Shown here one piece after another: positions 1-64,000 of a stretch of DNA of 64,000 nucleotides (within the stretch, counting starts at the first letter, position 1; every line of letters begins with the position of its first letter). The notes beneath the pieces are model-generated. The model made no database searches. It was not told the origin of the DNA and saw nothing but the letters and a program-made list of their open reading frames with translations. Origin of the DNA: Flavobacterium sp. 1 (GTDB taxonomy: Bacteria; Bacteroidota; Bacteroidia; Flavobacteriales; Flavobacteriaceae); contig NZ_PGER01000001.1 in assembly GCF_002797935.1 (NCBI RefSeq), forward strand, positions 2,604,001-2,668,000, in the 5' to 3' direction. The position numbers and the translations under genes were made by a program.

Positions 1-307
1 TATAAAAAATACCAATTGCTCTGTTCAAAACTTCTCCACTTATTTCTAATGCCAAAACGGTATTTTGAAAAGTTGGTTTTGCAGGATTGTTGGCAATAGC
101 TTCAATCTCTTGGACATTAATTTTCAAACCGTAATCAAAAGCAGGTTTAAAATCTTCGTCTTTAATAGCACTAAAATCAGGTGCTTGATACTGTAAAACA
201 CTTTTTTGCAATAGTGGGTTTTTCATTTTTATATCATTATTTTGAGCCTGCAGTGAAAAAACAAAACACAACGAACTGATAAAGAGTAATCTAGCTGAAA
301 TCTGCAT
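1..307 (-). CDS. M3 family metallopeptidase (peptidyl-dipeptidase Dcp-like), N-terminal part
   Basis: The gene runs off the left edge; only about 102 N-terminal residues are present. They begin with a signal peptide (about residues 1-21, ending LQA-QNN), so the enzyme should be exported. The following NPLL...YQAPDFSAIKDEDFKPAF and NNPAKPTFQNTVLALE segments are the typical start of M3 oligopeptidase/Dcp proteins, zinc enzymes that trim small peptides. The HEXXH zinc site lies outside the window, so activity cannot be judged. The ATG at 305-307 was chosen because it is followed directly by the signal peptide. It is divergent from the DUF1569 gene. Confidence 0.8.
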   Translation of the reverse strand, partial: MQISARLLFISSLCFVFSLQAQNNDIKMKNPLLQKSVLQYQAPDFSAIKDEDFKPAFDYGLKINVQEIEAIANNPAKPTFQNTVLALEISGEVLNRAIGIFY

Positions 308-424
308 AGTTAATATTTTTTTAACATTAAATTGTAAATATAACAAAAAAACTGTTCTCTGTTTTATTATCACAAATAGTACTAAAAATTTTAAATATTT
401 AATACTATTCATACAAAAAAAATA

Positions 425-432
425 TATATTTG
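425..432 (+). promoter_or_regulatory. -7 promoter box of the DUF1569 gene
   Basis: TATATTTG fits the Bacteroidota consensus TAnnTTTG and ends 24 bases before the ATG at 457. No convincing -33 element was assigned. Confidence 0.55.
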
Positions 433-456
433 TCCTAATTAGTTTAAACTTAAAAC

Positions 457-900
457 ATGAGTTCTATATTCGACAAAATTGACAATCAATCTATTATAGA
501 TAGAATCAGTATTCTTGAACCAGATAGTAAGCCATTGTGGGGAAAGATGTCAGTGGATCAAATGCTTAAACACGCCAATGAAACTATTATTGTTGCATTT
601 GGCGAAAAGGATATAAAAGTAAATTTTATTTCTAGACTTTTGGGCAAAATGTCAAAAAAGAATATCTTTAATTTTGGATTTAAAAAAAACAGTCCAACTG
701 CCAAAGAGTTTATTTTTACAGCAAAGTATGATTTTGATCAAGTAAAAACCGAATTGATAAAAAACTTTGGTCGTTTTACTGAAAAACCTGTACCCATTAC
801 AGTAATGGATCATCCTTTTTGGGGAAGAATGACCTATAAAGATTGGAACAAATTGATGTGGAAACACATTGATCATCACTTGAAACAATTTGGCGTTTAA
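457..900 (+). CDS. DUF1569 family protein (DinB-like fold)
   Basis: A 147-residue cytoplasmic protein without signal peptide. It shows the DUF1569 pattern: an early KMSVDQMLKHANE segment (about 30-42), HPFWGRM (about 119-125) and a C-terminal KHIDHHLKQFGV. The spaced histidines resemble the metal-binding pattern of DinB/YfiT-like four-helix proteins; this is inference from the family, not a demonstrated site. Function is unknown. The gene stands alone, with a TAnnTTTG box just upstream and a broken endonuclease gene 30 bases downstream. Confidence 0.8.
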   Translation: MSSIFDKIDNQSIIDRISILEPDSKPLWGKMSVDQMLKHANETIIVAFGEKDIKVNFISRLLGKMSKKNIFNFGFKKNSPTAKEFIFTAKYDFDQVKTELIKNFGRFTEKPVPITVMDHPFWGRMTYKDWNKLMWKHIDHHLKQFGV

Positions 901-929
901 TCCCCAACCCCATAAAAGAACACTCATTT

Positions 930-1576
930 ATGAGTATCATCAGGCATAAGCATTTCTTTCTATCCTATTCTGAAGAACACGAACAAGCTGAATGGACGGC
1001 TTATTATTTAACAGCGCAATCCCGGTATCAGCATCATTACGAGCACCCTTATTTTAAACAAGACCCACTTGTAGATACCGAATTGGCTCATTGGAAAACT
1101 ACAAAGACACAGGGTACGACAAAGGACACCTCTTTCCAGTAGCAGATATGAAATTTTCGGAAGAAGCTTATTCAGAAACCTTTTATACTTAGAATGTTGC
1201 ACCTCAAAACAGAGCTTTTAATGCTGGAATATGGAATCGGCTGGAACAAAAAGTCAGATATTGGACCGATAAATACACGGCTCTCTTTATAGTGACCGGA
1301 AGTATTTTGCATGACAAATTATTGAAGATTGGCGATGAGGAAGTTTCGGTACCTCATTATTTTTTCAAAATCGTGGTTCGGGTTGAAAATGACGGTTTGA
1401 ATATGATTTCGTTTTTGGTTCCTAATGAAAAATCAGATTTGCCGCTCTATACATTTGCCACGACTATTGATGAGATTGAACAAATTACAGGAATTGATTT
1501 CAACCAGAAATTATCTGAAAAAATAGAAGAAAAAATAGAAAAAGAGTTAAGCTATAAGGAATGGAGTTTTAGTTGA
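930..1576 (+). pseudogene. DNA/RNA non-specific endonuclease (NUC1/EndoG family), broken
   Basis: Three frame-separated pieces add up to one EndoG/NucA-like protein. Piece one has the N-terminal YSEEHEQAEWTAYYL motif. A one-base frame change at about 1093-1098 then leads into NYKDTGYDKGHLFPVADMKF, which carries the DxGH-type catalytic motif with its histidine. The same frame meets a TAG stop at 1190-1192, between FYT and NVAPQNRAFNAGIWN, where family members have serine; one base change explains it. The last piece (from about 1292) continues TGSIL...VSVPHYFFKIVV to the normal C-terminus. No signal peptide precedes the first motif and only 30 bases separate it from the previous gene, so the 5' end also seems lost. 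The gene is very probably dead. Confidence 0.85.
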
Positions 1577-1582
1577 AAAAAA

Positions 1583-1656
1583 CGCAAAGTCCGCAAAGAA
1601 TTACGCAAAGTCCGCTAAGCTTTGCGTCCATAGCGTAATTCTTTGCGGACTTTGCG
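1583..1656. repeat. Long perfect palindrome of CGCAAAGTCCGC type
   Basis: A 24-base arm at 1583-1606 is perfectly complementary to 1633-1656, with a 26-base loop that itself contains another CGCAAAGTCCGC-like copy. The unit occurs three times in or around the arms. It lies between the dead endonuclease and trmD and overlaps the region where the trmD -33 element should be. It could act as a terminator-like hairpin or be a REP-type repeat. Confidence 0.75.
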
Positions 1657-1669
1657 GTTAAAAAATTTG

Positions 1670-1677
1670 TACCTTTG
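1670..1677 (+). promoter_or_regulatory. -7 promoter box of trmD
   Basis: TACCTTTG matches TAnnTTTG and ends 19 bases before the trmD ATG. The -33 position falls inside the right arm of the palindrome, where TTTG occurs at 1642 and 1651. Confidence 0.6.
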
Positions 1678-1696
1678 CCGTTCTTAAAAAAGCAAC

Positions 1697-2374
1697 ATGA
1701 GAATCGACATCATAACCGTATTACCTGAATTATTGAGAAGTCCATTTGAAGCTTCAATTATGAAACGCGCCATAGACAAAGGAATCGTAGAAGTTCATTT
1801 TCATAATTTAAGAGATTATACGACCAACAAGCAAAAAAGCGTTGACGATTATCCTTTTGGCGGCGGTGCCGGAATGGTTATGACTGTTCAGCCAATAGAT
1901 GCCTGCATTACTCATTTGAAAAGCGAAAGATCATACGACGAAATTATTTATATGTCTCCTGATGGTGAAACACTAAACCAAAAAATGGCAAACACCATGT
2001 CAATGTACAAGAATATTATTATTTTGTGCGGCCATTATAAAGGAGTTGACCAGCGTGTTCGCGACCATTTTATAACCAAAGAAATCTCAATAGGTGATTA
2101 CGTTTTATCAGGAGGCGAATTGGGTGCCCTTGTATTATCTGATGCTTTAATCCGACTAATTCCTGGAGTATTAAGTGATGAAACCTCGGCCTTGACTGAC
2201 AGTTTTCAAGACGGCTTGCTTTCAGGTCCTATCTACACCCGACCAGCCGATTATAAAGGCTGGAAAGTTCCCGATGTGCTCTTGAGCGGTCATTTTGCCA
2301 AAATTGACAAATGGAGAGAAGACACCGCCTATGAACACACAAAGAACAGAAGACCTGACTTGTTAAACGATTAA
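1697..2374 (+). CDS. trmD: tRNA (guanine-37-N1)-methyltransferase TrmD
   Basis: Makes m1G37 next to the anticodon of tRNAs reading CNN/CGG-type codons, using S-adenosylmethionine, and so prevents +1 frameshifting. The 225 residues cover a full SPOUT enzyme: [10 protein letters not shown] (53-62), [11 protein letters not shown] (111-121), [12 protein letters not shown] (130-141) forming the trefoil knot, then DSFQDGLL (168-175) with the expected catalytic aspartate, and [13 protein letters not shown] near the end. The usual CGHYEGVDQR has lysine instead of glutamate at residue 115. rplS follows after one small gene, a common pairing with trmD in bacteria. Confidence 0.97.
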
Positions 2375-2443
2375 TTTTCATATATTTATACTTTCAAATA
2401 AGAATTAGTTCACTTCTTATATAACTTTTAAAAGTATAAAATC

Positions 2444-2815
2444 ATGAAAGAATTAATCTTCAAAGTAACTTTAACAGCTGCTTTTTTCATTTCAGCCATT
2501 TCTTTTGCTCAAGGAATAAATAAAAAATCCTTATTGAATGAACTCAACAAAACTTACGGTATTGCACTAAGTGCAGATGAAAAAACCTCCTTCGAAAATG
2601 CCAACAGTGCATTAGTATTAGAATTGTTTGGTTTGGACGAAAAAAATTTATCAAAAGAAAATCGCGATAAAGAAATTAACAAACTATTTGATAAAAGAGA
2701 CAAAACACTGACTTCGTCATTAGGCATAAACAAATACAGTGATATTAAATCAAAAACAGACGAAAAAATCGCAGAAACCATGCAAAAGGTAAAACAAGCA
2801 AAAATGATTCCTTAA
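2444..2815 (+). CDS. Small secreted protein, function unknown
   Basis: 123 residues with a clear signal peptide (about 1-22, cleavage after SFA before QGI). The mature part is charged and mostly helical, rich in Lys, Asp and Glu, without cysteine or recognised motif. It is probably periplasmic. It lies between trmD and rplS in the same direction, 69 bases after trmD, and may be carried on the trmD message. No family was recognised. Confidence 0.65.
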   Translation: MKELIFKVTLTAAFFISAISFAQGINKKSLLNELNKTYGIALSADEKTSFENANSALVLELFGLDEKNLSKENRDKEINKLFDKRDKTLTSSLGINKYSDIKSKTDEKIAETMQKVKQAKMIP

Positions 2816-2927
2816 TTATTATAGCATTACAAATCAAAAAAATAGCCCTTAATAATAACGGCTTTTTTCAAATAAACCAGCAATTAAATAATTTAAAATT
2901 TATAATTCACAATTCATAATTATTTTT

Positions 2928-2935
2928 TACATTTG
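2928..2935 (+). promoter_or_regulatory. -7 promoter box of rplS
   Basis: TACATTTG fits TAnnTTTG. Transcription would start near 2941 and give a leader of about 65 bases before the rplS ATG. Confidence 0.55.
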
Positions 2936-2940
2936 CACCC

Positions 2941-3006
2941 TCATTAGACCAACCTCTGGCGAAAACCGTGAATGTTGCTCTTTTAAAACCATAAAATAAA
3001 AATAAA
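2941..3006 (+). promoter_or_regulatory. Candidate structured leader of rplS
   Basis: The untranslated leader contains CAAC at 2950-2953, which can pair with GTTG at 2974-2977. Inside lies a GG-cgaaaa-CC mini-hairpin. Ribosomal protein mRNAs often carry leader structures bound by their own product; that this is one is inference from position and pairing only. Confidence 0.35.
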
Positions 3007-3357
3007 ATGGCAGATTTATTGAAATTCGTTCAAGACGAATTCGTAACAAGAAAAGATTTCCCTGTATTTGGAGCTGGAGACACAATCACAGTTTACTACG
3101 AAATTAAAGAGGGTGAAAAAACAAGAACACAGTTTTTTAAAGGTGTTGTTATTCAAAGAAGAGGATCTGGAAACACTGAAACTTTTACAATCCGTAAAAT
3201 GTCAGGAGCAATTGGAGTTGAGCGTATCTTCCCAGTTAACTTGCCAGCTTTGCAAAAAATTGAAATCAACAAGAAAGGTGCTGTACGTAGAGCTAGAATT
3301 TTCTACTTCAGAGAACTTACTGGTAAAAAAGCTAAAATTAGAGATAAAAGAAGATAG
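3007..3357 (+). CDS. rplS: 50S ribosomal protein L19
   Basis: A 116-residue L19, a large-subunit protein at the interface with the 30S subunit. Diagnostic segments are FPVFGAGDTITVYYEIKEG, RTQFFKGVVIQRRGSG, TFTIRKMSGAIGVERIFPVNLP and the basic C-terminus with FYFRELTGKKAKIRDKRR. Length and start are standard for the family. It has its own promoter and leader and ends in a strong intrinsic terminator, so it is probably transcribed alone. Confidence 0.98.
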   Translation: MADLLKFVQDEFVTRKDFPVFGAGDTITVYYEIKEGEKTRTQFFKGVVIQRRGSGNTETFTIRKMSGAIGVERIFPVNLPALQKIEINKKGAVRRARIFYFRELTGKKAKIRDKRR

Positions 3358-3380
3358 TTTACTCTATTTCTTTAATGATA

Positions 3381-3420
3381 AAAAAGTCCCAACCGATGAA
3401 AATCGAGATTGGGACTTTTT
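3381..3420 (+). terminator. Intrinsic terminator after rplS
   Basis: 12-bp stem AAAAAGTCCCAA (3381-3392) with TTGGGACTTTTT (3409-3420), followed by more T. It starts 23 bases after the rplS stop. Confidence 0.9.
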
Positions 3421-3559
3421 TTTGATAATTTTTAAGGGTTAAAAATCACAATTCAGAAATCAAAAGGTACTAAAAATAGCAAATTAGGAATATCACAGAA
3501 TACCCTTTTAATATTATTTTTTTATATTAAATTTAAAACACTATTACAACTTCATTTCA

Positions 3560-3567
3560 TATCTTTG
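3560..3567 (+). promoter_or_regulatory. -7 promoter box of icd
   Basis: TATCTTTG matches TAnnTTTG exactly. It lies about 80 bases before the ATG at 3646, leaving room for a short untranslated leader. Confidence 0.6.
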
Positions 3568-3591
3568 CCCGCCTTATCTCAATCGTTATAA

Positions 3592-5883
<2,292 letters not shown>

Positions 5884-5910
5884 TTTATTTTATTAGTTTA
5901 TATATATTTC

Positions 5911-5936
5911 AAAGACAGCTTGAAAGGGCTGTCTTT
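5911..5936 (+). terminator. Intrinsic terminator after icd
   Basis: AAAGACAGC (5911-5919) pairs with GCTGTCTTT (5928-5936), followed by a T run. Confidence 0.88.
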
Positions 5937-6016
5937 TTTTATACACTTATTTTATCATCTCGTAATCTGAACTCGATCATTAATTTTGGAGCAGAAAGAT
6001 TTGCTTCGCCTGTTCA

Positions 6017-6074
6017 ATCGCTCGGGTGGCATTTTCAGTAAATATCGTCCCGCTTTTCGCTTCTTACGAGCGAT
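6017..6074. repeat. Degenerate intergenic inverted repeat
   Basis: ATCGCTCG (6017-6024) is complementary to CGAGCGAT (6067-6074), enclosing a C/G-richer stretch with CGTCCCGCTTTTCGC. A related fragment (CCCGCTTGTGACGCGATCGG) occurs near 27001-27020. It looks like a worn dispersed repeat. Confidence 0.35.
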
Positions 6075-6131
6075 AGCGAACTGACAAAGAATCTTATATC
6101 CCTCTCATCATGAACCCTTAAGTTGCATTAT

Positions 6132-7145
6132 TTAAAACTTGGTAAAGACTTTAGTCAAAAAACTGTCTATATATTGAATTGTTGGATCAAACCAAGGATT
6201 AAAAAGACAAAAAGAATGTGGCGAATTCTCAAATTCATGAACTTCTGAATAAATACCATTTTCATTCAAAACCTTTCTGTAATCATCACGCCCAGCATGC
6301 ATTCTAGCAACCGAACTGTTAATAAACAATGTTGGCGGTGTAGCAGCACTTACATAACTCAACGGAGAAGCCGTTTCCCAAAGTTTAGGATTTTCTTTTT
6401 TCGAATATCCAAACCAATAGGTACCAGCCGATATTTTCTTGCTGTCATCACCTTCACTTGATTCTGAATGAACAAAAGACAAAGTTCCGTCGATATCGAC
6501 AACAGCATTTACTTGTGATAACGAATCAGAATTGGTTACAGCACCTTCAAAAAGAGGCATATTTCCGGTTGTAGCCATAAAAGCAGCCAATTCGCCTCCT
6601 GCCGAAAATCCAAGAGCAACTATTTTGTTTGGATCAATATTGTACTGATTGGCATTTTCCCGAACCCAGCGAATAGCTGCTTTTAAATCATAAATGGCTG
6701 CTGGAAAAAGTGCTTCAGTCGAAAGACGGTATTCGGGAGTAAAACACACATAGCCTAAACTTGCAAGCTTTTGAGCCATCGGATGGTGCTGCTGTCTGTT
6801 TCCGGAACGCCAGCCTCCACCGTGGATAATAATAACTGCAGTTTGTTTTTTCTTTGCATTCACATCAAAAAAAACATCCAATTTCATTTTTCGCTTTCCA
6901 TAACTGCAATAAACAACATCATTTTTTTGTTTTACAAAATCAAAATGCATTTTTGAAACTATCGTAGTATTGGGAAAATCTTTCACTGTTTTTTTGAAAG
7001 CACTAACTGTGGCATAGGAAGTATCTCTTACATTAGTTATTCCTTTTAAATTTTGAGCATTTAAACTTTGAAAAGAAACTGCAAAAAACAAAGACAGCAT
7101 TATCTTCAGAGTGATATTTTTATAAAAACTTTGTACTAATCCCAT
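6132..7145 (-). CDS. Secreted alpha/beta hydrolase (esterase, BD-FAE/HSL-like)
   Basis: 337 residues with a signal peptide (membrane segment about 15-28, then SLNA-QN). The hydrolase core has the oxyanion motif HGGGW (108-112), the nucleophile elbow GFSAGG with Ser181, and a late ENSPHSF histidine. This HGGGW/GxSAGG pattern is that of carboxylesterases acting on acetylated or feruloylated glycans and other small esters. The substrate cannot be read from sequence. Monocistronic, divergent from the TetR gene. Confidence 0.85.
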   Translation of the reverse strand: MGLVQSFYKNITLKIMLSLFFAVSFQSLNAQNLKGITNVRDTSYATVSAFKKTVKDFPNTTIVSKMHFDFVKQKNDVVYCSYGKRKMKLDVFFDVNAKKKQTAVIIIHGGGWRSGNRQQHHPMAQKLASLGYVCFTPEYRLSTEALFPAAIYDLKAAIRWVRENANQYNIDPNKIVALGFSAGGELAAFMATTGNMPLFEGAVTNSDSLSQVNAVVDIDGTLSFVHSESSEGDDSKKISAGTYWFGYSKKENPKLWETASPLSYVSAATPPTLFINSSVARMHAGRDDYRKVLNENGIYSEVHEFENSPHSFCLFNPWFDPTIQYIDSFLTKVFTKF

Positions 7146-7246
7146 TTATCTTTTTTTTAATTTATTTACAATTCTAAAGATTAAATTTAAGAAAACCATC
7201 CTTTCAGAATCAATCAAACTCAAATTTAAGGCAAAAAAAATTATTC

Positions 7247-7270
7247 ATAAATAAGCGAACATTCATTTAT
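7247..7270. promoter_or_regulatory. Possible operator of the TetR operon
   Basis: ATAAAT (7247-7252) and ATTTAT (7265-7270) form an inverted repeat with a 12-base spacer, just upstream of the -7 box. Position suits an autoregulatory TetR site, but such AT-rich repeats arise easily by chance. Confidence 0.25.
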
Positions 7271-7276
7271 ATTTAA

Positions 7277-7284
7277 TATTTTTG
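7277..7284 (+). promoter_or_regulatory. -7 promoter box of the TetR-MFS operon
   Basis: TATTTTTG fits TAnnTTTG and ends 20 bases before the regulator ATG. Confidence 0.5.
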
Positions 7285-7304
7285 TTTCGTAAAAAACAAA
7301 ACCT

Positions 7305-7895
7305 ATGCGAACAAGAGATACAAACAAAGAAGAAATAGTCAAACAGAAAGCCATAGAAATGCTGGTAAAACTAGGTATTGAAGGCTTTGGAATGAATCGG
7401 TTGGCAAAAGAAAGCGGTGTTTCGGTAGCGACTCTTTACATCTATTATACCGATAAAGACGACTTGATAAAAAAAATCGGTATTGATATTGGCCAAAGTT
7501 TTTTTAACGAAATGGTTAAAGACTTTTCGTCAACTATGCCTTTTAAAGAAGGTTTACGCAAGCAATGGGAAAACAGAGGACGATTTGCATTAAAACATCC
7601 TTTGAATGTTGCCTGTTGGGAACTCTTGAGCCATTCCAGTTATAGAGACTATATTATGGAAGAAAGCTTATCTGATTTCAAAATCATAATGGGTGACTTT
7701 TTTAAAAATGCTATTGCCAAAAAAGAATTACTTCCCATATCGGTAGAAGTATTTTGGAGCGTTGCCTACGGACCTCTCTACTCTTTATTACGTTTTGAAA
7801 ACGAAGGCAAAAATTTTGGAGGAGGTCCTTTTAAACTCACTGAAAAAATAGCAGACGAAGCATTCGAATTGGTCATAAAAGCATTGACACCTTAA
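7305..7895 (+). CDS. TetR/AcrR family transcriptional regulator
   Basis: 196 residues. The N-terminal DNA-binding domain is clear: a helix-turn-helix at about 24-50 (IEGFGMNRLAKESGV, SVATLYIYYTDKDDLI). The C-terminal ligand domain has no recognisable specificity. It is the first gene of a tight three-gene unit with a small protein and an MFS exporter, so it most likely represses that operon and is released by the exported compound. This is inference from the well-known TetR-exporter arrangement. Confidence 0.9.
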   Translation: MRTRDTNKEEIVKQKAIEMLVKLGIEGFGMNRLAKESGVSVATLYIYYTDKDDLIKKIGIDIGQSFFNEMVKDFSSTMPFKEGLRKQWENRGRFALKHPLNVACWELLSHSSYRDYIMEESLSDFKIIMGDFFKNAIAKKELLPISVEVFWSVAYGPLYSLLRFENEGKNFGGGPFKLTEKIADEAFELVIKALTP

Positions 7896-7906
7896 AATAA
7901 TGAACT

Positions 7907-8134
7907 ATGGAAAACCATTTAGAAAACGTATTGGTTTTTGCAACCAATATAAAAACCGAAAACGATAAACAAAAAATAATCAGCACATTAAACGAACATT
8001 CCGAAATACATGAATGGAATGTAGATCAAGAAGATATTGATTGTGTCTTACGGATTGTAACGAACACTTTGTCCGAAGAACATATAATTCATCTTATTAA
8101 TCAGTATGATTTTGAATGTGCTCCATTAGAATAA
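7907..8134 (+). CDS. Small protein, possibly HMA/ferredoxin-like fold
   Basis: 75 residues, starting 11 bases after the TetR gene and ending 9 bases before the transporter gene. The pattern VLVFATNIKT...INEHSEIHEWNVD-type strands and helices followed by DCVLRIVT resembles the ferredoxin-like fold of heavy-metal-associated domains, but the metal-binding CxxC is absent. It could be a small accessory or ligand-sensing protein of the exporter operon. The function is not known. Confidence 0.7.
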   Translation: MENHLENVLVFATNIKTENDKQKIISTLNEHSEIHEWNVDQEDIDCVLRIVTNTLSEEHIIHLINQYDFECAPLE

Positions 8135-8143
8135 ACAAAAAAA

Positions 8144-9418
8144 ATGAAAGATAAAAACACTCAGGCTATACCGTTTACATCCTATCAAAAATTAGCCGTT
8201 TTTTTACTGGCTATTACTCAATTTACCGTCATTCTCGATTTTATGGTAATGTCTCCAATGGGTGATATATTGATGAAATCCCTTGATCTAAAACCAGCAA
8301 GTTTTGGTTTAGTCGTTTCTGCTTATGCATTTAGTGCAGGAATTTCAGGACTGCTTACAGCTGGATTTGCTGATAAATTTGACCGAAAAAAATTATTGCT
8401 ATTCTTTTACATTGGTTTTATTGCAGGAACTATTTTATGCGGAATAGTTACTTCATACTATTGGCTGGTAGCAGCTAGAATCATAACTGGTTTGTTTGGA
8501 GGTGTTATTGGTTCGATTTCTATGGCTATTATTGCCGATTTGTTTACACTTCAACAACGTGGACGAGTAATGGGATTTGTCCAAATGGGATTTGGGGCTA
8601 GTCAAATTCTAGGCATTCCTATCGGATTATACCTTGCCAATGCATGGGGCTGGCATGCTCCTTTTTTATGGGTTGCAGGGATGGCGGGAATTATTGCTCT
8701 GATTATAGCAACAAAACTAAAACCAATTACAAAACATTTAGAAATACAATCAGATAAATCAGCTTTCAGACACTTAATGCATACTATTGCCAAAAAAGAT
8801 TACCGAGTTGGATTTACAGCCACAGCATTACTTTCCATCGGAGGTTTTATGATGATGCCATTTGGCAGTGCTTTTGCCATAAACAATTTGCACATCACCG
8901 AAAATCAATTGCCTATGGTATTCATGATTGCAGGCATAGCGACATTGGTCGTAATGCCGTTAATCGGAAAACTAAGCGACCGCATAGACAAATACAAAAT
9001 ATTCGTATTTGGCTCATTATGGACCATTGTAATGATAACAATTTACACCAATCTTGGGGTTACTCCTTTTGCATTAGTTGCTTTTTTAAATGTTTTAATG
9101 ATGATGGGAATTATGGGACGCATGGTACCATCCACTGCTCTAGTAACAGCAATTCCAGATATGCAGGACAGAGGAGCTTTTATGAGTATTAATTCATCCT
9201 TACAGCAAATAGCTGGCGGTATTGCGGCCGCTTTTGCAGGAACTATTGTTGTACAAAAAGATAAGTTGAGTCCATTGGAACATTATAACACCTTAGGAAT
9301 TATAATTGTCTGTATTTCGATTATATCCATAATACTAATGTACAGAGTGGATAAACTTGGAAAAAAAAGAGCAAAAGAAAAGACAGAGGATCTTCCTTTT
9401 GCAATTCAGGAGATATAA
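8144..9418 (+). CDS. MFS transporter (drug/sugar efflux type)
   Basis: 424 residues with about 12 hydrophobic segments. Between segments 2 and 3 lies the MFS motif A-like GFADKFDRKKLLL (about 76-88), and after segment 4 comes IADLFTLQQRGRVMGF, typical of DHA1 exporters. There is a long cytoplasmic loop in the middle (about 190-220). Co-transcribed with the TetR regulator, it probably exports a toxic small molecule from the inner membrane. The substrate cannot be told from the sequence. Confidence 0.9.
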   Translation: MKDKNTQAIPFTSYQKLAVFLLAITQFTVILDFMVMSPMGDILMKSLDLKPASFGLVVSAYAFSAGISGLLTAGFADKFDRKKLLLFFYIGFIAGTILCGIVTSYYWLVAARIITGLFGGVIGSISMAIIADLFTLQQRGRVMGFVQMGFGASQILGIPIGLYLANAWGWHAPFLWVAGMAGIIALIIATKLKPITKHLEIQSDKSAFRHLMHTIAKKDYRVGFTATALLSIGGFMMMPFGSAFAINNLHITENQLPMVFMIAGIATLVVMPLIGKLSDRIDKYKIFVFGSLWTIVMITIYTNLGVTPFALVAFLNVLMMMGIMGRMVPSTALVTAIPDMQDRGAFMSINSSLQQIAGGIAAAFAGTIVVQKDKLSPLEHYNTLGIIIVCISIISIILMYRVDKLGKKRAKEKTEDLPFAIQEI

Positions 9419-9507
9419 AACACAAACTTTAACTTTTTTTTACACATATTAAACCTTTCATTAATAAGATTATCCAATGAGCATCTAACCCCAAAAAAGC
9501 ACATCTT

Positions 9508-10551
9508 ATGAAAGTTATTTTACAACTTCTTTTAACAGCACTTTTTATAACTTCTTGTTCCAAAAATGATCCCGACCCTACAACTACTTATGTGGATGAT
9601 GATTTAGCAGGTCCAATTTCACGTCCAAAAAGTGGATATGGTGCAGATGGAGAATATACAGTTGCCAAAGTATCGTTTCCCAGTCCCTTGTATAGCGGCA
9701 AAAATGTAACGATATTTTATCCAAAAGAGATCAGTACTGCAAGACCAACCATCTTTTATTCACATCCTTATGGCGGAGAAGAAAGCAGTTACAATATTGG
9801 CTTATATGAGTTTATAGCCAAAAAAGGATATGTGGTTGTTTTTGCTCCTTATCCAACAACGGGAGTCACAGTAGATGAAAGATACAGCACCTTATGGGAA
9901 AGTTTCAAGAAAGCTGTGACCGATTATCCAAATATCATTGACACATCAAAAGTGGGTTTTATGGGGCATTCGTTTGGAGGCGGTGCATCGTTTGCATTGG
10001 CTCACAGAGGTTTTATAGATGAAGGCTGGGGTAAAAACGGCCGTTTTATTTTTGCAATGGCACAATGGTATGCACACCAGATCACAGCCGAGGATTTACA
10101 AAGTTTTCCGTCAAACACAAAATTAATTACCCAAGTTTATGATGATGATGTAACCAATGACCATCGGTTAGCAATTGATATTTTCAACAATATCAATATT
10201 CCAAATTCGGAAAAAGATTTTATTTTAATCAAAAAAAGCGTTCTTCCAACCTATACTTATACCGCCGAACATACATTACCAAATACCCAAACATCTTATG
10301 ATGCCTACGATTATTATGGAATCTACCGTCTTTTGGATGCGCTGATAGATTATAGTTTTAATGGTAATGCCACAGGGAAAAATGTTGCCCTAGGAAATGG
10401 TTCGGCCGCACAGACTAGTATGCCCAGTTATAACGGACAAGCATTAGCTCCGCTGGAAGTTACGGACAATCCTACTCCTGCTTACGCTCAAAGCAAATAC
10501 CAATTTCAATGCAGTTCTATCAACAATCCCCGTCTGGGAAATTGCAAATAG
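9508..10551 (+). CDS. Lipoprotein alpha/beta hydrolase (dienelactone hydrolase-like)
   Basis: 347 residues. The N-terminus is a lipoprotein signal with the acylated cysteine at residue 17 (ITSC-S) and an acidic DPDP...DDD stretch right after it, a pattern linked to surface export of lipoproteins in Bacteroidota. A hydrolase core follows with FYSHPYGG (about 83-90) as oxyanion region and GHSFGG with nucleophile Ser155. A likely acid is in the YDDDVTNDHR segment, and a HTLP histidine comes later. Probably a cell-envelope esterase; substrate unknown. A terminator hairpin follows. Confidence 0.85.
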   Translation: MKVILQLLLTALFITSCSKNDPDPTTTYVDDDLAGPISRPKSGYGADGEYTVAKVSFPSPLYSGKNVTIFYPKEISTARPTIFYSHPYGGEESSYNIGLYEFIAKKGYVVVFAPYPTTGVTVDERYSTLWESFKKAVTDYPNIIDTSKVGFMGHSFGGGASFALAHRGFIDEGWGKNGRFIFAMAQWYAHQITAEDLQSFPSNTKLITQVYDDDVTNDHRLAIDIFNNINIPNSEKDFILIKKSVLPTYTYTAEHTLPNTQTSYDAYDYYGIYRLLDALIDYSFNGNATGKNVALGNGSAAQTSMPSYNGQALAPLEVTDNPTPAYAQSKYQFQCSSINNPRLGNCK

Positions 10552-10588
10552 CAACAGAATGATTTACAAAAAAAAGTACTCTGTTTAT

Positions 10589-10626
10589 AATCCATTCTGT
10601 CAAAAAAACATTTGGCAGAATGGATT
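10589..10626 (+). terminator. Intrinsic terminator after the lipoprotein hydrolase
   Basis: AATCCATTCTG (10589-10599) pairs perfectly with CAGAATGGATT (10616-10626), followed by TTTAATT. Confidence 0.8.
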
Positions 10627-10736
10627 TTTAATTACTCAAAGTAAATTTTCACTACTCTATATTAACGATAGATTAACACATATAAAGTACGAATTAAACT
10701 GCAATATATTGATATTTGCAATTCAAAAACAAAAAA

Positions 10737-13138
10737 ATGATTTTAAAGAAAATTACTTACATTTCCTTACTTCTGTTCATTTCTTTTACTGTTTTTTCGC
10801 AAGAGAAGAACAATGCCGATGCTGACAAACAAAAGTTCACAATTAGCGGAACCATTTCGGATGCTAACAGCAATGAAACCCTGATTGGTGTCAACGTAGC
10901 AATCCCTGAATTAAAAATAGGAACTACGACCAATGAATACGGATTTTATTCAATCACCTTACCCAAAGGCGATTATGAAATCAGCATTAGCTATGTTGGT
11001 TTTGAAAGTTTATCAGAAAAAATTTCATTAGCCAAAAACACTAAAAAAATTATTCACTCGGTGAATCAGGACAACAGCTAGAAGAAGTAGTAATTACCTC
11101 CGAAAAAAATACTGCCAACATTAGAAAACCCGAAATGAGTGTTAACAAACTATCCATTTCGGCAATCAAAAAAATGCCGGTTGTAATGGGCGAAGTAGAT
11201 GTTATCAAGTCTATTTTATTTCTGCCCGGCGTTACCAATGCTGGCGAAGGACAATCTGGATTTAATGTCCGTGGCGGCGGTGCCGACCAAAATTTAATTC
11301 TTTTAGACGAAGCAACCATTTTTAATTCCTCGCACGTTTTTGGGTTTTTCTCCGTTTTTAACCCGGATGCCATCAAAGATTTAAAATTATACAAAGGCGG
11401 AATTCCTTCCAAATTTGGAGGAAGAGCATCATCTGTTTTAGACATTTATCAAAAAGACGGAAACAGCAATGATTTTCACATGAATGGAGGAATTGGATTA
11501 ATTACCAGCCGAATTCTTGCTGAAGGTCCTATTGTAAAAGACAAAGGTTCTTTCTTAGTGGGCGGCCGTGCTTCTTATGCGCATCTTTTTCTAAAATTAG
11601 CCAACAATGACAACTCTGCCTATTTTTATGATTTAAATACAAAGCTTAACTACAAATTTAATCCCAATAACAGCTTGTACCTTTCGGGATATTTTGGCCG
11701 TGATGTATTTTCTCTAAACGAAACTTTTGCCAATACGTATGGTAATGCAACATTAAATCTGAGATGGAATCATCTTTTTAACGACAAATTATTCTCTAAT
11801 CTGTCTTTCATTTACAGTGATTACTATTACGGATTAACACTTGATTTCCTTGGATTCGACTGGAATTCGGGCATTAGAAATTACAATTTAAAATACGATT
11901 TCAAGCATTATTTATCCAACAATATAAAACTGAACTACGGTTTCAACTCTACGTATTACGATTTCAACCCTGGTACAATTGACCCAAGCGGAAATAATTC
12001 CAGCGTTAATTTTAAACAATTAGAAAAAAAATATGCTTTAGAAAATGGAATCTATCTGGAAGCAGAACAAGTTCTAACCAATAAATTGGCTGTTAACTAT
12101 GGTTTTCGCTATAGTATTTTTAACCGATTGGGAAGCTCAACTATTAATCAATATGAAAACGGCCAGCCTGTAGCTTACGATTCTGATCTAAAAATTTACG
12201 AAAAGGCAAAACCGATAGGAACGGTCTTTTACAAAAAAAACAAAACCATTGCCAACTATGACAATTTTGAGCCTCGTGTATCTGTAGCTTACGAGTTAAA
12301 CAATAATCAATCTGTCAAAGCCAGTTATAACCGCATGGTACAATACCTGCAGTTGGTTTCCAATACCGCCTCTCCTACTCCGCTGGATGTTTGGACGCCA
12401 AGCGACGAGTATATTAAGCCTCAAATTGCCGATCAGGTTGCTTTCGGATATTTTAATAACTTTAAACAAAACGAATATACCTTAGAACTGGAAACTTTTT
12501 ATAAAAAAATAAAAAACCGAATGGATTACATTGATGGTGCTGATTTAGTTGCCAATGAAGCAATCGAGCAGGTAATACTTAACGGCGAAATGCGTTCGTA
12601 TGGTTTAGAAATATTACTGCGCAAAAACACAGGGAAATTTAACGGCTGGATTGCTTATACCTTATCAAAATCACAGCAGAGAACTCCTGGCAGAACTCCT
12701 GATGAAATAGGAATTAACAACGGAGAATGGTACCGCTCTCCTTACGATAAATTACATAACTTGGCTTTTACAGGAAATTATACCTTAAGCGAAAAATGGA
12801 ATTTCGGAGCAAATTTCACCTTCCAATCTGGACAGCCCGTGACATACCCGAATGGGCAATATGTTTATCAAGGCATTACCGTACCAAGTTATGGAGAACG
12901 AAATGGAAGCAGTCTTCCCTTTTACCATCATTTAGATGTGTCGGCCACATATATTCCAAAACCTTTCAAAAAGAAAGGATGGCAAAGTGAATGGGTTTTT
13001 AGTATTTATAATCTATACAACCGCCGAAACGCTGCCTCAATGAGTTTTAGAGAAAACGCAGATACGGGTGCAAACGAAGCCGTAAAACTTTCTATTTTTG
13101 GAGCAATTCCATCCGTCTCTTATAATTTTAAATTTTAA
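10737..13138 (+). pseudogene. TonB-dependent outer-membrane receptor, frameshifted in an A run
   Basis: The 5' part (10737-11081) encodes a signal peptide and a carboxypeptidase-regulatory-like domain (FTISGTISDANSNETLIGVNV...), then stops at a TAG. The 3' part, open from about 11050 and with a usable ATG at 11135, supplies SLGESGQQLEEVVIT, the plug domain (VDVIKSILFLPGV, FNVRGGGADQNLILLDE) and a beta-barrel ending in YNFKF. Adding one A to the seven-A run at 11043-11049 joins both into one receptor of about 800 residues. Such receptors import glycans, metals or other ligands using TonB energy. The frameshift may be real, slippage-prone or a sequencing error. The DUF4249 partner follows directly. 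Confidence 0.85.
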
Positions 13139-13142
13139 TAAA

Positions 13143-13979
13143 ATGAAAAACATGAAACAATATATAGTATTACTAATTGCCTCGCTCTCTCTTGTAAGCT
13201 GCGAAGATGTAGTCAATGTTGATTTAGACACCGCACCTCCAAAATTAGTAATAGACGCATCTATTAAATGGGAAAAAGGAACTACTGGAGCGGTTCAAAA
13301 AATTAATTTGACCACCACAACCGATTTTTATTCCAATACCATTCCTGTGGCAACAGGAGCCACTGTTGTTGTTACCAACACAACACCTAATACTCCTGTC
13401 GCTTATCAATTTATTGAAAACGGACAAACAGGAGAATATGTCTGCAATAATTTCAGCCCAGTCATCAATAACGAATATGCGCTTGCCATAACCTACAAAG
13501 GTCAGACTTATACTTCCAAATCTAAATTTATGCCCACTCCAATAATAGCGTCGACGGAGCAAAGCACAAAACCTGGTATCGATGGTAAAGATTCTTATGA
13601 AATTAAATTCTATTGGCAGGACAATGAAGCCCAAGATAACTTTTATCTGGTAGGTGCTAAAAACGCTAATATTGCTTATCCTGAATATGGTGTTCTTTCC
13701 GACGAATTTTTTCAAGGTAATTCAATGTTTGCTCTGTATCGAGACGATAAACTCAAAAAAGGAGATGTAATACAATACAGCTTACAGGGAATCACAGAAC
13801 AATACAGTAATTATATGAACAAATTACTTAACATTGCCGGAAGCGATGGAGGAAACCCTTTTGCAACACCTCCAGCAACCTTAAGAGGAAACATTTTCAA
13901 TCAAACCAATCCCAATGATTATCCATTAGGCTTTTTCCATCTTGCCGAAATAGATTCAGACAGTTATACTATTCAGTAG
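13143..13979 (+). CDS. DUF4249 family lipoprotein, partner of the TonB receptor
   Basis: 278 residues from the ATG at 13143, 4 bases after the receptor stop. Lipoprotein signal with LVSC-E, acylated cysteine about residue 18. The body is mostly beta: KLVIDASI...GAVQKINLTTTTDFYS...GATVVVTNTT is the immunoglobulin-like start found in DUF4249 proteins. These are encoded next to TonB receptors carrying a carboxypeptidase-regulatory domain, much as SusD accompanies SusC, and are thought to assist ligand capture at the cell surface. The ligand is unknown. Confidence 0.85.
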   Translation: MKNMKQYIVLLIASLSLVSCEDVVNVDLDTAPPKLVIDASIKWEKGTTGAVQKINLTTTTDFYSNTIPVATGATVVVTNTTPNTPVAYQFIENGQTGEYVCNNFSPVINNEYALAITYKGQTYTSKSKFMPTPIIASTEQSTKPGIDGKDSYEIKFYWQDNEAQDNFYLVGAKNANIAYPEYGVLSDEFFQGNSMFALYRDDKLKKGDVIQYSLQGITEQYSNYMNKLLNIAGSDGGNPFATPPATLRGNIFNQTNPNDYPLGFFHLAEIDSDSYTIQ

Positions 13980-14031
13980 CTAATCCAGCTATCCATTACA
14001 GGTCCTCGTTCAAAAAACTATTTTTCTAAGC

Positions 14032-14065
14032 CCTAAAAGGAGCTTCCGCTGGTCGCTCTTTTAGG
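14032..14065. repeat. Imperfect hairpin in the DUF4249-thiN gap
   Basis: CCTAAAAGGAGC (14032-14043) pairs with GCTCTTTTAGG (14055-14065) with one bulge. It is followed by a C/G-richer stretch with CCGGGCTTTCC. It may terminate the receptor operon but has no proper T run; it also resembles the worn intergenic repeats seen near 6017 and 47283. Confidence 0.4.
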
Positions 14066-14160
14066 ACAAGAAAAATTAATTTTTTGCACTCCGGGCTTTC
14101 CATTGCTATCTGGGCTAAAAAATACGAATTACCGATTATGAATTACGAATCAAGAAATAC

Positions 14161-14168
14161 TATCTTTG
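14161..14168 (+). promoter_or_regulatory. -7 promoter box of the thiamine pyrophosphokinase gene
   Basis: TATCTTTG, a perfect TAnnTTTG, 36 bases before the ATG at 14205. No thiamine riboswitch (THI box) pattern was seen in the leader. Confidence 0.6.
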
Positions 14169-14204
14169 GAGAACATTTCATAATTCACAACTCATAATTA
14201 ATTT

Positions 14205-14867
14205 ATGTCTTCACACCACATCGTTCGCGACGACCAAGAACCAGCTTTAATCATTGCAAACGGTGCTTCCTGCAATCCCGAATTACTGGGACAACTACTC
14301 GAATGGTCACCGCTGGTAATTGTACTTGATTCGGCTATCGAAAGGGTGTTGGAATTAGGCATTAAAGTCGATGTGCTGTTAGGCGATTTCGACCGCGGAT
14401 TTAACCCCGAAGTGTACAAAACAAAGCAGTATCCAATAGAAATTGTACACACGCCCGACCAAGACAAAACTGATTTAGAAAAAGCATTCGATTACCTCAT
14501 CCAAAGACAGATTCCTGCCGTAAATGTAGTGTGGGCAACCGGAAAACGTGCCGATCATACCATTACGAATCTCACGAATATTGTCCGCTACCGAAATTCA
14601 ATCAAGATCGTTATCCTCGACGACCATTCCAAAATATTTTTATTGCCCAATAAATTTGAAAAATGGTACACTGCAGGAACTCCAATTTCACTAATCCCCA
14701 TTGGAATTGTAAACGGAATCCATTCTAAAAATTTAGTATATCCGTTAGAAAACGACACACTCACTATAGGATACCGAACAGGAAGCAGTAATGCCGTTGC
14801 CCAAGACGGACTCGTTACTTTGACCCATACAGACGGCGATTTATTACTTATGGAATGTATGGATTAA
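14205..14867 (+). CDS. Thiamine pyrophosphokinase
   Basis: Transfers pyrophosphate from ATP to thiamine, giving the cofactor thiamine diphosphate (EC 2.7.6.2). The 220 residues contain the conserved LLGDFDR (58-64), TPDQDKTDLEKA (83-94) and ATGKRADHTITNL, followed by the C-terminal beta domain with SLIPIG and GSSNAVAQDG. It is a soluble cytoplasmic salvage enzyme. No other thiamine genes are nearby. It is the last clearly core gene before the accessory block that begins near 14995. Confidence 0.92.
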   Translation: MSSHHIVRDDQEPALIIANGASCNPELLGQLLEWSPLVIVLDSAIERVLELGIKVDVLLGDFDRGFNPEVYKTKQYPIEIVHTPDQDKTDLEKAFDYLIQRQIPAVNVVWATGKRADHTITNLTNIVRYRNSIKIVILDDHSKIFLLPNKFEKWYTAGTPISLIPIGIVNGIHSKNLVYPLENDTLTIGYRTGSSNAVAQDGLVTLTHTDGDLLLMECMD

Positions 14868-14994
14868 ATTCTCATTTACACAAAAAGTGTATCACTCCAA
14901 ATTAAAATCCTTTTTACGATTTATCAAGAATTGTATATATCTTAGCACAAGATAAAGTCTGGCATTTATCAGGCCTATATACTAGTTGTGTGTC

Positions 14995-15004
14995 ATTTTG
15001 ACTA
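14995..15004 (+). other. Left boundary of cassette A (integron-type core-site half)
   Basis: GTTGTGTGTC here is the reverse complement, 9 of 10, of GACGCACAAC at 16317-16326 after the SUKH gene. In integron cassettes the start of an inserted cassette complements its own attC R'' box, and this pair fits that rule. Confidence 0.5.
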
Positions 15005-15025
15005 AACGAAACGAAAATATAAAAA

Positions 15026-15661
15026 ATGAAATTAAGATATTTAGCTTTGATCTTTATAAATGCATTGATATTGTTGGTATTTCTTAATATTTCAGTGGAC
15101 AAACTTGAAACTGTTCTTGATGGTTCTATTATTGAAATAGAAATATTTAAAATTATCGGTTTTACTATTTTATCTTTAATAGGAATAAGAATTCTTATCT
15201 CATATTTTAGGTGGAAAAAAATAAATTCTAAATCTACAAAACAAAAAATATCTGCTTTATTAATATTTACAATCTGCTTTATTTTATATTTTAACTATTC
15301 TCAAAAATTTATTGAAAACAGAATTGTAAATATAACTTTAAGGAGACAACTATCACAAAAGATAAAATTTATAAATGGCAGTGAAAGTGAAACCAAAGCA
15401 GAAAATTTAACATTTGAAGAATATCAATTAATTATTAAAACAAAATGGTTTCCAAAAATATCAAAAGAAGCAAAAAACATATCTTATTACTATTGGTATG
15501 ATGGTTTTCTACCTGATCATAGTTTTACGTTAAAGTATAATGTTCCAAAAAACATAAAAATAAAACCTTTTGACATTACTGATGGCGATTTTACTCAAAG
15601 CCAAAAAGTAGAAATGTTAAAGACTTCAAAGAACGTTGAATATTCAGAAAATGAACAATAA
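15026..15661 (+). CDS. Hypothetical membrane protein of cassette A
   Basis: 211 residues with three hydrophobic segments (about 4-22, 42-62 and 75-92) and a hydrophilic, lysine-rich C-terminal half. No family was recognised. It starts 22 bases after the cassette boundary, which leaves almost no leader, as is typical of cassette genes. The SUKH gene follows 25 bases later. Base composition is more AT-rich than in the neighbouring thiamine gene, which fits transfer. It could be an inner-membrane immunity or anchor protein, but nothing shows this directly. Confidence 0.65.
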   Translation: MKLRYLALIFINALILLVFLNISVDKLETVLDGSIIEIEIFKIIGFTILSLIGIRILISYFRWKKINSKSTKQKISALLIFTICFILYFNYSQKFIENRIVNITLRRQLSQKIKFINGSESETKAENLTFEEYQLIIKTKWFPKISKEAKNISYYYWYDGFLPDHSFTLKYNVPKNIKIKPFDITDGDFTQSQKVEMLKTSKNVEYSENEQ

Positions 15662-15686
15662 TTAAAAGAGAAAAACGAAAACTTAA

Positions 15687-16310
15687 ATGGTAATCGAAAA
15701 AGAACTAATTACTAAGCTTAAAAAAATTGATGGAAATGGATTTTTTAAGAAAAACCCATTTCAATTATTTGGTTCCAAAGAACATAAATATGAACTAAAT
15801 AATTGTTTAAAAGAAGAAGAAATTCTAGACTTTGAAAAAACGAATCAAATTGAACTGCCCTCGGAATATAGAAATTTCATAAAAAATATCGGAAATGGAG
15901 GAGTTGGTCCAGCGTACGGAGTTTTCAAGTTGGAAGATTGGAATATTGAACTTGACATTGAGAACAGTAATTTTTTAAATAAAAATTTTCCATATATAGA
16001 AAAATGGAATTTAGCATATTCAGAAAACAAAAATGATGAAGATTTTACAGAAAGTGACGAATTTAAAAATTGGGAATTAGAGTGTTTTAGTGAAACACAT
16101 ATTTATGGAAGTATTAGAATTTGTCATTATGGATGTGCAATTTATTATTTTTTGGTAGTTTCGGGAATAGAAAAAGGAAATATATGGATTGATGCAAGAG
16201 CAAATGATGAAGGAATATATCCATTGAAAACTGAAACTAAATCGAGATATAATTTTGCAGAATGGTATAATGAATGGATAAATGAAAGCTTGAAAAAACT
16301 GAATAAATAA
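15687..16310 (+). CDS. SMI1/KNR4 (SUKH) family protein
   Basis: 207 residues. The SUKH core is recognisable: EEEILDFEKTNQIELPSEYRNFIKNIGNGG (about 47-76), then GPAYGVFKLEDW, later GSIRICHYGCAIYYFLVVSG and a GNIWIDAR strand. Bacterial SUKH proteins are often immunity proteins against contact-dependent or secreted nuclease and deaminase toxins (established for the family). No toxin is encoded in this window, so an orphan immunity gene carried on a cassette is the most attractive reading. Confidence 0.85.
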   Translation: MVIEKELITKLKKIDGNGFFKKNPFQLFGSKEHKYELNNCLKEEEILDFEKTNQIELPSEYRNFIKNIGNGGVGPAYGVFKLEDWNIELDIENSNFLNKNFPYIEKWNLAYSENKNDEDFTESDEFKNWELECFSETHIYGSIRICHYGCAIYYFLVVSGIEKGNIWIDARANDEGIYPLKTETKSRYNFAEWYNEWINESLKKLNK

Positions 16311-16316
16311 AAAAAC

Positions 16317-16436
16317 GACGCACAACAGCTACAACAATGGATTTAGGCAATACGCTTAATGGAAAGTTGGTTTTGTATTTGGATGATTTGGCAAATCCGA
16401 AAATAGGTCTTAATTCAGTCTCAAACCCGCTGATTA
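16317..16436 (+). other. Left part of an attC-like site, interrupted by IS110
   Basis: GACGCACAAC (16317-16326) followed by AGCTACAAC... would be the R''/L'' side of the attC of cassette A. The site continues to CCGCTGATTA (16427-16436), where the IS110 element begins. Removing both insertion sequences would join it to GTACCAGA-ACGTTATGGGC and so to cassette B. L-box pairing across the rebuilt site is poor, so the call is tentative. Confidence 0.45.
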
Positions 16437-16588
16437 CTATGGTATTACCAAATAAAAATTCGTAAAAAAGCCATCTATTTTTTGCGAATAATTAATAACT
16501 TTGATTTAGGAAAAACAAAAAAGTCTTGCGAAGGGGAAGAGCATTTTTTTCTCTTTCCTTTCAAAAGAAATTTTATTTAATGTTTTTT

Positions 16589-17590
16589 TTACGCTACTTG
16601 TCTTTTTTCAAACATTTTGTTTTCTCTTATGCATGCACATACTCTATGTACAAGTTTGTTCCTAACATTGTTTATGATAAGCATCTTGTTTTTACCTTCT
16701 TCCACCTTTCGATTAAAATAATTTTTTAATTCAGGATCACTGGTAATTGCTGACAAGGCACACATATGAAGCTGTTTTTTTAATTTTTTGTTAGCCACAT
16801 AATGGACTTTTGGTTTTGAGCGAATACTTTTCCCCGAGGTATGTTCAAAAGGTACAACACCTGCATAACAAGCCAGTTGGCGAGGAGTTGTATACATTGT
16901 AAATTCGTTTGTAAAACAAATCAAAAACAAAGCCGTTACTTTTCCGATGCCAATAACAGATGTGACAAGAGTGAAAATTCTAGAAATATTTTCATCGTCA
17001 TTTATTGTTTTGTCCAATTGTTTTTCAATGTTTTTTAGATCCAAATCAATTCCCTTGATGGTGCTTTTCTGTAGTTTTTCAGAAAGTCTGGCTACTTCCA
17101 AATCAAAGGCTTTGAGTTCTTTTACATTTCGCAACAAAGAAGCTTTTGTTGCAACTAATTTTTCCCGCAGGGACAAAAGATTTCTCATTTTGTTGATTTC
17201 CATTCTGGGAGCATTAAAAATAACTGCTTCCTCCACATTTTTCATGGCATAAAAAGCAATTCTTTGGGCATCAACTTTGTCGTTTTTGCCTCTTTGAACC
17301 CCAATGCTGCGAATAATTTTCAGTGACATTTCGACCCAAAGTGAGAACTTTTCAATCATTAGACATTTGATTATTAACTTGCCGTACATTCCTGTGTGTT
17401 CTAAACAAACAAGCGTGTTTTCAAACGTGGAACCTTGTTCCTTGAGCCATTTGCAAAGGGACTTGATTCCTTTGTAATCATTTACAAACTGGCTGTGAAT
17501 TGATTTTTCTTTATTTCTATCCAAAATTACTACGGCATCAAAATATTCTTTTGACACATCGATACCTAAAAAATGTTTAAATTTACTCAT
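16589..17590 (-). CDS. IS110 family transposase
   Basis: 333 residues, a normal length. The N-terminal RuvC-like DEDD domain shows FLGIDVSKEYF (about 7-17), LVCLEHTGMYG (about 59-70) and GKNDKVDAQRIAFYA, providing the acidic residues. A coiled-coil linker (about 120-200) follows, and then the C-terminal Tnp domain with VIGIGKVTALFL, PRQLACYAGVVP and HTSGKSIRSK, whose serine matches the family's catalytic serine. It acts in the cytoplasm as a recombinase guided by an RNA made from the same element (established for IS621). Intact, so the element may still be mobile. Confidence 0.95.
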   Translation of the reverse strand: MSKFKHFLGIDVSKEYFDAVVILDRNKEKSIHSQFVNDYKGIKSLCKWLKEQGSTFENTLVCLEHTGMYGKLIIKCLMIEKFSLWVEMSLKIIRSIGVQRGKNDKVDAQRIAFYAMKNVEEAVIFNAPRMEINKMRNLLSLREKLVATKASLLRNVKELKAFDLEVARLSEKLQKSTIKGIDLDLKNIEKQLDKTINDDENISRIFTLVTSVIGIGKVTALFLICFTNEFTMYTTPRQLACYAGVVPFEHTSGKSIRSKPKVHYVANKKLKKQLHMCALSAITSDPELKNYFNRKVEEGKNKMLIINNVRNKLVHRVCACIRENKMFEKRQVA

Positions 17591-17622
17591 AAGAAAAGAT
17601 TTTAAGCATTAGCAACCAAATT

Positions 17623-17762
17623 ATTGAACACACTCGTAACCTTGATAATAGGCCTTAAAACCTGAATTACTATTTGATGCTTGTTCAATATAAACTGACA
17701 AAGTCCTAATCAGCGGATAAGTCTAAAAACTTTGTAGTACCAATGGTGTACTTTGTCAGTTT
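17623..17762 (-). ncRNA. Candidate bridge RNA of the IS110 element
   Basis: Two tandem stem-loops read on the minus strand, upstream of the transposase. Stem 1 is AAACTGACAAAGT with ACTTTGTCAGTTT (17750-17762 and 17692-17704, 13 bp). Its left internal strand holds TGGTACTAC and its right strand CCGCTGATTA-type guide (plus-strand 17734-17742 and 17707-17716), with an AAGT/ACTT tip. Stem 2 is ATTGAACA with TGTTCAAT (17682-17689 and 17623-17630), with a large asymmetric loop. The first loop matches both flanks of the insertion, as a target-binding loop should. The second loop shares ATAGTA with the element end, a weaker donor match. Confidence 0.65.
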
Positions 17763-17823
17763 GGTTGTTAATTTAAATTTACGAATAATTTATTATGCAA
17801 ATCTAAAGGTAGTACCAGAACGT

Positions 17824-19536
17824 CAGGCTGTGAAAAAACCTCTTTTTTTCATTCCAACCTCTTTATTTTGCCCTCACAAAATTCAAATAAGGGCTTTTAA
17901 CGAAGCCTCTTTTTTAGGAGGCTAATTTAGTTTCAAAGAAAAAGAAGTCTAATTTCGGTTTTAAATAACTCATTTTTAACAAAAACAAGACTTTTGCCTT
18001 GTAGGGTGAGTTCCATTTCTTGAGTTTGGCAATGAGCTCGGGAACTCCGAGTATATTGATGCTGCGTTTGATGTTATAGACCAGCATAATCAGGCTGTGT
18101 TCTCCATTTACTTTTTCCAATCCTGTTAAATTGGTGTGATTGTAGCCCCATTGCCGTTTGATAGTGCCAAAAATGTGTTCGTTGATTTCCTGCCGCTTGC
18201 GGTAGAGCTGTGCATTTGCGTGGTAGCGTTTGTTGTTTTCTTCTACGGCATCGGCATATTGGCTGCGGTCTATATCTCGACCGGCCATCCTACTGGTGCA
18301 TAAATGTTTTACAGGACATTCTCTGCATTTGGGTGTTCGGTATCTCTTGAACTCATAACTGTCTCTGTCCGTGGTTTTCTTGTGCCAGTGGCCTGTAGTT
18401 TTAAGCGTTTCGCCCTGTGGGCAAGTGTAGGTGTCGGTGGTTTTATTGTATTGGAACTTAGAAACAAAATAATCCTTGGTTGTTCCGTTTTCCTTATTTT
18501 TTCCTTGTTCGGGTTGCGCTACAATTGTAGTGATATTGGCTTGCCTACAGGCTTCTATTTCTCGCCCGTTATGATAGCCTTTGTCCACCAAAGCCGTGTA
18601 GGTTTCTATTTCTAAATTCTCTTTGGCTTCTATGGCAATAGCCGATAAGGCGTTGCGGTCATTACGATTGATGGTGTGCGTGGCTACTACAAGATTGTGT
18701 TTGGCATCGACGGCTGCCTGCATATTAAATGAGATTTCAACCACCTGTCCCTGAACCAATAATGCTCTGGCATCGCTGTCGGTGGTGCTTATTTGGGGTT
18801 CTCCGCTTGCTTTTAGTTTTTCTTCCAGCAATTCGTAGCGGATTTTGTTTTGTTTGAGACACTCTATTTTTTGTTGGACATTTTTGATTTTTGGAGAGTT
18901 TTCTTTTGCATCATTTGCTTCCAGAGCATCAAGATATTCTTGGGTTTTGGTCTCAATGTATTCCAGGTGCTTGTCAATTTTCTTTTGGTTAAAATTGGCT
19001 TTTTTGCTGTTGTGAGCCCGGCTTTTGGTGCCGTCAATGGCAATGGTTTCACCGCCTATCAAGTCCGCATCTTTCAAGAATGAGACAAAAAGCTTGAAGA
19101 GTTTCTTCAAGGCAGCGGGATTGTTTTTTCTGAAATCTGAGATGCTGTGGTAATTGGGACGAATATCTTCCAATAGCCATTGCATTTCAATGTTTCTAAA
19201 ACATTCCTTCTCTAATTTTCGCGAGCTTCTTATTCCGCCCAGATAACCGTATAAATAGATTTTAAGAAACACTTTGGTATCGTAGCTCGGGCGGCCTTCG
19301 GTTTTGATGGTTTGCACTGCAAAACCCAGCTTAGCAAGGTCTGTAAACGTCACAAATGCATCTATAAATCGCACTTGATTATCGGGAGCTATGGCGTCTT
19401 CTAAACTGGAAATACGCATCTGGTGGCGGGAAATTCCTATGATATGCTGCATCCCTAAAAATACGAAAATTCCTGTTTTAACACAAGTTTTTTGTTATAT
19501 TTGTTCCTAAGCAAACGGAAGTTTTTTCACAGACTG
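17824..19536 (-). mobile_element. IS1182-family insertion sequence
   Basis: 1,713 bp with one transposase. The left end CAGGCTGTGAAAAAACCTC (17824-17842) is an inverted copy of the right end, whose complement reads CAGTCTGTGAAAAAACTTCC (19517-19536). ACGT stands on both sides (17820-17823 and 19537-19540), consistent with a 4-base target duplication. It sits 8 bases outside the IS110 element. Confidence 0.85.
17914..19452 (-). CDS. IS1182 family transposase
   Basis: 512 residues, full length. The N-terminal DUF772 region (HQMRISSLEDAIAPDNQVRFIDAFV, YGYLGGIRSSRKLEKECFRNIEMQWL) is followed by an insertion with long helices. The DDE-type catalytic core has IAIDGTKSRAH, TALVDKGYHNG and late acidic residues near NEHIFGTIKRQWGYNH. 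A four-cysteine region (YTCPQG, CRECPVKHLC) lies between. It cuts and pastes the surrounding 1.7-kb element. No frameshift was seen, so it may be active. Confidence 0.95.
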   Translation of the reverse strand: MQHIIGISRHQMRISSLEDAIAPDNQVRFIDAFVTFTDLAKLGFAVQTIKTEGRPSYDTKVFLKIYLYGYLGGIRSSRKLEKECFRNIEMQWLLEDIRPNYHSISDFRKNNPAALKKLFKLFVSFLKDADLIGGETIAIDGTKSRAHNSKKANFNQKKIDKHLEYIETKTQEYLDALEANDAKENSPKIKNVQQKIECLKQNKIRYELLEEKLKASGEPQISTTDSDARALLVQGQVVEISFNMQAAVDAKHNLVVATHTINRNDRNALSAIAIEAKENLEIETYTALVDKGYHNGREIEACRQANITTIVAQPEQGKNKENGTTKDYFVSKFQYNKTTDTYTCPQGETLKTTGHWHKKTTDRDSYEFKRYRTPKCRECPVKHLCTSRMAGRDIDRSQYADAVEENNKRYHANAQLYRKRQEINEHIFGTIKRQWGYNHTNLTGLEKVNGEHSLIMLVYNIKRSINILGVPELIAKLKKWNSPYKAKVLFLLKMSYLKPKLDFFFFETKLAS

Positions 19537-19540
19537 ACGT

Positions 19541-19649
19541 CAGGCTGTAAAAAAACCTCCTAAAATTCAGAAAGTATTCGGAGGGCTACCAAAGAAAAAA
19601 CTCAAATATGAGATTCTCAAGAGGCTGATTTTAGTTTTTTCACAGACTG
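19541..19649. mobile_element. 109-bp MITE with IS1182-like ends
   Basis: Begins CAGGCTGTAAAAAAACCTCC (19541-19560) and ends with TTTTTTCACAGACTG, the inverted counterpart, at 19649. ACGT flanks it on both sides (19537-19540, 19650-19653), the left one shared with the IS1182 element. It has no coding capacity. It was probably moved by the transposase of the neighbouring element. Confidence 0.75.
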
Positions 19650-19651
19650 AC

Positions 19652-19665
19652 GTTATGGGCAATGC
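19652..19665 (+). other. Left boundary of cassette B
   Basis: GTTATGGGCAATGC is the reverse complement, 13 of 14, of GCACTGCCCATAAC at 21571-21584. The first eight bases also recur directly at 21703-21710, after the attC-like stem. Confidence 0.6.
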
Positions 19666-19704
19666 AGCGACCACCTGACCAATATTCGATAGACAGACAA
19701 GAAA

Positions 19705-20313
19705 ATGAATAAAGACGACATCATAAATTCTCAAATTGAACCGCTGCTGGACTACTTTCAAAAAGTAATTCGGTTAAACAATGACGAAAAACAACTGGTA
19801 ACAGAATTATTCAAACCAAGACTTTACCGCAAAAGACAATATGTTTTGCAGGAAGGCGACATTTGCAATCAATTCAACTTTATTGTTCGTGGTTGTTTGC
19901 GTATGTACAAAGTGGACGACAAGGGCAACACACATATATTACAATTCGCTGCTGAAAATTGGTGGTTGGGCAATATTGGAAGTTTTCATGAACGAAAGCC
20001 TTCAGAATTGAATATTGACGCTATAGAAGATACAATGGTATTACAAATTAGTCACGATAATTTAACATTGCTTTACACAAATGCCCCCAAGTTCGACCGC
20101 ATTTTTAGGGTGTTAATTGAAAATAGTTTTGTATCCCTACAAAAACGATTATTACAAAATATCAGTTCTACTGCCGAAGAAAGATACCATTCGTTTTTGG
20201 ATAGCTATTCGCACCTCTCAAACCGACTTCCACAAACCCAAATAGCTTCATTTTTGGGAATTACACCAGAATTTTTAAGCCGTTTAAGAAACAGGCAATC
20301 TAAAAAATCTTAA
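19705..20313 (+). CDS. Crp/Fnr family transcriptional regulator
   Basis: 202 residues. An N-terminal cyclic-nucleotide-binding-type beta-roll (about 30-120: RKRQYVLQEGDICNQFNFIVRGCLRMY, then WWLGNIGSFHERKPS) is followed by a C-terminal helix-turn-helix, LPQTQIASFLGITPEFLSRLRNR (about 173-197). The cAMP-contacting arginine pattern is not obvious, so the ligand is unknown. First gene of cassette B, upstream of a reductase-like and a SnoaL-like gene; it may control these. It lies 40 bases inside the cassette boundary. Confidence 0.9.
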   Translation: MNKDDIINSQIEPLLDYFQKVIRLNNDEKQLVTELFKPRLYRKRQYVLQEGDICNQFNFIVRGCLRMYKVDDKGNTHILQFAAENWWLGNIGSFHERKPSELNIDAIEDTMVLQISHDNLTLLYTNAPKFDRIFRVLIENSFVSLQKRLLQNISSTAEERYHSFLDSYSHLSNRLPQTQIASFLGITPEFLSRLRNRQSKKS

Positions 20314-20414
20314 TCTACATCAATACTATTTCTTGATGCAGTTCATTGGACAGAGCCTTCTTTCCGATGCATCTTTGCATTATCAAAATCATTAAAAATT
20401 TTAAAAGAAATAGT

Positions 20415-21074
20415 ATGATAACAACATCAAAAGTAGCCGTAATTGGCTTAGGAAGCATTGGTAAAATAGTTGCCCAAAATTTTGTAAAAGGCAATCGTCC
20501 TGTAATAATTGCAAGCCGTAAACTGGAAGATGCAACAGCATTGGCACAAGAATTAGGAAGTCTTGCAACAGCATCAGAAACTGGCGAAGCCATTAAGAAT
20601 GCAGACATCATTGTGCTTTCTGTTTGGTTCAACACCATTCAAGAATTGTTTGAACAATATGGTGCAGAACTGAATGGCAAAATCATCATTGACCCATCTA
20701 ACCCAATTGCACCAGACGAAAATGGCGGCTTCAAAAAAATTATTGGCGAAAAAGAATCAGCAGGACAATTGAACGCAACTATTTTACCTCTAGGTGCAAC
20801 TTTGGTAAAAGCTTTTGGAACATTAGGAGCATCATCATTAGCCAACGTAGATTTTCAAACACCTGAAAAATCAGTTTTATTTTATGCTAGTGACAACACA
20901 ACTGTTGATGCAGAAGTGGAGCAATTAATTCAGGACAATGGTTTTGATGCCATAAAAGTGGGCTGTTTAGACCAATCAATCCGTATTGAAGTATTTGGCG
21001 ACTTACACGAATTTGGCAAGTTAGGCAAAACCGTAACGCTTGAAGAAGTCAAAAACTTAATAACTAACATCTAA
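20415..21074 (+). CDS. NADPH-dependent F420 reductase-like / Rossmann oxidoreductase
   Basis: 219 residues from the ATG at 20415. The start carries the dinucleotide-binding VAVIGLGSIGKIVAQNF (about 6-22), then IIASRKLED, which suits NADP binding. Later come ADIIVLSVWF and IIDPSNPIAP, as in the F420H2:NADP oxidoreductase-like family. Flavobacteria do not normally make F420, so the electron partner is probably something else. It sits about 100 bases after the Crp-like gene and 11 bases before the next gene, with a possible -7 box CATCTTTG at 20370-20377. Confidence 0.8.
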   Translation: MITTSKVAVIGLGSIGKIVAQNFVKGNRPVIIASRKLEDATALAQELGSLATASETGEAIKNADIIVLSVWFNTIQELFEQYGAELNGKIIIDPSNPIAPDENGGFKKIIGEKESAGQLNATILPLGATLVKAFGTLGASSLANVDFQTPEKSVLFYASDNTTVDAEVEQLIQDNGFDAIKVGCLDQSIRIEVFGDLHEFGKLGKTVTLEEVKNLITNI

Positions 21075-21085
21075 TTAAAACCGAA

Positions 21086-21562
21086 ATGAAAAATTTATTC
21101 ATCTATGCAACTTTGGTTTTAGCTTTAGCGGCTTGCCAAAACGAAACAAAAAATTCAAAACAAAACGATATGGAACAGACAACAGAAAAATCAGCAATTG
21201 AAAAGTTACTTTTCTCTTACCGTGACGCCTTAAACACATCAGACGTAAATAAAGTGATGCCCCTTTATACAAACGATGGAGTATTTATGCCTTCCAATGC
21301 ACCTTCTGCAATCGGACAAGAACAAATAAAAGATTCTTATGAGTTTGTGTTTAAAACCATTCAATTAAGCAACATAGAATTTTTTATAGACGAAATTGTG
21401 GTAAATGGCGACTATGCTTTTCTAAGAACAACTTCTAAATTCACTACTTTAATTCACGCCAACGGACAAACCGTGGCAGAAGAAGGCAGAGAACTTTTTG
21501 TTCTTCAAAAAACAAGTGGACAATGGAAAATAAGCCGCTATATGTTTAACAAAATGAAATAA
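21086..21562 (+). CDS. SnoaL-like (SgcJ/EcaC, DUF4440) lipoprotein
   Basis: 158 residues. Lipoprotein signal with LAAC-Q (cysteine about residue 17), then a single SnoaL-like cone domain: IEKLLFSYRDALNTSDVNKVMPLYTNDGVFMPS, the family's typical start, through REELFVLQKTSGQWKISRYMFN-type end. Such domains bind small hydrophobic ligands or act as isomerases; no activity can be assigned. Probably anchored in the envelope and co-transcribed with the reductase-like gene. Last gene of cassette B, 8 bases before the attC-like site. Confidence 0.8.
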   Translation: MKNLFIYATLVLALAACQNETKNSKQNDMEQTTEKSAIEKLLFSYRDALNTSDVNKVMPLYTNDGVFMPSNAPSAIGQEQIKDSYEFVFKTIQLSNIEFFIDEIVVNGDYAFLRTTSKFTTLIHANGQTVAEEGRELFVLQKTSGQWKISRYMFNKMK

Positions 21563-21570
21563 ACAGGAAA

Positions 21571-21710
21571 GCACTGCCCATAACAGCGGCTACACGCAAT
21601 TGCTGGTTTTTAGTAAATTGAACGTCTTATTTTCATAACTTCGTTCACGGTAGCGGAAAATTCTCTGCTCCAATCGTCGCAACTGACGTATAGCCGCGAC
21701 ACGTTATGGG
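21571..21710 (+). other. attC-like recombination site of cassette B
   Basis: CCCATAAC (21577-21584) pairs with GTTATGGG (21703-21710), and GCGGCTA (21586-21592) pairs with TAGCCGC (21691-21697). A one-base spacer on one side faces a five-base spacer (GACAC) on the other. About 98 bases of loop lie between, with weak further pairing (CGCAATTG against CAATCGTCG). R box, asymmetric spacer and L box around a variable loop is the attC plan, though GTTATGG departs from the textbook GTTRRRY. Confidence 0.6.
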
Positions 21711-21739
21711 TTATTAAACCAAAAACATCAACAAAGAAT

Positions 21740-21859
21740 ATGCACAGATTTGAAGACTATCGAAGCGCTTCAAACAAGTGGATCAACAATTCTTGTGAAA
21801 AATCTGCAAATGATTCAACTCCGCTACGCAAAGTCTCCAGACTTTGTGCGTTTCTTTAA
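21740..21859 (+). pseudogene. Truncated gene start after the attC-like site
   Basis: A 39-residue frame starting MHRFEDYRSASNKWINN, 30 bases after GTTATGGG, the position where the first gene of a third cassette would begin. It is cut off by the inverted-repeat element that starts near 21822. No family was recognised from this short piece. Confidence 0.35.
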
Positions 21860-22141
21860 AAGTTCTTGAAAACGCGAAGTTTAATAAAAGTCTCCCGACT
21901 TTTTTACGTAAATATTTTAGAAAATAAGTACGTTTGCATATAAATCGAAGTACACTCATTTTAAATAGAAATAAAAAACTACAAAATAACAACTGTGTTA
22001 CTTTGTAGTTTTTATAACTCTTGAAACGCATACAGTCCCAAAAACATTCACGGAGAAAGTCGGGAAACTTTTTACATGTTTAAAGATTTCAAGAACTTTT
22101 AAAGAAACGCACAAAGTCATGAGGCTTTTGCGTACGTAGCG
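21822..22141. repeat. ~320-bp element with long terminal inverted repeats
   Basis: Arms of roughly 45 bases face each other: 21841-21868 and 22090-22117 are perfect complements over 28 bases (ACTTTGTGCGTTTC... against ...GAAACGCACAAAGT). Imperfect pairing continues outwards to GCTACGC/GCGTACGTAGC. Inside are two further hairpins (21887-21904 and 21974-22013). There is no credible gene. It resembles a MITE or a large REP-type element, and the CGCAAAGTC core recalls the palindrome before trmD. Confidence 0.65.
21974..22013. terminator. Terminator-like hairpin inside the inverted-repeat element
   Basis: AAAAACTACAAA (21974-21985) pairs with TTTGTAGTTTTT (22002-22013). The A-rich and T-rich sides would allow termination in both directions. 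Confidence 0.55.
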
Positions 22142-22238
22142 TCCTCACTTTTTTAAGAACTCTTCGCAGAATTATTCATTATATTGATTTTAACACACAT
22201 TAAAAAAACATAAAACATCTTAATTTTTATTTTTAAAC

Positions 22239-22791
22239 ATGAAAAAACTGTTGCTGTTATTAATGATTTTATGTTTTTGCACCAATTGCAAAAATGAGCA
22301 TATTGACAAAAAAATAAAAATCATTACAAAGCCATCCTTAGAAAGCCATCCTTAGAAAGCCATCCTTAGAAAGCCTTCAAAAAGATAAAAATTCTAAAGA
22401 TAAAATGTTGGACTATTTAATCCAAAAATATTCTGCTGTGTATCAATTTAAAGAGTTTGAAGGTGATGATATGGAGGAATCAACTCAACTTTTGGGAATT
22501 ACATATTTAGAAAATAATTGTATTGATTTTTATCTTTACACTGAAACATCGCCATGTGATACAGAATATTTGGGCAAAGCATTCCAAAGTAAAAATGATA
22601 CCATAAACTCAGAAGAAAAAAATGATCTGAACAAAAAATCAATCACATTTATCAAAGAAGAAAAAGAATATAAGCTGTCAATAATTTTAAATAAAGAAAA
22701 AAATCAGGCAACAATAAATTACATTCAAAAAGATTCGCTCGGTACAGATTGTCTTCCGATACCCCAAGTTATCATGAACTTAGTAAAATAG
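22239..22791 (+). pseudogene. Lipoprotein gene put out of frame by a 14-nt tandem repeat
   Basis: The ATG at 22239 opens a lipoprotein signal (LCFCTNC-KN) that reads 38 residues into the repeat and stops at TAG 22353-22355. Three copies of AAAGCCATCCTTAG occupy 22328-22369. With one copy (or four) the signal joins in frame to KPSLESLQKDKNSKDKMLDY and on to the 128-residue body that ends at 22791. The body (EGDDMEESTQLLGITYLENNCIDFYLYTE...) has no recognised family. Either a recent knock-out or a phase-variable gene. Confidence 0.7.
22328..22369 (+). repeat. Three tandem copies of a 14-nt unit
   Basis: AAAGCCATCCTTAG at 22328-22341, 22342-22355 and 22356-22369, followed by the partial AAAGCC. 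Since 14 is not a multiple of three, each gain or loss of a copy changes the reading frame of the lipoprotein gene. Confidence 0.95.
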
Positions 22792-22804
22792 CAAGTATAA
22801 AACT

Positions 22805-22900
22805 ATGGCTAAAATAAACTCTGTTCTTATTTTCGCAAAACCAGAAATTTATATAGAACTTTTTAATCCCAGCGTTTATAAAAACAGCGAACAAGAATAA
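22805..22900 (+). CDS. Very small ORF, uncertain
   Basis: 31 codons beginning MAKINSVLIFAKPEIYIELF. It lies just after the lipoprotein gene and 15 bases before the DUF2200 gene. It may be a remnant or a short leader-like frame. No homology is recognised. Confidence 0.25.
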   Translation: MAKINSVLIFAKPEIYIELFNPSVYKNSEQE

Positions 22901-22915
22901 CATTAAAAAGAAAGC

Positions 22916-23281
22916 ATGAACAATTCCGACACCCACAATCAGCGTATCGCAAAAATGACTTTTTCCTCCGTCTATCCTTTATATCTGGCAAAAATAGAAA
23001 AGAAAGGCAGATCAAAAGAAGAATTGCATCAAGTTATAGGGTGGCTAACAGGCTTTGACGACAAGAAACTGCAAGAACTAATAGCCGAAAAAGCAACTTT
23101 TGAAACATTCTTCGAACAGGCTTCTTTAAATCCAAATGTACACCTCATCACAGGAGTAATATGCGGCTATCGCATTGAGGAAATCGAAAATGCTTTGACA
23201 AAGCAAGTTCGGTATTTGGATAAATTGGTCGATGAGTTAGCAAAAGGCAGGACGATGGAGAAAATTTTGCGTGACTCGTAG
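22916..23281 (+). CDS. DUF2200 family protein
   Basis: 121 residues, cytoplasmic. It matches DUF2200 along its length: KMTFSSVYPLYLAKIEKKGRSKEEL, IGWLTGFDDKKLQ, the central ATFETFFEQASLNPN, LITGVICGYRIEEIENALTKQVRYLDKLVDELAKGR and a C-terminal MEKILR. The function of the family is not established. It stands as a single gene between the accessory block and rlmF. Confidence 0.88.
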   Translation: MNNSDTHNQRIAKMTFSSVYPLYLAKIEKKGRSKEELHQVIGWLTGFDDKKLQELIAEKATFETFFEQASLNPNVHLITGVICGYRIEEIENALTKQVRYLDKLVDELAKGRTMEKILRDS

Positions 23282-23415
23282 ATTGTTAGGAAAATTAATA
23301 CTACTTAGACGTTCCTTCAATGTCAAAAAAACCTAAACAGCACCATTCTTTTACGTGATTTACATTACAAAACAACTGTAAACGACTGTTATACCGATAA
23401 CAAAAATGGTTTGAC

Positions 23416-23423
23416 TATCTTTG
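23416..23423 (+). promoter_or_regulatory. -7 promoter box of rlmF
   Basis: TATCTTTG, a perfect TAnnTTTG, 16 bases before the rlmF ATG. Confidence 0.6.
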
Positions 23424-23439
23424 CAGCGAAATTTAGGAA

Positions 23440-24390
23440 ATGAAATCAATAAAAAATACCGAAAAGACAACTTTACATCCAAGAAATCTTCATCGATTTG
23501 GATATAACTTTGAACTATTAACACAAAACAATCCCGAATTAGGAAAATTTGTTTTTGTTAATAAACATGACATTGAAACAATCGATTTTAGTGATCCCCA
23601 AGCTGTAAAAACACTCAACCAAACCTTATTGCAAACGGATTACGGTATTCAAAATTGGGATATCCCAAAAGATTATCTTTGCCCGCCAATTCCCGGACGT
23701 GCTGATTATATTCATTATATCGCAGATTTGCTGGCTTTATCCAATAAAGGAAAAATTCCGGAAGGAGAAAATGTATTAGGACTTGACATTGGCGTAGGTT
23801 CAAATTGTATTTATCCTATTATTGGCAATGCAGTTTACGGCTGGAATTTTGTAGGCACCGATATTGACACAAAAGCTATCGAAAACTGCAGTAAAATTAT
23901 TGAGACCAATCCAAAACTAATAGACGCTATCAGCTTACAGCAGCAAACGGAATCCCGTTTTATTTTTAAAAACATTATCACGTCCGAAGATCGGTTTACT
24001 TTTATAATCTGCAATCCCCCTTTTCATAATTCAGCCGAAGAAGCTCAAAAAAGCGCCACTCGAAAAGTAAATAACTTAAATCCTAAGGCACAAAAAACAG
24101 ACAAACCTGTTTTAAACTTCGGTGGTCAAAATGCCGAATTATGGTGCGATGGTGGTGAACTAGGATTTATCAAACAAATGATTTATGAAAGTGCCAAATA
24201 TCCTATGCAATGTTTATGGTTTACCACTTTAGTTTCTAAAAGCGATAATCTAAAAAGCATTTATAAAACATTAGCCAAAGTTCACCCCGCAGCTATAAAA
24301 ACGATTGACATGGCTCAAGGCCAAAAAACAAGCCGTTTTGTTGCTTGGTCTTTTTTAAGCGAAGAACAACAAGAAAACTGGAAGTTTTAA
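23440..24390 (+). CDS. rlmF: 23S rRNA (adenine-1618-N6)-methyltransferase RlmF
   Basis: Methylates A1618 of 23S rRNA using S-adenosylmethionine; belongs to the METTL16-like family. 316 residues. Family hallmarks: LHPRNLHRFGYNFELL at the N-terminus, IPGRADYIHYIADLL (about 88-102), the SAM-binding LGLDIGVGSNCIYPIIG (about 115-131) and the catalytic NPPFH (about 191-195). DGGELGFIKQMI and GQKTSRFVAWSF follow. Length and start are usual. A single-gene unit. Confidence 0.93.
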   Translation: MKSIKNTEKTTLHPRNLHRFGYNFELLTQNNPELGKFVFVNKHDIETIDFSDPQAVKTLNQTLLQTDYGIQNWDIPKDYLCPPIPGRADYIHYIADLLALSNKGKIPEGENVLGLDIGVGSNCIYPIIGNAVYGWNFVGTDIDTKAIENCSKIIETNPKLIDAISLQQQTESRFIFKNIITSEDRFTFIICNPPFHNSAEEAQKSATRKVNNLNPKAQKTDKPVLNFGGQNAELWCDGGELGFIKQMIYESAKYPMQCLWFTTLVSKSDNLKSIYKTLAKVHPAAIKTIDMAQGQKTSRFVAWSFLSEEQQENWKF

Positions 24391-24411
24391 TATTTACAAT
24401 GCTCTTTTGAT

Positions 24412-24419
24412 TAAATTTG
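24412..24419 (+). promoter_or_regulatory. -7 promoter box of the 73-residue gene
   Basis: TAAATTTG fits TAnnTTTG and lies 16 bases before the ATG at 24436. Confidence 0.5.
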
Positions 24420-24435
24420 TATAAATTCTTTTATT

Positions 24436-24657
24436 ATGAGCACTATTGAAAGTTACAATCTAGATTTACAAAAATCTGAAAATAACATTACTAATGGAAA
24501 TGTGTTAGCTCATAATCAGGTTTTAGAAAACATAATAATTCTTTCTGAACAATGTAAAAAAGAAATCCTAAATTCTAAAAAGCAATATTTGCAGGGAAAT
24601 TATTTTGATAATGATTCCGTAAATGAAGAAATGGAAAAATGGCTAAGAGAGGAATAA
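24436..24657 (+). CDS. Small acidic protein, function unknown
   Basis: 73 residues, probably all helical and without signal peptide: LDLQKSENNITNGNVLAHNQVLENIIILSEQCKKE and an acidic end EEMEKWLREE. The composition recalls small antitoxin-type addiction-module proteins whose C-terminus ends in a tryptophan-containing acidic helix. No toxin gene is adjacent, so this is only a suggestion. It has its own -7 box. Confidence 0.65.
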   Translation: MSTIESYNLDLQKSENNITNGNVLAHNQVLENIIILSEQCKKEILNSKKQYLQGNYFDNDSVNEEMEKWLREE

Positions 24658-24711
24658 TTTGACTTATAAACTTTTAAAATTTCAAAAACTCATTTTTCTT
24701 AAATTCCTTTG

Positions 24712-24719
24712 TAACTTTG
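24712..24719 (+). promoter_or_regulatory. -7 promoter box of uvrB
   Basis: TAACTTTG fits TAnnTTTG, 19 bases before the ATG. No LexA-type operator was recognised. Confidence 0.55.
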
Positions 24720-24738
24720 CTATTCTGAACAATAGCAA

Positions 24739-26727
24739 ATGAATTTCCAAGTTATATCCGAATACAAGCCAAAAGGAGATCAACCGCAAGCCATTGAAAA
24801 ATTAACTCAAGGTGTGCTGGATGGCGAACAATTCCAAACGCTGCTTGGAGTTACTGGCTCCGGAAAAACTTTTACAGTGGCCAATGTCATTCAAGAGATA
24901 CAGCGTCCTACTTTAATTTTGGCTCACAACAAAACTTTGGCTGCGCAATTGTACTCAGAGTTTAAGCAGTTTTTTCCCAATAATGCCGTAGAGTATTTCG
25001 TATCCTATTACGATTATTACCAGCCCGAAGCTTTTATGCCGGTCACAGGCGTTTTCATTGAGAAGGATTTATCCATCAATGAAGAGTTGGAAAAAATGCG
25101 TTTAAGCACTACCTCTTCCCTGCTTTCTGGCCGGAGAGACATAATAGTTGTGGCTTCTGTTTCCTGCATTTATGGTATTGGTAATCCCGTAGAATTTCAA
25201 AAGAACGTAATTGCCGTAGAGAGAAACCAAATGATTTCCCGAACCAAATTATTAAAAAGTTTGGTTCAAAGTTTATATTCCAGAACCGAAGCCGATTTTA
25301 CTCCTGGAAATTTTCGCATAAAAGGAGATACTGTTGAAGTATATCCAAGTTATGCTGATGACGGCTTCCGAATTCACTTTTTTGGAGATGAAATCGAAGA
25401 AATAGAAAGTTTTGATGTAAAAACGTCCAAAGTTATTGAGAGATATGAAAAGCTGACAATTTACCCAGCCAATATGTTTGTAACTTCTCCAGATGTATTG
25501 CAAAGTGCCATTTGGGAAATTCAGCAGGATTTGGTTAAGCAAGTTGATTATTTTAAAGAAATTGGCAAACATCTTGAGGCCAAACGCTTGGAAGAACGAA
25601 CAAATTTCGACTTAGAAATGATTCGGGAATTAGGTTATTGCTCCGGAATTGAGAATTACTCCCGCTACCTCGATGGTAGAGAAGCTGGAACCCGCCCCTT
25701 TTGTTTATTGGATTATTTCCCAAAAGATTATTTAATGGTTGTTGACGAAAGCCACGTAACGGTTTCGCAGGTGCACGCCATGTATGGAGGTGACCGCAGC
25801 CGTAAGGAAAACTTGGTGGAATACGGTTTTCGCTTACCGGCCGCTATGGACAATCGCCCTTTGAAATTTGAAGAGTTCGAAGCCATGCAAAACCAAGTTA
25901 TTTATGTTTCGGCAACTCCTGCTGATTATGAATTACAAAAATGTGATGGCGTATATGTAGAACAAGTAATACGCCCAACGGGTTTATTGGATCCAATTAT
26001 AGAAATCCGTCCGAGCCTGAATCAAATTGATGATTTGATTGAGGAAATTCAGCAGCGATGTGAACTAGACGAACGGGTTTTGGTGACAACTTTGACCAAA
26101 AGAATGGCTGAAGAGCTAGCCAAATATTTAACTAAAGTAAGCATTCGCTGCCGTTACATCCACTCCGATGTTGATACTTTAGAGCGAATAGAAATCATGC
26201 AGGATTTACGAAAAGGAATATTTGATGTGCTGATTGGGGTGAACTTATTGCGTGAAGGATTGGATTTACCAGAAGTTTCATTGGTTGCCATACTTGATGC
26301 AGATAAAGAAGGATTCTTGAGAAGCCACCGTTCATTGACTCAAACCATTGGACGTGCAGCGAGAAACCTGAATGGGAAAGCAATTATGTATGCAGACAAA
26401 ATTACTGCCAGCATGCAAAAAACAATTGACGAAACCAATTACAGAAGAACAAAGCAAATCAATTTCAATACAGAAAATAATATAGTTCCTCAAGCTTTAA
26501 ACAAAAAGATTGAGAGTGCCTTTACCAATAACAAATTGGTAGAATACGAATTGGGACACATTATGAATGCTGCAGCCGAGCCTGAAACTTCCTATATGTC
26601 AAAACCTGATTTGGAAAAACTCATTCGCGAAAAACGAAAATCCATGGAAAAAGAGGCAAAAGATCTGGACTTCATGCAAGCTGCAAAACTAAGGGATGAG
26701 ATTAAAGCTTTGCAAGGAAAACTTTAA
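24739..26727 (+). CDS. uvrB: Excinuclease ABC subunit B (UvrB)
   Basis: DNA-damage recognition helicase of nucleotide excision repair; receives damaged DNA from UvrA and recruits UvrC. 662 residues, full length. Walker A GVTGSGKTFTVAN (about 37-49), the damage-verifying beta-hairpin region YYDYYQPEAFMP...EKDLSINEELEKMR, the Walker B-type VVDESHVT (about 333-340), helicase motif VLIGVNLLREGLDLP and motif VI QTIGRAARN. The C-terminal UVR coiled coil (MEKEAKDLDFMQAAKLRDEIKAL) binds UvrC. uvrA and uvrC are not in the window. Confidence 0.98.
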   Translation: MNFQVISEYKPKGDQPQAIEKLTQGVLDGEQFQTLLGVTGSGKTFTVANVIQEIQRPTLILAHNKTLAAQLYSEFKQFFPNNAVEYFVSYYDYYQPEAFMPVTGVFIEKDLSINEELEKMRLSTTSSLLSGRRDIIVVASVSCIYGIGNPVEFQKNVIAVERNQMISRTKLLKSLVQSLYSRTEADFTPGNFRIKGDTVEVYPSYADDGFRIHFFGDEIEEIESFDVKTSKVIERYEKLTIYPANMFVTSPDVLQSAIWEIQQDLVKQVDYFKEIGKHLEAKRLEERTNFDLEMIRELGYCSGIENYSRYLDGREAGTRPFCLLDYFPKDYLMVVDESHVTVSQVHAMYGGDRSRKENLVEYGFRLPAAMDNRPLKFEEFEAMQNQVIYVSATPADYELQKCDGVYVEQVIRPTGLLDPIIEIRPSLNQIDDLIEEIQQRCELDERVLVTTLTKRMAEELAKYLTKVSIRCRYIHSDVDTLERIEIMQDLRKGIFDVLIGVNLLREGLDLPEVSLVAILDADKEGFLRSHRSLTQTIGRAARNLNGKAIMYADKITASMQKTIDETNYRRTKQINFNTENNIVPQALNKKIESAFTNNKLVEYELGHIMNAAAEPETSYMSKPDLEKLIREKRKSMEKEAKDLDFMQAAKLRDEIKALQGKL

Positions 26728-27027
26728 AGACAAAAAGCCACTTCGTTATATCAAGTCTTCGTTAGAACATTCTCAATCATTAGGCTCATCATCATGAGGT
26801 TTTAAGATACTATTCTATTCCTTATGTAATTAATCGGATATTTAGCGAAGTAGCTAAGAAGTATATCACTCATTAATAAATAACTTTGTCTAATAAGTCC
26901 TTTTGTAAAATGTGAGCTGATGTGATTTATCCAACGTCAGTTCTCTTCTTGAAACATTTGTAACATATTGAACATTAGAACCACTAGCTAGTGATAGCTT
27001 CCCGCTTGTGACGCGATCGGATATAAA
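26728..27027. other. Intergenic region after uvrB
   Basis: About 300 bases with no credible gene. It holds short fragments only, including CCCGCTTGTGACGCGATCGG near 27001, which resembles part of the degenerate repeat near 6050. Confidence 0.4.
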
Positions 27028-27055
27028 AAAAGAAGGCCATCACTGACCTTCTTTT
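27028..27055. terminator. Bidirectional terminator downstream of the GH5 gene
   Basis: AAAAGAAGG (27028-27036) pairs with CCTTCTTTT (27047-27055). On the minus strand a run of seven T follows the stem, so it should end the glycosidase message. Confidence 0.8.
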
Positions 27056-27075
27056 CTTCTATCATAACTTTTTAA

Positions 27076-28143
27076 TTAATTCTCACCCCAACCGTATCTT
27101 ACGCGGAATATACCGGAACTATTAACTGTGTTAATGGAAATGTTAGTCCCGCTGCCACCTCTGTTAAATAAACTATAGGAATCACCATCTCTTAAACCTG
27201 GCCAATAGACACTGGCAATATTATCTGTTCTGCATACATCGCTGGTTGCAACTATATAGGCAATTTCATTATCAGACTGATTTCCATTTTGATAATCTTT
27301 ACCTGAGTTCATCGTGGCACCAAATTCAGTAATCACAGTGCGGCTGCCATAACTCCCTATCCTGCTGCGCCAATCCGCTCTCCATTGAGTAACAGATCTG
27401 GTGGCCCAAAAAGCATAATTATGCAATCCAAGTAAACAGCTATTAAAACGGCTATCGGCTCCGACTCCTGTAACATTATCAGAATATCCTGTTCCATCCA
27501 AGATTATTCTTCCTCTTGGAACATTTGGATAATTAGAAAGAAATTGAGCATAAATACCTGTTAGTTGGGATAAAGTGTATCCATGGGGCTCGTTGAATGG
27601 TTCAAAATATACATTCCCATTACTTTGATATTTAGTTACTACTGTATTCCACATACTCCAAAAAGCTGTTGTGTTATCAATGATACCATCCTTTGAGGAT
27701 GAAGACTCCCAACAGGCAATAATTACTTTCCAGCCTTTACTGGTCGCTTTATCAATTACCCCTTGATAACTAGCCCACCAGCTATCTGCTACTGAAGGTG
27801 GATTAATTGGAATGCGTATCGTATTGACCCCGCTTATTTTACTTGTAAAACCATTTAAAACGGCATCTGTTTTCGCTGCAACTGTAGCATAAGAGTCTCC
27901 TGAGGCCAATCCTGAGATAATAACCCAGCCATCTACAAAATTATCCCGTCCATCTGCCCAATTTACCCCTGCAATCGATGCCGCTCCAACCTTGGCAGTT
28001 AAAGAATGACTGCTTACCGCCGTATTTTCAATCTCAAGGGTATTCTCTGCTGCATTAGTCTGATTAACTTCCGCAACTTCATCTTTTGAGCAAGCACATA
28101 AAATGATGCCTAACATAAGTACATACTTTTTTTTCATTAACAT
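27076..28143 (-). CDS. Lipoprotein glycoside hydrolase family 5 (cellulase/mannanase-like)
   Basis: 355 residues. Lipoprotein signal with LCAC-SK (cysteine 18) and an acidic stretch DEVAEV after it, so probably surface-exposed. The catalytic domain is a GH5-type barrel: GVNWADGRDNF (about 59-69), IRIPINPP (109-116), acid/base Glu185 in FEPFNEPHG, HNY at 241-243 and nucleophile Glu273 in VITEFGA. Retaining cleavage of beta-1,4-glucan or -mannan is established for the family; which one applies is not visible. No carbohydrate-binding module. The gene stands alone, without susC/susD neighbours. Confidence 0.88.
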   Translation of the reverse strand: MLMKKKYVLMLGIILCACSKDEVAEVNQTNAAENTLEIENTAVSSHSLTAKVGAASIAGVNWADGRDNFVDGWVIISGLASGDSYATVAAKTDAVLNGFTSKISGVNTIRIPINPPSVADSWWASYQGVIDKATSKGWKVIIACWESSSSKDGIIDNTTAFWSMWNTVVTKYQSNGNVYFEPFNEPHGYTLSQLTGIYAQFLSNYPNVPRGRIILDGTGYSDNVTGVGADSRFNSCLLGLHNYAFWATRSVTQWRADWRSRIGSYGSRTVITEFGATMNSGKDYQNGNQSDNEIAYIVATSDVCRTDNIASVYWPGLRDGDSYSLFNRGGSGTNISINTVNSSGIFRVRYGWGEN

Positions 28144-29005
28144 AAAATAGTTTAAATTGTTAAATTAATATTCCGCAACCTGTTCTAACTCTTATACTAA
28201 TACCGTAAAAATCAATTTTTAATGGTATTTGCATTTGAGCTTAAATAATGCATTAAAACATCCAGACTCTTTTTTTTGAAATTTCTTTTTCAAAAAGTAA
28301 CTAAAAGACTCCACTATAGTACAATGCATTTCTACAATTAATCATAAGGTCTATTCATAGGCTTTGCTTGTTTAATTAAAAATTATCGATAGGATTATGA
28401 TCATAACCAAATACTAAAAATCTGTTGGCACTCCAGCATCAGTGAAAAAACACTTGCTAATATGGCTTTAACCTATAGAGAGTTACAGATATACAGTTCC
28501 CAATTTTCGGTAAAAAAGCAATTTAGCCTACCCTATAATAGCAATACTGCATTCGTTCTAATTACTAATACAAAGTAATGTTTAACTGACATGATTCAGG
28601 AGGGGTAAATTGGAAAAAAAAGAAGGTCATATTAGAAATTTTACATTTTTTTATTAATAAAAAACACACTAAATAAAAAATAATGCTTTTTAATAATAAA
28701 TACATAATATTTATATTAATTTACAATACACCATATATCTCTAAAGCATCACAAAAGAAGATGTACTCGTTCGAAATTTGGGATCAACACCAGATGGCGC
28801 ATTTCATGACTACTACTATTTATTTTAAACTACTTAAATAGTTTTCAGGCAGTATAAAAGATAAATAACTATCACTATTACACTGTATATAACAATCCAT
28901 TTCTGACGCTCTCTCCTTTGGAGGGATTGGTATGAAATTAGAGGATTAGTTAAGGTATGATTTTTAGGTTTATACCTTAAAAGCAAAAAGAGCAATTTAA
29001 AGGCA
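28144..29005. other. 862-bp AT-rich region without a supported gene
   Basis: Only scattered short frames are present, for example a frame near 28750-28810 ending ...GSTPDGAFHDYYYLF that could be the worn end of a lost gene. Stretches of poly-A/T alternate with more mixed sequence. No repeat, tRNA or clear promoter was recognised. It looks like decayed accessory DNA. Confidence 0.45.
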
Positions 29006-29191
29006 GTGGAGTTAGTAGATTATTTTCCAAAAGAACGATTGGAGCTTAATGACAAAACAATTGATGCCATTTTATCTGACATGAATAAGAATCTGTCTAA
29101 ATGGACTGAACTTATGGAAATCTCTTTTTTATCAGATACTATGAAAGAAAAGTATCTGAAGTTGATGAATAATAGGATTAAAAGGTTTTAG
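29006..29191 (+). CDS. Short ORF with GTG start, uncertain
   Basis: 61 residues, VELVDYFPKERLELNDKT... to ...MNNRIKRF, helical and charged. Coding-like composition, but it has a GTG start and no promoter was seen. It lies inside an otherwise gene-poor 1.5-kb stretch and may be a remnant of a longer gene. No family was recognised. Confidence 0.3.
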   Translation: MELVDYFPKERLELNDKTIDAILSDMNKNLSKWTELMEISFLSDTMKEKYLKLMNNRIKRF

Positions 29192-29671
29192 TTTGTTTAC
29201 CTCATAGTAATTTAGCACAATCCAACCTCTTGCGTACTGCCATAATACGACCATACCAGTCCAAAAAGCAGACTGAATAATAGTATTACTATTACAGAAT
29301 CAATTATTTAAAAAAAACTATATCTACCTCATTAAATTTAAAATGTTAGTAGCTGTTTGGAGGATGAAAATTTGGTTGTTTTCTTAATTTAGCCACTCCA
29401 AAACCATAAAATAAAGGAATTTTATGGTTTGATTAGATTCCAGAGGTAATGAGTTATTACTAAAAAGTTTCTCCGAAAATTATATTTTAATCATTTCTGA
29501 CAAAGAATCTTGGCGAAATGATTTTTAAAAGCCAAAAAAGCACAAAGGCATTATCTTAATGAGATGTCAGCCACGTAATTTCAAACAAAAAATAGTTGTT
29601 CTAACAAATAAAAGCGTTAGGATTATTAATATTTGAAGTTTTAGTTGACAAAAATCACAATCAAAAATCAG
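29192..29671. other. 480-bp intergenic region with a perfect hairpin
   Basis: No gene is supported. AAACCATAAAAT (29401-29412) pairs perfectly with ATTTTATGGTTT (29419-29430) around a six-base loop, without a T run beyond it. The surroundings (AATTTAGCCACTCC before it, GATTAGATTCCAGAGG after it) look like an old insertion-sequence end, but no partner end was found. Confidence 0.4.
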
Positions 29672-30073
29672 TTAATTATGCTGTTCCTGAAAATGTCCCA
29701 ATAAAACTTGCGGCGGAATCATGGCATTGGGAGATTCTTTCATCAGCCTTAATATACGATTCGTAGCACTTGGATTCAATCCCATGTTAATAGCAATTTG
29801 GCGAATAGCTTCTTCCTCTTTTGGATGTAAAATACCATCAACATGCATCAATAATGCCAAACGGTAAAATTGCTGAACTCTCTCAAATTCAGACTTAATA
29901 ATTCCTGTTGGCAATTCTTGATGAAATAAATCGTTAAACTCGTTTTTACTGATGCCTAATTCTTGGGCAACAATCCAAACAAATTGATATTCACGTTCAT
30001 GCAGTCTTCCGTCAACAACTGAAAATGCAATCATTTCAGATAACAAATTGATTTTATCTTCGTGTTTTCCCAT
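29672..30073 (-). CDS. TerB-like protein
   Basis: 133 residues, cytoplasmic and all helical. Pattern of the TerB/DjlA-type acidic helical domain: INLLSEMIAFSVVDGRLHEREYQFVWIVAQELGI and ALLMHVDGILHPKEEEAIRQIAINMGL, each with the D-G-x-x-x-x-E turn that may bind metal. It is called tellurite-resistance TerB-like by fold, but no other ter genes are present, so a role in tellurite resistance should not be assumed. Its start codon overlaps an ATG on the opposite strand. Confidence 0.75.
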   Translation of the reverse strand: MGKHEDKINLLSEMIAFSVVDGRLHEREYQFVWIVAQELGISKNEFNDLFHQELPTGIIKSEFERVQQFYRLALLMHVDGILHPKEEEAIRQIAINMGLNPSATNRILRLMKESPNAMIPPQVLLGHFQEQHN

Positions 30074-30131
30074 GATATTTGTATTTTTAGCTAAAATATT
30101 CTTTTTTTATAAATCAAAAAAATTAATCCCT

Positions 30132-30938
30132 TTGAAATTATTTTTTCTTATCCCATTATTTTTATTTCTTAGTAAAACAAATGCTCAAGAAAGGACTGCT
30201 TCCAAACAGGTTTCCGCTTTTACCATCGAAGCGCCACAATTGAAAACAAGCCGAAAAATTTGGCTGTACTTGCCCAAAAATTATGAAACTTCAACCAAAA
30301 AATACCCTGTCATTTACATGCATGATGCTCAAAATTTATTTGATGCTAAGACTTCTTTTGCGGGAGAATGGAATGTCGATGAAAAACTCGACAGCTTGAA
30401 CGCTCAAGTAATAGTGGTGGGTATTGAAAATGGCGGAGAAAAGCGCATAGACGAATTAACTCCCTATAAAAATGCAAAATATGGCGGTGGAGAAACTGAT
30501 AAATATCTTGAATTTATTATAAACACTTTAAAACCAGAAATCGATAAAAAATACAGAACAAAGCCTAATGCCAAAAATACCACTATTATGGGAAGTTCTT
30601 TGGGTGGTTTGACTTCATTTTATGCTGTTATAAAATATCCTGAAGTTTTTGGAAAAGCGGGCGTTTTTTCTCCTGCTTTCTGGATTAATCGAAAAGAAAT
30701 AAATGATCTAACCTCGAATAGCAAAAAACTAAAAGCTAAAATTTATTTTCTCTGCGGAGATTCAGAAGGAGATGACGACAGTATGGTTAAAGACCTTAAC
30801 AACATCGAACTTTTACTAAATACCAACCGCTGTTATTGTTTGCACCTCAACAAAAAAGTAATCGTAAAAGGAGGGCATCACAACGAAAAACTATGGAGGG
30901 ACGGTTTTACAAATGCTGTTCTTTGGTTGGGTTATTGA
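30132..30938 (+). CDS. Secreted esterase (Fes/IroE-like alpha/beta hydrolase)
   Basis: About 268 residues if it starts at the TTG at 30132, which places a signal peptide (LKLFFLIPLFLFLSKTNA-QE) at the very start. An ATG at 30072 in frame would add 20 residues but overlaps the start codon of the divergent gene. The domain is the putative esterase fold: RKIWLYLPKNY, YPVIYMHDAQNLFD, GIENGGEKR, nucleophile GSSLGG (Ser about 156) and a final GGHHNEKLWRDGF histidine. Relatives hydrolyse siderophore esters or feruloyl/acetyl esters; substrate unknown. Confidence 0.85.
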   Translation: MKLFFLIPLFLFLSKTNAQERTASKQVSAFTIEAPQLKTSRKIWLYLPKNYETSTKKYPVIYMHDAQNLFDAKTSFAGEWNVDEKLDSLNAQVIVVGIENGGEKRIDELTPYKNAKYGGGETDKYLEFIINTLKPEIDKKYRTKPNAKNTTIMGSSLGGLTSFYAVIKYPEVFGKAGVFSPAFWINRKEINDLTSNSKKLKAKIYFLCGDSEGDDDSMVKDLNNIELLLNTNRCYCLHLNKKVIVKGGHHNEKLWRDGFTNAVLWLGY

Positions 30939-30945
30939 GATTTTT

Positions 30946-30987
30946 GATTAACGATTTTTGATTTTATTACATCAAAAATCGTTAATC
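30946..30987. terminator. Bidirectional terminator between convergent genes
   Basis: GATTAACGATTTTTGAT (30946-30962) pairs perfectly over 17 bases with ATCAAAAATCGTTAATC (30971-30987). It lies between the esterase and the convergent thioredoxin-like gene. Confidence 0.75.
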
Positions 30988-31008
30988 TAAAATCATGATT
31001 CTTAATCT

Positions 31009-32520
31009 TTAATTTTTAGAATATTCTTTTCCCATTTGGGTAATAATGCTTTTTATCGTTTCAGAACCAATTCCTTTGGCTTTGATGGCTTTATTTTTGT
31101 CGAGTATATAAATCACAGGCGTTGTCACAACATCGTATTTATCCTTGAGATTATTGATATGGACGCCGTCATAAACATTAATCCAATCCAGTTTATTATC
31201 AATGATGTATTTTTTATATTTATCGAAATCATTTTGGGTGTAAACTCCGAAAACTTTTACATCTTTCTTTTCTTTCAACATATCATGGTACAGTTCCAAG
31301 ATTTTTGGCACTTCTTTTTGGCAGTGCCCGCAGTCCACATCCCAAAAAAGCAGTATTAAATAATCGGCTTTGATACTTGATAAAGTCACATAAGATTTTT
31401 CGATTTCCAGCTGATAGGCATAATAGATTTTGGTGATTTCTTCGCTTGTTTTTGCGGTATCAAAACCCATTTTTGCAATTTTATCATGTCCAGCAATATC
31501 AATCATATAAAGTTCGGGAGCCGTTTTTCCAAGCTGCAGAGGCGTCAAAACGTTCCCCCTGTTTATGATTAGTTTGATTACACTGTCATCATATACACCT
31601 TTGGCTTTTCCTGTTTTGAAATAATTATCGACCATATAGACAAACACTTTGTCCATGCCCATAATTTTTGGTATTTCGTATGTCGAAGTAAAATAGGCCA
31701 ATAAAAGCATATTCATTTTAGTGTCTTGCTTTGTTTTTAACATCATCCTATCAATCTCCACACAAATTGAATCAGGATGCTGAGCAACAACTGTATTGAA
31801 ATATTGTTTTATTTTATTGGCAAAAAAGGGATTATATAACATGGCATCGTCCTCAAAATTGACTCCATCCCAAAAATGTTTTTTATAGTACTTATAAGAA
31901 TAAATACTGTCGGGTCTGCCGTTTGAAGCTTTCGGAATATCCTTAGCAACTTTCTCCATCTTCAAATTGAGCATTTCAGAAAGATACGTTCCTTTATTTT
32001 GAGCAATATAATTCAAATCATTTTGCTGAATAACCTCATTCAAGAGTTTGAATTCCTTGGTCAAAAGCGCTGTCGAATCTGATTTTTTTTGTTCTTTTAT
32101 TGATTTTTTAAAACTGTCAAATTCTTTATTTTTGGCAGAAACCAAACGAATATAGTTAAAGAAATTTTCGTTTTGCTTAGAATTAACAGCCTTCAAATTC
32201 TCGACTAAATTGGATTTATCCGAATTGATTTGTTGCTTTTGAGATTTCTCATCTATTATGAAATCAAAATAATTGCCCTTTTCCTGGCTGAGCAAAAAAT
32301 AAACCCCTTTTTCCAAATTCTTCTTTCCTTTGAAAACAATATTTCCGTTGACCACTTTTTTGCAGGTATCAGCAACATACAGTTTGTCAAATTGATAAAA
32401 GGCAAGATATGCGACAGTATCTTTACAATTCTTTAAATTTATTTTGATTTCATGCCCCGATTGAGCCTGAGCTGATATTAAACAAAAAAAGAGAACGAAA
32501 CTTAGTGTAATTTTCTTCAT
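31009..32520 (-). CDS. TlpA-like thiol-disulfide protein with N-terminal DUF4369-like domain
   Basis: 503 residues, exported (signal peptide about 1-19, SAQA-QS). The N-terminal third is the beta-rich domain common in Bacteroidota thiol proteins (KINLKNCKDTVAYLAFYQFDK...VFKGKKNLEKGVYFLLSQE). A long helical DUF5106-like middle follows, then a thioredoxin-like domain with LLFWDVDCGHCQKEVP (CGHC about residue 398-401) and a cis-proline TTPVIYILD. CGHC is the active-site form of disulfide isomerase-like enzymes. It probably reduces or shuffles disulfides of envelope proteins in the periplasm. Single gene. Confidence 0.87.
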   Translation of the reverse strand: MKKITLSFVLFFCLISAQAQSGHEIKINLKNCKDTVAYLAFYQFDKLYVADTCKKVVNGNIVFKGKKNLEKGVYFLLSQEKGNYFDFIIDEKSQKQQINSDKSNLVENLKAVNSKQNENFFNYIRLVSAKNKEFDSFKKSIKEQKKSDSTALLTKEFKLLNEVIQQNDLNYIAQNKGTYLSEMLNLKMEKVAKDIPKASNGRPDSIYSYKYYKKHFWDGVNFEDDAMLYNPFFANKIKQYFNTVVAQHPDSICVEIDRMMLKTKQDTKMNMLLLAYFTSTYEIPKIMGMDKVFVYMVDNYFKTGKAKGVYDDSVIKLIINRGNVLTPLQLGKTAPELYMIDIAGHDKIAKMGFDTAKTSEEITKIYYAYQLEIEKSYVTLSSIKADYLILLFWDVDCGHCQKEVPKILELYHDMLKEKKDVKVFGVYTQNDFDKYKKYIIDNKLDWINVYDGVHINNLKDKYDVVTTPVIYILDKNKAIKAKGIGSETIKSIITQMGKEYSKN

Positions 32521-32686
32521 ATCTAATCTTTAAGACTCTTTATAAAATAACAGTTAAACATTTTTCAGATAATAATCCCATTTTATTAAGCCCAAAAATA
32601 ATTGAAATTAAATCTAATTTCAAATAATTGACAAAGTGTTTTTGGTTACAAAAAAACAATACAGAGAAATTCATTTTGTAAATGCT

Positions 32687-32694
32687 TATCTTTG
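32687..32694 (+). promoter_or_regulatory. -7 promoter box of the DUF1456 gene
   Basis: TATCTTTG, a perfect TAnnTTTG, 18 bases before the ATG at 32713. Confidence 0.6.
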
Positions 32695-32712
32695 CGCTTT
32701 AAATACACAAAA

Positions 32713-33180
32713 ATGACAAATAACGATATATTCAAAAAACTTCGAGTGGCATTGATGTTGCGCGATGACCAAATAGTAGAGATTTTAGAATTGGTAGATT
32801 TTAGAATTTCAAAATCAGAATTGGGTGCTTTTTTTCGTGATGAAAAACACGAAAACTACATGGAATGCGGCGATCAAGTGTTGCGCAATTTTCTAAACGG
32901 ATTGGTAATTCACTTGAGAGGAACCAAAGAAAACCCTAAAAACCCTACTGATGTTTTGGCTAAGCACAAAGCAGAAATTCCGAAGAAAGAAACTTCAAAA
33001 GACAGACCTGAATTTAAGGCTAAACCAAAAGACGCAGAAAAATCCAGAGGAGATCAAAGTCCTTCAAAATCGGCTTCGGGCACTAAAAAACCTAGTAAAA
33101 AAGAATTCCCAAAAGGAAACGGAAAAACATCGGTAGTCGAAAAAGTAAAATACAATTTTGGCAAAAACAAAAAATCCTAA
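32713..33180 (+). CDS. DUF1456 (YehS-like) protein
   Basis: 155 residues from the ATG at 32713, which starts exactly at the family consensus MTNNDIFKKLRVALMLRDDQIVEIL. The DUF1456 domain continues with FRISKSELGAFFRDEKHENYMECGDQVLRNFLNGLVIHLRG. From about residue 85 comes a lysine-rich, low-complexity tail with many Lys, Ser and Pro, probably disordered. The function of the family is unknown; the tail suggests contact with nucleic acid. The seven codons before this ATG lie in the promoter region. The stop codon is inside the terminator stem. Confidence 0.88.
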   Translation: MTNNDIFKKLRVALMLRDDQIVEILELVDFRISKSELGAFFRDEKHENYMECGDQVLRNFLNGLVIHLRGTKENPKNPTDVLAKHKAEIPKKETSKDRPEFKAKPKDAEKSRGDQSPSKSASGTKKPSKKEFPKGNGKTSVVEKVKYNFGKNKKS

Positions 33181-33197
33181 GACAACTTAGGATTTTT
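33170..33197. terminator. Bidirectional terminator between DUF1456 and selO
   Basis: AAAAATCCTAAG (33170-33181) pairs with CTTAGGATTTTT (33186-33197), with a four-base loop. It serves both convergent genes. Confidence 0.88.
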
Positions 33198-33220
33198 TGT
33201 TTTATTCCGTACAAACCTAA

Positions 33221-34786
33221 TTAAGAACTGCAGCTTAGCATAGAACAGCCAACCTTATCCCTAGCCCAATCAGGTCTTTTGGCAAACCATTTCTGACTAT
33301 CAGGCTGTTCATCATAAGGCTTTTTAAGCAATTCAAACAGTTCGTTCAATAACGAATAATTTCCTTTATCGGCATCATCAATACACAATTGTGCCATATA
33401 ATTGCGCAGTACATATTTAGGATTTACAGTATTCATCTGTTTCTTTCTTTCTGCATCAGTAAATACTTCTTCATCGATCCTGTTTTTATAATGTTCTAAC
33501 CAAGTGTACCAATTATTTAAAACTGATTCTATTATATCCTTTTCGTTATAAAAAGCTTCTTTAATTTTTTCAAATGCTGCTTCTGCTGAATCCAATTTCT
33601 GAACACTGCTCAAGTTTCTAAAAAAAATAGTCATATCCGTTTCTGCCAGTTGAAGCAGTTCGGTCAGACTTTCAATTAAAATAATATCTTCCTCCTGAAT
33701 CAGACTGAAACCAAGCTTATTCCGCATCATATTTAAATAATCTTTTTGATAATCGCTGCTAAAAGCATTCAAGATCGTTTCAAGCGGTTTGGTGTCATTA
33801 ATTAAAGGAAACAAAGCATTAGCTAATTGGTATAAATTCCACAAAGCAATATTAGGCTGATTGCCAAATCGGTATCTTTTATACTGCCTGTCTGTTGTAT
33901 TTGGAGTCCAATTTGGGTCGTAATCTTCCAGCCATCCATAAGGTCCATAATCTATTGTAATTCCGTGTATCGACATATTATCGGTATTCATGACGCCATG
34001 AACAAAACCAACACGCTGCCAATGAACAATCATATCTAAAGTAGTTCTAGAAACCTCTTGAAAAAAAGCAAGATACTTCTCCTTTCCTTCACTTTTAATC
34101 TCAGGAAAATGATGTTTTATAGTATAATCTGCCAGTAATTGAAGCGTAGCAAGATCATTTCTGGAAGCAAACAATTCAAAATTACCGAAACGAATAAACG
34201 ATGGCGCTGTTCTGCAAACGATGGCTCCTTTCTCATAAGCAGGATTTCCATTATAGAGAATATCGCGCAGCACCTGATCCCCTGAAAGCATTAATGAAAG
34301 CGAACGAGTCGTTGGGACACCCAAATAATGCATGGCTTCGGCACACAAATGTTCCCGTATCGAAGAACGCAAAACTGCAAAACCATCAGCTGTGCGGGAA
34401 TAAGGCGTAGGTCCTGCTCCTTTCAGCTGCAGTGTATAAGACGTATCATTATGCGTAACTTCGGTTAGGTTAATGGCACGACCGTCTCCCAATTGCCCAG
34501 CCCAATTCCCAAACTGATGTCCTGCATAAGGCATAGCATACGGGCGAGTTCCCGGATAAACAGTATTTCCCGAAAAAATATTTAAAAAATCATCCGACAC
34601 TGTATCTTCTTGAGAGAGTCCTAACAAATTAGCAACTTCAGCCGACGCATGAATCAAAGAAGCGTTTGAAGGTTTCTTCGGTTCAACATACGAAAAACAT
34701 GCTTTCTCCACCTGTCTCGGAATATTGATTTCACTTGGATCGGCAGGCAATTCGGCAGTAAAATTATTTTGAATATGCAGTTTCAT
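33221..34786 (-). CDS. selO: Protein adenylyltransferase SelO (YdiU/UPF0061)
   Basis: Pseudokinase-fold enzyme that transfers AMP from ATP to Ser, Thr or Tyr of target proteins, linked to redox stress in E. coli and mitochondria. 521 residues. Diagnostic segments: AMPYAGHQFGNWAGQLGDGRA, LQLKGAGPTPYSRTADG, VLRSSIREHLCAEAM, FVHGVMNTDNMSI and TIDYGPYGWLEDYDP with the metal-binding Asn and Asp. The C-terminus ends in CSMLSCSS; the last cysteine occupies the place of selenocysteine in animal SelO, and CxxxxC can form the regulatory disulfide. Confidence 0.96.
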   Translation of the reverse strand: MKLHIQNNFTAELPADPSEINIPRQVEKACFSYVEPKKPSNASLIHASAEVANLLGLSQEDTVSDDFLNIFSGNTVYPGTRPYAMPYAGHQFGNWAGQLGDGRAINLTEVTHNDTSYTLQLKGAGPTPYSRTADGFAVLRSSIREHLCAEAMHYLGVPTTRSLSLMLSGDQVLRDILYNGNPAYEKGAIVCRTAPSFIRFGNFELFASRNDLATLQLLADYTIKHHFPEIKSEGKEKYLAFFQEVSRTTLDMIVHWQRVGFVHGVMNTDNMSIHGITIDYGPYGWLEDYDPNWTPNTTDRQYKRYRFGNQPNIALWNLYQLANALFPLINDTKPLETILNAFSSDYQKDYLNMMRNKLGFSLIQEEDIILIESLTELLQLAETDMTIFFRNLSSVQKLDSAEAAFEKIKEAFYNEKDIIESVLNNWYTWLEHYKNRIDEEVFTDAERKKQMNTVNPKYVLRNYMAQLCIDDADKGNYSLLNELFELLKKPYDEQPDSQKWFAKRPDWARDKVGCSMLSCSS

Positions 34787-34976
34787 TTCTTACTAAATTA
34801 ATATTACGTAAAGATATTCCATACCTAACACATAATTGAATCCTTGCGATAACTTTATTTTATATCTAAAATCATTATACTTATAAACTGGAAAAAAAGT
34901 TAATGGCTGCATTAAAACAGAAAAAAATTATAAAATGCAATCGACAGATAATTTTGAAGATTTCAAAATATTAATT

Positions 34977-34984
34977 TAGTTTTG
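34977..34984 (+). promoter_or_regulatory. -7 promoter box of the FAD reductase gene
   Basis: TAGTTTTG fits TAnnTTTG, 11 bases before the ATG at 34996, leaving a very short leader. Confidence 0.5.
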
Positions 34985-34995
34985 CTAAAAAACAC

Positions 34996-36144
34996 ATGAA
35001 ATCATTTGATGTAGCTATTATTGGCAGTGGTCCTGCAGGTGCTTCAGCAGCTTTTGAATTATCCAAATCAGGAATCTCTACAGTTATAATTGAAAAAGAA
35101 ACTCTGCCAAGATATAAAACATGTGGCGGCGGTCTCGTTTTTAGAGGCTTAAAAATGATGCCATTTGATATTTCAGCTGTAGTTGAAAAAAAGTTTTATT
35201 CCATGGATATTTACTTTTCCAAAAAATATCCGCATATAACCACTAAAAGAGAAGAACCGATCGTGAGCATGGTGATGCGAGATACTTTTGACAATTTAAT
35301 AGTAGAAAAAGCCAAAGATAATGGGGTTACATTATTACAGAATCATAAAGTATTAGACATCACTTTTGGAGAAATTCAAACGATTCATACAACTGAAGGT
35401 GATGTTACCGCCAAATTCATTATAGCTGCGGACGGCGCATTAAGTCCTACAGCAAAAATAGCTGGTTGGAAAGAAACGAGAACAATAATTCCGGCATTGG
35501 AATATGAAGTAGAAGTTCCAGCGGCTGATTTTGAACGATTGTCTCAAGATGTCCGTTTTGATATTGATGCTATACCTTATGGATATGGATGGTGTTTTCC
35601 TAAAAAAAATCATCTTTCAATTGGGGTTGGGGTTATTGTAAAGACCAATAGAAAAATCAATCTTAAACAATATTACGCTGACTACTTAAAAAAACTGGGG
35701 ATTACCGAAATACTTAATGAAACTGGGCATGGCTTTGTCGTTCCGGTAGCCCCAAGAACGGATTCTTTTGTGCAAAAAAATGTTTTTTTAACAGGAGACG
35801 CCGCTGGTTTAGCGGATCCGTTAGTAGCAGAAGGTATATCGAATGCCATTTTGAGCGGTGTACAAGCAGCCCAAGCCATCATAGAAAGTAATTTGAATTC
35901 TGAAAAAGCAACAGCATTGTACATTGAAAAACTGCAAACAACAATTTTACCAGAAATTGAAAAAGGCAGAATACTGGCACATCATTTCTATCATAAAAAA
36001 AGCTTTAGAAATATTATTTTAAAAAAATACGGTCAGTATGCCGCCGAAGCTATGACTGATTTATTTATGGGAGAAAGAACATATCCTAAAGATTATATAG
36101 CAAGCATCAGTAAAAAAATCAAAGAGGCAATTTTTAAAAAATAA
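34996..36144 (+). CDS. FAD-dependent oxidoreductase, geranylgeranyl reductase family
   Basis: 382 residues. N-terminal FAD-binding DVAIIGSGPAGASAAFELSKSG (5-26) with IIEKETLPRYKTCGGGL right after it, the signature of geranylgeranyl-reductase-like enzymes. A second FAD motif, VFLTGDAAGLADPLVAEGISNAILSG, lies at about 263-288. Relatives saturate isoprenoid double bonds in menaquinone side chains, lipids or carotenoids. No biosynthetic neighbours point to the substrate. No signal peptide; may associate with the inner membrane. Confidence 0.88.
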   Translation: MKSFDVAIIGSGPAGASAAFELSKSGISTVIIEKETLPRYKTCGGGLVFRGLKMMPFDISAVVEKKFYSMDIYFSKKYPHITTKREEPIVSMVMRDTFDNLIVEKAKDNGVTLLQNHKVLDITFGEIQTIHTTEGDVTAKFIIAADGALSPTAKIAGWKETRTIIPALEYEVEVPAADFERLSQDVRFDIDAIPYGYGWCFPKKNHLSIGVGVIVKTNRKINLKQYYADYLKKLGITEILNETGHGFVVPVAPRTDSFVQKNVFLTGDAAGLADPLVAEGISNAILSGVQAAQAIIESNLNSEKATALYIEKLQTTILPEIEKGRILAHHFYHKKSFRNIILKKYGQYAAEAMTDLFMGERTYPKDYIASISKKIKEAIFKK

Positions 36145-36174
36145 TCTTGAAATAACTTTTGTTAAATTAAAACA

Positions 36175-36206
36175 AAAAAATCCTGAGCTTTCACTCAGGA
36201 TTTTTT
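36175..36206. terminator. Bidirectional terminator before sucC
   Basis: AAAAAATCCTGAG (36175-36187) pairs with CTCAGGATTTTTT (36194-36206), six-base loop, between convergent genes. Confidence 0.9.
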
Positions 36207-36257
36207 ATAATTAAATTTTGTAGAGATGCCTAGCAATGCATCTCAATGTATTTTATA

Positions 36258-37451
36258 TTAAGAAAGCGCAGCCTGTACTTGATCAGCAGCTTCTTGGAAT
36301 TGTACTGCAGATAAAATTGGCATTCCAGAATTATCAATTAATTCTTTTGCAATTTCAGCATTAGTACCCTGCAAACGAACAATGATAGGCACTTTAATAG
36401 CATCTCCCATATTCTTGTAAGCATCAACAACACCTTGGGCAACACGGTCACAACGAACGATTCCTCCAAAAATGTTAATCAAAATAGCTTTTACGTTTGG
36501 ATCTTTTAGGATAATACGGAAAGCAGTTTCAACACGTTTTGCATCAGCAGTTCCACCTACGTCAAGGAAATTTGCAGGCTCAAAACCAGCATACTTAATT
36601 AAATCCATAGTTGCCATTGCAAGACCAGCTCCGTTTACCATACAGCCTACTGTTCCGTCAAGATCTACATAGTTCAATCCTACTTCTTTAGCTTCAACTT
36701 CAATTGGGTTTTCCTCACGAATGTCACGCATATCGGCATACTTCTTTTGTCTGTATAAAGCATTATCATCGATATTTACTTTAGCATCCACAGCCAAAAT
36801 TTTATCATCCGAAGTTTTTAAAACCGGGTTGATTTCAAACATAGAAGCATCTGAACCAATATAAGCATTGTATAATGAATCGATGAATTTTACCATTTCT
36901 TTGAAAGCATTTCCAGAAAGACCTAAATTGAAAGCAATTCTTCTTGCTTGGAAACCCTGCAATCCAACAGCTGGATCAATTTCTTCAGTAAAAATTAAGT
37001 GTGGTGTGTGTTCTGCCACTTCTTCAATATCCATTCCGCCTTCAGTAGAATACATAATCATGTTGCGTCCTGTAGCTCTATTCAAAAGAACAGAAACATA
37101 AAACTCTGAAGTTTCACTTTCACCTGGATAGTAAACATCTTCAGCAATTAAAACTTTGTGCACTTTTTTTCCTTCAGCAGAAGTTTGAGGTGTGATTAAT
37201 TGCATTCCGATTATTTCTTCTGCAATTCCTTCCACCTTGTCAATTCCTTTGGCAAGCTTAACTCCACCGCCTTTTCCACGTCCACCTGCGTGAATTTGGG
37301 CTTTTACTACATACCAACTTGTACCCGTTTCGGCAGTTAATTGTTTGGCAGCTGCTACAGCTTCTACTGGGCTATTAGCTACAATTCCTCGTTGAATGCG
37401 GACTCCATAGCTAGCTAAAATCTCTTTTCCTTGATATTCGTGTATGTTCAT
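36258..37451 (-). CDS. sucC: Succinyl-CoA synthetase beta subunit (ADP-forming)
   Basis: TCA-cycle enzyme making ATP or GTP while turning succinyl-CoA into succinate. 397 residues, standard. ATP-grasp domain with YVVKAQIHAGGRGKGGGVKL (about 48-67) and NRATGRNMIMYSTEGGMDIEEVAE. The CoA-ligase domain has GCMVNGAGLAMATMD and INIFGGIVRCDRVAQG. It is half of the enzyme only: the alpha subunit (SucD, with the phosphorylated histidine) is not adjacent, as the next genes on both sides are unrelated. Transcribed from its own -7 box at 37501-37508. Confidence 0.97.
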   Translation of the reverse strand: MNIHEYQGKEILASYGVRIQRGIVANSPVEAVAAAKQLTAETGTSWYVVKAQIHAGGRGKGGGVKLAKGIDKVEGIAEEIIGMQLITPQTSAEGKKVHKVLIAEDVYYPGESETSEFYVSVLLNRATGRNMIMYSTEGGMDIEEVAEHTPHLIFTEEIDPAVGLQGFQARRIAFNLGLSGNAFKEMVKFIDSLYNAYIGSDASMFEINPVLKTSDDKILAVDAKVNIDDNALYRQKKYADMRDIREENPIEVEAKEVGLNYVDLDGTVGCMVNGAGLAMATMDLIKYAGFEPANFLDVGGTADAKRVETAFRIILKDPNVKAILINIFGGIVRCDRVAQGVVDAYKNMGDAIKVPIIVRLQGTNAEIAKELIDNSGMPILSAVQFQEAADQVQAALS

Positions 37452-37500
37452 AATATAGAATTTGTCTGGATTCTGAATCTATTTCAGAATAAAAGTGGCA

Positions 37501-37508
37501 CAAAAATA
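37501..37508 (-). promoter_or_regulatory. -7 promoter box of sucC
   Basis: Read on the minus strand this is TATTTTTG (TAnnTTTG), 49 bases upstream of the sucC ATG. Confidence 0.55.
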
Positions 37509-37833
37509 GCAAAATTTAATTTAATTGAAATTTTTTTTAATTATATATCCAACATAAAGCAGAAAAAAAATTAAAGACAGCAATCCATTTGAAACATAAT
37601 GGAAAATTTAAAAATAATCAGTTATTTTGTTAAAATAATCAGTCAAAAAAGTATAATCCTATATTTATTACAAAAAGAGACTATTTTAAAAAATTAGAAA
37701 AATATTTTTTGCTGATATGTCAATTCAAAAGTAAAAAATCAACATTATTATTAATTATACATTACTTTTTTAATTTTATAGCAAAAATAGAACCTTTAGC
37801 GCTAGATTCATTCTTTATATGTTATGAAATCTT
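37509..37833. other. Divergent intergenic region sucC / gltB
   Basis: Very AT-rich, about 325 bases between the two promoters. No gene, repeat or riboswitch was recognised; it may contain binding sites for nitrogen regulation that are not visible to me. Confidence 0.4.
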
Positions 37834-37841
37834 TAATTTTG
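37834..37841 (+). promoter_or_regulatory. -7 promoter box of gltBD
   Basis: TAATTTTG fits TAnnTTTG, 18 bases before the gltB ATG. Confidence 0.5.
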
Positions 37842-37859
37842 TAAAAAAAAATATCAAGC

Positions 37860-40800
37860 ATGAGAGTTAAAGAACAAGGTCTTTATTTACCCGAATTTGA
37901 GCACGACAACTGTGGCGCAGGATTTATATGTAATTTGAACGGAATTAAGTCTAATGACATTATTCATAAGGCTCTAGACATCCTAATCAAGCTGGAACAT
38001 CGTGGAGCGGTAAGCTCAGATGGAAGAACTGGTGATGGTGCTGGAATCTTATTTGATATCCCGCATGATTTCTTCAAAAAAGTTTGTGATTTTGAAATTC
38101 CGGAAGTTAGAGAATATGCAGTAGGAATGGTTTTTGTGCCAAAAAGCCCTAACCAAGCTGATTTTTGCAAAAAAACATTTGAATCAGCTATAAAGGATCA
38201 AAATCTATCTATATTAGGATGGAGAGACGTTCCTGTTGATGTTTCTAATTTAGGACAAATAGCAGCAGAGAAAGAACCAACCGTTAAACAAGTATTTGTT
38301 GGTAAAAACGGTTTAGATATTACTGAACAGCAATTCAATGCCAAATTATTCATGGCTAGAAAAATTGCTGAGCACACTATCCGTAATTCAAGAACTTCTG
38401 AAAGTCACATGTTTTACTTTTCAAGCTGTTCTACTACTACCATAATATATAAAGGACTATTGATGCCGGAAGACATCAGCAGATACTATACTGATTTATT
38501 AGACAGCGATTTGGTAACCCGTTTAGCTTTGGTTCACCAGCGTTTCTCTACAAACACTTTCCCATCTTGGGATCTGGCACAACCTTTTAGATATATGTGT
38601 CATAATGGTGAAATCAACACATTAAGAGGAAACGTGAGCAGAATGCGTGCTCGTGAAGAATTAATGAAAAGTGATGTTTTTGGAGAAGATTTGAAAAAAT
38701 TATTCCCAATCATCTTGGAAGGAAAATCAGATTCAGCTTCTATGGATATGGTTGTTGAGTTATTATTGATGACTGGACGTTCGTTGCCGGAAGTTATGAT
38801 GATGGTTGTTCCAGAAGCATGGGAAAAACACAAAACCATGTCGGATGAAAAGAAAGCATTCTACGAATATAATGCCTGCATCATGGAGCCATGGGATGGT
38901 CCAGCCTCTATTCCATTTACAGACGGAAACGTAATTGGTGCATTATTGGATAGAAATGGACTGCGTCCTTCTCGTTATACATTAACCAAAAGCGGATTTG
39001 TTATTATGTCATCAGAAATTGGTGTACTTGACATAAAACCGGAAGATGTAGTACAACACGGAAGATTGGAACCAGGTAAAATGTTCTTGGTAGACATGAA
39101 TGAAGGCCGTATTATTGAAGATGAAGAAATCAAACATTCTGTTGTAACCAAACGTCCTTATAGAGAATGGATAGACAACAATATGCTGCAGTTAGCTAAA
39201 ATTCCTTATACGAATAATCCAATTCCAACGGAAGAAACTGATTTTGAAACAAGACAGCGTTTATTTGGTTACACGATTGAGGATTTAAAAACTATCATTA
39301 ATCCGATGGGTGCTCAAGGTAATGAAGCATTAAGTTCTATGGGTAATGATACTCCTCTTGCTGTTTTATCTGATCAGCCACAATTGCTGTATAACTATTT
39401 CAAACAATTATTTGCTCAGGTTACCAACCCGCCATTAGATGGTATCCGTGAAGAAATAATCACAGATACAAGTTTATCAGTTGGAGGAGATTACAACATC
39501 TTTGATATTACTGACATTCACTGTAAAAAAATAAAAATCCAAAATCCTGTAATATCCAATGAGGATTTGGATAAAATAAGAAGCATCGAACATGATGATT
39601 TCAAATCGGTTACTATTTCCACTTTATACAAAATAGAAAAAGGAGTTAATGGTTTGGAACGTGCTTTAGAAAAATGCATACAAGCTACATTCAAAGCGGT
39701 TTCTGAAGGATGCAACATCGTAATTCTTTCAGACAGAGGCGTAAGTGAAAAAATGGCTCCAATACCAATGTTACTGGCTACTTCTTACATCCACCACTCT
39801 TTGAATATTCTAAAAGTTCGTTCTAAGTTTGGTATTATAATCGAATCAGCTGAACCGCGTGAGCCGCATCATTTTGCTTTATTATTTGGATATGGTGCAA
39901 GCGCCATCAATCCTTACATGGTAAATGAGATTCTTCATGACCAAGTAAACCAAGGTTTTATTACGGGTGTAAAAGCAGATTATGCAATTACCAACTATAA
40001 TAAAGCGATTGCAAAAGGTATTGTTAAGATCATGAATAAAATTGGTATTTCTACCTTACATTCATATAAAGCAGCACAAATTTTTGAGATTTTAGGTTTG
40101 AACAAAACGTTTACTTCAAAATATTTCCCTTACACTCCTTCAAGAATAGAAGGTATTGGTTTAATGGAAATTGAAAGAGAGGTTAAGAAAAGACACCAAA
40201 ATGCTTTTCCAAAATCGAATATTGCAAATCTGTTGCCATTAGAAATCGGAGGTATTTACAGATGGAGAAGAAACGGTGAAAAACACATGTTCAATCCAAC
40301 AACAATTTCAAAATTACAGCAGGCTGTTCGATTGAACAGCCCAGAAAGCTATAAAGAATACTCTAAGATGGTTAACGAGCAAAGTGAAAACTTGATGACC
40401 ATCAGAGGTTTATTTGAATTCAACAATCTTGACCCTATTTCTATTGACGAAGTAGAACCATGGACTGAAATTGTGAAAAAATTCAAAACCGGTGCGATGT
40501 CTTACGGATCTATCAGTCAGGAAGCTCATGAGAATCTTGCGATTGCCATGAACAGAATTGGAGGTAAATCTAACTCTGGAGAAGGTGGAGAAAATCCAAA
40601 ACGTTTCCAAAAAGAATTGAATGGAGATTCTAAAAACAGTGCCATCAAACAAGTAGCATCTGGAAGATTTGGAGTTTCTATTAACTACCTGACAAATGCT
40701 CAAGAGATTCAAATAAAAATGGCTCAAGGTGCAAAACCTGGAGAAGGTGGTCAATTACCTGGCGAAAAAGTGGTGCCTTGGATTGCAGAAACAAGAAATT

Positions 40801-42377
40801 CTACTCCTTATGTAGGTCTTATTTCCCCTCCTCCTCACCACGATATTTATTCTATTGAAGATTTATCTCAATTGATATTTGACTTAAAAAATGCCAACCG
40901 TGAAGCCAGAGTTAACGTTAAATTAGTTGCTGAAGTTGGAGTTGGGACAATCGCTGCAGGTGTTGCCAAAGCAAAAGCAGACGTTATCTTAATTTCTGGT
41001 TACGACGGAGGAACTGGTGCTGCTCCTTTAACTTCATTACAGCATACAGGTATTCCATGGGAACTTGGACTTGCCGAAGCACAACAAACTTTAATCTTAA
41101 ACGATTTGAGGAGCCGTGTAGTTCTTGAATGTGACGGTCAATTGAAAACAGGACGTGACGTTGCTATCGCAGCATTGCTAGGAGCAGAAGAATTTGGTTT
41201 TGCAACTGCACCGCTAGTAGCTTCAGGTTGTATTATGATGAGAGCTTGTCACTTGAATACTTGCCCGGTAGGTATTGCAACACAAGATCCTGAATTGAGA
41301 AAGAATTTCAAAGGAACTCCGGAACATATTATTAACTTCATGTACTTTATCGCAGAAGAGCTTAGAGAAATTATGGCTCAACTTGGTTTTAGAACATTGA
41401 AAGAAATGGTTGGACAGTCTCAAAAACTGAATGTTAATAAAGCAATCAAACATTATAAAGCTAATGGATTGGATTTATCTACTATTCTTTATAAACCAGA
41501 AAAAGCAAAAACAGTTCCAAACCATAATACTACTACTCAAGATCACGCATTAGAAAATGTACTTGATTTTGCTATTATAAAAGCAGCTATTCCATCTATT
41601 TATAGAAAAGAAAGAACAAGAGTTACATTTGATATCAAAAATACAGACCGTTCTGTAGGTGCGATTTTGAGTAATGAGATTTCAAAAATATATGGTTCTC
41701 AAGGATTGCCTGAAGATACTATTCTTGTTGACTTTACTGGTTCTGCAGGACAAAGTTTTGGAGCATTTGCTACTAATGGACTGTCATTCAAAATACACGG
41801 AAACTGTAATGACTATTTAGGAAAAGGACTTTCTGGAGGAAAATTAATTATCAAAGTACCGCCTACAGCTACTTTCGCCCCTGAAGACAATATCATAATT
41901 GGTAACGTGGCTTTATATGGTGCAATCACTGGAGAAGCCTATATCAATGGTATCGCAGGAGAGCGTTTTGCTGTAAGAAACTCAGGAGCTACAGCTGTTG
42001 TTGAAGGAATTGGAGATCACGGATGTGAATACATGACTGGAGGAACAGTAGTTATTCTTGGCAAAACAGGACGAAACTTCGCAGCGGGTATGAGCGGTGG
42101 TGTTGCTTACGTATATGACGCCAAAAAGAAATTTGAAAATGGATTGTGCAATATGGAAATGGTTGCCTTAGAAACATTGGAAGAAGAAGATTTAGCTAAA
42201 TTAAAACGCTTAATCAAAAATCATTCGATGTACACCAATAGCCCTTTAGCGAAACGCGTTTTAGGAGATTGGGAAAACGAAAGCAGACATTTCATAAAAG
42301 TTATGCCAACAGATTACAAAAAAGCATTACAAAGATTGGCAGAAGAAAAGCAAATTCAAGAATTAATAGCACAATAG
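37860..42377 (+). CDS. gltB: Glutamate synthase large subunit (GltB)
   Basis: Glutamine plus 2-oxoglutarate gives two glutamates. 1,505 residues. After a 17-residue propeptide comes the glutaminase nucleophile Cys18 (HDNCGAGF), starting the class II amidotransferase domain. The central domain is followed by the FMN synthase domain: SGEGGENPKRF, GRFGVSINYLTNAQEIQIKMAQGAKPG, GYDGGTGAAPLTS. The 3Fe-4S cluster motif is CIMMRACHLNTCPVGIA. The C-terminal beta-helix has the G-rich repeats GGKLIIKVP, GNVALYGAITGEAYINGIAGERFAVRNSGA. The gltD gene follows after two bases; together they assimilate ammonia. Confidence 0.98.
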   Translation: MRVKEQGLYLPEFEHDNCGAGFICNLNGIKSNDIIHKALDILIKLEHRGAVSSDGRTGDGAGILFDIPHDFFKKVCDFEIPEVREYAVGMVFVPKSPNQADFCKKTFESAIKDQNLSILGWRDVPVDVSNLGQIAAEKEPTVKQVFVGKNGLDITEQQFNAKLFMARKIAEHTIRNSRTSESHMFYFSSCSTTTIIYKGLLMPEDISRYYTDLLDSDLVTRLALVHQRFSTNTFPSWDLAQPFRYMCHNGEINTLRGNVSRMRAREELMKSDVFGEDLKKLFPIILEGKSDSASMDMVVELLLMTGRSLPEVMMMVVPEAWEKHKTMSDEKKAFYEYNACIMEPWDGPASIPFTDGNVIGALLDRNGLRPSRYTLTKSGFVIMSSEIGVLDIKPEDVVQHGRLEPGKMFLVDMNEGRIIEDEEIKHSVVTKRPYREWIDNNMLQLAKIPYTNNPIPTEETDFETRQRLFGYTIEDLKTIINPMGAQGNEALSSMGNDTPLAVLSDQPQLLYNYFKQLFAQVTNPPLDGIREEIITDTSLSVGGDYNIFDITDIHCKKIKIQNPVISNEDLDKIRSIEHDDFKSVTISTLYKIEKGVNGLERALEKCIQATFKAVSEGCNIVILSDRGVSEKMAPIPMLLATSYIHHSLNILKVRSKFGIIIESAEPREPHHFALLFGYGASAINPYMVNEILHDQVNQGFITGVKADYAITNYNKAIAKGIVKIMNKIGISTLHSYKAAQIFEILGLNKTFTSKYFPYTPSRIEGIGLMEIEREVKKRHQNAFPKSNIANLLPLEIGGIYRWRRNGEKHMFNPTTISKLQQAVRLNSPESYKEYSKMVNEQSENLMTIRGLFEFNNLDPISIDEVEPWTEIVKKFKTGAMSYGSISQEAHENLAIAMNRIGGKSNSGEGGENPKRFQKELNGDSKNSAIKQVASGRFGVSINYLTNAQEIQIKMAQGAKPGEGGQLPGEKVVPWIAETRNSTPYVGLISPPPHHDIYSIEDLSQLIFDLKNANREARVNVKLVAEVGVGTIAAGVAKAKADVILISGYDGGTGAAPLTSLQHTGIPWELGLAEAQQTLILNDLRSRVVLECDGQLKTGRDVAIAALLGAEEFGFATAPLVASGCIMMRACHLNTCPVGIATQDPELRKNFKGTPEHIINFMYFIAEELREIMAQLGFRTLKEMVGQSQKLNVNKAIKHYKANGLDLSTILYKPEKAKTVPNHNTTTQDHALENVLDFAIIKAAIPSIYRKERTRVTFDIKNTDRSVGAILSNEISKIYGSQGLPEDTILVDFTGSAGQSFGAFATNGLSFKIHGNCNDYLGKGLSGGKLIIKVPPTATFAPEDNIIIGNVALYGAITGEAYINGIAGERFAVRNSGATAVVEGIGDHGCEYMTGGTVVILGKTGRNFAAGMSGGVAYVYDAKKKFENGLCNMEMVALETLEEEDLAKLKRLIKNHSMYTNSPLAKRVLGDWENESRHFIKVMPTDYKKALQRLAEEKQIQELIAQ

Positions 42378-42379
42378 TC

Positions 42380-43834
42380 ATGGGTAAAATAGGAGGATTT
42401 AAAGAATATAATAGAGCCGACGAAAGTAACGTTGCTGTTCAAGAAAGAGTTACAAATTATAATGAATTTACAATTCCGTTAACAAAAGAAAAAATTAAAG
42501 AGCAAGGTTCCAGATGCATGGATTGCGGAATTCCTTTTTGCCACAGTTCCTGTCCATTAGGAAATTTAATTCCTGATTTTAACGACATGGTGCACCAAGA
42601 AGAATGGGAAAGTGCATTGCAGATTTTACAATCAACGAATAACTTTCCAGAATTTACAGGCCGTTTATGCCCTGCTCCATGTGAAAAATCATGTGTATTA
42701 GGTATAATCAAAGAACCTGTAGCTATCGAAAATATTGAAAAAAATATCATCGAAAGAGGTTTTGCTGAAGGATGGATCAAACCGCAAACTCCAGAAGTAA
42801 GAACTGGAAAAACTGTTGCTGTAATTGGATCTGGTCCAGCTGGATTGGCAGCTGCACAACAATTGAACCGCGCTGGTCATACTGTTACCGTTTTCGAAAG
42901 AGACAACGCAATTGGTGGTTTATTACGTTACGGAATACCAAATTTCAAATTAGAAAAAGGAATTATAGACAGACGTGTAAAAGTTTTAGAAGCTGAAGGA
43001 ATTGTTTTCAAAACTAATGTAAACGTTGGTGTTAACTTTAGTGTTGAAGAATTAAACGCTTTTGATTCTATTGTATTATGCGGTGGAGCAACTGAAAAAA
43101 GAGGATTACCTACTAAAGGTGCAGATAGCAAAGGCGTTGTTCAAGCTATGGATTTCTTGACACAGCAAACCAAAGTTTTGTATGGAGAAAAAATCGAAGA
43201 CCAAGTATTGGCAACTGGAAAAGATGTAATCGTTATTGGTGGTGGAGATACAGGATCTGACTGTGTTGGAACTTCAAACAGACACGGAGCAAAATCGGTG
43301 ACTAATTTTGAAATCATGCCTAAACCTCCAGTAGGAAGAAGCGAAACCACCCCATGGCCATTTTGGCCGTTGCAGTTAAAAACATCTTCGTCTCACGAAG
43401 AAGGATGTGACAGAAACTGGTTAATTAATACTAAAGAATTCCTTGCTAATGAAAAAGGAGAACTAGTTGGATTAAAAACTGTTGAAGTTCAATGGAAATT
43501 AACTCCAGGACAAAGACCTGAATTAATCGAAAAAGAAGGTTCAGAGAAAATATGGCCTTGTGATTTGGCTTTATTAGCTTTAGGTTTTACTGGTCCAGAA
43601 AAAACATTAGCAGAGCAATTAGGTTTAGAAATTGATTTTAGAACCAATTATAAAGCTACCAATTACCAAACTAATGTTCCTCATATTTTCACCGCTGGTG
43701 ATATGAGAAGAGGGCAATCCTTAATTGTATGGGCAATCTCAGAAGGACGTGAAGCAGCAAGAGAAGTTGATTTATATTTGATGGGTTATAGCAATTTACC
43801 AACAAAAGGTAATGGTGATTTACCAGCTTTATAA
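42380..43834 (+). CDS. gltD: Glutamate synthase small subunit (GltD)
   Basis: Provides electrons from NAD(P)H to GltB. 484 residues from the ATG at 42380 (MGKIGGFKEYNRADE), two bases after the gltB stop; a longer reading into gltB lacks family support. N-terminal cysteine cluster for 4Fe-4S centres: RCMDCGIPFCHSSCPLGNLIPDF and GRLCPAPCEKSCVLG. FAD motif VAVIGSGPAGLAAAQQL (about 149-165), NADPH motif VIVIGGGDTGSDCVGT, and a final FTAGDMRRGQSLIVWAISEGR. Translational coupling with gltB is likely. Confidence 0.98.
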   Translation: MGKIGGFKEYNRADESNVAVQERVTNYNEFTIPLTKEKIKEQGSRCMDCGIPFCHSSCPLGNLIPDFNDMVHQEEWESALQILQSTNNFPEFTGRLCPAPCEKSCVLGIIKEPVAIENIEKNIIERGFAEGWIKPQTPEVRTGKTVAVIGSGPAGLAAAQQLNRAGHTVTVFERDNAIGGLLRYGIPNFKLEKGIIDRRVKVLEAEGIVFKTNVNVGVNFSVEELNAFDSIVLCGGATEKRGLPTKGADSKGVVQAMDFLTQQTKVLYGEKIEDQVLATGKDVIVIGGGDTGSDCVGTSNRHGAKSVTNFEIMPKPPVGRSETTPWPFWPLQLKTSSSHEEGCDRNWLINTKEFLANEKGELVGLKTVEVQWKLTPGQRPELIEKEGSEKIWPCDLALLALGFTGPEKTLAEQLGLEIDFRTNYKATNYQTNVPHIFTAGDMRRGQSLIVWAISEGREAAREVDLYLMGYSNLPTKGNGDLPAL

Positions 43835-43855
43835 TATTTGAAACAATAAATTAAA

Positions 43856-43889
43856 AAATCCCTTGATATCAACTTTTATCAAGGGATTT
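43856..43889 (+). terminator. Intrinsic terminator after gltD
   Basis: AAATCCCTTGAT (43856-43867) pairs with ATCAAGGGATTT (43878-43889), then T-rich sequence. Confidence 0.88.
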
Positions 43890-44130
43890 ATTTTTTAGGC
43901 CAGATCAAAATTTCAATTCGTTAAAACTTTAATTATTTGACAAAAAAAATGTTAACGATTTATTCATTAAGCCTTTTAGAATCACCGTTCTTTAGGCATC
44001 TGATACAAATTTTGACAAAACCAAAAAAGTTAAAAAAATTCACAAACAAGAACTATTTGTTTAATATAAAACAATTTGTTATATTTTGTTAAATAGTATC
44101 AATTTGTTTGGTCGTAATATTAAAGAATAA
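43890..44130. other. Intergenic region gltD / lysA
   Basis: AT-rich, no gene. The pattern of a lysine riboswitch was looked for and not seen. Confidence 0.4.
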
Positions 44131-44138
44131 TAAATTTG
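44131..44138 (+). promoter_or_regulatory. -7 promoter box of lysA
   Basis: TAAATTTG fits TAnnTTTG, 21 bases before the ATG. Confidence 0.55.
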
Positions 44139-44159
44139 TAAAAAATTAATAAAACAAAG

Positions 44160-45383
44160 ATGCAAGCAAACGATTTACTACAATTAGCTGAACAATTTGG
44201 AAGTCCACTTTATGTGTATGATGCAGAGAAAATACAATCCCAGTACAATCGGTTAACAAAGGCTTTTTCTAAAATACCTAATTTACGCATCAATTATGCG
44301 ATGAAAGCATTATCCAATGTTGCCATACTTCAGTTATTAAGAGATATGGGGTCAGGATTGGATACAGTTTCTATACAAGAAGTATTATTAGGATTACACG
44401 CTGGTTATGCGCCAGAAAAAATATTTTATACGCCAAACGGTGTTTCCTTAGAAGAAATTGAAGAAGTACACGCATTGGGTGTACAGATAAACATTGATAA
44501 CTTATCGATATTAGAGCAATTCGGAGCAAAACACCCGCACGTACCAGTTTGCATCCGTATTAACCCTCACGTAATGGCAGGCGGAAACGCTAACATTTCC
44601 GTAGGACATATCGACAGTAAATTTGGTATTTCGGTACATCAGCTGCCACATTTAGTACGCATAGTTGAGAATACAAATATGAACATCGTGGGTATTCACA
44701 TGCACACAGGTTCTGACATATTAGATATTGAAGTATTTTTATATGCAGCAGAAATTTTATTTGATGCAGCCAAAAACTTTAAAAACTTAGAATTTTTAGA
44801 TTTTGGAAGCGGATTTAAAGTTCCTTACAAAAAAGACGATATTGCGACTGACATTGACGAATTAGGCAAAAAACTTTCAAAAAGATTCAATGCTTTCTGT
44901 GCGGAGTACGGAAAAGATTTAACTTTAATATTTGAGCCTGGAAAATTCTTGGTAAGTGAAGCTGGCTTCTTTTTAGCCAAAGTAAATGTCGTAAAACAAA
45001 CTACTTCTACTGTATTTGCAGGTATCGACAGCGGTTTCAACCATTTAATCAGACCAATGCTTTATGGCTCACAGCACTTTATTGAAAACATATCGAATCC
45101 TAAAGGAAAAGAGCGTTTTTACTCGATAGTAGGATATATTTGCGAAACTGATACTTTTGCAACCAACAGAAGAATTTCAGAAATAAAAGAAGGAGATATT
45201 CTTTCTTTCCGCAATGCTGGAGCTTATTGCTTCTCAATGTCTTCTAATTACAATTCAAGATACAAACCAGCAGAGGTTTTATGGATGAATGGGCAAGGAC
45301 ATTTAATCAGAGCTCATGAAAAATTTGAAGACTTACTTCAAAATCAAATTCCGCTGCCTATAGAAGTGGCAGCAACTGTTTAA
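44160..45383 (+). CDS. lysA: Diaminopimelate decarboxylase
   Basis: Last step of lysine synthesis: meso-diaminopimelate to L-lysine and CO2, with pyridoxal phosphate. 407 residues. Fold III-type: the PLP lysine is Lys49 in NYAMKALSN. HMHTGSD, LEFLDFGSGFKVPY (the glycine loop that holds the phosphate), FEPGKFLVSEAGFFLAKV, and YICETDTFATNR near the dimer interface with the catalytic cysteine. Ends in an RPAEVLW-like region (YKPAEVLWMNGQ). Single-gene unit with own promoter and terminator. Confidence 0.95.
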   Translation: MQANDLLQLAEQFGSPLYVYDAEKIQSQYNRLTKAFSKIPNLRINYAMKALSNVAILQLLRDMGSGLDTVSIQEVLLGLHAGYAPEKIFYTPNGVSLEEIEEVHALGVQINIDNLSILEQFGAKHPHVPVCIRINPHVMAGGNANISVGHIDSKFGISVHQLPHLVRIVENTNMNIVGIHMHTGSDILDIEVFLYAAEILFDAAKNFKNLEFLDFGSGFKVPYKKDDIATDIDELGKKLSKRFNAFCAEYGKDLTLIFEPGKFLVSEAGFFLAKVNVVKQTTSTVFAGIDSGFNHLIRPMLYGSQHFIENISNPKGKERFYSIVGYICETDTFATNRRISEIKEGDILSFRNAGAYCFSMSSNYNSRYKPAEVLWMNGQGHLIRAHEKFEDLLQNQIPLPIEVAATV

Positions 45384-45390
45384 TAAAACC

Positions 45391-45431
45391 AAAAAATCCC
45401 GTCTCGTTTTTTAAACCAGACGGGATTTTTT
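45391..45431. terminator. Bidirectional terminator lysA / phosphatase
   Basis: AAAAAATCCCGTCT (45391-45404) pairs with AGACGGGATTTTTT (45418-45431), 14 bp, between convergent genes. Confidence 0.92.
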
Positions 45432-45469
45432 TAAAATCTTGAAATTGGATTACTACTGTAAAAAACAGT

Positions 45470-47086
45470 CTATTTTTTAACAAACAACTCTTCTAATACT
45501 TCAGATTCTGAACCGTTTGGAGTAGTAATTCTTAGCATTTTAGAAAGAGTCGGAGCTATTTCTGTAATATATTCTTTTTTATTTGATTCCCCATTTGGAA
45601 CGTGCCAACCGTAAAAAAGCAACGGCACATTCGTATCATAACTGTTAGGCGTTCCGTGAGTAGTTCCTGTTTCTATGCTTTCCAAATATCCCGCTCCTTG
45701 AACAATAACCAAATCTCCGTTTTGCTTAGGGTCATAACCTTTAAAAATAAAATTTAAATAATAATCCTGGCCAGTCGCCCCCAAAATTTCTTCTTGCGTA
45801 TATACTCTTTTTACATGATCTTGAGACATCAAAAAGTCTTTGAAGCTTTGCTTTACTTTTGCCAGTTCCAATCCTTTTTCCTTTACAAGATCTTTGTTTA
45901 AATAAACATTAAAATTAGAATAATTCAGCACTAAATTAACTCCAAAAGTGTCTGTCGAGAATTTACTCAAAGCATTATAAGTATCTTTTGAAGGCACGTT
46001 GGTAACATTATATTTATGATCTTTCAAATAAATTGGATTTTCGGCAACAGCATGATCAGCTGTCAGGAAAAGCAAATAATTATCTTTACCTACAGTTTTA
46101 TCTAAATAGTCCAAAAACGCAGCAATAGTTAGATCTAAGCGCAAATAAGTATCTTGGATTTCCATAGATCTTGGTCCAAAAGTATGACCTACATAATCTG
46201 TTGATGAGAAGCTTACGGCTAGAAAATCAGTAATATTATCTTTTCCAAGTTCTTCTTTATCAATGGCTCTCATGGCTAATTCAGCCAAAAAATCATTTCC
46301 AAACGGAGTGGTTTTCAAAACTTCCATTCCAGATTCTTTGTAAATTTTATTCAAGTCATAAGGAAAAACAGGAGGCAAAGATTTATCCAGTCTCCCCTCA
46401 TACGGATTATTATCAGGCAGACTTTCGTTATAGACATCAGCCGGCTTCAACAAACTCCATCCTTTATTGATGTATTTCATGTAATTTTTTTCAGCATTGA
46501 ATTGAGTTACCCAATCCGGTATTTTATTACCATAAAAATCACTTGAAATAAACGCTCCCGATTTAGTGCACCAAAATGCCCAATTAGCAAAATGCCCTGC
46601 CGGTAAAATAGCCCCGCGATCCTTAATACTCAAACCAATAACTTTACCGCTGAAGTTTGTTGCCATTCTTAACTCATCAGTAATTGTGGTGCTCAAAAGA
46701 TTTTTTGGAGACATTGCTCCTTCTTTTTCAGTACCCTCAACCAAAGTTTTAGCATTCGCATCATCGGTGCAATACATGCTTTTTCCAGCCGAACGAACAT
46801 ACCAGTCATTCCCAATAATTCCGTGAACAGCAGGCGTTGTCCCTGTATAGATAGAAGCATGCCCTGGCGCAGTATAGGTAGGCACGTAATTATAATTCAT
46901 ATTGTAAAAAGTAAAACCTTTACCCATCAGTCTTTTAAAGCCATTCTCTGAAAAATCATCAGAAAACCGATACAGATATTCCATTTTCATTTGATCGACA
47001 ACAATGCCAACAACCAATTTAGGACGTTGCTGTGCCTGACTCTGGATAGAAAAAACACATACTAAAAATAAAACAAATTTTCTCAT
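45470..47086 (-). CDS. PafA-type periplasmic alkaline phosphatase
   Basis: 538 residues with a signal peptide (about 1-18, QSQA-QQ). It has the complete active-site set known from the flavobacterial enzyme PafA: zinc ligands Asp31, Asp297, His301, Asp344, His345 and His477; the nucleophile Thr72 in PTYTAPGHA; and the phosphate-contacting Asn93 (GNDW), Lys155 and Arg157 (SIKDRGA). PafA hydrolyses a broad range of phosphomonoesters and is not shut off by phosphate. The gene is alone, so a housekeeping role in phosphate scavenging is the simplest reading. Confidence 0.93.
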   Translation of the reverse strand: MRKFVLFLVCVFSIQSQAQQRPKLVVGIVVDQMKMEYLYRFSDDFSENGFKRLMGKGFTFYNMNYNYVPTYTAPGHASIYTGTTPAVHGIIGNDWYVRSAGKSMYCTDDANAKTLVEGTEKEGAMSPKNLLSTTITDELRMATNFSGKVIGLSIKDRGAILPAGHFANWAFWCTKSGAFISSDFYGNKIPDWVTQFNAEKNYMKYINKGWSLLKPADVYNESLPDNNPYEGRLDKSLPPVFPYDLNKIYKESGMEVLKTTPFGNDFLAELAMRAIDKEELGKDNITDFLAVSFSSTDYVGHTFGPRSMEIQDTYLRLDLTIAAFLDYLDKTVGKDNYLLFLTADHAVAENPIYLKDHKYNVTNVPSKDTYNALSKFSTDTFGVNLVLNYSNFNVYLNKDLVKEKGLELAKVKQSFKDFLMSQDHVKRVYTQEEILGATGQDYYLNFIFKGYDPKQNGDLVIVQGAGYLESIETGTTHGTPNSYDTNVPLLFYGWHVPNGESNKKEYITEIAPTLSKMLRITTPNGSESEVLEELFVKK

Positions 47087-47216
47087 AGATACAATTTATA
47101 TTAAAAACAAAAATACACTTTATCTTGTACAAATAGCTCAAAACAAAAAATACAAAGCAATAAAATAATCAATTCTTAACCATAAATTATTAAATTCTCA
47201 AAAATAATCCGGGCGT

Positions 47217-47280
47217 GACCGCATTAGAAAAAGAGGCCAGCATGTTTTGCAGTCATTCGGCCTCTTTCCCTAATGCGGTC
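47217..47280. repeat. Long imperfect hairpin in the 47.1-47.5 kb gap
   Basis: GACCGCATTAG plus AAAGAGGCC (47217-47227, 47230-47238) pairs with GGCCTCTTT plus CTAATGCGGTC (47259-47267, 47270-47280), with a symmetric two-base internal loop. There is no T run. It is followed by GGGCTATTCGGGCTACTTTGG and CTTCCTGCTATCCCTC, G/C-rich against its surroundings. Probably a dispersed repeat; it is within a 386-base gap with no gene. Confidence 0.7.
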
Positions 47281-47472
47281 GGGCTATTCGGGCTACTTTG
47301 GTAGCTTCCTGCTATCCCTCAAGCTTACGTAAATAAAGAAATTTCGTAAAACTAAACAAACACATTCAGCACTAAACTCGATATTGAAATTAAAGGAAAA
47401 ACAAACTAACCAAGTAATACAGCAGCTCGATTTCAAAATCAAACCATCAGATTCAAACCGGAAAAGTTCTTT

Positions 47473-47886
47473 TTATTCGAAATTAACAATATTATAAGCC
47501 AGCACTCTATCAGCATATTTTACATACAGCTGTTGTCTGTTGTGCTGATTTTTTCGGGTAATGAACGAAAGCGTACAATCCTCACCACTATTGTCTTTAC
47601 AGACAAAACCATAAACTAAATCCGTTTTATTTTCTTCAACAGGAGAATATTCAACAATTTCAAACAACTGAATTACCTCAGAGTAAATAGCGATCCTGTT
47701 TTTTTTGGTATCTAAATTGATTACTATATCCACTGGTTTCAATTCGCTCCAATCGCCAAATTTACCGTTAGCTCCTTTTACGGAAACACTTAAACCTGTA
47801 GTTTTGAATTTATACGCCTGACTAAATCCTTGGTTCAAACCAAAAAAAACAAACAGCAATACTAAAATATTTTTTAACTTAATCAT
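47473..47886 (-). CDS. Small secreted protein, function unknown
   Basis: 137 residues with a signal peptide (about 1-22, GFS-QAY). The mature part alternates beta strands (YKFKTTGLSVSVKGANGKFGDW, VDIVINLDTKKNRIAIYSEVIQLFEIVEY) and has two cysteines (VCKDNSGEDCTLSF) that could form a disulfide. No family is recognised. Encoded 37 bases after the nitronate monooxygenase gene in the same direction, and may share its message. Confidence 0.7.
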   Translation of the reverse strand: MIKLKNILVLLFVFFGLNQGFSQAYKFKTTGLSVSVKGANGKFGDWSELKPVDIVINLDTKKNRIAIYSEVIQLFEIVEYSPVEENKTDLVYGFVCKDNSGEDCTLSFITRKNQHNRQQLYVKYADRVLAYNIVNFE

Positions 47887-47923
47887 TATCTAAAAATTTA
47901 TAGAAAAACAAATATAAGACTTT

Positions 47924-48868
47924 TTAAAAATCAAACCGAACTACTTCCTGTTTTGCCTGTTCAAATTCGGCAATCATAGTATCTATTATTTCTTTTGCTG
48001 GCAATATGTCTTTAATCAGTCCGGCAATCTGGCCAATTTCCAGTTCTCCTTCTTCCAAATCACCTTCAAACATACCGCGCTTGGCTCTTGCTCTTCCTAA
48101 TAAAGCCATTAATTCTTCTTTGCTAGGGCATTTATCATACAATTGCTGCACGTCTTTGTAAAATTTATTTTTGATTAAACGAACAGGCGCCAATTCTTTC
48201 AGCGTCAATTGTGTTCCTCCTTCTTGAAGCTCAATAATAGTCTGCTTAAATTTTTCATGTGAAGATGACTCTAATGAAGCAGCAAAACGGCTTCCAACCT
48301 GCACGCCATCTGCGCCAAGCGTCATTGCAGCAAGCATTCCTCTCCCTGTCGCAATCCCGCCAGCCGCTATCAGCGGAATCGAAATTTTATCTTTCACCAT
48401 CGGAATTAAAGCCAAAGTTGTAGTTTCCTCTCTCCCGTTGTGTCCACCAGCTTCAAAGCCTTCGGCTACAACAGCATCTACGCCTGCATCCTGAGCTTTT
48501 AAAGCAAAAACAGAACTGCTGACTACATGAACAACAGTTATCCCTTTTTCTTTCAAAAATGAAGTCCAGGTTTTAGGATTTCCTGCCGATGTAAAAACAA
48601 TTTTAACCTCTTCATCGACAATAATCTTCATTATCTCTTCGATATTAGGATACAACAACGGCACATTTACCCCAAAAGGCTTAGTTGTTGCTATTTTACA
48701 TTTCTGAATATGTTCTCTCAATACTTCAGGATACATCGAACCAGCGCCAATAAGCCCTAATCCTCCTGCATTACTAACAGCACTGGCTAATTTGTAACCG
48801 CTGTTCCAAATCATTCCGCCTTGAATAATTGGATATTTAATATTGAAAAGACTTGTAATTTTGTTCAT
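47924..48868 (-). CDS. Nitronate monooxygenase family protein (FMN)
   Basis: 314 residues, TIM-barrel flavoenzyme of the 2-nitropropane dioxygenase/FabK group. YPIIQGGMIWNSGYKLASAVSNAGGLGLIGAG opens the barrel, AEGFEAGGHNGREETTTLALIP (about 135-156) carries the usual active-site histidine, and IPLIAAGGIATGRGMLAAMTLGADGVQVGSRF binds FMN phosphate. It could be a nitronate detoxifying enzyme or an enoyl-ACP reductase of FabK type; the absence of fatty-acid genes nearby favours the first. Lies 14 bases after the subtilase gene. Confidence 0.88.
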   Translation of the reverse strand: MNKITSLFNIKYPIIQGGMIWNSGYKLASAVSNAGGLGLIGAGSMYPEVLREHIQKCKIATTKPFGVNVPLLYPNIEEIMKIIVDEEVKIVFTSAGNPKTWTSFLKEKGITVVHVVSSSVFALKAQDAGVDAVVAEGFEAGGHNGREETTTLALIPMVKDKISIPLIAAGGIATGRGMLAAMTLGADGVQVGSRFAASLESSSHEKFKQTIIELQEGGTQLTLKELAPVRLIKNKFYKDVQQLYDKCPSKEELMALLGRARAKRGMFEGDLEEGELEIGQIAGLIKDILPAKEIIDTMIAEFEQAKQEVVRFDF

Positions 48869-48882
48869 ATATAAAATAAAAA

Positions 48883-50496
48883 TTATTGCTTGATTAGTTT
48901 ACCAGAAAACACATTACCTTCCCAATTTATAGTATAAATATACATCCCTATGTTTAATGTTTTTAATGAAATAGTAGGAAGTGATTTGGTAATTGTCTGT
49001 TCGAGCATTTTTTGACCCAGTACAGAATAAAGCCGAAAGACACCAGTATCAAAATTATCAGGTAAAGAAACGGTGCTTAAATTGCTGGTTGGATTGGGAT
49101 ATAGAAAAACATTTTTTTGAGAAAAATCTTTCAAAGCTAAACTGTTAGACAAAGCTAAACTGAAATCAGGAATTCCATATCCATATTGAGCATTTGGCAC
49201 GGTATATTGATCTGCCGATTTTACAATCATTTCTTTAATTTCGGCATTTGTTTTATTGGGAAATGCCTGCCATAAACAAGCCACCATTCCAGCCATTATA
49301 GGACTCGAAAAAGAAGTTCCGTTTGCCGTCCCAATATTCCCCGCCGAATCGGATAAAACAACCGATTGACCTTGTGCCATAACATCTGGTTTTATTCTGC
49401 CATCAAATGAGGGACCGATTGAACTAAAACTAGTCACTGTCTTCGCAGAAGTTACCGCTCCCACCGTGAGTACGGAAATTCCATCTGCAGGAGCACCAAT
49501 ATGAGGATTTACAGTATCCCCTTCATTCCCAGCAGAAACTGTAACTATCATTCCGCGGGAAAAAGCAATTTCAGCACCGCGGGTAATATAAGCCGTTTTG
49601 CCATCCATCTCAGCATAGGTATGATTATAGGAAGCATTATCAAACTCAAAGTATCCTAAAGAGGTATTTATAACATCAACTCCCAAGCTATCCGCTTTCT
49701 CAGCCGCTTCAACCCAATAGGACTCTTCAACAGGGTTTTCAGAAGAATCATCTTCTGTTCTGAATAAATAATAAGAAGCGTCTGGCGCAGTTCCAATAAG
49801 CTCATTTTCTTTATATCCTCCCATGCAGGAAAGAACCATCGTGCCATGGGAATCTCCTGTATAAAAATCAGTATTCCTGCTTACAAAATCATAACCACCC
49901 AATATTTGATTATTGTCGCGGAGTCTTTGAAATGGCTGAGCCGTATTAACGCCTGGAAATCCAGCATCTAGAATTGCAATTATTTTTCCAGAACCCGTAT
50001 AATTTTGTTGGTGCAGTACATTGCCATGAAGCATTTGGATTTGGTTTGCCGAACTGCCGTAAGCAAAACTAACTTGAGTTTCCAAAACCTTACTAACAGA
50101 TTTTATTTTAGCAGTAGCGGCTATCCTTGCTGTTGAATTGAGCGTTTTATCAGCAAAATCAACTTTCTCAACAAAAGCAAATGATTTTAAGGAATTAATC
50201 ACCGTTTGCGTACCTCTAACATGCAAAGCATTCAGCCATTTGGACTTCGCCATAACAGTAATGCCAGAAACAGATTTTATTTGACTGATGAAACTTTTAT
50301 CGATAGGAATATCTTTAGAATCCAAAGCTATACCTTGTTTGGTATGTCTATCTAATGCTCTTTGAGAAAGCATCAGCAACGGATTATCAAAATAAGATTG
50401 TGAATTATTTTTGGTGTTAAAATATACCCAAGCATCTTCCTGAGAAAACCCAGAAAAACATGAAAAAAACAAAATAAAAAGTACTATTTTCTTCAT
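48883..50496 (-). CDS. S8 family serine peptidase with type IX sorting domain
   Basis: 537 residues from the ATG at 50494-50496, which gives a clean signal peptide (MKKIVLFILFFSCFSGFS-QE); a longer reading overlaps the previous gene. Catalytic triad Asp177 (IIAILDAGF), His217 (DSHGTMV), Ser395 (NGTSFSSPIMAG), with the oxyanion Asn in SAGNEGD. The last ~75 residues (YPNPTSNLSTVSLP ... GMYIYTINWEGNVFSGKLIKQ) are a type A T9SS sorting tail. It is therefore an extracellular or cell-surface protease. The region 20-150 resembles a propeptide. Confidence 0.92.
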   Translation of the reverse strand: MKKIVLFILFFSCFSGFSQEDAWVYFNTKNNSQSYFDNPLLMLSQRALDRHTKQGIALDSKDIPIDKSFISQIKSVSGITVMAKSKWLNALHVRGTQTVINSLKSFAFVEKVDFADKTLNSTARIAATAKIKSVSKVLETQVSFAYGSSANQIQMLHGNVLHQQNYTGSGKIIAILDAGFPGVNTAQPFQRLRDNNQILGGYDFVSRNTDFYTGDSHGTMVLSCMGGYKENELIGTAPDASYYLFRTEDDSSENPVEESYWVEAAEKADSLGVDVINTSLGYFEFDNASYNHTYAEMDGKTAYITRGAEIAFSRGMIVTVSAGNEGDTVNPHIGAPADGISVLTVGAVTSAKTVTSFSSIGPSFDGRIKPDVMAQGQSVVLSDSAGNIGTANGTSFSSPIMAGMVACLWQAFPNKTNAEIKEMIVKSADQYTVPNAQYGYGIPDFSLALSNSLALKDFSQKNVFLYPNPTSNLSTVSLPDNFDTGVFRLYSVLGQKMLEQTITKSLPTISLKTLNIGMYIYTINWEGNVFSGKLIKQ

Positions 50497-50521
50497 GCTT
50501 TGCTGCAATTTTAAACTAAAA

Positions 50522-51709
50522 TTAAGAAATAACCCCAGAACCAATTAATTCATCATTGTGATACCACGCAGCAAATTGCCCTTCGGTAATCGCAGACTGC
50601 GGTTCTTCAAATGAAATATACATGCCGTTTTCAAATTGATGCAAAATGGCTTTTTGCAAAGGCTGTCTGTAGCGAATGCGTGCCATTACATCCATCGTTT
50701 CTCCATTGGCCAAAGCCAAATCTTCACGAATCCAATGCACTTCTGATTTTTCAATAAACAAAGCTTTTTTGAATAATCCCGGATGCATACTTGATAAGCC
50801 AGTATAAATTGTATTGGTTTCAACATCGGTAGCAATAACAAAAAGCGGATCGGTTGTTCCTCCTACATTCAAGCCTTTTCTTTGTCCAACCGTAAAATAA
50901 TGCGCTCCTTGATGTTTCCCCATAATTTTGCCCATTTTTGGGGTATAAGGTCTTTTCTTAGATGCAAAAAGTAATTGTTCCTCTAATGACAATCCATCCT
51001 GCACTTCATCTGAATATACTAAGTCATTTTTATCGATTTGAATAATAATTCCTTCCTTCGGTTGCAGTTTTTGCTGTAAAAATTCAGGCAAACGTACTTT
51101 TCCAATAAAGCATAAACCTTGAGAATCTTTCTTTTCGGCGGTAACAAGCTCCATTTCTGCCGCAATTTCACGCACTTCCGGCTTGGTCAATTCCCCAATA
51201 GGAAACAGCGCTTTAGCCAATTGTTCCTGTGATAATTGGCATAAAAAATAAGATTGGTCTTTATTATTATCAACTCCAGCAAGAAGTTGGTATACTTTTT
51301 CTCCATTCACTTCGATTTCCCCTTTTCGGCAATAATGTCCCGTAGCCACATAATCGGCACCAAGGCTTAAAGCGATTTTCATGAAAACATCAAATTTTAT
51401 TTCGCGATTACAAAGTACGTCAGGATTTGGAGTTCTTCCTTTTTCGTATTCGCTGAACATATAGTCAACGATTTTTTCCTGATACTGTTCGCTTAAATCA
51501 ACAGTTTGGAAAGGAATGCCTAATTTTTCAGCAACCAATAAAGCATCATTACTGTCTTCCAGCCAAGGACATTCATTAGAAATGGTTACCGAATCATCGT
51601 GCCAATTCTTCATGAAAAGTCCTATTACTTCATATCCCTGCTGCTGCAATAAATAAGCTGCAACACTCGAATCCACACCCCCAGAAAGACCAACAACTAC
51701 ACGTTTCAT
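50522..51709 (-). CDS. mnmA: tRNA-specific 2-thiouridylase MnmA
   Basis: Adds sulfur to U34 of Lys, Glu and Gln tRNAs. 395 residues. ATP-PPase loop [18 protein letters not shown] (4-21), first catalytic cysteine in [25 protein letters not shown], second cysteine in DQSYFLC, and the C-terminal beta-barrel with [16 protein letters not shown]. The persulfide is supplied by a cysteine desulfurase relay not seen here. The subtilase gene starts 25 bases after its stop, in the same direction. Confidence 0.97.
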
Positions 51710-51828
51710 ATACTGAATTATATTATTTCAAAAAAAAATGGAACTAAACCACATCATCTAATTGGCAAAACAGCCAGCTAAAAATTATGATTCTTCATTT
51801 TATAAAAATTAAATACTTTAATTTTTTT

Positions 51829-51836
51829 CAAAAGTA
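51829..51836 (-). promoter_or_regulatory. -7 promoter box of mnmA
   Basis: Minus strand reads TACTTTTG (TAnnTTTG), about 120 bases before the mnmA ATG. Confidence 0.5.
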
Positions 51837-51933
51837 CAAATAATATGCCTAGAATAATTACATCAGGATTAATGAAAACAATACCGCTATAAGTCAAACC
51901 AATATCAAATCAATCCAGCAGCAATTCACAAAA

Positions 51934-52650
51934 TTAATCTGTTTTCACTTTGTCCCTTTTTAGCTGCGGTTTTTTAGGCTTATCCATATTTTCTTCACTA
52001 TCCAATTTTCCATTTATAAAAAACTGCCACTTACCTATCTTTTTGCCATTTTTGAACTTCCCTTTTGCAATAACAAAATCATTTGGGTCTTTATAAACTG
52101 CCCCGCCTTCGTATTCGTCGTTTTTAAAAAAGCTGTTTTCCAAAACAATTCCCTTCTCAGAATATTTTTTATAAACACCTTCTTTTAATCCGTTTTTATA
52201 AATAGTTTCATCAACAATTTTACCGCTAGGATAATACACTGTTCGCGTACCATCCAGTTTTCCGTTTTTATAATTTTCCAAAGTCATAATTGTTTTTGAA
52301 GCCTTATGATAGTATTTCCATTGGCCTTCACGCAATTTATTTACTTCTTTTCCCTCACTCACAATATTTTTATTCTGATCATAAAAAACAGTATAGCAGG
52401 AATTATCCTTTGCATTGAAAGTTCTTGTCGCTATAATTGACTTTGCTTTTGTATCATCAAAAAAATTAAAGACACCCTTTTCTTTACCGTGTTCAAAAGT
52501 TCCTTCGTAGCGCTGTCTCCCCGATTCCTCATAAAATCCTTTCCAAACGCCGTGTTTCTTTCCATTTTCATCTACCGGATTGGAATCAGTTTGTGAAAAC
52601 ACAGCTTGGCAGCATAAAAAAAAGACTAAAATTCTAAAAATAGCTAACAT
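51934..52650 (-). CDS. Exported MORN/YwqK-type repeat protein
   Basis: 238 residues with a signal peptide (about 1-19, AVFS-QT). The mature protein is a series of short repeats of the form G-x-W/Y-x-x-Y-x-x-G-K: GKKHGVWKGFYEE, REGQWKYYHKA, GKLDGTRTVYYPSGK, GLKEGVYKKYSEKG, GKKIGKWQFFINGK. These are MORN/YwqK units, often named antitoxin-like in databases on weak grounds. In Flavobacteria such proteins are common in the envelope; the function is unknown. C-terminus is highly basic. Confidence 0.82.
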   Translation of the reverse strand: MLAIFRILVFFLCCQAVFSQTDSNPVDENGKKHGVWKGFYEESGRQRYEGTFEHGKEKGVFNFFDDTKAKSIIATRTFNAKDNSCYTVFYDQNKNIVSEGKEVNKLREGQWKYYHKASKTIMTLENYKNGKLDGTRTVYYPSGKIVDETIYKNGLKEGVYKKYSEKGIVLENSFFKNDEYEGGAVYKDPNDFVIAKGKFKNGKKIGKWQFFINGKLDSEENMDKPKKPQLKRDKVKTD

Positions 52651-52780
52651 ATATTTCTAATTAAATTATCTAAAAAACAATACTATAACTTTAAAAAACC
52701 ACTAATAGTATGGTCTTCTGTTTATTTCATAAAAGTACAAAACCAGGCATTATAAAATTATACTCTTCATAAAAAACAAA

Positions 52781-52804
52781 AAGCTCCTATTTTACTAGGA
52801 GCTT
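52781..52804 (-). terminator. Terminator after yidC
   Basis: AAGCTCCTA (52781-52789) pairs with TAGGAGCTT (52796-52804). On the minus strand the stem is followed by TTTTTG. Confidence 0.82.
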
Positions 52805-52822
52805 CTTCAATATTTTTCAAAA

Positions 52823-54718
52823 TTATTTCTTTTTTGCTTTCTGAGCTTCTGCCTGTTCCATAGCTTCCTGCAGACGCTGCTGGAATTTACCTGGCTTTTT
52901 CGGCTCTTTTGCTTTATTTTCCTGTATTTGAGCATGGATTTTATCTGAATCTACAATATAATTCTTGATTACAAACATGATTCCAATAGTAATCAAGTTC
53001 GAAATAAAGTTATACAAACTCAAACCTGCACCATAACTGTTAAAGAAAATCAACATCATAATTGGCGAAATATAAATCATGTATTTCATCATTTTGGCCA
53101 TATCCGGCATTCCCTCTTGTTGAGGAGCAGCCATTTGCTGGTCACCAGAAGTCATTTTCATATAAAAGAAAATTGCAATTGCCGCCAAAATTGGGAACAA
53201 ACTGATATGGTCGCCATATAAAGGAACATGGAAAGGCAATTTATAAACCGAGTCAAATGAAGACAAATCATCTGCCCAAAGGAAACTTTTTTGTCTCAAT
53301 TCAAAAGCCGACGGGAAAAACTGAAACGAGGCATACATAAACGGAATCTGAATCAGAGCCGGAATACATCCCGCCATAGGATTTACGCCTGCTTTAGAAT
53401 ACAATTTCATTGTTTCCTGCTGTTTTTTCATTGGGTCTTTTTTGTATTTCTCTCCCAATTCTGTAATGTCCGGACGCAATACTTTCATCTTCGCCTGAGA
53501 CAGGAACGACTTATATGTAATAGGCGACATCGCAATTTTGATAAGAATCGTAAAAATGATAATCGCTATACCATAAGAAATACCTCCAGTTAAAAATCCG
53601 AATAACGGAATAAAAATAAACTTATTAATCCAGCCAAAAATACCCCAGCCTAGCGGAATAATTTTCTCCAAATGTTTATCATATGATTTCAGCGTTTGAT
53701 AATCTGAAGGTCCAAAATACCAATTCATTTTATAATCCACCTCTCCATTAGTAAAGGCTAATGGCATGTTGGCATTAAATTGTTTTACAAAAATAGTATC
53801 CACTTTTTCGTCAACTACCAATTTATTTGACTTTAAATCTGCCTTTGCAAAGGGAGTGTTAGTCAATAAGATCGAAGAGAAAAAATGCTGTTTAAAAGCT
53901 ACATAACTTACTTTCTCTAGTGACTCTTCTTTATTGTTTCCATCATTAACATTACTGAATTTTTCATCACCATGCTCATAATTCAAAAGAGTATAGCGAT
54001 TTTCGTATGAGATACTTTTCTCTGTTCTAAACGTTTTCATGTTCCACTGCAAATCCATTGGTTTTGCTGTATTCAAAACTTTATTCAAACCTTGGGAACG
54101 AACATCAAAACCAACCATATAATCGTTTGGTTTCAAAATGTATTTGTATTCCAAAAACTCATTAGCTCCAGCTTTCAATTTCATCGAAAGAATCTGATCA
54201 GCGCCAACTTTAGTCAGCGTAGGTTCAAAATACAGATCTTTTGTATTTAAGACTCTATTGTCATTTGTCTGCAGCTGAATGTTCAAATCGGCATTATTGT
54301 CTTTAATCAAAGAAACCAACTGCCCGGATTTTTTTTTGAATTTTTCAAAATTCTTCAAAGTAGCTTCAACTATGTAACCGCCTTTGTTTGCAATTTTTAA
54401 TAATACATAATCATTTTCGATTGTTGTAATATCATTTTTTGCAGAAGGCAGAGTCGCTGAATAAGCAAAACCTCCCAGTGTTTTTTGCAATTGTGCCAAT
54501 TGTGTAGAATCTCCAGCAACAACAGCTGCTGTAGGGGCAACAATTTGTTTAGCCGAAACAGCCTTCGCTTGAGCTTCTTTTGCAACCAATTCTTTTTTAG
54601 CCTTTTCTGCAGCAAGTTGCGCCTCCGAAGGTTTGTTTTGGTACATCATCCAAAAGAATATACCAACGATTAATAACATACCTATAATCGAGTTAAGGTC
54701 TAATTTTTTTTCTTCCAT
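52823..54718 (-). CDS. yidC: Membrane protein insertase YidC
   Basis: Inserts and folds inner-membrane proteins alone or with SecYEG. 631 residues, the long Gram-negative type: N-terminal membrane anchor (about 8-23), Ala/Lys-rich linker, large periplasmic beta domain (to about 350), then the conserved membrane core from ISYGIAIIIFTILIKIAMSPITYKSFLSQAKM through IPALIQIPFMYASFQFFPSAFELRQKSFLWADDLS to SLYNFISNLITIG. The conserved membrane arginine lies in the first core helix region. A basic tail (KEPKKPGKFQQR) contacts ribosomes. Follows pyrG by 111 bases. Confidence 0.96.
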   Translation of the reverse strand: MEEKKLDLNSIIGMLLIVGIFFWMMYQNKPSEAQLAAEKAKKELVAKEAQAKAVSAKQIVAPTAAVVAGDSTQLAQLQKTLGGFAYSATLPSAKNDITTIENDYVLLKIANKGGYIVEATLKNFEKFKKKSGQLVSLIKDNNADLNIQLQTNDNRVLNTKDLYFEPTLTKVGADQILSMKLKAGANEFLEYKYILKPNDYMVGFDVRSQGLNKVLNTAKPMDLQWNMKTFRTEKSISYENRYTLLNYEHGDEKFSNVNDGNNKEESLEKVSYVAFKQHFFSSILLTNTPFAKADLKSNKLVVDEKVDTIFVKQFNANMPLAFTNGEVDYKMNWYFGPSDYQTLKSYDKHLEKIIPLGWGIFGWINKFIFIPLFGFLTGGISYGIAIIIFTILIKIAMSPITYKSFLSQAKMKVLRPDITELGEKYKKDPMKKQQETMKLYSKAGVNPMAGCIPALIQIPFMYASFQFFPSAFELRQKSFLWADDLSSFDSVYKLPFHVPLYGDHISLFPILAAIAIFFYMKMTSGDQQMAAPQQEGMPDMAKMMKYMIYISPIMMLIFFNSYGAGLSLYNFISNLITIGIMFVIKNYIVDSDKIHAQIQENKAKEPKKPGKFQQRLQEAMEQAEAQKAKKK

Positions 54719-54829
54719 TTTTATTTATTGTTGTTTTTTGTCTTCCTAAATTTGATGAATTAGAAACTGATTCCGTTAGTCATCAAAACATCTTTAATGT
54801 TACATTTTGACAAAAATCATTCTTAACTC

Positions 54830-56494
<1,665 letters not shown>

Positions 56495-56608
56495 TTAATT
56501 GGAATACTAGAGCGTTCCAATATTAGATTTTTAGACTTGCATGATTATTGGCTAATTAGCAAACAACTTTAATTTAACTATCAAAATTCCAATAAATTAA
56601 CATTCTAA

Positions 56609-56839
56609 TTAAGGTTTTGGGTACTTCTTTTTTATGTTCCGAATTAATTCTTCGAGTCCGTTGAGTTTTAACTCATAAATTAATTTAAGCTGTTCGCCCA
56701 GTTCTCCTTTTGGAAAACCTTTATTGCTGTACCAAACAATGTAATACTCCGGAATATCGATAAGAAACCAGCCTTCGTATTTGCCAAAGGGCATTTTTGT
56801 GTGGGCTAATTTTATGAGTTGTTTTTGGTTTTGATCCAT
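56609..56839 (-). CDS. DUF3820 family protein
   Basis: 76 residues. Matches DUF3820: KMPFGKYEGWFLIDIPEYYIVWYSNKGFPKGELGEQLKLIYELKLNGLEELI, almost the whole protein. This small module is thought to be related to nucleic-acid-associated proteins, but its function is not established. No signal peptide. Encoded 67 bases after the OsmC gene in the same direction. Confidence 0.88.
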   Translation of the reverse strand: MDQNQKQLIKLAHTKMPFGKYEGWFLIDIPEYYIVWYSNKGFPKGELGEQLKLIYELKLNGLEELIRNIKKKYPKP

Positions 56840-56906
56840 ATTAAAAGTAAAAGAAGCCCAAATAAAGAGCTCCTTTCAGTGAAATTATTAATTACTTCTA
56901 AGTTTT

Positions 56907-57308
56907 TTACTTCCAATTAAAACTAATCCTTTTCTCAATATCCTCATTCAAACTCAGAAAAACAGGACAAGTCATAGCAGCTCTTTCCAGAATCGTTTTA
57001 TTCTTTTGTTCGGTAACACCGACCATTTCAAATACAATTTCGATAGCACCGATTCGCCTTGGTTCGGCATTCATGATTTTGGTAACTGCTGCAGTTGAAC
57101 CTTTAAAATCAACATTCATATCTCTTGCTTTGATTCCCATAATCGTCATCATGCAGGTAGCCAAAGCATTGGCAACAGAATCGGTTGGAGAGAAAGCCTC
57201 ACCTTTTCCGTTATTATCAACAGGAGCGTCGGACAAGATTTCACTGCCCGATTGTATGTGTATGGAAGAAGTTCTTAAATCTCCTAAATAAGTTACTTTT
57301 GAAGTCAT
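56907..57308 (-). CDS. OsmC family peroxiredoxin-like protein
   Basis: 133 residues, one OsmC/Ohr domain: SIHIQSGSEILSDAPVDNNGKGEAFSPTDSVANALATCMMTIMGIKARDMNVDF. The second half has IEIVFEMVGVTEQ and AAMTCPVFLSLNEDIEKRISF. Two cysteines (TCMMT and TCPV) sit where the peroxidatic and resolving cysteines are in OsmC/Ohr, so reduction of organic hydroperoxides is plausible. Cytoplasmic. Confidence 0.88.
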   Translation of the reverse strand: MTSKVTYLGDLRTSSIHIQSGSEILSDAPVDNNGKGEAFSPTDSVANALATCMMTIMGIKARDMNVDFKGSTAAVTKIMNAEPRRIGAIEIVFEMVGVTEQKNKTILERAAMTCPVFLSLNEDIEKRISFNWK

Positions 57309-57405
57309 TTTTTTAAATTATGAGTTATGAATTATAAGTTATGAGCTTTGGAATATCAGTAATTTTCTAAAATCAGAATCTGCTTTCTAATTTCTGCCTT
57401 CTGTT

Positions 57406-59352
57406 TTACTTCGCTTCTTTAACAGTCAAATCGGTGTCGTAATACAAGATGTAAACCCCTTTGTTGACATAACCTCCTTCTTCTTTTTTGTGATACTCAA
57501 ACTTGCTTTCCACTTGTTCTGTTATCATTGTTTCGGCAGTTTCCTGATAGGTTTTGTCCTGTGACAAACGCATCATAGTATCAAAAGTGATGTCAAAACC
57601 ACGAATAGCAAAGGTGCTTGGATTAACTTTATTCTTTTTTCTATAGCTCTGCATGAACATTTGAGCTTCGGGAGAATTGTTTTCGCGGGTTGCAGAAGGA
57701 TACATCAAATGCAGCTTGGTTAAATCTTCGAAACTGATTTCATCGGTATCCAAAGTTTCATTTGGCTCCAGAATAACCAGCTGCACCTGATAAGAAGCCA
57801 TAACACTGACCATAGCATTTATCGTATATTTTATCATGCCTGTATTACCAGTCTCTAGAATAACATAATTCATTCTGTCTTTGACCAGCTGGCTTTTAAA
57901 ACCTTCAACATTTAAACCGCCAGTTTCCGACAACGGAGCTATTTTGACTTTTTTTTGATTTTCTAAAATGTATTTTCTGATAGTTTCTCTTTTCTTGTCA
58001 ATCACAGCAATTATGTTTCCTTGCTTAGCATTCATAAAATCAAACATAACCGATTTCAAAACAGGAACAGGAACAATTGACTGGTATAAATTTGGAGTCG
58101 GATTACCCGCATCTTTTGACAATGGAGAAATAACCGGAACATTGCTTTGCTCGAGCAGATTAGCCATTTTTTCTACATTACTCTGATAAAATGGACCAAC
58201 AACAGCATCGGCACTTGCAAGGTCATTAGCACTAAAAATAGCCGCTGCGTTTGAAGTTGTTTTTGCTTCATTCGAATCAAAAATCTTAACATCCATAGAA
58301 ACACCAACTTGTTTAGCTGAATCAATCGCCATCAATGCACCTGAATAAAAATCCAAAGTCATATTCAGAAATTTATCATTGTTTAATCTGCTGACATTCG
58401 AACTGATTGTATCTCCACCGTTTTTGGCAATATTAAAAGGCAATAGCAATACTAAAGTCTTTTTGTCATTACTGTTTTTCTTAGTCAGAACAACATTCTG
58501 TTTCGCAGAATTGGATGCAATCTGGTTTGATTTTGACGGCACTTTTAAAACCATTCCTTCTTGAACACCGCTTGATAAAGCAGGATTCAATTCAATTAAT
58601 TGCTGTTGTGTCAACCCATACTGTTTAGACAAACTATAGAAAGTTTCTTTGGCTTTTACAGTATAATCAATATAACTGACAGGCTCTGATTTGACAACTG
58701 GAATTGGTTTTACAGGCACTGCTTTGGTTTCAGCAACAGCGGTTTTTGAAACTATTTTTGGTCTAGTTCCTTTTATCAGCAGCTCATAGCCTACTGTTAA
58801 ATTAGTTACAATCTCAGGATTTTTTTGTTCCAATTCTGCAACAGTTATATCATACTTCTTAGCTATTGAAAATTTGGTTTCTTTTGGCAATACGGTATGA
58901 TAAATCACAGTACTCTTAACCGCCACATTTGTTTTAGGACTGTTTTTGGAAGGAATATTCAAGATTTGACCTACCTGCAAGCCTAATTTTTCAAGATCCG
59001 GATTTGCTTTTTTCAAATCTGCATCTGTTACATCGTATTTTTTTTCAATACCAAATAACGTTTCCTTTGCTAATACCTCATGAGTTTTTGGCTGTTGTTT
59101 AGCAGCAGATTTTACCGGCTGCTCAGCAATTTTTCCTTTACTTTTTGGAATCAGCAAAACACTATTGGGCTTCAATCCTTTTTGTGCATCGGGATTGAGC
59201 TTATAAATATCGTAAGGAGTAATATTAAATTTTTGAGCAATCTGATTTACTGTTTCCCCTTTACCGACGATGTACTTATCAATCTTTTCCTGAGCTGCAA
59301 TTGAAGTCAGTGAAAAAAATACCGTGCAAATTGTTACAAAAAAATAGTTCAT
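57406..59352 (-). CDS. LysM protein fused to a type 1 periplasmic-binding-protein fold
   Basis: 648 residues from the ATG at 59350-59352, which begins the signal peptide (MNYFFVTICTVFFSLTSIAA-QE); a start five codons earlier is possible. Four LysM domains follow (about 22-66, 85-127, 147-189 and 222-264), each of the form Y/HxVxxKETxxxIAKKY...NPxLxxGLxxGxxLxIP. From about 290 on comes a receptor-like domain (LVLLLPFNIAKNG, MTLDFYSGALMAIDSA, DAVVGPFYQSNVEKMANLLEQSNVPVISP) like branched-chain amino-acid binding proteins. Likely periplasmic and peptidoglycan-bound; ligand unknown. Next to a second LysM protein gene. Confidence 0.85.
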   Translation of the reverse strand: MNYFFVTICTVFFSLTSIAAQEKIDKYIVGKGETVNQIAQKFNITPYDIYKLNPDAQKGLKPNSVLLIPKSKGKIAEQPVKSAAKQQPKTHEVLAKETLFGIEKKYDVTDADLKKANPDLEKLGLQVGQILNIPSKNSPKTNVAVKSTVIYHTVLPKETKFSIAKKYDITVAELEQKNPEIVTNLTVGYELLIKGTRPKIVSKTAVAETKAVPVKPIPVVKSEPVSYIDYTVKAKETFYSLSKQYGLTQQQLIELNPALSSGVQEGMVLKVPSKSNQIASNSAKQNVVLTKKNSNDKKTLVLLLPFNIAKNGGDTISSNVSRLNNDKFLNMTLDFYSGALMAIDSAKQVGVSMDVKIFDSNEAKTTSNAAAIFSANDLASADAVVGPFYQSNVEKMANLLEQSNVPVISPLSKDAGNPTPNLYQSIVPVPVLKSVMFDFMNAKQGNIIAVIDKKRETIRKYILENQKKVKIAPLSETGGLNVEGFKSQLVKDRMNYVILETGNTGMIKYTINAMVSVMASYQVQLVILEPNETLDTDEISFEDLTKLHLMYPSATRENNSPEAQMFMQSYRKKNKVNPSTFAIRGFDITFDTMMRLSQDKTYQETAETMITEQVESKFEYHKKEEGGYVNKGVYILYYDTDLTVKEAK

Positions 59353-59443
59353 AATAGATAGGGCCATTTATTAATTTTAGTAAAAATACTGTCTTTATAA
59401 CAGATACTTCCTCTAAAGATTGTTAATTTATTCTTTAATTGAA

Positions 59444-61327
59444 TTACTCAGAAACTACATTTGCAATAAACATTTTTTCAAAAAGAGGTTTCCCTGCCTT
59501 TTGAATGCATTCGTATTGAGCCTCTTCTTTAGTAGCTGCTATTTTTGAATACACATAATAGGAAAGCAGATTTATATTATAAAAGAAATTACTTTCTAAA
59601 GAACCTGAATCTGACAGTTTCTTGATAAAAGCATCTCTTTGCTTCGCATCCTGAAAGTTTCCTAATACAACATAATAACCAGCTTTCAAATCCTTCACAC
59701 CTTCTACTTTCTCTATTTTGACTGCCTTAACTTTAGCCGGCTGTTTAGCCAATTCCTTTTTCACCTGTTCCAATGTAAGCGTTTTTGAAACTGCTGCTGT
59801 TTTAGTTTTTGCTTGAGTTTCGGATGCTTTATTTTGATAGCTCTTATTTTTTAATTTGGCTAAATTATCATCAAAAGTTCTGGCTTGCTTACTGTAAAAA
59901 TCAGCTTTACTGATATGCAGTCTCAATTCGGCTTTGCTTTCATTATTCAAAGAATCCAATTTTGTAATCAGCTTTATGTTGTTTAAATCACGAACACGCT
60001 GCTGCATTTCCATGGTTCTTAATTCGGCGGGAGTCAATTTCACAGCTTTTGCATTAGCTGGCTGTGTCTTACTGTTTTCCCTAATGCTTTTTTTGTACTC
60101 TTGGTTTTCTTCTACAGCAATGCGCTCCGCTTTGTCCATTAAACCTGAATATACTTTTCTGTTTTCAGCCAATTGTTTTTTTAGCTGCAGTGATAATTCA
60201 TTTGTTTTTTGAATATTTTCGTTAGAAATCTTTTGCAGGCGAATAGATTCATCAAGATCAACTAATTCTGTTTTCTTCAAATCAGTTAAATCTTTACTCA
60301 TCGTATTTACCAATGAATCTAATTTTACCAAAAGAATTTCCTGTATGTTTTTATTTGCTTCTAAAACCAATTTAAGTTTTTCGGCAGAACCTTCTTTGGT
60401 ATTATCAATTTCTTTCAGATTAATCAAAAGCCCATTTACCTTGATTACCTTCTGATTGATTTCTTCCTGCAGCACAAGCTTCTGCTTCAAGCTGTTAATC
60501 TCTTTTGTATTTGCTTTTGATTTTTCAACTACCACTTGTTTTTCCGCCAAAGCAAGCATCAGCTCTTCATTTTCATTGGTTGGCTTTACTTCCTTTACAT
60601 TGATAGCTAATTTATTTCCTTCGGTCAATCCGTTTACAATTTCTGGATTTTGGGATTCCAATTGTTCAACAGTAATTCCAAATTGTTTGGCTATAGAATA
60701 CTTAGTTTCTTTTGGTTTTACCACATAAAAAACAGTTTCTGCATTGATAACTCTTACTCTTCCGTCAAGCGTTTTCTTTTTATTTGGAATCGTAATTTCC
60801 TGTCCGATCTGCAGTCCGTTTTTTAGAAGAACTGCATTGGCTTTATCCAAATCTTCAACAGATACATTATAAAGTCTGGCAATACTAAATAATGATTCTT
60901 TGGGCTGTACTAAATGAGTATTTTTCGATGATGCGGTTTCAGTTTTAGAATCCTGCGGAATAATCAATTGCTGACCAACCTGCAGTCCATTAACCAATAA
61001 ATCCGGATTAGCATTTTGAATAACTTCTGCTTTAACATTATATTTTGCAGCCAATCCAAACAGTGTTTCTTTTGGAGCAACAGTATGCGTAATCGAATTT
61101 GGAGTTTGGGGGAGTAATTCAGGAACATTCAGTACTTGATTTTCTGAAATTCCGTTTTGTGCTTCTGGATTTAATCTATAAATTTCAGAAGGTGTAGTTT
61201 TGTAGTTTTGAGCGATTTGGGGGATTGTTTCGCCTTTCAAAACTGCATGCTTAGCTGTTGATTGCTGTCCAAAAGAGACATTTGATACAAAAGCAACAAC
61301 CAATAAAAATCTTGAAAATTCTTTCAT
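59444..61327 (-). CDS. LysM protein with coiled coil and SPOR-like C-terminus
   Basis: 627 residues. Signal peptide (about 1-20, NVSFG-QQ), then four LysM domains (about 27-68, 79-122, 137-180 and 203-245) very similar to those of the next gene. A long charged coiled-coil region (about 255-450, rich in Lys, Glu, Leu) follows. The last ~80 residues (AGYYVVLGNFQDAKQRDAFIKKLSDSG...) look like a SPOR domain, which binds denuded glycan strands at division sites. So both ends can hold peptidoglycan. A cell-wall organising role is inferred; no enzyme domain is visible. Confidence 0.82.
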   Translation of the reverse strand: MKEFSRFLLVVAFVSNVSFGQQSTAKHAVLKGETIPQIAQNYKTTPSEIYRLNPEAQNGISENQVLNVPELLPQTPNSITHTVAPKETLFGLAAKYNVKAEVIQNANPDLLVNGLQVGQQLIIPQDSKTETASSKNTHLVQPKESLFSIARLYNVSVEDLDKANAVLLKNGLQIGQEITIPNKKKTLDGRVRVINAETVFYVVKPKETKYSIAKQFGITVEQLESQNPEIVNGLTEGNKLAINVKEVKPTNENEELMLALAEKQVVVEKSKANTKEINSLKQKLVLQEEINQKVIKVNGLLINLKEIDNTKEGSAEKLKLVLEANKNIQEILLVKLDSLVNTMSKDLTDLKKTELVDLDESIRLQKISNENIQKTNELSLQLKKQLAENRKVYSGLMDKAERIAVEENQEYKKSIRENSKTQPANAKAVKLTPAELRTMEMQQRVRDLNNIKLITKLDSLNNESKAELRLHISKADFYSKQARTFDDNLAKLKNKSYQNKASETQAKTKTAAVSKTLTLEQVKKELAKQPAKVKAVKIEKVEGVKDLKAGYYVVLGNFQDAKQRDAFIKKLSDSGSLESNFFYNINLLSYYVYSKIAATKEEAQYECIQKAGKPLFEKMFIANVVSE

Positions 61328-61349
61328 AAATAAGTAGGTTTAAACAATT

Positions 61350-61377
61350 AAGTCGTTACAAATGTAACGACTTAATG
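61350..61377. terminator. Hairpin between guaA and the LysM gene
   Basis: TTAAGTCGTTAC (61350-61361) pairs perfectly with GTAACGACTTAA (61366-61377), four-base loop. The T run beyond it is weak, so it may be only a partial terminator of guaA. Confidence 0.55.
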
Positions 61378-61389
61378 TTAAAAAAATTA

Positions 61390-62919
61390 CTATTCCCACT
61401 CAATTGTTGCAGGTGGTTTTGAACTAATATCGTAAACGACACGATTCACGCCTTTAACTTTATTGATAATATCATTGGATACTTTCATTAAGAATTCATA
61501 AGGCAAATGTACCCAGTCAGCAGTCATTCCATCAGTAGATTCTACTGCGCGAAGTGCTACCACTTTTTCATAAGTACGTTCATCGCCCATTACTCCAACG
61601 CTGTTTACAGGAAGTAAAATAGCTCCTGCCTGCCAAACTTTATCATACAGTCCCCAAGATTTTAATCCGTCGATAAAAACTTTATCCACATCCTGCAAAA
61701 TTTGTATTTTCTCTAAAGTAATATCACCTAAAATACGAATAGATAATCCAGGTCCTGGAAAAGGGTGTCTTCCTAATAATTCTGGATCGATTCCTAAAGT
61801 TGCTCCTACTCTGCGCACTTCGTCTTTGAAAAGCATACGCAAAGGTTCAACAATCTTCAATTTCATATAATCTGGCAAACCACCTACATTATGGTGTGAT
61901 TTGATAGTTGCAGATGGTCCTTTTACCGAAACTGATTCAATAACATCAGGATATATAGTTCCTTGAGCTAGCCAAGTAACGTCTTCTATGCGATGTGATT
62001 CAACATCAAAGACTTCGATAAATGCGTTACCAATGGCTTTTCTTTTTAATTCTGGATCACTAACTCCGGCTAAGGCATCATAAAAACGCTGAGAAGCATC
62101 TACTCCTTTTACGTTCAGTCCCATTCCTTCGTATTGATCTAAAACGCTTTGGAATTCATTTTTGCGAAGCAATCCGTTATTTACGAAAATACAATACAAG
62201 TTTTTTCCAATCGCTTTATGCAATAAAACAGCAGCTACTGTTGAATCTACACCTCCTGAGAGACCCAAAACAACTTTGTCGTTTCCGATTTTTTCTTTCA
62301 TTTCAGCCACGATTTCTTCAACGAAAGCATTTGGCGTGAAATTTTGAGGAACCTCAGCAATTTTTACTAAAAAGTTCTCCAACATTTTTGAACCATCAGT
62401 AGAGTGAAAAACTTCTGGATGGTATTGAATAGCATAAGTAGTTTCTCCTTCTATTTTGTAAGCAGCATATTCCACATCATGTGTGCTTGCCAATTTTACT
62501 CCGTTAGCAGGCAATGCTTTAATACTATCGCTATGGCTCATCCAAACCTGGCTGTTTTCAGAAACACCCTCAAAGAACGTTTCGTCTTCCTTAATATAGG
62601 ACAAATTCGCTCTACCATATTCTCTGGTGTTTGAAGCCGCAACTTCACCACCACTAAAATGGGCTAGGTATTGCGCTCCGTAACAAACGGCAAGCATTGG
62701 TAGTTTACCTCTAATTTGTGATAAATCCGGATGTGGTGCATCATCTCCTCTAACAGAAAATGGGCTTCCTCCAAGAATTACGGCTTTATAACTTGATAAA
62801 TCACTCGGAAAATGATTGTAAGGAAAAATTTCGCAGAATATATTTAATTCGCGAACTCTACGCGCAATAAGCTGTGTATATTGCGATCCGAAATCTAAAA
62901 TAAGTACGTTGTGTTGCAT
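61390..62919 (-). CDS. guaA: GMP synthase (glutamine-hydrolysing)
   Basis: XMP + ATP + glutamine to GMP. 509 residues from the ATG at 62917-62919 ([25 protein letters not shown]), the normal start of the family; an upstream extension is not conserved. Class I amidotransferase domain with cysteine in [11 protein letters not shown] and [14 protein letters not shown]-pyrophosphatase loop [17 protein letters not shown] (about 228-244). C-terminal dimer domain with [16 protein letters not shown], ending in [14 protein letters not shown]. The -7 box lies only four bases before the start codon. Confidence 0.97.
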
Positions 62920-62922
62920 GCG

Positions 62923-62930
62923 CAAAAATA
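62923..62930 (-). promoter_or_regulatory. -7 promoter box of guaA
   Basis: Minus strand reads TATTTTTG (TAnnTTTG), followed by CGC and the start codon. If real, the message would have almost no leader. Confidence 0.45.
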
Positions 62931-63239
62931 CTTTATATATTCGGAATTGAAAAATGGTATTTTGAAAAATTTCTATTTTATTTTTATCCAATAACTTTCA
63001 TTCATTTTAGCCCAATGAATTAAATAAATTCAAAAAAATCAGTCAAAAAAACAATAATTATCAAGGTTAAAAGGGTCTTGAAACAAACAGATAATATTCT
63101 GTCTTATAATTCTAAAATAAATCGCCGTTTACATTCAGTCGCTTTTTATTTAATACTAATTCTAACATTAGCCCGTTAAAGTAAGTAACAGAACCTCTAT
63201 GGATGCTGTTAAAAAAGCTCAAATCTTAATTTTTTAAAA
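62931..63239. other. Intergenic region guaA / lipoprotein
   Basis: About 310 AT-rich bases between divergent genes. No gene, hairpin of note or perfect TAnnTTTG box for the lipoprotein gene was recognised. Confidence 0.4.
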
Positions 63240-63773
63240 ATGAAAACAAAAAAAATCACAATTTTAACAATGGCAATTTTATGCCTATTTGCTGTTTCAT
63301 GCAGTGAAGTGGATAAATTACTGACTTTCACAATTTCTAATGAAACCACATTCAAAATTAATAACGGACTATCAATAAACACACCGTTCGATGTAGCAAC
63401 TCCAGATGTTACGACCAATTCGTCAGCCGAATTCAAGAATAATAATACTGATGCAGATTTGGTTAAAGATGTAACACTGAAAGAAATAAAACTGAGCATT
63501 ACAAGCCCTGCAGATAAAACATTCAGTTTTCTAAAATCAGTTCACATGTATATTTCTACAACTGCAGATGACGAAATTGAATTAGCGTTTCTCGATAATA
63601 TCAATTCATCCGCAAATACAATCAGCCTAACCTGCACATCTCAAAAACTAGATAAATACATTAAAGCTTCCAGTTATAAAATACGAACCAAAGTAATAAC
63701 AAAAGAAACTGTTACCCAAGATATAGAGGTAAAAGCAAATATGAAATTCAAAGTAACAGCAGATCCTTTTTAA
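63240..63773 (+). CDS. Lipoprotein, function unknown
   Basis: 177 residues. Lipoprotein signal with FAVSC-SEVD (cysteine about residue 21). The acidic residues right after it suit surface exposure in Bacteroidota. The mature part is predicted to be beta-rich and lacks further cysteines beyond one; segments such as VTLKEIKLSITSPADKTFSFLKSVHMYIST and IRTKVITKETVTQDIEVKANMKFKV suggest an immunoglobulin-like sandwich. No family is recognised. Convergent with the partial gene at the window end. Confidence 0.72.
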   Translation: MKTKKITILTMAILCLFAVSCSEVDKLLTFTISNETTFKINNGLSINTPFDVATPDVTTNSSAEFKNNNTDADLVKDVTLKEIKLSITSPADKTFSFLKSVHMYISTTADDEIELAFLDNINSSANTISLTCTSQKLDKYIKASSYKIRTKVITKETVTQDIEVKANMKFKVTADPF

Positions 63774-63787
63774 GTAAAAACAGCCAG

Positions 63788-64000
63788 TTATTCTTTAACA
63801 ATAATAATAGTAGCTTTAAATCCGGTTCCTAAATTCCATTCACTAGCCGAAATTAAATTCTTTTTATCATCATAAACTTTGAATTCGGCTGTGTTGGGAC
63901 CTGAATCCCCCTGATTTAATGCTTCAAAATCAATCTTGTTAAATCCTTTTTTCAGCGTGATTTCAAAACCTTTAAAATTACTGTCCAAATACACTTGAGA
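63788..64000 (-). CDS. C-terminal part of a gene running off the right edge
   Basis: 71 codons open to the window end: ...SQVYLDSNFKGFEITLKKGFNKIDFEALNQGDSGPNTAEFKVYDD ... ATIIIVKE, then the stop. The alternating strands and KKGFNKIDF-type turn resemble a beta-sandwich domain at the end of a larger secreted or surface protein. The N-terminus and main domain are outside the window, so the function cannot be stated. Confidence 0.55.
   Translation of the reverse strand, partial: SQVYLDSNFKGFEITLKKGFNKIDFEALNQGDSGPNTAEFKVYDDKKNLISASEWNLGTGFKATIIIVKE

Follow-up and report, generated by a model that had tools for sequence, protein, structure and literature searches.

An IS110-group insertion sequence of Flavobacterium with a predicted bridge RNA and a single C shared by its junctions with attC-like repeats

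The window analysed here is the whole stretch of 64,000 nucleotides from Flavobacterium sp. 1 (contig NZ_PGER01000001.1, positions 2,604,001 to 2,668,000). Within it, an IS110-group insertion sequence of 1376 bp lies on the minus strand at 16433-17808. It carries a transposase gene preceded by a predicted bridge RNA and interrupts an attC-like repeat. The features of the locus are as follows.

at 14985, cassette start motif GTTGTGTGTC
16317..16431, minus strand, right part of the interrupted attC-like repeat, with outer end GACGCACAAC at 16317-16326
16427..16431, minus strand, right target AGCGG
16432, minus strand, shared core C of the right junction
at 16433, minus strand, right end of the element, ..CATAGTAAT
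16433..17808, minus strand, whole IS110 element, the unit common to five near-identical genome copies and absent from unoccupied repeats
16449..16452, minus strand, TTTG, a -33-like box in the right end, correctly positioned only once the two ends form a circle
16589..17590, minus strand, transposase/recombinase of 333 aa
17614..17766, minus strand, predicted bridge RNA core, with outer stem AACCAA 17761-17766 / TTGGTT 17614-17619 around two stem-loops
17624..17688, minus strand, predicted donor-binding loop, with stem TTGAACA 17682-17688 / TGTTCAA 17624-17630 (helices 4-6 of the consensus)
17640..17648, minus strand, predicted right donor guide UUA-(UC)-AAGG, which would flip out two bases to pair with CCTT-TAG in the left end
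17666..17673, minus strand, predicted left donor guide ATAGTAAT, identical to and of the same sense as the element right end 16433-16440
17692..17762, minus strand, predicted target-binding loop, with a 13-bp stem 17750-17762 / 17692-17704
17707..17710, minus strand, ATTA, predicted handshake-type guide, complementary to TAAT of the element's right end
17711..17716, minus strand, predicted right target guide CCGCTG, its G pairing with the shared C, complementary to 16427-16432 CAGCGG
17734..17743, minus strand, predicted left target guide TTGGTACTAC, shared C included, matching the left flank 17809-17818 at 9/10 bases
17798..17805, minus strand, TAGATTTG, a -7 box (TAnnTTTG) in the left end
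at 17808, minus strand, left end of the element, CTTTAGATTTG..
17809, minus strand, shared core C of the left junction
17810..17818, minus strand, left target remnant (CTGGTACTA)

The transposase contains the Pfam domains DEDD_Tnp_IS110 and Transposase_20 and scored 146.8 against NF033542, 'IS110 family RNA-guided transposase' (cut-off 140). Its solved relatives in the PDB are IS621 and ISCro4, and D11, E64, D104, D107 and S252 align with D11, E60, D102, D105 and S241 of IS621. The DEDD RuvC domain is accordingly accompanied by a Tnp domain with the catalytic serine, the combination found in the IS110 group. The Pfam domains, the NF033542 score and the PDB relatives bear out the assignment to IS110 made in an earlier sequence-only reading of this DNA, all the quoted letters of which are present in the window (letter-for-letter check).

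In the host genome, a single contig of 5.35 Mb, the element is present in five full copies (99-100% identity); a truncated copy, 87% identical across 515 bases, and a match of 34 bases were also found. All five full copies occupy one common insertion point, in one orientation, within a dispersed repeat of ~145 bp. The point, repeat and orientation were identical for at least five copies retrieved from a congener (G259), copy numbers in the genus scan being minima with only part of the first-look candidates scored (5/15 in G259). Of the 398 genomes scanned in the genus, 12, counting the host's own, contain relatives at E<=1e-90, and further ones were found at two loci from a wider scan of genome contigs and on one plasmid (L079, 84%); one scan of viral contigs gave no stretch matching the exact patterns. 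Unoccupied repeats of the host genome read GGTACTACAGCGGG or close variants, not GGTACTAATCAGCGG, and those at L017 and L018 read GGTACT-CAGCGGG. Allowing up to 3 mismatches, the pattern GGTACTACAGCGGGTTTG had 21 sites in this genome and its reversed control had 2; one of the empty target sites was exact and seven had one mismatch. The target reads GGTACTA-C-AGCGG, and a single C is common to both junctions (17809 / 16432). Among the element copies examined, C was present at 28/28 left and 27/27 right flanks counted, with the ends located by a motif containing end letters, L079 omitted because its site repeats that of L062, and the truncated L006 being without a right flank.

The sequence-only reading had set the junction differently, with TA as the core of a 16-base target TGGTAC-TA-ATCAGCGG. 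An uninterrupted run of ten complementary bases in the right strand of the loop speaks for that register, which we nevertheless regard as very improbable. When right ends were located by the anchor CATAG alone, which is free of end letters, the next four letters were TAAT, TTAT or TTGT and the fifth was C in 28 of 29 copies despite their differing targets; the exception, L006, is truncated and has lost its right end. CATAG occurs twice in L068, and a second CATAG lies elsewhere in L047, L072 and L075; the one at the element end was taken. The joined site TACTAATCAGCGGGTTTGG had five matches at <=2 mismatches in the host genome, all of them element ends and none empty, and the same search in 150 genomes returned these five and one stray match in each of two others. 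Empty repeats read GGTACTACAGCGG or close variants. The search for an empty 16-base site, which the earlier reading had proposed, yielded none, and the empty sites join at the C, a different point from TA, an outcome which that reading had itself named as refuting it. Since the joined site was found in the host at element ends and not empty, the element brings its own TAAT: on these alignments, 16433-16436 is the element's own end and not target.

The long left end of the element, upstream of the transposase gene, is predicted to encode a structured RNA with two stem-loops containing internal loops, as in other members of the IS110 group. The core folded as a single sequence with z -2.2. A consensus of 29 pairs was obtained from fifteen non-redundant leaders, with 96.8% of cells paired over the 15 sequences (99.4% in helix 1 of the target loop, 12 pairs), and its two internal loops correspond to the predicted target and donor loops. 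The 13-bp stem described previously (17692-17704 with 17750-17762) was recovered letter for letter. Compensatory (double) changes were present in 16 of the 29 pairs, compared with 7.1±1.6 after shuffling (0 of 500 shuffles as high) and with 0-3 pairs in slid structures, a comparison that favours the consensus over its slid versions because the structure was derived from the tested alignment. These counts refer to the inner helices, the outer stem not being among the pairs counted. For further pair types, the alignment gave 21 and the shuffles 23.1, with 477 of 500 shuffles as high. An Rfam search of 16300-17900 returned KCNQ1OT1_1 at 17.6 bits (cut-off 70), which is below threshold and was taken as chance. 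The protein family, the covarying structure and the covariation of guides with flanks together support the earlier proposal of a bridge RNA with the target loop first and the donor loop second. The leader would be expressed as RNA, and its guides would pair in vivo.

On the left strand of the target loop, TGGTACTAC at 17734-17742 equals the left flank 17809-17817, in agreement with the first description. The complementarity of CCGCTGATTA at 17707-17716 to 16427-16436 also stands; the view that all ten bases represent target does not, because its ATTA matches the element end. This ATTA was nearly constant in the alignment of relatives' loops with different targets. From the relatives, 28 sites and 15 distinct target loops were read; L049 (37% identical) and the plasmid matches H2, H3 and H6 (L095-L097) were left out of the guide analysis. 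L015 carries two target loops in tandem upstream of one transposase, and the gene-proximal loop was used. Over 16 units, the right guide matched its flank at 59.9 of 75 positions, compared with 26.6±4.6 after shuffling (maximum 43.5; 0 of 20,000), and the left guide at 68.1 of 144, compared with 39.6±5.5 (1 of 20,000 shuffles as high), these permutations being slightly conservative because units L064 and L014 share a loop. The predicted target guides pair with opposite target strands and covary with the target, as is typical of the IS110 group. This covariation supports both the sense/antisense geometry and the match beyond chance that had been claimed for guides and flanks, with several of the 16 units fitting poorly.

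The fit was clear (left, right) in L062 (8/9, 5/5), L067 (8/9, 5/5), L047 (8/9, 5/5) and L048 (7/9, 5/5), and poor on both sides in L065, L072, L071, L075 and L068. Left fits of only 1-3 of 9 were obtained for L065, L072, L071, L075, L077, L066, L068, L069 and L006; right fits were lowest in L068 (1/5), L065, L072 and L071 (2/5 each) and L075 (3/5). In two relatives from other genera, L093 and L094, the left target guide fitted by eye at 8/9 and roughly, respectively, and no fit of the right target guides was seen by eye. L093 apparently has two loop pairs in tandem, at -343 and -107 from the gene. The flanks of L068 resemble its own donor junction (ACATAATC-CTTTAGCAGCC) and not its target guide. 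The truncated copy L006 has a different loop, the right guide of which predicts CGAATA, a sequence found in the unoccupied L025. A short sequence (GAGCGATAGCGAATAG..) inserted in the attC-like repeats L025, L023 and L026 is the target of L006. The gapless left fit was weak in L063, L071, L064, L065, L069 and L006, and skipping flank position -3 raised it to 5-7 of 9; the base at -3 is A in all six. With one unpaired base allowed for all units the total was 89.5, compared with 51.7±5.4 (0 of 10,000), a result that we treat as a lead because the position was chosen after looking; L014 and L072 depart from the -3 skip.

The poor matches of several units, and the predicted status of the bridge RNA, leave some room for a different explanation, namely that the transposase protein itself reads the site and that the likeness of loop and flank is coincidence or stems from repeats of common origin that the element has captured. 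We find this hardly credible. The guides change with the flanks on both sides and in opposite senses, and none of the 20,000 shuffles equalled the right one. Covarying structure is retained in the leader, and the homologue IS621 is RNA-guided according to the experiments reported in passages of PMC11208158 and PMC11208160.

The predicted donor loop matches the ends of the element itself, the donor sequence of which is written as CATAGTAATCCTTTAGATTTG. The ATAGTA shared with the element end, noted earlier as a possible donor guide, falls short with its 6 nt, the predicted guide being 8 nt long (ATAGTAAT, 17666-17673) with a match of 8/8 in the window. The other side, which had been judged to fit only loosely, fits once two bases are flipped out (17640-17648). 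The left donor guide changes together with the element end, both being TAGTTAT in L063/L071, L065/L072 and L075, and ATGGAAAT in the 50%-identical relatives L093 and L094. L015 (guide TAGTTAT, end TAGTAAT) and L069 (end TAGTTGT) are exceptions to this match of donor guides with element ends, which is otherwise that of IS110 elements. Within the genus there is little variation in the right donor guide or its partner; a joint change was seen only in L093 and L094, where AGGG stands opposite CCCT. As far as the sequences tell, the donor loop is fitted to the element ends in the discontiguous pattern described for IS621.

For IS621, passages of PMC11208158 describe a CT core at positions 8-9 with an almost invariant second base and cleavage after position 9, two right-donor-guide bases that flip out, and handshake guides, next to the right guides, that pair with the partner DNA after exchange. 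A passage of PMC11208160 describes the discontiguous pairing of nine RNA bases of the right donor guide with seven DNA bases. Placing the shared C at position 9 would give the same two-base flip here, with UUA(UC)AAGG opposite CCTTTAG. Position 8 would then hold T in the donor and differ among targets, and AUUA would pair with donor T8-A7-A6-T5; by the same analogy, ATTA probably corresponds to the 'handshake guide' of IS621 (PMC11208158, in part). Inspection by eye of a handshake guide in the donor loop against the target gave no clear signal. The cleavage position given by this register is a prediction. Donor and target share a single C and not CT, and the element was therefore not filed as an IS621-type CT element. 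At the core position, the left guide of L048 has A instead of C. In the same bridge-RNA system, the core could alternatively consist of the C and the base after it, with strand exchange directly after C as first base. The junction sequences by themselves permit either frame, because only one C is shared. We consider the C-first frame unlikely: the base after C is C in the donor, as against A, G or T, and once C, in targets, and two flipped bases followed by two pairs place the C at IS621 position 9, before the cleavage point.

Joining of the ends would also form a Flavobacterium-type promoter, TTTG-N20-TAGATTTG. TAnnTTTG is given as the flavobacterial -7 box in a passage of PMC9723704. Across the joined ends, the distance between TTG and the left-end box was 20 bases, in one case 21, in 16/16 elements tested, of 29, and the exact TAnnTTTG was present in 15 of these 16; part of this conservation reflects common descent, since the elements tested are related.

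The ten copies recovered in the two genomes lie inside the ~145-bp repeat, which resembles integron attC. The repeats are clustered, and their arms are palindromic in the two that were folded (z -1.9 and -4.2 on one strand, +0.1 and -3.3 on the other). Among eight adjacent pairs of repeats readable on both sides, seven had complementary cassette ends, with agreement at 6-7 of the 8 variable bases, and the remaining pair agreed at 2/8; other neighbouring repeats, with an outer arm replaced by another element or unreadable, were left out. For six of the eight pairs, the true order gave 40/48, and 1 of 720 orders was as good. The repeat may be a form of attC, and we name it attC-like. A two-gene unit at 14985-16326 has ends, GTTGTGTGTC / GACGCACAAC, that are complementary at 9/10 and is closed by the window's own site; it looks like a gene cassette. 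One of its genes is weakly similar to SUKH/SMI1 immunity proteins, below the Pfam cut-offs. Tyrosine recombinases adjoin two of the repeat clusters. The recombinase by the repeats passed NF040815 ('recombinase/integron integrase'; 222 vs 220) and was below the cut-off of the integron integrase model TIGR02249 (209 vs 265). It has an extra N-terminal stretch (L086 10684-11811, G000:C1:789683-790810), and the copy at L087 2254-3297 is interrupted by a stop. A tyrosine recombinase beside attC-like arrays points to a possible integron-like system in the genus. A passage of PMC2426708 mentions intI in the Bacteroidetes/Chlorobi group, and a literature search on integrons in Flavobacterium found nothing on the subject among the papers listed.

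CGTCAGGCTG is present at 17821-17830 and 19538-19547, close to either side of a DDE-transposase gene (17914-19452). In many attC-like repeats of the host genome it appears to stand where the outer arm would be, so a second mobile element might have a preference for these repeats. At G000:C1:524890-525176 (L043, L044), near-identical copies of the outer part of the repeat lie ~113 bases apart without the attC-like core.

We conclude, with a probability of roughly 0.88, that the locus is an IS110-group element that moves by bridge-RNA-guided recombination joined at the shared C. In the mechanism we propose, the leader RNA would fold into a target-binding and a donor-binding loop, the target guides together reading GGTACTA-C-AGCGG and the donor guides AUAGUAAU and UUA(UC)AAGG pairing with both element ends. 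Recombination would join at one shared C, at position 9, where the CT core of IS621 has its T, and the preceding position would be free (T in the donor; A, G, T or C in targets). The near-constant AUUA beside the right target guide would serve as a handshake guide, taking hold of the donor end once the strands have been exchanged. The loop of this lineage would be aimed at the attC-like cassette repeat; relatives have different loops and occupy different sites. More tentatively, and with somewhat less than even confidence, we suggest that these elements form a branch of IS110 in Flavobacteriaceae characterised by a one-base core C, an extended handshake guide, tolerance of an unpaired target base in some lineages (5/16 units, post hoc) and repeated reprogramming of the target loop. 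One lineage of it would be parasitic on integron-like cassette arrays with an XerA/IntI-like integrase that has an extra N-terminal stretch and is not canonical IntI.

Bridge recombinases are under development as tools for programmable DNA insertion, and the core preferred by IS621 is CT. If true, a natural branch that requires only one fixed base would widen the choice of targets. The 15 distinct natural target loops at known sites, their fit ranging from good to poor, would show guide reprogramming in evolution, and the lineage would be a further example, from outside the IS1111 group, of RNA-guided elements that occupy attC-like sites. An IS110 element with a bridge RNA is of a known kind; the one-base core and the target appear to be new, and the core claim may have precedents. 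The lineage is not described in the passages of PMC11208158, PMC11208160 and PMC11187229 at hand or in literature listings.

The element resembles IS621 in its RuvC-DEDD and Tnp domains with the aligned serine, a leader RNA with the target loop followed by the donor loop, a left guide of the same sense and an antisense right guide, a handshake-type guide, a right donor guide that pairs discontiguously by flipping out two bases, and a promoter at the joined ends, seen here as a motif only. It differs from IS621 in the invariant shared C in place of the CT core, in H65 and E87 aligned at the core-contact positions A61 and N84, in a handshake match that extends over the first core position, and in its Bacteroidota-type promoter and attC-like target. 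ISCro4 was compared by protein sequence alone. According to passages of PMC11187229, the IS1111-attC elements ISKpn4 and ISPst6 are also RNA-guided and enter attC of integron cassettes. They belong to the IS1111 group, in which the RNA is usually downstream of the gene, whereas the RNA described here lies upstream, the arrangement of the IS110 group, and the genome with the attC-like sites is that of a Flavobacterium. The seekRNA of ISEc21 (IS110 group), compared by description and not by detailed alignment, is likewise upstream with matches to both target strands, and that element shares insertion without target duplication and natural reprogramming among its relatives (PMC11187229, in part), its target being a different one.
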